This document shows, one piece after another, positions 1-20,151 of a stretch of 20,151 bases of DNA. Source of the DNA: a virus; the IMG/VR virus record IMGVR_UViG_3300027976_000277, positions 1 through 20,151 of that record. The stretch is one strand, 5' to 3'. Each line of letters begins with the position of its first letter. The stretch's first letter is position 1. Both the position numbers and the translations under genes were made by a program. The notes under the pieces are model-generated. The model saw only the letters and a program-made list of their open reading frames with translations. It made no database searches and was not told where the DNA came from.

Positions 1-712
1 TATTGTTCTTCTTTGCCATTTTTAGGGTAGTTCCTGAGCCAGCCATTGGGTCTAAGACTGTGTCGCCTTCGTTACTCCAAGAGAGTATGTGGTCTTCTGC
101 TAGTTTTTCTGGGAAAACTGCAGGGTGCTTGTGTGCTTCTTTGTCTTTAGATACTCCAGAACCAATAGCGTATTCCCATATATTACTTTTGACTTTCATA
201 GCGTTTACTTTTGTTTTCAAAAGTTTTTCAGTTCTATCATCTCTTTTTGTTCCGTCATATCTTCTTTGTGGTGCAGTCCCAAAATTCTTTCCTGCTGTTT
301 TAGAAGGTATCCTTATATAGTTACACGTCTTCGGTTTCCCTTTTGAGATAACAAACATATACTCAACGGCATTATAATATCTGTGGCATTTCCAGTCAGT
401 CGGAGTCGGGTTAGGTTTTAGCCAAAACATCGTATCGTGCAGATTAAATCCTATCTCTTTAAAGTAAAGTGCTTGCTTGAAACTTGTCCCCGTTTCACTT
501 CCCTTAATTGTTGCATCTCCAACTACCCACACCACTACGCCACCTTGCTTTGTTACTCTAAACAATTCTTTGGCTATTCCCTCAAAGTCAAAAGTATAGC
601 CGTTGTATGTGCGAAGATTATCATAAGGAGGTGAAGTAACAGTAATGTCAATAGAATTATCTTCTAATGTTTTCATTACTTCTAAACAATCGCCGTGTAT
701 TACCTTATTCAT
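1..712 (-). CDS. DNA methyltransferase, TSPPY type (partial, runs off left edge)
   Basis: The minus-strand frame is open from ATG 712 to the window edge (237 codons seen). It would transfer a methyl group from S-adenosylmethionine to an amino nitrogen of a DNA base. Visible motifs are TSPPY at residues 26-30 (catalytic motif IV) near the N-terminus and DPMAGSGTT near the C-terminal end (the SAM-binding motif I). This motif order is the beta-class arrangement, and SPPY is commoner in N4-cytosine than in N6-adenine enzymes, so the base is uncertain. Probably only a short C-terminal tail is missing. The start overlaps the stop of the 37-residue gene upstream (ATGA), so it is translationally coupled. 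No restriction enzyme is visible, so it is more likely an orphan protective or regulatory methylase. Confidence 0.9.
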   Translation of the reverse strand, partial: MNKVIHGDCLEVMKTLEDNSIDITVTSPPYDNLRTYNGYTFDFEGIAKELFRVTKQGGVVVWVVGDATIKGSETGTSFKQALYFKEIGFNLHDTMFWLKPNPTPTDWKCHRYYNAVEYMFVISKGKPKTCNYIRIPSKTAGKNFGTAPQRRYDGTKRDDRTEKLLKTKVNAMKVKSNIWEYAIGSGVSKDKEAHKHPAVFPEKLAEDHILSWSNEGDTVLDPMAGSGTTLKMAKKNN

Positions 713-822
713 CTGCTCACCCTATGGCACGCCTTACAAGTAATACACCTAGCGTACTCTATACCCTCGTGCCAGAACTTACTGTATCGGTTGTGTTTAT
801 GTCGTGGTACTAGTTTAATCAT
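709..822 (-). CDS. 37-residue basic zinc-knuckle-like peptide
   Basis: A small ORF with a strong Shine-Dalgarno (GAGGAGG, inside the end of the upstream gene) and ATGA overlaps on both sides, to the upstream 90-residue gene and the downstream methyltransferase. The product is basic, rich in His, Arg and Lys, and ends with Cys26, Cys29, Cys32 and His33 (pattern CxxCxxCH), which could bind one metal ion. Function is unknown; tiny metal-binding peptides are common in phage early operons. The tight coupling on both sides is the main reason to believe it is translated. Confidence 0.55.
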   Translation of the reverse strand: MIKLVPRHKHNRYSKFWHEGIEYARCITCKACHRVSR

Positions 823-1091
823 CTTTTACTTCCCTCCTCGATTAGCTTATTTATGCCACAATCCACATAGCCCTTTTTGTACGCTTCTGCAATCAGGGCT
901 TGGATTCTAGGATACAATATGTCATATATCAACTGCGAACTTATGAACTTATTTTTGTGCAGAAACTCCTCATTGATTAGCTGTCTGAGTGTTCCGAACG
1001 CAGCAGCTAATTCTGGCGAGCATTCCCCATCTATCTTATATAAATCCATAACACTACCCACCGCCTCCCTAAAGTCTTCTTCTTTACTCAT
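819..1091 (-). CDS. Hypothetical protein, 90 residues
   Basis: No family recognised. The product is mostly helical in appearance and acidic in the N-terminal half, with no Cys pairs, signal peptide or membrane segment. The start codon lies inside the end of the pentapeptide-repeat gene (8-nt overlap) and is preceded by AAGGAGG, so it is clearly set up for translation. It ends with an ATGA overlap to the 37-residue gene. Position in the early-type operon suggests an accessory or DNA-metabolism-related role, but nothing in the sequence proves one. Confidence 0.7.
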   Translation of the reverse strand: MSKEEDFREAVGSVMDLYKIDGECSPELAAAFGTLRQLINEEFLHKNKFISSQLIYDILYPRIQALIAEAYKKGYVDCGINKLIEEGSKR

Positions 1092-1614
1092 CTTTTACTT
1101 CCTCCTTAAGTACATAAACAACACCATCAATAGTAATTTCTTCAGGATTATTGGTCTGCTTTTCTGGTGTAATTATTAGCTTGCCATCTAAACATATTGG
1201 CTTTTGGTGGTTAGTTCGTCGTGGGGTTATTGATGAACACTTAATATCATTATATGAAACACAGAATGCGTAATAGCTAATGTCGCAAGCGTCAATGTTG
1301 TCAGCCTTGATATCGTGAGCGTCGATGTTGTTAGCCTTGATATCGAAAGCGTCGATGTTGTTAGCGTCAATGTTGTTAGCGTTGATATTGAAAGCGTTGA
1401 TGTCGTTAGCGTTGATGTTGTAAGCGTTGATGTTGTTAGCCTTGATATCGAAAGCGTCAATGTTGTTAGCGTCAATGTTGTAAGCGTTGATGTTGTTAGC
1501 CTTGATACTAGCATCTATTGATATTGAACATTCAAACGTAACGTTATCCTTAATGTTTAGTACACCATCTTTTATGTCTTTCTCTACTTCTGCTTGTGTC
1601 TTGTATATTTTCAT
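1084..1614 (-). CDS. Pentapeptide-repeat (beta-helix) protein
   Basis: 176 residues: a short N-terminal cap (about 1-38), then 15 perfect-register pentapeptides at residues 39-113 of the form A-x-[ND]-I-[NDKS], then a Cys-containing C-terminal domain (about 114-176). Ala at the inward position and Ile at the centre are what a right-handed quadrilateral beta-helix needs, so this belongs to the pentapeptide-repeat-like family. Some such proteins mimic DNA or act as scaffolds, and similar short repeat proteins with a conserved Tyr-Tyr-Ala-Phe-Cys boundary occur in phage early regions as I recall. The role here is unknown. The start is preceded by AAGGAGG and overlaps the stop of the 24-residue gene (TAATG). 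The repeat tract is nearly free of aromatic residues. Confidence 0.8.
   Translation of the reverse strand: MKIYKTQAEVEKDIKDGVLNIKDNVTFECSISIDASIKANNINAYNIDANNIDAFDIKANNINAYNINANDINAFNINANNIDANNIDAFDIKANNIDAHDIKADNIDACDISYYAFCVSYNDIKCSSITPRRTNHQKPICLDGKLIITPEKQTNNPEEITIDGVVYVLKEEVKDE
1276..1500 (-). repeat. 15-bp coding minisatellite, 15 units
   Basis: Fifteen adjacent 15-bp units encode the pentapeptide repeats of the gene at 1084-1614. On the plus strand the units read approximately gcgtcaatgttgtta. Several units are identical at DNA level, so the tract can expand or contract by 15 bp without a frameshift. Confidence 0.9.
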
Positions 1615-1688
1615 TACTTCCTCCTTAAGTGATATTTAATATTGCCCCAGAATGTTAGTCGCTTGGTAGGTTTGGGGGTGTTAGTCAT
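1614..1688 (-). CDS. 24-residue basic peptide
   Basis: A tiny ORF that fills the gap between the zinc-ribbon gene (ends 1725) and the pentapeptide gene. It starts at ATG 1688 with AGGA 7 nt upstream and ends in TAATG, sharing one base with the next start. The product is very basic (Lys, Arg) with a central Thr-Phe-Trp-Gly segment. The pentapeptide gene's Shine-Dalgarno lies inside its last codons, so it may serve as a coupling ORF, a real peptide, or both. No function can be assigned. Confidence 0.45.
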   Translation of the reverse strand: MTNTPKPTKRLTFWGNIKYHLRRK

Positions 1689-1724
1689 CTTGTTTCCTCA
1701 ATACATCTTTGTATATTAGTTGCA

Positions 1725-1937
1725 TTATCTTGACAAATTGTGTCTACCGACATATTCACCAATTGCATCAACAGCCCTGTTATTGTCACCGCTATAATAA
1801 GAAATATAAGTACTATTATTATTTTCATTGTCACTCTCTACTTTCTTTACGCCCCGGCATCGTGAGCATCGAGTATACTTGATGCCCAAATGTATGAACT
1901 TGTTATTAAATATATGTTTACAATTTAATGGATTCAT
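1725..1937 (-). CDS. Small zinc-ribbon-like protein, 70 residues
   Basis: The N-terminal part has Cys6, His8 and a Cys24-x2-Cys27 pair, enough for a single metal site of the zinc-ribbon type. The second half is polar and rich in Asn, Asp and Tyr. It starts with a TAATG one-base overlap to the KGG-type gene. Such small ribbon proteins are frequent in phage early operons and often bind nucleic acid, but no specific family is recognised here. Confidence 0.6.
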   Translation of the reverse strand: MNPLNCKHIFNNKFIHLGIKYTRCSRCRGVKKVESDNENNNSTYISYYSGDNNRAVDAIGEYVGRHNLSR

Positions 1938-2149
1938 TATGTGTTTTTACGCTTACTTTTACCGCCTTTTGAGCCTGCTGTTGTAGCTCTTTGTCGACCT
2001 GTTAGTCCGTCTTTGCCAATTACATTTGAAGCAAATCCACCATTTGCTGATTTGACGCCGCCCAATCTGCCTATCATAGTATAATGATTTGGGTTATTTT
2101 GTTTATTTTTTATTGCTGCTTTTAGTCCGCCAGCTCGTGTGCCGGTCAC
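1937..2149 (-). CDS. Small basic KGG-type protein
   Basis: 70 residues, very basic and Gly-rich, with repeated GG pairs: RAGG near the N-terminus, GRLGG and NGGFASN in the middle, and AGSKGGKSKRK at the C-terminus. This pattern (iterated Gly-Gly-Lys with a GGFASN core) matches the short KGG or stress-protein-like family often found in phages, whose function is not known; nucleic-acid binding is plausible from the charge. The start is GTG at 2149, overlapping the TGA of the upstream 38-residue ORF (GTGA). The downstream gene is coupled by TAATG. Confidence 0.7.
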   Translation of the reverse strand: MTGTRAGGLKAAIKNKQNNPNHYTMIGRLGGVKSANGGFASNVIGKDGLTGRQRATTAGSKGGKSKRKNT

Positions 2150-2262
2150 GATTTGTTTTCCAATTCGTCAATTAATAATATTAGTTGAGCTTTTTCTTTT
2201 TCTAAATTGTTTATAATATTATCTATAATTACAATTATATTTAAATCTTCTTTAGTGTTCAT
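2146..2262 (-). CDS. 38-residue coiled-coil-like peptide
   Basis: ATG 2262 is preceded by a strong AAAGGAGG site. The product is rich in Ile, Leu, Asn, Glu and Lys with a spacing that would form one long amphipathic helix, perhaps a coiled coil. It ends in a GTGA overlap with the KGG-type gene and so may couple its translation. No family recognised. The strong ribosome-binding site and exact fit between neighbours support expression. Confidence 0.55.
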   Translation of the reverse strand: MNTKEDLNIIVIIDNIINNLEKEKAQLILLIDELENKS

Positions 2263-2275
2263 TTTACTTCCTCCT

Positions 2276-2488
2276 TTATTTAATTACTTTTTTCTTTTTA
2301 TTACTTACTGCCCAATAAATTAGGTTAGCTATTCCAAATGTAAACCAGAAGAACACTAACAAAAACAGATGTACTCCAATCGTTCCTGTGTTTTTCTTAA
2401 GTATAAAATACTCTGGTGTTTCTTCAGCTAGTTCCCAATCGTTAGATTGGTACATTTTTACTTGATTTAGTGCATCTTGTCGTGACAT
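2276..2488 (-). CDS. Small two-helix membrane protein
   Basis: 70 residues: a soluble N-terminal part (about 1-34), then one hydrophobic hairpin from about residue 36 to 61 (very rich in Phe, Leu, Ile, Trp), then a Lys-rich tail that should stay in the cytoplasm. The layout recalls a group of small phage membrane proteins with a Gln/Trp-containing head followed by a TM hairpin; some members have been linked with superinfection immunity, but I cannot prove membership. The ribosome-binding site AGGAGATAAA (2492-2501) is complementary over 10 nt to the loop of the small RNA at 5721-5817. Confidence 0.65.
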   Translation of the reverse strand: MSRQDALNQVKMYQSNDWELAEETPEYFILKKNTGTIGVHLFLLVFFWFTFGIANLIYWAVSNKKKKVIK

Positions 2489-2502
2489 TACTTTATCTCC
2501 TT

Positions 2503-2586
2503 TTAAATTATTTTTTCTTGTAGTCGACTTCTTAATGAGTCGTATTCGTTTCTTTTATTTTTGTATAAATCATACAGCACAAACAT
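2503..2586 (-). CDS. Possible 27-residue peptide
   Basis: After the Rad52-like gene stops at 2594 an ATG at 2586 opens a 27-residue frame that ends at 2503. The product would be a single charged helix rich in Lys, Arg, Asp and Leu. There is no good Shine-Dalgarno. The same frame is open further upstream inside the Rad52-like gene (ATG at 2685 or 2673, with AAAGGA nearby), which would give about 56-60 residues, so the true start is unclear. It may not be a gene. Confidence 0.3.
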   Translation of the reverse strand: MFVLYDLYKNKRNEYDSLRSRLQEKII

Positions 2587-2593
2587 TTCAGAC

Positions 2594-3106
2594 TTACACT
2601 TGCCTGCTTGGCTGAGCAAATTCTGGTAATTCTGGGTGTTTCCAATATAATCTTTTTTTTGTTTCTTTATCATAGTGCATTCCATATCCTTTCATAATTG
2701 GTGGTTTAAGTTCTGACATAGTTACAATGTTTGCTTCTAACTTATAGAGATATCTTCCAATCCCCCAATGGACTGCACACCGTTTCATTGAATTGCTGAG
2801 TCCGCCTTTAGTTGGCTCAATGTTTGTTTTGTCAGCTCCATCCCATTTAGTGATTGGTATTTCTCTAGTGTGTACTGTGATACCACAAAGTATTCCACCG
2901 TCAGGCGCTTCCTTGTATTCATTCGACCAGCCTTCTACACCAAAGACTTCATCTAAGCGGTCCATAATAGCCCTGTTAGTGATATAAGCTAATACTAATG
3001 CCCAATAGTTGCCGTTAGAGTTGCCGCTGTTTTGTACTCGCCATTCTATATCTTCTAAAAGAAAGGGTTCTTTTAGTTTGGTTTCTAATTCTCTAAAGTT
3101 TTCCAT
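2594..3106 (-). CDS. Rad52/DdrA-like single-strand annealing protein
   Basis: 170 residues. Family signs: a WRVQNSG segment near the N-terminus, RAIMDRLDEVFGVEGW in the middle (the family's conserved helix with Asp-Glu-Val-xGly), and KGGLSNSMKRCAVHWGIGRYLY in the C-terminal half (17 of these are diagnostic, ending in GIGRYLY). These are hallmarks of the Rad52/22 and DdrA annealing proteins, which bind single-stranded DNA as rings and pair complementary strands during phage recombination or replication. The frame is open upstream to 3157, but ATG 3106 is the better start: it shares a base with the upstream stop (TAATG), has AAGGA in front, and leaves a normal family N-terminus. No partner exonuclease is visible in this window. 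Confidence 0.85.
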   Translation of the reverse strand: MENFRELETKLKEPFLLEDIEWRVQNSGNSNGNYWALVLAYITNRAIMDRLDEVFGVEGWSNEYKEAPDGGILCGITVHTREIPITKWDGADKTNIEPTKGGLSNSMKRCAVHWGIGRYLYKLEANIVTMSELKPPIMKGYGMHYDKETKKRLYWKHPELPEFAQPSRQV

Positions 3107-3324
3107 TACTTGTCCTTTGCTTGTGAGTCGTAATCTGGCTCTGAATATGCTTCCCAAAGTTTTTCAACTTGAGCCTCTACTTCTTGCTCAATACGATTGC
3201 ATTGGCTGATTATGCAGTTAATGTCGTAGTCGTTAGTTTGTGATATAACCTCGTCATCAATTGTGGCAATCAGTGTATATCTAATATCTAGACCATCTCG
3301 ATAATTTAATATTCTATCTTCCAT
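3106..3324 (-). CDS. Hypothetical acidic protein, 72 residues
   Basis: No family recognised. The product is acidic, with an N-terminal part that looks beta-rich (Tyr-Thr-Leu-Ile-Ala-Thr) and a C-terminal helix rich in Glu and Gln. It starts inside the end of the 61-residue gene (11-nt overlap) and is coupled by TAATG to the Rad52-like gene, so it is probably expressed in a fixed ratio with it. An accessory role to the annealing protein is a guess from position only. Confidence 0.6.
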   Translation of the reverse strand: MEDRILNYRDGLDIRYTLIATIDDEVISQTNDYDINCIISQCNRIEQEVEAQVEKLWEAYSEPDYDSQAKDK

Positions 3325-3499
3325 TGCTATAACTCATTATATCGTCTAGCAATAAATCCTCAGCCATTTCTTCTAGCCAGCCTTCATCGTTTATCAAAAC
3401 ATCTAAACCATTTTGATACAAACTAGTTTCTTTGATATATTCCGCTGTTTCTCCAGCAGATAATAAACCATTATGATAATGTGATAATATTTTTTTCAT
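3314..3499 (-). CDS. Hypothetical acidic protein, 61 residues; first gene of early operon
   Basis: No family recognised. It is an acidic, helical-looking small protein with Leu- and Asp/Glu-rich C-terminal half. It is the first gene after the promoter at 3534-3562. Its leader ends in GGAGTGAACAATG, almost the same as the leader of the membrane-protein gene at 5429-5626, and the 10 nt before the start are complementary to the small RNA loop (5758-5767). First position and shared leader suggest a regulatory or early takeover role, but the protein itself gives no clue. Confidence 0.65.
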   Translation of the reverse strand: MKKILSHYHNGLLSAGETAEYIKETSLYQNGLDVLINDEGWLEEMAEDLLLDDIMSYSNGR

Positions 3500-3533
3500 T
3501 GTTCACTCCTTGTTTAATTGTTTCTACATTCTA

Positions 3534-3562
3534 ATTATGCTCTTTTCAAAAGCATAAGTCAA
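3534..3562 (-). promoter_or_regulatory. Sigma70-type promoter of the early operon
   Basis: On the minus strand TTGACT (3557-3562), a 17-bp spacer and CATAAT (3534-3539). The spacer contains an imperfect inverted repeat (TATGCT...AGCATA) that could be an operator. It lies just upstream of the 61-residue gene with a leader of about 30 nt. Confidence 0.65.
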
Positions 3563-3580
3563 TACATTTATAATACTTTT

Positions 3581-3937
3581 TTAATTGTTCTTCAATAACC
3601 ATGACAAATATCTAGCCGGGTTCTTGCCTTCTTTTTCGGCAATTTTTGCTTGTTTAATAAAATATTCTATACCGCGTTGGCGTATTATTTTGGCATACCA
3701 ACCACTCATTCTGTCGTTAATTCCGCCAGTAAGATGTTTATAATCATCAATTATTAAATCTATATTTTTATTTGGTATTGTAGCTACAGCTGTTACAGCT
3801 GTTGTAACTAAAGTTACTTTTCCAGCTGTCAGCTGTTCTTCCAGCTGTTGTTTTTTTAAAATTTCTTGGGTTAAAAACACTTGACAGTCCTTATCCAACC
3901 GCCTATAATTTAAGTAACGCAAATCTTGGGTCGTCAC
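3581..3937 (-). CDS. Hypothetical protein, 118 residues, divergent from the plus-strand operon
   Basis: It starts at GTG 3937; in-frame stops lie upstream and no ATG fits. N-terminal part is basic and Gln/Leu-rich (about 1-35), the middle is Thr/Val/Ala-rich, and the C-terminal third is helical and ends in a Gly-Lys-Asn-Pro-Ala-Arg-Tyr-Leu-Ser-Trp-Leu-Leu segment. That ending resembles the tails of some replication-initiator or DnaD-like proteins, where a helix precedes a Lys-Asn-Pro motif, but no DNA-binding fold is certain. Divergent position next to a palindromic promoter region is typical of regulators or initiators. Its leader (about 87 nt) carries a repeat also found in its own coding start. 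The middle is encoded by a cluster of CAGCTG words. Confidence 0.6.
   Translation of the reverse strand: MTTQDLRYLNYRRLDKDCQVFLTQEILKKQQLEEQLTAGKVTLVTTAVTAVATIPNKNIDLIIDDYKHLTGGINDRMSGWYAKIIRQRGIEYFIKQAKIAEKEGKNPARYLSWLLKNN
3787..3847. repeat. Cluster of five CAGCTG palindromes
   Basis: CAGCTG occurs at 3787-3792, 3796-3801, 3823-3828, 3830-3835 and 3842-3847, with the inverted repeat GTAAC-TAAA-GTTAC between the second and third. The cluster lies inside the 118-residue gene and encodes parts of Thr-Ala-Val and Glu-Gln-Leu repeats. It could be chance, codon repetition, or an iterated protein-binding site. Confidence 0.5.
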
Positions 3938-4016
3938 TTTAATCGGTGGCGATTTTTTTTATTAGTTAATAACTCTGCAGAGTGTTTTTTGTTGACTACC
4001 TAGACGCAAATCTTGG
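3917..4016. repeat. 13-bp direct repeat flanking a leader
   Basis: The word acgcaaatcttgg occurs at 3917-3929 (inside the first codons of the 118-residue gene) and at 4004-4016 (near its promoter), 87 bp apart. The second copy lies within an inverted repeat (actacc 3995-4000, ggtagt 4015-4020). The palindrome actctgcagagt lies between at 3972-3983. This looks like a regulatory leader, possibly autoregulatory. Confidence 0.55.
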
Positions 4017-4030
4017 TAGTTATATACAAC

Positions 4031-4057
4031 ATTATACCGCAAGCAATATAATGTCAA
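4031..4057 (-). promoter_or_regulatory. Candidate promoter for the 118-residue gene
   Basis: Minus-strand TTGACA (4052-4057) and TATAAT (4031-4036), both perfect consensus, but only 15 bp apart. A shorter-than-usual spacer suggests a weak or regulated promoter, or one needing an activator. A 17-bp spacer would use TATTGA as -35. Confidence 0.5.
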
Positions 4058-4069
4058 TATAATATTGAC
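4053..4069. promoter_or_regulatory. Palindrome between divergent promoters, candidate operator
   Basis: A perfect inverted repeat of two 8-bp arms (GTCAATAT and ATATTGAC) around one central base. Each arm contains the -35 region of one of the two divergent promoters, so a dimer bound here would shut both. The pairing may partly result from the two -35 elements themselves. Confidence 0.5.
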
Positions 4070-4093
4070 CTTTTCTTTTGCTAGGCGTATACC
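4065..4093 (+). promoter_or_regulatory. Sigma70-type promoter of the plus-strand operon
   Basis: TTGACC (4065-4070), a 17-bp spacer and TATACC (4088-4093). Transcription would begin near 4100, only about 10 nt before the ATG at 4111, so the first mRNA is nearly leaderless. Confidence 0.55.
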
Positions 4094-4110
4094 TAAGTTA
4101 GTACCTACAA

Positions 4111-4422
4111 ATGATTGGATTGATTGTGACTATACAGCAAAAGTTTCAAAGACATCATAAATACTTCCCAAAAAAAGATTACATAAGCAAGGGTAAAATT
4201 GCTCGCATGTTTAGAAATCTACCCTGCAATATAGAGCTTATGCCAGAGCAAGAGCATAGAGCCTTGCATGGTAAGCTAAGAGAAACTGCCGGCGGCGTGC
4301 CTAACCATTTATATATGGCGCAGCAAATTGCCGATTGTTTTAATAGAGGTTGCACAAAAAGCAATTGTAAAATTGCAGTTGGTAAAATTGACCCTGCTAG
4401 CGAATATGAGGTGAACATATGA
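4111..4422 (+). CDS. Small HNH-like protein
   Basis: 103 residues. After a short N-terminal strand come His15-His16, then Asn40 in a Leu-Pro-Cys-Asn-Ile-Glu-Leu segment, then His49 and His53. The order HH...N...H...H over about 40 residues is the His-Me finger (HNH nuclease) signature, in a compact form without the zinc-binding Cys pairs. It could cut or nick DNA, or be a degenerate DNA-binding form. The C-terminal part (about 65-103) is different in style, with two Cys. No Shine-Dalgarno precedes ATG 4111; a GTG at 4126 is an alternative start. First gene of the only plus-strand operon, coupled by ATGA to the next gene. Confidence 0.6.
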   Translation: MIGLIVTIQQKFQRHHKYFPKKDYISKGKIARMFRNLPCNIELMPEQEHRALHGKLRETAGGVPNHLYMAQQIADCFNRGCTKSNCKIAVGKIDPASEYEVNI

Positions 4423-4595
4423 TATTTGACCCGATTGACCAGCTCGACATAATGAATGGTGAATTGCGAAATTTAAATGTAGATATAGAATTTGCATTTA
4501 GAGAATTGCAAAATATAACTAAAGACATACATAATTTAGAAAGATTACGCAAAAGTATCAAAGTCATGATTGAAGACCTGGAGAAAAGATTATGA
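4419..4595 (+). CDS. 58-residue coiled-coil-like protein
   Basis: Starts at ATG 4419 overlapping the previous stop (ATGA) with GAGGTG 5 nt upstream. The product is acidic at the N-terminus and then one long amphipathic helix rich in Leu, Ile, Glu, Asn and Lys, which suggests a coiled coil or oligomerisation helix. It ends in another ATGA overlap. No family recognised. It is likely a partner of the HNH-like protein because the three genes are strictly coupled. Confidence 0.6.
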   Translation: MIFDPIDQLDIMNGELRNLNVDIEFAFRELQNITKDIHNLERLRKSIKVMIEDLEKRL

Positions 4596-4738
4596 GTAAA
4601 TCCGATAAAATAATTGATTACTTAGACTCAGTATTGCAACATCTTGAAAAGCGTAGTCAGTCAAAATCCAAAAAGCCAGCTAGGACCGAGCAACTAAAGC
4701 TTTGGAATGAGACTGGTGACGGCATTGAGCCTAAATAA
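4592..4738 (+). CDS. 48-residue hypothetical protein
   Basis: Starts inside the previous stop (ATGA), with GGAGA about 7 nt upstream. The N-terminal half is helical (Asp-Leu-Asp-Ser-Val-Leu-Gln-His-Leu), followed by a very basic Ser/Lys stretch and an acidic C-terminal end. No family recognised. It is the last gene before the plus-strand terminator. Confidence 0.55.
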   Translation: MSKSDKIIDYLDSVLQHLEKRSQSKSKKPARTEQLKLWNETGDGIEPK

Positions 4739-4782
4739 GTCCCCCCGGTAAGTGCTGAGCATCACTAAAAACTGCTTGCCAG

Positions 4783-4806
4783 CCCTCTATAACGGAGGGT
4801 TTTGTT
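4783..4806 (+). terminator. Rho-independent terminator of the plus-strand operon
   Basis: CCCTC (4783-4787) pairs with GAGGG (4795-4799) around a 7-nt loop, followed by TTTTGTT. It lies 45 bp after the last plus-strand stop and overlaps the end of the converging minus-strand peptide gene. Confidence 0.6.
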
Positions 4807-4891
4807 CGTCTTCTAATAGTAATGACATCATAACCCCGCCGATAAATATGCCAATAAATAGCCCTAGAATAAATCCTGTTAGATATTCCAT
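4787..4891 (-). CDS. 34-residue single-pass membrane peptide
   Basis: ATG 4891 shares a base with the stop of the transglycosylase gene (TAATG). The product has one hydrophobic helix (about residues 4-26) with Gly spaced every four residues (GFILGLFIGIFIGG), a glycine-zipper pattern that favours packing of helices in the membrane. A short acidic tail follows. Size, zipper and position behind a peptidoglycan hydrolase suggest a holin- or spanin-like helper, but no family is recognised. Confidence 0.55.
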   Translation of the reverse strand: MEYLTGFILGLFIGIFIGGVMMSLLLEDEQNPPL

Positions 4892-5376
4892 TACCACCAC
4901 CTGTGAGAATTCCAGAACGCTCTGGCGTTTTCCCAAGTGCCGTATCTATTCTGCATATATTTTGTAAAAAACGCATCTTGGCAAGCATAGTCACCTAATG
5001 CACAACCCATCTTTGAACAGGGCAAAGCTTGCCCCAGCCCACAAGCCCCTGAGCTTTTATTGACTGCGTTTGGGTTATTGCCAGACTCTTTTAGATATAT
5101 AAACATCTTTGCATCGCTAGGCGCTTGTGCAGGCGCTGTGACAGCTTTTTGTGCCTGTGCCTGTACTTTGGCAACCTCAACTATTCTAATAGCTTCTAGA
5201 CGGTCTAACTCGGCTTTATATTCTTTTGTACGGTCTGGAAATTTAATTGTTTGTTTTTGATATATGTTTTCTATATTGATGGCTACCTTAACTTGGTCTG
5301 CCTGAGCCACCTTAGGTGGGTAATTTGTTGTTACTAATGCCAATGCTATTGAAGTAAATACAATTGCTGGTTTCAT
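4891..5376 (-). CDS. Secreted lytic transglycosylase-like protein
   Basis: 161 residues. Residues 1-26 form a signal peptide or membrane anchor (hydrophobic core 4-16, then an Ala-Gln-Ala site near 26). A charged helical, Ala/Gln-rich linker follows (about 50-86), then a small catalytic domain (about 88-161) with Glu97 in the ESGNNP motif, a GACGLGQ motif and a final Trp-Trp. This is the lysozyme-like, C-terminal transglycosylase fold seen in Gram-positive Apf/Rpf-type proteins, which cuts the glycan strands of peptidoglycan. Four Cys (112, 120, 125, 132) could form two disulphides outside the cell. It lies apart from the amidase cassette. No Shine-Dalgarno is close to ATG 5376; an AAAGGA lies about 50 nt upstream. 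Confidence 0.8.
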   Translation of the reverse strand: MKPAIVFTSIALALVTTNYPPKVAQADQVKVAINIENIYQKQTIKFPDRTKEYKAELDRLEAIRIVEVAKVQAQAQKAVTAPAQAPSDAKMFIYLKESGNNPNAVNKSSGACGLGQALPCSKMGCALGDYACQDAFFTKYMQNRYGTWENARAFWNSHRWW

Positions 5377-5428
5377 AATGACGAGCTATGCCGTGACTGT
5401 ATATCTCAAGCTCTAAAAATCCTTTCGG

Positions 5429-5626
5429 TTATTTTAGATTACGGTATATATATACTACTGCTGATACTATAAGTAAATAGCCAACAAACTTGATTACCAC
5501 TTCTGGTAGCGTAATATAGTTTATTATTGACATACCTACTAAAGCTAGACTAATAGATATTAGTAAATTCAATGCTCTAGATAGCCATATCTTAATTTTA
5601 TTTGTTGTTGCTTTGACTTGTTTCAT
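5429..5626 (-). CDS. Two-helix membrane protein, 65 residues
   Basis: Basic N-terminal 13 residues followed by two hydrophobic helices (about 14-36 and 43-61) and a short basic tail, so both ends are probably in the cytoplasm. Size and topology fit a small holin or another phage membrane protein. It is the first gene after the promoter at 5663-5692 and precedes the secreted transglycosylase, which supports a lysis or envelope role. The leader ends in GGAGTGAACAATG; the 11 nt just before the ATG are complementary to the small RNA loop. Confidence 0.65.
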   Translation of the reverse strand: MKQVKATTNKIKIWLSRALNLLISISLALVGMSIINYITLPEVVIKFVGYLLIVSAVVYIYRNLK

Positions 5627-5662
5627 TGTTCACTCCATTTGTTTATTTAATCTAACAATACC

Positions 5663-5692
5663 AGTATAGCATAAGTTGAATGGTATTGTCAA
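5663..5692 (-). promoter_or_regulatory. Sigma70-type promoter for the 5626-4787 operon
   Basis: Minus-strand TTGACA (5687-5692), an 18-bp spacer and TATACT (5663-5668). Its -35 overlaps the -35 of the divergent small-RNA promoter, so the two should compete for polymerase. Confidence 0.7.
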
Positions 5693-5714
5693 TACTTTTA
5701 TAAAATGCTATGAT
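5686..5714 (+). promoter_or_regulatory. Sigma70-type promoter of the small RNA
   Basis: TTGTCA (5686-5691), exactly 17 bp, then TATGAT (5709-5714). Transcription should start near 5721, right at the base of the 11-bp stem at 5723. Confidence 0.75.
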
Positions 5715-5720
5715 GCAAAC

Positions 5721-5817
5721 ACCAAGCAAGAGGGAATGTTTTATCTCCTAAGGTATGTGTTCACTCCACCTCTTGCTTGTATAAAAAAACACCGCCTGAA
5801 CTATGACGGTGTTTTTT
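5721..5817 (+). ncRNA. Free-standing small RNA with two anti-Shine-Dalgarno segments
   Basis: A good promoter ends just before it and a strong terminator ends it, giving a transcript of about 97 nt with no plus-strand gene after it. A perfect 11-bp stem (5723-5733 with 5769-5779) closes a 35-nt loop. The loop holds UUUAUCUCCU (5740-5749), complementary to the ribosome-binding site of the membrane gene at 2276-2488, and UGUUCACUCCA (5758-5768), complementary over 11 nt to that of the gene at 5429-5626 and 10 nt to that of 3314-3499. A trans-acting antisense RNA that blocks translation is the natural reading. It could instead titrate a protein that binds these sites. No known RNA family recognised. 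Confidence 0.7.
5784..5817. terminator. Bidirectional Rho-independent terminator
   Basis: A perfect 11-bp stem (5784-5794 with 5807-5817; core CACCG/CGGTG) with a run of A on the left and of T on the right, so it can stop transcription in both directions. It ends the small RNA on the plus strand and the late/lysis operon on the minus strand. Confidence 0.9.
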
Positions 5818-5891
5818 CTAATAAGTTTTGATTGACGCTCGTAGTTATGAATTTGTCGACATAGGTGCATAGTTCAATATAATCATAAGCC

Positions 5892-5972
5892 TTATTGGCA
5901 GGCTTCGCAAGCGGCAAGTTCGTCAGGGTCTATTGGGCAGACTTGGGCAAGAAAGTCCTCCTCTTCATTCAC
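5892..5972 (-). CDS. Possible 26-residue acidic Cys peptide
   Basis: A GTG at 5972 overlaps the TGA of the holin candidate (GTGA), the same coupling used elsewhere here. The frame ends at 5892. The product begins with an acidic run (Asn-Glu-Glu-Glu-Asp) and has Cys12, Cys22 and Cys25 (CPIDPDELAACEACQ), a possible metal site. There is no separate Shine-Dalgarno. It is last in the lysis cassette. It may be a small regulator or not a gene. Confidence 0.4.
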   Translation of the reverse strand: MNEEEDFLAQVCPIDPDELAACEACQ

Positions 5973-6148
5973 TTAGAGTTGACGCCAGCTCGTAATGCTC
6001 CCAAGCCTAACGCACCTAGTATTACATTGATATATTGTGCATCGCTGGCATTTAGATAGCCAAATTGCACTAGAGTGTTAAATACTATAGCCACAATCAC
6101 AACTGCGTAAGTCTTTTTGCCAGTTAAAAATGTCATTACTTTATTCAT
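5969..6148 (-). CDS. Holin candidate, two membrane helices
   Basis: 59 residues: a short basic start (Phe-Leu-Thr-Gly-Lys-Lys-Thr-Tyr), one hydrophobic helix (about 13-31), a polar turn, a second Gly/Leu-rich helix (about 40-53) and a basic end. The Thr-Gly-Lys-Lys-Thr-Tyr start and two-helix layout recall small phage proteins next to endolysins. Its start shares a base with the amidase stop (TAATG). Role proposed: membrane pore that releases the endolysin. The alternative is a structural membrane component. Confidence 0.55.
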   Translation of the reverse strand: MNKVMTFLTGKKTYAVVIVAIVFNTLVQFGYLNASDAQYINVILGALGLGALRAGVNSK

Positions 6149-7089
6149 TATTTCCCCTTAATATTATTTATTATATGTATAACCCAATCTATAAAAGCCT
6201 TGATTAGCTTAGCTAAAAAGTTGGGTTCTGGTGTAGGTTCTGGCAGTGGCTTGCCAGCAGGATTTGTCACATCAGCAGGGTCGGTAGTGACAGGCTTTTC
6301 TGGTACTGCTGGTGCAGGGTTGACATACTTAGCAGTCAAAACGCTAGTTACATCAACACCATTGGCTGTTATTATCTGACCGCCCTCAGCAATGTATTTG
6401 TTCCAGGCATTGGCTTCTTCATTGTAAGCACCAATCTGCTTGCCGTTTTTAAATACTTTGTACTTAGGAGCAACGCTAGGTGGAATAGGTGTAGCAGCTG
6501 GCTTTGAAGTTGGTGTAGCAGGTTGCATCTCAGGCCAGTCAAAAGCAACATTTGGTATTACAGGATTGCCGTTAGTGTTGCGGTACTCATCAACAAATGG
6601 CACTAGGATATTACCACAACAAGCGGTTGAGCTGAATGCTCGGTGAGGGTAAACATTACTTTGCACTGCAGGAAATTGTGGGTTTTGTGTGCATAGCCAG
6701 TCTAAAAGCTGCTTGAGAGCTTCGTACTGCTCCCTTGTAGGCACTTGATTTACATCTGGGTGGAAATACCCATCTAAGCATATTGCAACGCTTGTGCGGT
6801 TTACATTGTAATCTCCAGCGTGATAAGTAGTTTGAGTAAATGGTCTTATCCAAAATATCTCGCCAGTGTTGTCAATTTTAAAGTGATATTGTAGTCCAGG
6901 ACCAAGCCTTGTATAGTGAGCTGCTGCTTCACTTCGATATCTAGCCATACTGTCATAATCGTGTGGTCGGACTGCAGCATCGTGATGTACTACTATTTTA
7001 GTTATTACGCTCTCGGCTCTGGCTTCTTGTGGCCAAGCAGGATTTAAGTAGCTGTCGCCTCTTACATCTGTTATTTGATATGTTTTCAT
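6148..7089 (-). CDS. Endolysin: N-acetylmuramoyl-L-alanine amidase
   Basis: 313 residues. The N-terminal half (about 25-175) is an Amidase_2/PGRP domain that cuts the bond between muramic acid and the stem peptide. Zinc ligands visible: His35 or His36 in VVHHDA, His149 in YPHRAF, and Cys157 in TACCG (the usual Cys-Pro-Gly becomes Cys-Cys-Gly). Tyr68-His69 is also typical. A Pro-rich linker leads to a small domain (about 207-250, with KVFKNGKQIGAY), then a second Pro-rich stretch and a C-terminal amphipathic/hydrophobic helix (about 291-313) that could touch the membrane. There is no signal peptide, so export would depend on the holin. AAGGAGG precedes the start, which overlaps the XhlA-like stop. 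Confidence 0.9.
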   Translation of the reverse strand: MKTYQITDVRGDSYLNPAWPQEARAESVITKIVVHHDAAVRPHDYDSMARYRSEAAAHYTRLGPGLQYHFKIDNTGEIFWIRPFTQTTYHAGDYNVNRTSVAICLDGYFHPDVNQVPTREQYEALKQLLDWLCTQNPQFPAVQSNVYPHRAFSSTACCGNILVPFVDEYRNTNGNPVIPNVAFDWPEMQPATPTSKPAATPIPPSVAPKYKVFKNGKQIGAYNEEANAWNKYIAEGGQIITANGVDVTSVLTAKYVNPAPAVPEKPVTTDPADVTNPAGKPLPEPTPEPNFLAKLIKAFIDWVIHIINNIKGK

Positions 7090-7328
7090 TATTTCCTCCT
7101 TAAAAACTCTAATAATAAATAAGTAACTACTGCTGTAGTCACACTAGCAACAATCGGGTTAACTACATTCATTAGTGACTTTTTTTTAAGTTGTGACGCT
7201 ATACTAATCTTAAAGTCTTCAAACTCCTCTTTAGTGACATAATTATTTGCCATTACATCTAGCTTTTTGTCTATCTGGTCTAGCCGATAGAGGACAAGTT
7301 CGTAGTTTTCTTTTTTAGGTGTTGTCAT
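7089..7328 (-). CDS. XhlA-like lysis protein
   Basis: 79 residues: a charged coiled-coil-type part (about 1-48, with Leu at helix-repeat positions), then one hydrophobic helix (about 52-74) and a basic C-terminus (Arg-Arg-Lys). This is the layout of haemolysin XhlA-family proteins, which anchor in the membrane and work with a holin in phage lysis cassettes. It stands directly before the amidase and is coupled to it (TAATG). No Shine-Dalgarno precedes its ATG, so translation may depend on the upstream gene. Confidence 0.65.
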   Translation of the reverse strand: MTTPKKENYELVLYRLDQIDKKLDVMANNYVTKEEFEDFKISIASQLKKKSLMNVVNPIVASVTTAVVTYLLLEFLRRK

Positions 7329-7340
7329 AGTGCTAGTATA

Positions 7341-7733
7341 TCATATTGCTTCTACAAGCAAATTGACCTTTCCTGTAAAACTTAAAGCCCCACCTGACCA
7401 TTGATTGCCAATATATATATTTACTGTATTAGATGCAGGCACTTCCGCCCCTACTAAAGCATGACCGCTAAATACACCAACCCAACTTGCATATATTCTA
7501 TAACTGCCAGATAGGCTTATACTAGCTGGACCTGTTACTGTTGCAGCTAGATTTCTTTGACCATTAGTTACTGATAATGCTGTTACAGTCAAACTGTAAG
7601 AATATCTATAATGTGTTTTCATGTCGTAAACAGTCCATCCATTGGCATCAACTGTTTTTGTTGTTAATAATTCTGCAAAATTGCTATTTACCTCTGTGCT
7701 TTTTATAACTGTGTTAGGTGTAAATATTATCAT
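7341..7733 (-). CDS. Tail-tip/receptor-binding protein, paralogue 3
   Basis: 130 residues from ATG 7733, chosen because it overlaps the upstream stop (ATGA) and begins MIIFTPNTVIKS like its two neighbours; a longer frame to 7748 would add five residues. After the shared module (about 1-22) the rest is beta-rich, with Ser, Thr and Gly, and no hydrolase motif. It probably forms a small trimeric tip or fibre that binds the cell surface through the C-terminal part. It is the last tail gene before lysis. Confidence 0.65.
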   Translation of the reverse strand: MIIFTPNTVIKSTEVNSNFAELLTTKTVDANGWTVYDMKTHYRYSYSLTVTALSVTNGQRNLAATVTGPASISLSGSYRIYASWVGVFSGHALVGAEVPASNTVNIYIGNQWSGGALSFTGKVNLLVEAI

Positions 7734-7740
7734 GCTGTAC
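7720..7740 (-). repeat. Gene-junction repeat, copy A
   Basis: These 21 bp are identical to 8175-8195 and span the end of one tail-tip gene and the first codons of the next. A diverged third copy (14 of about 14 shared core bases with one change) lies at 8666-8679. Confidence 0.8.
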
Positions 7741-8188
7741 GCTTCCACATATATACAACAATATAGGGTTGTAAATTATTATGAGCATTGCCGCTACCAG
7801 CATTGCCAGAAGTAAATGACCATAGTGCCGCTGGTGAATTTGCGTCTGCTCTACCAACACCAGCACCAAGACCGCCAGCACCATAGCCAATACCAGAATT
7901 TATGCCGTGATTGTGAGTAGGCATTTCAGCTGCAGATAATGTGTGAGTTTTAGCACCGCCTGTTTCTTCAGCTGTATCAAATTCAGTTTGCCCAGTATCT
8001 ATGCCAACTTGCACTTTCCCTGCACCAAAAGCAACCCAAGTTCCAAAGCCAAGCAATGTGCCAGGGTTAATGCCGTTGCTTGCATTAGTATATATTGAGC
8101 CAATAGGGTATAGCTCGGTCTTTACGCTAACAAAATTTGCATTTACCTCGCTAGATTTAATTAATGTATTTGGAGTAAATATTATCAT
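7730..8188 (-). CDS. Tail-tip protein with collar-like domain, paralogue 2
   Basis: 152 residues. The shared module (1-22) is followed by a short linker and a tail-collar-like domain: YPIGSIY start, GFGTWVAFGAGKVQVG in the middle (the family's Trp and Gly-rich turn), TETGGAKTHTLSAAEMPTHNHG with its His-rich loop, and an N-terminal-type end with NLQPYIVVYMWKR. This domain caps phage fibres and tends to bind metal through the PTHNHG His residues. It starts at ATGA overlap with the gene before it. Confidence 0.8.
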   Translation of the reverse strand: MIIFTPNTLIKSSEVNANFVSVKTELYPIGSIYTNASNGINPGTLLGFGTWVAFGAGKVQVGIDTGQTEFDTAEETGGAKTHTLSAAEMPTHNHGINSGIGYGAGGLGAGVGRADANSPAALWSFTSGNAGSGNAHNNLQPYIVVYMWKRTA

Positions 8189-8195
8189 GCTGTAC
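8175..8195 (-). repeat. Gene-junction repeat, copy B
   Basis: Identical over 21 bp to 7720-7740. It contains the ATGA overlap, the last Thr-Ala codons of the preceding gene and the first codons of the next. Confidence 0.8.
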
Positions 8196-8679
8196 TTTCT
8201 AAAAAGCCTGAAAAGTATGTAAAATGAGGAGCTACAGCTCCGGCAACATTAGCAGAAGCTTGCCTGACATCAACAGTTTCGCCTGCAGTAAGTTTGACAT
8301 AACAACTGACATTACAGCTAAATGCTAAAGCTACTGCATTAGATATATTTGTATCATTTCTAGCAAGCTCAGTAGCTCCAGCATTTTTATAAATCGAGAC
8401 AAATATTCTTGTTGTATTCCCTGCTAATGTGACAGTAGCATTAAATTGATAAAATCCTGTTAGTGGCACTGTATATGTTCCGCTTGCAAAATTATTATTT
8501 GTATCAAATACTTCAGCATCAAAATCAACTTTTGATAAACCGCTTGTTGCTGTCCATGCAGCATTTCTATATGCGTGAAATTTATAGGGATTTACATGAT
8601 TAGATGTCTTTAATGCTTCAGTAAAATTAAGATTTACATCAGCACTTTTAATAACAGTATTAGGTGTAAATATAATCAT
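8185..8679 (-). CDS. Tail-tip protein with C1q-like domain, paralogue 1
   Basis: 164 residues. After the common N-terminal module (1-22) comes a beta-rich domain with a GTYTVPLTGFYQFNATV segment and a Gly-Phe-Leu-Glu-Ser end, which resemble the C1q/TNF-type jelly roll that some phages use as fibre tips. Two Cys are present (Cys133-x3-Cys137 region). It starts at an ATGA overlap with the zinc-binding gene. Surface recognition is the likely role. Confidence 0.7.
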   Translation of the reverse strand: MIIFTPNTVIKSADVNLNFTEALKTSNHVNPYKFHAYRNAAWTATSGLSKVDFDAEVFDTNNNFASGTYTVPLTGFYQFNATVTLAGNTTRIFVSIYKNAGATELARNDTNISNAVALAFSCNVSCYVKLTAGETVDVRQASANVAGAVAPHFTYFSGFLESTA

Positions 8680-9056
8680 TCAAGCAAATTCCTTTTGCGT
8701 GCATCTTGTTCGGCATTCTTGCCAGTGTGTATAATTTTTATAATCTCAGATATATTATGCGAATTATGCATATCTTTTCTTGCAGTTTTCTCATCTTCAG
8801 TCATTTGCGTATTAGCGTCTATTTCAAAGCACCAAAATATTTTAATGCCCTCAAGTACAGCATTGACTGTTTCTAAGCTTACACCAAGCTCTATGCAAGC
8901 CTCACATATGCCTATGTCCATCTCATTGCCAGCGGTTGTATAGCATCTTATTTGCGTGTGGCTTGGCATAGGCTGACCAAGTATATTCATAAATCTTTCA
9001 TTGCAAAGCGGGCAGTGCAGTGGTTTGTGTTCTATTGTTGTAATATTATTGCTCAT
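8676..9056 (-). CDS. Zinc-binding protein of unknown function in the tail region
   Basis: 126 residues. Cys15-x2-Cys18 and Cys51-x2-Cys54 form a four-Cys metal site; the remainder is helical and acidic, then basic at the C-terminus. No family recognised. AAGGAG lies just before the ATG, inside the end of the hub gene. It lies between the hub and the tail-tip genes, so a role in tail-tip assembly or as a chaperone for the fibres is possible. A virion component is also possible. Confidence 0.6.
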   Translation of the reverse strand: MSNNITTIEHKPLHCPLCNERFMNILGQPMPSHTQIRCYTTAGNEMDIGICEACIELGVSLETVNAVLEGIKIFWCFEIDANTQMTEDEKTARKDMHNSHNISEIIKIIHTGKNAEQDARKRNLLE

Positions 9057-9063
9057 ATACTCC

Positions 9064-11337
9064 TTAAGATGGTGCTATTGGGTTATTTGTTACTTGCAGG
9101 GCTTCTAAGTTTCTATTTATTTGCTCAACTCTTTTATTGACATCAATTGCTATTGTTGATGCATAAACTGTTGCGGTGTCTTCATTATAATCTATTTTTT
9201 GTATTTGCATTCTTAAGCTGCTTAAATTGTAAATATTAAAATCCCAGTATGCCTCATCCCAACGCCCAACATCCCAGCTAGATAGCCCTACTTGCTGAGT
9301 TATATTTCTAACAGCTATAACATCACCTACCTGCAAACTTTCAATATCATAGCCAAGCTCTTGATTATTGTTGCTATCAAGTATAGTCAAATTTACTCTT
9401 AGCTCTGGCTGGCTTCTTGTGGCTATTATATTATTGCCAATTAAGTCGGCTGTTGCACTTGTGGTCACTCTAGTGTCAGAATATTTTACTGACTTGACGC
9501 CATACTCTTGAATGCTATTAGCGTCAATGTATTTCTTGTAAAAGTTTACACCAGCTCCAGTATCTCCGCCTGTAAAATATAAAGTATTTACAATGTCTTC
9601 GGTACGCTTTTCAAATTTTGCGTCAATAATGTCTTTTTCTAAACTAAATATATGCTCAGGCTCATCAGACTTTTCCTTGAATTTTAATTCATTTGTGCTT
9701 TGATTAATATACCAATACCAATTTTCAGGCGATATGTTTTTTAAGATATTAATTGCTTCTAATAGAGTTTGCACATTAAATGTATAGTCAACAAGAGTTT
9801 CGGTCGGCACATATCCACCATTAGCATCAGCAGGCACGCCATCTGGCAAATATAACAAATCAAAATATAATGCTCTATAAGTAGTGGTAAATGCCATTGC
9901 TGTGCCTGTGTTATTGGTATTGTTTTCAGCTCTATATAAATTGCCAACTTGTGGTGAGCTTATAATATCGCCTGCACCAGCACTTCTAAATTGCACTGTA
10001 TCGCCACTAATAGAACCGCCAGCCCAATATACAAAATAATAAGAAACGCCCGCTGTTAATGTTACAGAAGTTGCAAATCTAAAAGCGGTATATTCTAAAT
10101 CTGTATTAACAAAATCTGTGCCATCAGAAGTTGCGACGAGTGTATTCCCAACTCCTAAATCATAGCTAGTTGAACCGCTTATAACAGTCAAAGTGTCTAA
10201 TGACGGGTCACCTCTATAAATATAAATAGGCTCATAGCCATCACCCTTTGCAAAAACTTGTATTGTATCTATTACTATTGTGCTAGCTGGTGTAAATATT
10301 TGTGCGTGGGCAGTACTCCATGTGCCTAATGATGTTGTTATACTTTTTGTTGGTTGATTTATTAATGGCTCCAAGCTAGACAATGGCTCAGTTAGCAAGC
10401 CACCTCTTGATTGATAGTCAATTAAAAAATTACTTAAAATCGTAGTAGGGTCTTGAGCTGTATATACAGCAGTTGTATTGCCACCATATTCGTAAATAAC
10501 AAAATATAAGTCATCAGCAGCTACGCTAGTAGCTCCAATCCAGCTAGTACCAGCAAAAATATCTGTATAAACCTGACCGCTAGCATAAGGGTTTGTAGAA
10601 GTAGCATGCACTTTAACTAAGCCATAACTATTAAAAGTAGTGCTGTTATTGCCGTAAATTTGTATATAATAATTTTTTGTACTAACAAGTGCAACAGTTT
10701 CTGTAAAATTGACTTTCAACACTTGAGCTGAAAAAGCACCTGAATAGCTTGCAGAACCATATGCTAAATCAGGGTCAGTATTTATATCAGGAGTTGCCCC
10801 TACCCTCTCTTTTATATAGACCGTAAATGTGTTTAATCCTGCACTACCAGAAGCCATAATATCAACAGAGCTAATGGTTTTATCAGCCGCTAGTGTAAAT
10901 GTCTGTATAACTGTATAAATATTATATCCCTGCGTCGATTGGCTACCAATATTATAAGTTTTGTTATTTACAAGCTGACTAACATAGGCTGTGTCGCCAG
11001 CTTCAACAATATAATCATTTAGCTCAGCACCAAAGCCAAGAATTGTAACCTCAATTTTGTCATCTTTATAAATAGGGTTATAGGCAGATATATAGCCTTG
11101 AAATATAGATTGCCCATTTGGTTCTTCATTATCAAAGCAATATACAATTACTTTATAACCGAAGCTAACATCTGTACCTTCGCCATAGTCGCCTGCATCT
11201 CTGGCAAGTAATAATTTTAATTGACCGCCAGCACTGTTAATTTCATTATTAAACTGTATATCGCTGACTACATCTTTCCAAGTAGTTAGATAACCGCCTT
11301 CTTGATTATAAACTTTGACTTCGTAATATTTAGCCAT
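9064..11337 (-). CDS. Tail hub (Tal/gp27-like) protein with two inserted domains
   Basis: 757 residues. The N-terminal part (about 1-125) and the C-terminal part (from about 515) look like the siphophage tail-associated hub that closes the tail tube at the tip; TLLEAINILKNISPENWYW is a typical hub segment. Two beta-rich insertions (about 130-290 and 327-505) interrupt the hub. Each looks like a jelly-roll carbohydrate-binding or adhesion domain (alternating Tyr, Ile, Val, Thr). No peptidase or lysozyme motif is seen, unlike many Tal proteins. It starts with a TAATG overlap to Dit. Confidence 0.75.
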   Translation of the reverse strand: MAKYYEVKVYNQEGGYLTTWKDVVSDIQFNNEINSAGGQLKLLLARDAGDYGEGTDVSFGYKVIVYCFDNEEPNGQSIFQGYISAYNPIYKDDKIEVTILGFGAELNDYIVEAGDTAYVSQLVNNKTYNIGSQSTQGYNIYTVIQTFTLAADKTISSVDIMASGSAGLNTFTVYIKERVGATPDINTDPDLAYGSASYSGAFSAQVLKVNFTETVALVSTKNYYIQIYGNNSTTFNSYGLVKVHATSTNPYASGQVYTDIFAGTSWIGATSVAADDLYFVIYEYGGNTTAVYTAQDPTTILSNFLIDYQSRGGLLTEPLSSLEPLINQPTKSITTSLGTWSTAHAQIFTPASTIVIDTIQVFAKGDGYEPIYIYRGDPSLDTLTVISGSTSYDLGVGNTLVATSDGTDFVNTDLEYTAFRFATSVTLTAGVSYYFVYWAGGSISGDTVQFRSAGAGDIISSPQVGNLYRAENNTNNTGTAMAFTTTYRALYFDLLYLPDGVPADANGGYVPTETLVDYTFNVQTLLEAINILKNISPENWYWYINQSTNELKFKEKSDEPEHIFSLEKDIIDAKFEKRTEDIVNTLYFTGGDTGAGVNFYKKYIDANSIQEYGVKSVKYSDTRVTTSATADLIGNNIIATRSQPELRVNLTILDSNNNQELGYDIESLQVGDVIAVRNITQQVGLSSWDVGRWDEAYWDFNIYNLSSLRMQIQKIDYNEDTATVYASTIAIDVNKRVEQINRNLEALQVTNNPIAPS

Positions 11338-12620
11338 TAGATATATCTCTTATAATAATTCCCTGTCGCCAATATAGTCCTGTCTGTAAACTCATCACTA
11401 AATACCAAACTGCAACTGCCCGTATTTAAATCTGGGAATTGACCTTCATAATCAAAAGCTTGCGGTACAATACTTGCTTTCATTATTACAAAATAATCTA
11501 GTAAAGCACCGTTAAGCTGCATAGCCGCTGAAGTACCTTGTATAGATACTGTTAATGATTTAATACTAGCTCTTTGTGGCACGCCTGTTGTAGATGTGGC
11601 TGGCAAGTTTAAGCTTACTCTGACATAATTCCAAGCATTTGTTGCGAGTGCAGTGCCGTCAAATTGTGTGCTTACATTCCAATATAATGAATTTGTTCCA
11701 GTAGTAGCATCTGAGCCAGCTGTAAATCTTATATTTGATACAGCTCCAGCTGATGGGGTGGGTATAAATATAGGTATTATAATATGCCCTGCACTGCTAG
11801 TTAAGTCAATTGTCGTAGCATAGTTTATTCTTCCAAAGCCGCAAAATGACCCTGCTGGTGATTGCACGGCTTTTATACAGCCAGTGCCTTGCAATTTACT
11901 TGTAGTATTTAAGCTTAGCGTAGCAGTTGTAGATGTCCAGCCAGTAGTAGCATCGCAATCATCTATTAAAGTAATGCCAGTGGGATATATGCTAACTGTC
12001 TTATTGTCGCCATCAATAATAACTCTATCATACCAGCCCCAAGTTTTTGTTAGTCTAATTCTTTGATTAAGTGCTGCATTGTTTATCTGCAAGTATTTTG
12101 CTTCCCAAAACGGCAAGGCTTCATTGACTGCTAACTCTATATATGGCTTTGATTTATATGAGCCGACAATAGTATTTGTATAGGTTGTCGAGCTAGAAGT
12201 ATAGTTGCCAAAAGCCAAGGTAGTAGCATCCATATCTTTGCCAAATGAATTAGCACTAAAGTTTATTGTATAAGTGCAAAAATAGCCATTTGTCTGATAT
12301 TCAAAACTAGCCACTGTTGCAATGTAGCGTCTGTTTTTTGTTCCTAAAAATATATCTAAGTTAGCGTCTATGCCAACTAGCTTTGCTTTTAGTGCATCAA
12401 GCTTTAGGTGCATCTCGTCTAGGTCTTTGCATTTTATACTGCCAGTAATGATAATTTTACGCTCGCCATAATTTTGATTAGTAACAATTTGCCCGTCAGC
12501 TCTTGCAAGCTCATATTTATTAACCTTAGTACTTGGTGACCCTAAATCAATCTTTTCTAAATGATAATCACTAGAGCTCAAAATTAAGCCGTTATAGATT
12601 GCATCATAGCTAGCACTCAT
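11337..12620 (-). CDS. Distal tail protein (Dit) with inserted binding domain
   Basis: 427 residues. N-terminal region (about 1-215) has the Dit-type layout (YNGLILSSSDYHL start, then a belt-like beta domain) and forms the ring joining the tail tube to the hub. Residues about 217-385 form a separate beta-rich domain beginning with an Asp-Asp-Cys-Asp-Ala-Thr-Thr-Gly-Trp segment, typical of carbohydrate-binding jelly rolls. The last 40 residues return to the Dit style. This is an "evolved" Dit, larger than classical ones (about 250). Order (tape measure, Dit, hub) supports the call. Its start overlaps the tape-measure stop (ATGA). Confidence 0.8.
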   Translation of the reverse strand: MSASYDAIYNGLILSSSDYHLEKIDLGSPSTKVNKYELARADGQIVTNQNYGERKIIITGSIKCKDLDEMHLKLDALKAKLVGIDANLDIFLGTKNRRYIATVASFEYQTNGYFCTYTINFSANSFGKDMDATTLAFGNYTSSSTTYTNTIVGSYKSKPYIELAVNEALPFWEAKYLQINNAALNQRIRLTKTWGWYDRVIIDGDNKTVSIYPTGITLIDDCDATTGWTSTTATLSLNTTSKLQGTGCIKAVQSPAGSFCGFGRINYATTIDLTSSAGHIIIPIFIPTPSAGAVSNIRFTAGSDATTGTNSLYWNVSTQFDGTALATNAWNYVRVSLNLPATSTTGVPQRASIKSLTVSIQGTSAAMQLNGALLDYFVIMKASIVPQAFDYEGQFPDLNTGSCSLVFSDEFTDRTILATGNYYKRYI

Positions 12621-14932
12621 ATCGTTGTCATTCCTTTTCTAGCAAGCTCGCCATTGCGGTTTAGATTATCAAAAAATCTATCAACTGCTGACACATCGCC
12701 AAGCGTTATATTGCCGTATATATTATTATTTATTGATGTCTCATTGCCACCATTATTGCCTGCGGTAGAGATATTTGCTACTGGCGTCTTTACGCTGTTA
12801 GCCATATTAAGTGCCATGTCTTGTATTCTAGGCAATGCTTTTTGCATTCCAATCTCTAGCCCCTTACCAACATTTAAGCCTAGCCCCATCATAACAGTAG
12901 AGGGTGAGCGTATTCCTAAAGCACCTTTTATTCTATCTTTAACACCGTTGGCTATTTCTTGCGCTTTATTAAATATAGCCCCAGCCATGTTGCTAATGCC
13001 ATTGATTAGTCCTCTTATGATATTGCTACCTGCATCTACTAGCCAAGAACCTGCATTGCCAAAAAAATTTCTAACATTGTTGACTGCTCCTGCAATAGTA
13101 TTATAAATTGCATTCCAGATATTTCTAGCTACATTTAATATTCCGTTAAATATGCCTGCCAAAAAGTTGTATACAGCCCCAAACACTCCAGCAATAGTAT
13201 TGTATATTGCCATGACTGTCGGTCCAATAAAGCCCCAGATTGCATTCCAAATTGTTGTAATTATATTTAATACGCCCTGCATCACTGCTCCTATAAAGCC
13301 TGATATAGCAGTAAATACAGTTGTTATAACATTTCTTATACCATTTACAGCATTAAGTATTACTAGGAATATTGTGCCAAATACTATGATGTATAGATTA
13401 AGAATAAAAGTTAGTATAGGTTGTATAAAAGCCCAAATAGCAGTGAATGCTTGCACAAAGAAATTGACTAGAGCCATTATGCCGTTCTTTAGCATATTAA
13501 ATGTAAATATCAAAACATTGACTATTGCTATTATTGGTCCAAATGCAACAGCTAATACTGCCATCACTATATCTTTTATTATAGTAAAATTATCGCTGAC
13601 AAATTTTAGTATTACAGCTAGTACTTTTAATGCACCTGCCAAAATTGCAAAGCCTATGATTAATGGTGCTAGCACAATAGCACCCAATACTATACCAAGT
13701 ATCTCCAGTATTTTTATTACTTGAGTACCGTGCTGACTCCAAAACTCTTTGAACATATCTATTAATGGCTGCATCTCGACTACTAACTGCGCCCATATAG
13801 ATTTAAGACTTTCAAAAGCACTAGTTAATTGTTTACCTATGAAATCTCGTATAGGCTGTATTGCTGTCCAGAACCTATTGAAAGCATCTTTTACCTTATC
13901 CCAATTTGCAGCTAGCAATGCAATTACTGCTATAAGTGCAACTACAGCTAGTGTAACCCAGCCTATCGGTGTTGCGGCTATTGCAGCACTTATCGCTGGC
14001 CACAAAACACTAATAGCAGATACCGCAGAAGCAAGCTTGCCAAATATTATTAGCAGTGGTCCTAGAACAGCTAAAAACCCAACAAAAGCAAATATGCTAT
14101 TTTGTGCTGCAGGTGATAATGCTGTAAACCAGTCCAACAATTTATTGCCAAGGATTAGCAATTGACCTGTAATAGGTAAAAGTTTTTCGCCAAACTGTGC
14201 TGATAATTCTTTCACTCGCTCGCTAGTCATTCTCATTTGATTAGCGGTACTGTCTATTGTTCTAGTAAAATCGCCTTGAGCATTTTTGGTTGCATTCATA
14301 ACAAATGCGTATCTCAAATTTACTTTCTCAGATTGTGTCATGCTTTGTATATTTTTTGTGATACCTTGCGATTGTGCAAAGGCTGCCAAGTTAGTCTCTG
14401 TCATAACTATGCCAAGAGATTTTAATGCTTCTGTCTCGCCAGTAAATACACCAGCCAAAGCAATTTGGGAACGCTCAAAGCTAATATTCTTGAAAGATGC
14501 TAAGTCGCCACCCAGCTTGACCATATTTATTGACATGTTTGCAGCTTCATCAGTATTAAGCCCCATTGATGTTGCCATATCGCCAAACAGTGCAGCGGCA
14601 TCTAGGGCTGTGCCTTTAGCAACGCCAATTGACTTCAAAGAATTATTGCCAAATTCTACAACCTTTACAGATGATTGCCCAAAAGCAACAGATACTTTGT
14701 TCATTGTCTCGCCCAAATCGCTAGCTGCTTTAATTGCTATGCCTGTACCAATTGCAATAGGCAAGGTCAATCCAATAGTCATTTTTTTGCCAGCGTTAGC
14801 CATGCTGTCGCCAACATCTTTCATTTTGCTAGTAATGCCGCCTATTTTATTATTAAGCCCAGCCGATGCCTTATCAAAGCCATCAGTGTTTAGGTTTAAA
14901 TCATAATGAATAGAGCCGACATTTGTACTCAT
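12617..14932 (-). CDS. Tape measure protein
   Basis: 771 residues, the largest gene here. The N-terminal part is polar and Gly/Ser/Met-rich (with a GDSMANAGKKMTIGLTLP segment typical of the family), the middle has several long hydrophobic helices (about 280-350 and 400-530), and the last part has repeated Ile-Trp-Asn-Ala-Ile and Asn-Thr-Ile-Ala-Gly units ending in a Gly-Ile-Arg-Ser-Pro-Ser segment. It sets tail length and helps DNA entry. By the usual rule of about 0.15 nm per residue the tail would be roughly 115 nm. Overlap with the chaperone stop is ATGA. Confidence 0.92.
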   Translation of the reverse strand: MSTNVGSIHYDLNLNTDGFDKASAGLNNKIGGITSKMKDVGDSMANAGKKMTIGLTLPIAIGTGIAIKAASDLGETMNKVSVAFGQSSVKVVEFGNNSLKSIGVAKGTALDAAALFGDMATSMGLNTDEAANMSINMVKLGGDLASFKNISFERSQIALAGVFTGETEALKSLGIVMTETNLAAFAQSQGITKNIQSMTQSEKVNLRYAFVMNATKNAQGDFTRTIDSTANQMRMTSERVKELSAQFGEKLLPITGQLLILGNKLLDWFTALSPAAQNSIFAFVGFLAVLGPLLIIFGKLASAVSAISVLWPAISAAIAATPIGWVTLAVVALIAVIALLAANWDKVKDAFNRFWTAIQPIRDFIGKQLTSAFESLKSIWAQLVVEMQPLIDMFKEFWSQHGTQVIKILEILGIVLGAIVLAPLIIGFAILAGALKVLAVILKFVSDNFTIIKDIVMAVLAVAFGPIIAIVNVLIFTFNMLKNGIMALVNFFVQAFTAIWAFIQPILTFILNLYIIVFGTIFLVILNAVNGIRNVITTVFTAISGFIGAVMQGVLNIITTIWNAIWGFIGPTVMAIYNTIAGVFGAVYNFLAGIFNGILNVARNIWNAIYNTIAGAVNNVRNFFGNAGSWLVDAGSNIIRGLINGISNMAGAIFNKAQEIANGVKDRIKGALGIRSPSTVMMGLGLNVGKGLEIGMQKALPRIQDMALNMANSVKTPVANISTAGNNGGNETSINNNIYGNITLGDVSAVDRFFDNLNRNGELARKGMTTI

Positions 14933-15180
14933 CGCTTTATATTTCTCACTTCCTCAAGTATCTTTTGATTGCCTAGTGATTGGTCGGTAAGCTTTTTAGC
15001 TAAGCTCTGGGCTTCTTTGCCTCCATTATGAGCATTGCTAATTATAGCTAGCTCAGTCAGCTGTGCTTTTGCCTGCAACCTAAACATAGAATTCAATAAG
15101 CTAAAAAAGCGTTTTGCATATTCTTGCAATGCTTGCTCGGCTGTGTAGCCGTAATAGCTAATAAATTCTGGGAACATCAT
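14929..15180 (-). CDS. Tail assembly chaperone, frameshift extension (gpT-like)
   Basis: 83 residues from ATG 15180; helical and Ala/Gln/Leu-rich. It lies one frame back from the upstream chaperone, and its frame remains open upstream to the slippery site at 15198. It is therefore probably made mainly as the C-terminal part of a 201-residue fusion (112 residues of the first protein, then six linking residues, then these 83), as in the G/GT system of lambda. The extension recruits tape measure and tail tube. Independent initiation at ATG 15180 is possible. Confidence 0.75.
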   Translation of the reverse strand: MMFPEFISYYGYTAEQALQEYAKRFFSLLNSMFRLQAKAQLTELAIISNAHNGGKEAQSLAKKLTDQSLGNQKILEEVRNIKR

Positions 15181-15533
15181 TAGCCAATCTTCTCTGCTTT
15201 TGGGTCTGCATCAAATTTAACCCCCTGCTCGGCAAGCTGCTTGCTTTCTTCTGGCTGTATTTGTGCCATCATTTGAGTAATAACATCTAGCACTGATTGC
15301 ATATCTAGCTTAATATCTTTTAATTCTGGCATAAGCTCGCTAACTACCCAATCAAAATCTGCCTCAGCGGCTTGTATGTCCTCTCTGCTGACTTCTTTAA
15401 TGTTTTGAAATACTTCACCTACTTTGCTAATTATAAGCGTGTGAGACAGCCTGGGTGGACTGCAAGGTACTTCTACACCCTTGATGTTAATGATAAATTC
15501 TTTTGGTTGTAAATCTTGTATTGTTAATGCCAT
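15180..15533 (-). CDS. Tail assembly chaperone (gpG-like)
   Basis: 117 residues, acidic and mostly helical in the C-terminal half, beta-like at the N-terminus (TIQDLQPKEFIINIKG). Size and position directly before the tape measure gene are those of the siphophage tail chaperone. It should coat the tape measure protein during tail assembly and is not in the finished virion. AAAGGAG precedes the start. The end contains a CCCAAAA slippery site from which part of the ribosomes shift into the next frame. Confidence 0.8.
   Translation of the reverse strand: MALTIQDLQPKEFIINIKGVEVPCSPPRLSHTLIISKVGEVFQNIKEVSREDIQAAEADFDWVVSELMPELKDIKLDMQSVLDVITQMMAQIQPEESKQLAEQGVKFDADPKAEKIG
15198..15204 (-). other. 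Programmed -1 ribosomal frameshift site CCCAAAA
   Basis: Minus-strand C-CCA-AAA in the chaperone frame is a canonical X-XXY-YYZ heptamer, six codons before the stop. After a -1 slip the frame reads through the stop and continues in frame into the gpT-like gene. Downstream are two possible stem-loops: GCTAAT pairing with ATTAGC, and a CGGCT-ACAC-AGCCG hairpin. Confidence 0.8.
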
Positions 15534-15546
15534 GTTGTTTTCTCCT

Positions 15547-15933
15547 TTAGCTTATTATAGCAGTATTTCTATACACTACCTGCACTGTTAATTTATATAT
15601 TTTTGAATATTCCAAATCTCTTGCCACATCTTCAATATCGCCAATAACTAAAAATGTGTAGATATAAGCACTGCCCTGATAAGTATTGTGCATGCGATGT
15701 ATAAATCGCTTGATACCCTCAAGAGTTTGTACTGCTTGCTGGCCACTAGTATTCTTGACATATATATTGACTGCTGACTCCTCAATAGGTACATAATTAT
15801 TCATAGTGCCGCCAATCCTGTCTATATAAATACCAGCAGTTGACTCTGGCATATAGCCAATATACAAATTCTCGCCAATTGTACCAAAGCCATTTAGCTG
15901 CAAATAATCTGCTACTATTTGTGCAATGTCCAT
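15547..15933 (-). CDS. Tail terminator protein
   Basis: 128 residues with the alpha/beta layout of the tail terminator (minor capsid-like, gpU family): an N-terminal helix (IAQIVADYLQLNG), then a YIGYMPES segment, then VNIYVKNTSGQQAVQTLEGIKRFIH. In siphophages this protein caps the growing tube and joins it to the head. It follows the HK97 gp10-like gene and precedes the chaperones, which is the expected order. The start shares a base with the upstream stop (TAATG). Confidence 0.7.
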   Translation of the reverse strand: MDIAQIVADYLQLNGFGTIGENLYIGYMPESTAGIYIDRIGGTMNNYVPIEESAVNIYVKNTSGQQAVQTLEGIKRFIHRMHNTYQGSAYIYTFLVIGDIEDVARDLEYSKIYKLTVQVVYRNTAIIS

Positions 15934-16292
15934 TATGCCCTCGCTCTCTGCGCGTGCTTTTTAAATGATGACGCTATCTTTACTACTTGATTATCACCAG
16001 CAGTCTTGAGATATGCCTTGCCTGTTCCCGGAGTTGTATAATTATTGACTACTCTTTTATTGTTGCCACCAAATTCTTGAAATCGTGCATATTCTACCCA
16101 AAAAGAAACACGCCACTTAAGCCTGCCTGCCTGATTGTTATTGCTATTACTTCGCAAAGCTCCTTTAGCAAATGGCGCTTTGTTTTTAGCGTTGATTAAT
16201 ATATCTTTACTGCCGTCTCTCAATGCATCATCAAGCACACTGTATAAGCTTCTTTTGTATTGTGGCAATTTGTCTTTAACTTTTGGCTTCAT
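15933..16292 (-). CDS. HK97 gp10-like tail completion protein
   Basis: 119 residues from ATG 16292, the start that overlaps the upstream stop (ATGA). A longer frame to 16322 exists but has no Shine-Dalgarno. The protein is basic with the family's KAPFAKGALRSN and YARFQEFGG segments, seen in gp10-like proteins that join tail to head. Synteny agrees. It lies between head closure and tail terminator. Confidence 0.7.
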   Translation of the reverse strand: MKPKVKDKLPQYKRSLYSVLDDALRDGSKDILINAKNKAPFAKGALRSNSNNNQAGRLKWRVSFWVEYARFQEFGGNNKRVVNNYTTPGTGKAYLKTAGDNQVVKIASSFKKHAQRARA

Positions 16293-16609
16293 GATATTGC
16301 CCCATATTTTATAAGCTCGCATTTAATAAATTGCACATTAGGGCTGCTTAGCTTTCTAGCTTTAGTCACTTTTTGTATTATGTAGTATAAGCCATGTATA
16401 TAAATAATGTCTTTGCGGTCAATGCCACTGTCTGGCTCAAACCAAGCTTGAGCATCTGATTGTATAGCTTCGCTGCTATCATCAGTCACTTGCTGGGTAA
16501 TCTCTCTAAAATGACATTTTAAATCTGTAGTTATTGATGTTGTATAATCTCCGTAAGCATTTCTAGTAGATGTTACCTTTTGAGCTAGTTGTAGCATTGA
16601 TGGCTTCAT
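16289..16609 (-). CDS. Head closure (head-tail adaptor) protein
   Basis: 106 residues, beta-rich, with a DARAWFEP-like segment (SDAQAWFEPDSGID) and a YIHGLYYIIQKV strand. This is the layout of SPP1 gp16-type adaptors that close the portal channel after DNA packaging. It starts 2 nt after the stop of the connector gene and ends in ATGA. Order (connector, closure, gp10-like, terminator) is standard and supports the call. Confidence 0.7.
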   Translation of the reverse strand: MKPSMLQLAQKVTSTRNAYGDYTTSITTDLKCHFREITQQVTDDSSEAIQSDAQAWFEPDSGIDRKDIIYIHGLYYIIQKVTKARKLSSPNVQFIKCELIKYGAIS

Positions 16610-16611
16610 GG

Positions 16612-17166
16612 CTATATACTCGGAAATAAATAGGCAATTTTGTCTAAAGCGTTTTTTGTTTCTGTGTCGGCATAAGTTATGCTGTAACCTTCAATGCTCT
16701 CAGCCTTAACATTGGATGTATTATTTATTTCGGCTGTCAGTGCAGTAAGTATTGCATCTATAACAATATTGCGTATGGTTACGTCTGCATAAATAGAATA
16801 TGTGGCTGTTACTGCTATTGCATTTAAGCCATTATCAAACTTCCCCCATCTGTATCTAAGCATAGTTTTGCAAGTGCGATTGACTGGCTCAACTGTATAA
16901 TCTTCAGTTTCGAATATATATTGCCCTATGCCATTATTGTCTATGTATTTAACCTCAGTTAGGCTTGTGCAAGGGTCTATTGCCAGATGCTGCAAATCAC
17001 CATCATAATATCTAATGCTAGGCAATGCAGGCTCTACGCTGCTGCCAATCATCTTTTCTATATGCGATTGCACGGCACTGTTTATACTAGAGAATGCGTT
17101 TGCTTCTTCATCTGTCAAACCTCTACCAAGTTTTTGCTCTAAATCACTTTGACTAACTAATGACAT
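16612..17166 (-). CDS. Head-tail connector (gp6-like) protein
   Basis: 184 residues. The N-terminal helical half (LEQKLGRGLTDEEANAF) and the following beta segments with RYYDGDLQHLAIDPCT and LTEVKYIDNNG are typical of the HK97 gp6/SPP1 gp15 connector, which forms a ring under the portal. It is the first gene after the promoter at 17198-17206, so it opens the long tail and lysis transcript. AAAGGA lies in front of its ATG at 17166. Confidence 0.7.
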   Translation of the reverse strand: MSLVSQSDLEQKLGRGLTDEEANAFSSINSAVQSHIEKMIGSSVEPALPSIRYYDGDLQHLAIDPCTSLTEVKYIDNNGIGQYIFETEDYTVEPVNRTCKTMLRYRWGKFDNGLNAIAVTATYSIYADVTIRNIVIDAILTALTAEINNTSNVKAESIEGYSITYADTETKNALDKIAYLFPSI

Positions 17167-17197
17167 ATGTATTTTCCTTTATTGTGATATCAATATT

Positions 17198-17206
17198 ATT
17201 ATAGCA
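17198..17206 (-). promoter_or_regulatory. Extended -10 promoter for the tail/lysis operon
   Basis: Minus-strand TGC-TATAAT (TGn plus a perfect -10). No -35 hexamer is seen at 16-18 bp, where the terminator's T-run lies instead. The promoter may therefore need an activator or rely on the TG extension. About 30 nt separate it from ATG 17166. Confidence 0.6.
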
Positions 17207-17216
17207 CACCATATAA

Positions 17217-17249
17217 CAAAAAAAGACCATAGCATTTGCATATGGTCTT
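17217..17249 (-). terminator. Rho-independent terminator after the tail-tube gene
   Basis: Minus-strand AAGACCATA and TATGGTCTT form a perfect 9-bp stem (17241-17249 with 17223-17231) with a 9-nt loop; the run of seven T (partly in the stem) follows. It lies 17 bp after the tail-tube stop and just before the next promoter. Confidence 0.85.
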
Positions 17250-17265
17250 AATTTGTGCTATTAGC

Positions 17266-17796
17266 CTAGCTAATGGCTGCTGGTCCTACTCTGCCTAGTA
17301 GTCTACCATCTGTTGCGTTGCGTGTTTCATCTACCAATGCAGTGAATGTTACTTCAAAAACTGACTGCTCGTCAATTTTATAAGCAAGCGTTGCATTTTC
17401 TGTTGAAATCGCTTTGAACAAAGTAATAGTTTTACTATTGTCAGAATTTCTGCCTACTGGAGTTAGCACTAATTCAAGTGCGTCTGTCCTAAGGCTATAA
17501 CCAGCTTTTGAGCCAATGTGTAGAGTTTCTCTGTTGCCAGTTCCTACATCCCAATCAGCTTCCGGTATTATGTAAGATAATACTCCTGCTGTTATCTCGG
17601 CAAGTTTCAATTTAATAGAAGCTTTTTGCCCACTCAATACCATATCGACTGGGGTGTTTCCATAAATGTCTGTCTTAACCATTGTAAGTTCTCGCTCAAT
17701 TTCTATCTCTGCACCATCGACTGTGTGACCTAAGTCAACACCACCAAAAGTGATTAGGCTTCCTGCAGCTACATAAAGATTATTAATGTTAGCCAT
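17266..17796 (-). CDS. Probable major tail (tube) protein
   Basis: 176 residues, almost all beta. The pattern GGVDLGHTVDGAEIEIEREL, then DIYGNTPVDMVLSGQKASIK and LKLAEIT is what tail-tube proteins show: a start strand, a long curved strand, and a turn before the tube-lining strand. It begins AAGGAGG after the capsid gene and ends at a terminator, consistent with very high copy number. The odd point is position: tail-tube genes usually lie after the tail terminator, not before the connector. A capsid decoration protein is the main alternative. Confidence 0.6.
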   Translation of the reverse strand: MANINNLYVAAGSLITFGGVDLGHTVDGAEIEIERELTMVKTDIYGNTPVDMVLSGQKASIKLKLAEITAGVLSYIIPEADWDVGTGNRETLHIGSKAGYSLRTDALELVLTPVGRNSDNSKTITLFKAISTENATLAYKIDEQSVFEVTFTALVDETRNATDGRLLGRVGPAAIS

Positions 17797-17806
17797 TCAT
17801 GCCTCC

Positions 17807-19045
17807 TTAACTTACTGTGCCAGTACCAATAATTGTAAACGCACCGTTGAAACGAGTTTGTGGTACACATCTAAGTGTTGCTCGCATCGCAAATGAGTCT
17901 TGGGTTATTAGATTAATATCTGCGCCGCCTGAGTCTTTTACAACTCCTGAGTCAAATACTTTTGTTTCTAGCAATCTCTTTACATGTAATTGTACTTGTG
18001 ATAAATCACCAAATACTGCAAATGCTTTGTTAGCACTTATAGCACCGACTTCTGGCATCACATCGACTAATTCTACTGGTACACCATTTATTGTTGGTGT
18101 TACTGCTGAGCCTACTGGTCCAAACAAGTAACCGCCTGTAGTGGCTTCTTTGGTCTGTCTAAGAACATTCCATACTGTTGGATGCATGAAAAATCTGCTG
18201 TTAGCTCTTACTGAGCTAACTACTTTGTACTGTGCATTCATAGCATCGTCAGCATCAAAGTTAGTTATTGCAGCACCAACTGTTTGGGTTTTGTAAGCCT
18301 TAGCAATTGTAGGGCTTAGCAATCCATAGGTTGAGTCTGTAAATACTAGCTGGTCAAATAATTTTGCTCTGGCTCTAGCTACTTGGTTAGTAGCATCTAA
18401 GAATAGGTCAATTGCTGAGTCTTCAACAATTTCGCTAGTCATAATTAGAGTTGCAATATACTTATCAAGTACAGCTGTGGCTGAGTTGAAAGTAAGTTTT
18501 GTGGCGTTCACTGCGGTAGCTTCTGAAGCTTTTGTAAAGCTAATTTCATTAGTACCTGATAGCAATGTTACGCTGTCTCTGTCAGTTCTACGAACATTAG
18601 CAAGTCTTGCAACTACGCCATATTCGTCAGTTAGTCTTTCAACTTCTGCTACGAACTCTGGGTCTGGTACTAAAGCACCGCCGTCAACATTTGTAGTTAC
18701 ATTTTGATAATTAGCTTTGCTGACTTCTTGCCATGCTTTTGACACATAGTCATTATATTCAGCTATTCCAGTGTAGTCTTTGCGTAAGCTTGCAATCAAG
18801 CCTTTAGCAAATCGCACTTCTTTAGGTAATGACGCCATGCCAGTTTTTACCAATTTTTCTGCAACTTTTACATCTTTTTCGTGTATGTTTTTCTTTTCTA
18901 CTTTTTCTGCTTTCTCAATCATGATAGAAGCTACTTTTTCAGCAACTTCGTCAGCTGATACTGGCTTGATAGACTCGGCAGCTTTTTTAGCAATCTGCTC
19001 CACTACTGAGCTATCTATTTCGATATTTTCTTTAATATCACTCAT
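17807..19045 (-). CDS. Major capsid protein, HK97 fold
   Basis: 412 residues. Residues about 1-100 are helical and charged (the delta domain that guides assembly and is cut off by the protease); the mature part begins near 110 (TNVDGGALVPDPEFVAEVE) and carries the N-arm, P-domain and A-domain of the HK97 fold, with a VRRTDRDSVTLLSGTNEI strand region and a RFFMHPTVWNVLRQ segment typical of Phage_capsid proteins. It follows the protease with one base between, and its AAGGAG lies inside the end of the protease gene. Very likely the most abundant virion protein. Confidence 0.92.
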   Translation of the reverse strand: MSDIKENIEIDSSVVEQIAKKAAESIKPVSADEVAEKVASIMIEKAEKVEKKNIHEKDVKVAEKLVKTGMASLPKEVRFAKGLIASLRKDYTGIAEYNDYVSKAWQEVSKANYQNVTTNVDGGALVPDPEFVAEVERLTDEYGVVARLANVRRTDRDSVTLLSGTNEISFTKASEATAVNATKLTFNSATAVLDKYIATLIMTSEIVEDSAIDLFLDATNQVARARAKLFDQLVFTDSTYGLLSPTIAKAYKTQTVGAAITNFDADDAMNAQYKVVSSVRANSRFFMHPTVWNVLRQTKEATTGGYLFGPVGSAVTPTINGVPVELVDVMPEVGAISANKAFAVFGDLSQVQLHVKRLLETKVFDSGVVKDSGGADINLITQDSFAMRATLRCVPQTRFNGAFTIIGTGTVS

Positions 19046-19046
19046 T

Positions 19047-19748
19047 TTAATTCTCCTTAAGTTTAATTACTCTTATAACTGTCTCAGCTTGTTGTACGAC
19101 CACCTGTGCTTGTTTCAGGACAATTCGCTTAGTTATAGTTTGAGCCGATGCCTCTTGAGTTTGGCCGATGGCTACTTCCCTTAAGGTGGCAACTAGAGTT
19201 TGTAATGACTCTATATTTTTTTGTAATTCATTTGTACCGTCGGCTTTCTCTAAAATGCTCCTTGCATATTTTATGCCTAAAGCTTTTAATTCTGCCTGCT
19301 GGCTGGTGTCTAGTGACTTGCTAACCACCATAGCTTCTGGATTAGCCGGCACTGATACTACGCTGAATTCTTTCATCATCATTTTATCTATTGTAGAGCC
19401 ATCGCTAGCCCATTCTGTAACCATGCCGCCAATTGATACGGCATTTAAGTAGCCATCTAGAATATACTCATATACTTTGCGAGCAAATTCGTCTTTCAAA
19501 TAAAACTTGGCACGAGCCATTAGTTTGTCGCCGTTTTTCCATATTTTAGTAGCTTTAGCTATTGGTAAGTTAAAGCCATCATGGCCCCAAAGCACTACAG
19601 GGTTTTTTTTGAATTCAGTTAAGTTTATGCCTTCTACATTTATTCTCTCACCATATGAGTCCATAGCGTTGGTGCTAACTATAAATTCTACTTCACCCTC
19701 CTGAAGTCTGTTTGCTTTCTCTATAATTCCGTCTGCTTTTACTAACAT
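19047..19748 (-). CDS. Prohead protease, HK97 family
   Basis: 233 residues. The catalytic Ser-His pair is visible: His56 in LWGHD and Ser104 in NAVSIGG; Glu126 before FSVVSVPANPEA completes the usual third position. It cleaves the capsid delta domain and itself during head maturation. The C-terminal part (about 140-233) is helical, Gln-rich and probably acts as a scaffold. TTTAGGAG precedes the ATG, immediately after the hairpin and T-run at 19764-19812. Confidence 0.9.
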   Translation of the reverse strand: MLVKADGIIEKANRLQEGEVEFIVSTNAMDSYGERINVEGINLTEFKKNPVVLWGHDGFNLPIAKATKIWKNGDKLMARAKFYLKDEFARKVYEYILDGYLNAVSIGGMVTEWASDGSTIDKMMMKEFSVVSVPANPEAMVVSKSLDTSQQAELKALGIKYARSILEKADGTNELQKNIESLQTLVATLREVAIGQTQEASAQTITKRIVLKQAQVVVQQAETVIRVIKLKEN

Positions 19749-19763
19749 TGTTACTCCTAAATT

Positions 19764-19812
19764 AAAAAAATCACTGAACCCGACCTATGTTGCAAGGCTA
19801 TCGGTCTCAGTG
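19764..19812 (-). terminator. Terminator or attenuator hairpin before the protease
   Basis: On the minus strand CACTGA pairs with TCAGTG (19807-19812 with 19772-19777), followed inward by a G.U pair, one mismatch and four more pairs; seven T (19764-19770) follow one base later. The upper arm lies in the last codons of the com-like gene, and the protease Shine-Dalgarno (19754-19758) begins only about 6 bases after the T-run. No new promoter fits in between, so this is an attenuator or a site for antitermination or Com binding. Confidence 0.7.
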
Positions 19813-19991
19813 GACTCTGGCTTAATTATAGCATACTGATTGCTGCTGTCAAATTGATTTGTGATATGCAATGTATTTGTATATATATGATATTCGTAAA
19901 TCATTTTGCATCGTGAGCATTTTATCGCTGCAACCATCATTGTTGTTTTAGCCAGAAGCTTATTACAGCCTTTGCATTTTACATCTTGCAT
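19785..19991 (-). CDS. com: Com-like zinc-finger translational regulator
   Basis: 68 residues. Cys6-x2-Cys9 and Cys25-x2-Cys28 match the Com protein of phage Mu, including the CNKLLAK segment between them and the Cys-x-Arg-Cys-Lys second pair. Mu Com is an RNA-binding zinc-finger protein that opens a stem-loop on the mom mRNA and allows its translation. Here it stands before the prohead protease, and the end of its own gene forms part of a hairpin just before the protease start. There is no clear Shine-Dalgarno; coupling to the 44-residue ORF (9 nt upstream) is likely. Confidence 0.75.
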   Translation of the reverse strand: MQDVKCKGCNKLLAKTTMMVAAIKCSRCKMIYEYHIYTNTLHITNQFDSSNQYAIIKPESTETDSLAT

Positions 19992-20000
19992 TATAGTAGT

Positions 20001-20135
20001 TTATTTACTTTTTAGTGGCTGCACAATTGCTTCTATTGCTATCAAAGCTTCTTGTATTTTTTGATGTGTAGCAAGGTCAGCATTTACACTGGCACAAGCT
20101 TGTTTAATTATTTGTAGTGCTTCATTGTTTTCCAT
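20001..20135 (-). CDS. 44-residue helical peptide
   Basis: ATG 20135 has AGGAG 7 nt upstream. The product is one long amphipathic helix (Leu, Ile, Ala, Gln, Glu) with a basic end. It fits exactly before the com-like gene. No family recognised; it may support translation of Com or be a small scaffold or regulator. Confidence 0.5.
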   Translation of the reverse strand: MENNEALQIIKQACASVNADLATHQKIQEALIAIEAIVQPLKSK

Positions 20136-20151
20136 TATAATACTCCTATAT

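Follow-up and report, generated by a model that had tools for sequence, protein, structure and literature searches.

A predicted small RNA of a probable Saccharibacteria phage, with a loop complementary to ribosome-binding sites of phage genes

Known RNAs directed at ribosome-binding sites

In P1/P7, the C4 antisense RNA blocks translation through loop complementarity around the ribosome-binding site (RBS) of a phage gene, the target being the ant (antirepressor) mRNA (PMC12197685, review). DicF RNA of the Qin prophage, which belongs to the dicB operon and is stabilised by Hfq, is short, pairs with mRNA and prevents translation, with the host gene ftsZ as its target (PMC12197685). The streptococcal csRNAs, which are chromosomal and under the control of the CiaR regulator, carry unpaired anti-SD and anti-start sequences in a region between two hairpins, together with a terminator. 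They are predicted to act on several translation start regions, and a block of translation initiation was inferred (PMC3091779).

We analysed a virus record of 20,151 bases, the whole of which is called the window below. Its genes include those for capsid, tape-measure-like, amidase and Rad52-family proteins. The relatives of a transglycosylase-like protein (4891-5376) occur mostly in MAGs labelled Candidatus Saccharibacteria, and therefore the host is probably a member of Saccharibacteria, as judged from this one domain. In the open-access papers searched, we found no description of a small RNA in phages of Saccharibacteria.

The window contains a predicted small RNA (sRNA) of about 100 nt. 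This predicted RNA resembles the C4 RNA in that a phage encodes it and its loop is complementary to a phage RBS. It departs from the C4 RNA in having a predicted promoter and terminator of its own, in its divergence from one neighbouring target and in matching as many as three separate genes; it also has no Rfam match, and no antirepressor was found among the predicted target genes using Pfam and PHROGs. With the csRNAs it shares an unpaired anti-SD and anti-start sequence (segment 2 of the loop), but it is phage-encoded, carries the anti-RBS sequence within a hairpin loop and probably resides in Saccharibacteria. Like the short prophage RNA DicF, the window sRNA would repress by mRNA pairing, but it is predicted to be autonomous and to have phage genes as targets. 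With somewhat better than even odds, the window sRNA would work like the known anti-RBS sRNAs. It stands outside every Rfam family; the Rfam scan of the window gave no family at the gathering score, and a permissive scan gave chance-level matches only.

Promoter, fold and terminator of the sRNA gene

The sRNA promoter on the plus strand (5686-5714) consists of TTGTCA (5686-5691), a 17-nt spacer and the extended -10 element TGcTATGAT (TATGAT, 5709-5714), giving 10 of 12 matches plus the TG. The predicted RNA (5721-5819, +) begins about 7 bases past the -10 element, with some uncertainty in the start (5718-5722). Its minimum free energy is -33.1 kcal/mol, and its folding stability exceeds that of shuffled sequences by 5.7 standard deviations (z = -5.7). 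An 11-bp stem, formed by the 5' arm CAAGCAAGAGG (5723-5733) and the 3' arm CCTCTTGCTTG (5769-5779), closes a 35-nt loop and is followed by a strong intrinsic terminator (5785-5817, +). The loop was divided post hoc, with the data already seen, into segment 1 (GTTTTATCTCCTA, 5738-5750), part of which is buried in an inner hairpin, and segment 2 (GTATGTGTTCACTCCA, 5753-5768), which is mostly unpaired.

The promoter of gene 5429-5626 is found on the minus strand at 5663-5692 (TTGACA 5692-5687, an 18-nt spacer and TATACT 5668-5663; 11 of 12 matches). Its -35 element overlaps that of the sRNA, and since both promoters have this position in common, the two genes are divergent. Since T-rich sequence is present on the minus strand as well, the terminator probably works in both directions and also serves the convergent late/lysis operon. 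The possibility of a regulatory leader was ruled out, as no plus-strand gene lies downstream before this convergent operon.

A scan for a promoter, a stem of at least 9 bp and a terminator returned the sRNA locus as the sole match within the window, and only one other locus among all those retrieved until then. The promoter and terminator signals of a discrete transcript are thus present in the sequence, and we consider it very likely that this is a genuine sRNA gene. An alternative is that the hairpin is simply the terminator region of the convergent late operon, with a promoter and loop matches that arose by chance and no sRNA function. The T-rich tracts on both strands, the position just where the lysis genes end and the lack of a known sRNA homologue fit this explanation. 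However, promoter, stem and terminator stand in tandem in an intergenic region, the z-score is that given above, and every match of at least 9 nt falls on an RBS, so that we regard it as improbable.

No homologue of the sRNA was found by blastn against phages or plasmids, by the stem pattern or among the relatives retrieved, and a two-motif pattern gave five matches, all without the corresponding stem or terminator. In the blastn search against phages, only the minus-strand promoter region (5663-5706) resembled a known sequence, with about 91% identity over 44 nt to Staphylococcus Kayvirus at the start of a DNA polymerase gene. Relatives sought through gene 5429-5626 were not found, and the window capsid had no match in the records of the first relatives retrieved.

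Complementarity of the loop to ribosome-binding sites

The three complementarities claimed by the sequence-only reading are all exact and lie where it had placed them. Positions 5758-5768 are antisense to the RBS of gene 5429-5626 (5627-5637, -) over 11 nt (TGGAGTGAACA, then ATG) and to that of gene 3314-3499 (3500-3509, -) over 10 nt, while positions 5740-5749 are antisense to the RBS of gene 2276-2488 (2492-2501, -; AGGAGATAAA) over 10 nt. On both strands of the 20-kb window, loop antisense matches of at least 9 nt were found at these three RBSs only. The list of targets was nevertheless incomplete, since it overlooked gene 4419-4595 (+), whose RBS and start (GGTGAACATATG, 4410-4421) can form 12 base pairs with segment 2, G-U among them, from the SD through the AUG. 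For genes 5429-5626 and 3314-3499 the pairing extends up to one base before the AUG. With the accessibility of both partners taken into account, the energies were -10.6 kcal/mol for gene 3314-3499, -9.5 for 5429-5626, -8.3 for 4419-4595 and -6.6 for 2276-2488.

Gene 5429-5626 (-), located upstream of the transglycosylase-like gene, encodes 65 aa with two hydrophobic stretches, a membrane protein by inspection. Gene 3314-3499 (-) encodes a 61-aa acidic protein and heads an early operon that continues with gene 3106-3324 and the Rad52-family gene. Neither product had a family match.

Three sites of at least 10 nt were obtained by chance with P = 0.0011 in dinucleotide shuffles of the loop; in loops that retained the TCTCCT and CACTCC cores, P was 0.010. 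Three sites at or below -8 kcal/mol, with accessibility included, occurred in 1.7% of the dinucleotide shuffles (P = 0.017) and in 4.5% of the core-kept loops (P = 0.045). On the laxest measure, four sites at or below -6.5 kcal/mol, 13.7% of the core-kept loops did as well (P = 0.14). The comparison with random anti-SD loops proposed in the sequence-only reading was hence passed narrowly (P = 0.01-0.05), except on this last measure.

The loop was then compared with the 35 RBSs of the window and with a background of 534 gene starts from related phages and host contigs, gene starts being assigned by simple rules. Segment 2 (UGUUCACUCC) forms at least 8 Watson-Crick pairs with 3 of the 35 window RBSs vs 1 of the 534 background ones (p = 0.0008), and the RBS motif GTGAACA is nearly missing outside the RBSs of the window. 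Segment 1 (UUUAUCUCCU) matches over at least 10 nt at 1/35 and 5/534, respectively (p = 0.32), and all five background RBSs that reach -8 kcal/mol or lower against the loop do so through segment 1. It was claimed previously that the matches extend beyond the common SD core, which holds for segment 2. Because the RBSs of unrelated phages match it equally often, segment 1 is a generic anti-SD sequence and the match at gene 2276-2488 is probably not specific; this gene, to which a partly buried segment would have to pair, is not supported as a specific target. The predicted pairing of segment 2, in turn, is specific to this phage and exceeds generic anti-SD complementarity.

It should be noted that genes 3314-3499 and 5429-5626 have leaders that are alike in promoter, spacing and RBS, and that may descend from one module. 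Owing to this similarity, their matches are not the two independent ones that had been counted, and the evidence is closer to two targets. With the similar leaders counted once, segment 2 gave p = 0.045 on a measure that allows G-U pairs.

These figures bear on a second explanation, in which the sRNA is real and its loop is a generic anti-SD sequence that pairs with many purine-rich RBSs, mainly in host mRNAs, the matches to phage genes being partly coincidence. The complementarity of segment 1 to many unrelated phage RBSs (the five described above) agrees with it, as do the core-kept loops that score similarly in 1-14% of cases. We consider it unlikely as a whole, given that segment 2 goes beyond the SD core at the three window RBSs, including that of the divergent neighbour gene.

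Based on the above results, we suggest that the window encodes a phage antisense sRNA of about 100 nt that blocks translation initiation via segment 2, and give this reading a probability of roughly 0.6. Transcription of the sRNA would lead away from gene 5429-5626, starting at the promoter that overlaps the gene's own in the -35 element. Segment 2 would then pair in the cell with the SD region of this gene to the base before the AUG. The similar leader of gene 3314-3499, in the early operon, and the RBS of gene 4419-4595 would be bound likewise. Covering the SD-to-start region in this way would prevent ribosome binding, and translation of the small proteins would be lowered together. Segment 1 may add weak contacts with gene 2276-2488 or with host mRNAs. 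A plausible purpose is the timing of expression, the membrane and early genes being held low until they are needed. The trans-acting antisense regulator foreseen in the sequence-only reading is accordingly retained as the best reading for segment 2 only, with genes 5429-5626, 3314-3499 and probably 4419-4595 as targets. Independent support for it comes from the cross-phage controls and from a second sRNA family with a like arrangement in related phages.

The repeated TGTTCACTCCA could also be viewed as a DNA operator that lies downstream of three promoters and binds a phage repressor, with the RNA complementarity as a by-product. It is indeed repeated near three promoters, at about +20 to +47 from the predicted starts. 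However, TGTTCACTCCA is not palindromic, it occupies exactly the SD-to-ATG interval in the genes and an open hairpin loop in the sRNA, and a partial motif recurs at the RBS of gene 4419, where no promoter is adjacent. The related phages described below, moreover, have another RBS motif, which matches another RNA. We find this explanation very hard to credit.

A second predicted sRNA in related phages

A second, unrelated sRNA was predicted in 12 viral contigs of related phages (L060-L071), two of which (L065 and L070) duplicate L060 in the sRNA region, and also in L035-L038. It came to light in a search of relatives for promoter-to-terminator transcripts, on re-reading an sRNA-like stem in L038 whose -10 element proved to fall in the supposed loop. 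The sRNA has its own promoter and a 41-nt core, GTAGAG(A/G)TTTCTTTGTCGTTACTCTAC(G/A)CTTAACTCCTTTC, that hardly varies; the terminator stems, compared by eye, differ by paired changes. Examples are located at 3235-3320 (+) in L061, 3306-3391 (-) in L064 and 3245-3340 (-) in L071.

At the divergent neighbour gene, which is HIRAN/nuclease-like by inspection, the RBS is complementary to the tail of this sRNA, TTAACTCCTT. Of the 10 loci with a scorable neighbour, 7 show a match of 9-10 nt, and in most loci the neighbour RBS is one of the two best-ranked within its locus. L062, L063 and L067 are exceptions, with no match to the neighbour RBS in L062 and L063. The neighbour genes are mostly homologous, so the matches do not represent 12 independent events. 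RBSs with AGGAGTTA make up 10 of 187 in the L060-L071 phages vs 1 of 461 in phages and hosts without that sRNA; plain AAGGAG RBSs showed no enrichment in these phages.

In the three contigs scanned (L064, L067 and L071), no Rfam match was obtained at the locus, and the sRNA is apparently undescribed. It looks viral, as it occurs in none of 393 genomes from the class to which a Saccharibacteria genome belongs. In L071, an Rfam match to tmRNA over only 82 nt (10031-10112, +) and a tRNA (10252-10325, +) were also observed.

Like the window sRNA, this RNA has its own promoter and terminator and a CUCC stretch, and is divergent from a gene with a matched RBS. Where the window sRNA has a large loop, however, this RNA has a short hairpin followed by an anti-SD tail that is single-stranded, and its sequence is unrelated: the core GTAGAGRTTTCTTTGTCGTTACTCTACRCTTAACTCCTTTC is not present around the window sRNA, and AAGGAGTTA has zero occurrences on either strand of the window. 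At the level of predicted genes, two unrelated RNAs each face RBSs bearing their own complement. Predicted pairing of a like kind between sRNA and RBS in relatives also speaks against a merely generic loop in the window sRNA.

More tentatively, and with the odds rather against it, phages of Saccharibacteria might use private RBS codes, in which each lineage has its own sRNA together with a few genes whose RBS extension matches it, namely GTGAACA in the window and AGGAGTTA in L060-L071. Such a set would be a small translational regulon built around the divergent target gene. If the proposed anti-RBS action is real, phages of these tiny, hard-to-culture parasitic bacteria would control early or membrane genes by anti-RBS RNAs, and the matched RBS extension would allow simple prediction of sRNA targets from metagenomic contigs alone.

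Several other features were recorded. The protein encoded at 1084-1614 (-) of the window has pentapeptide-like repeats (NIDANNIDAF...). A short conserved peptide (5889-5966, -) follows the holin-like gene, and its end resembles CPIDPxELAxCEACQ; a peptide of this type occupies the equivalent position in L002, L003 and L004, being kept across related phages in which the flanking DNA differs. At 3881-3960 (+), a perfect promoter (TTGACA-17-TATAAT) precedes a leader of about 45 nt and a terminator (GTCACTTTAATCGGTGGCGATTTTTTTT), which may represent a second short RNA or an attenuator before the plus-strand genes. ACGCAAATCTTGG is found at 3917-3929 and repeated at 4004-4016; this repeat is also present in L035/L037, but apparently within a gene there, and was therefore set aside as a candidate. 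In the related phage L003, a promoter (TTGACA/TAGAGT), the direct repeat ATGCAAGC and a terminator at 4829-4905 (+), directly followed by a gene, may constitute another short RNA or leader.
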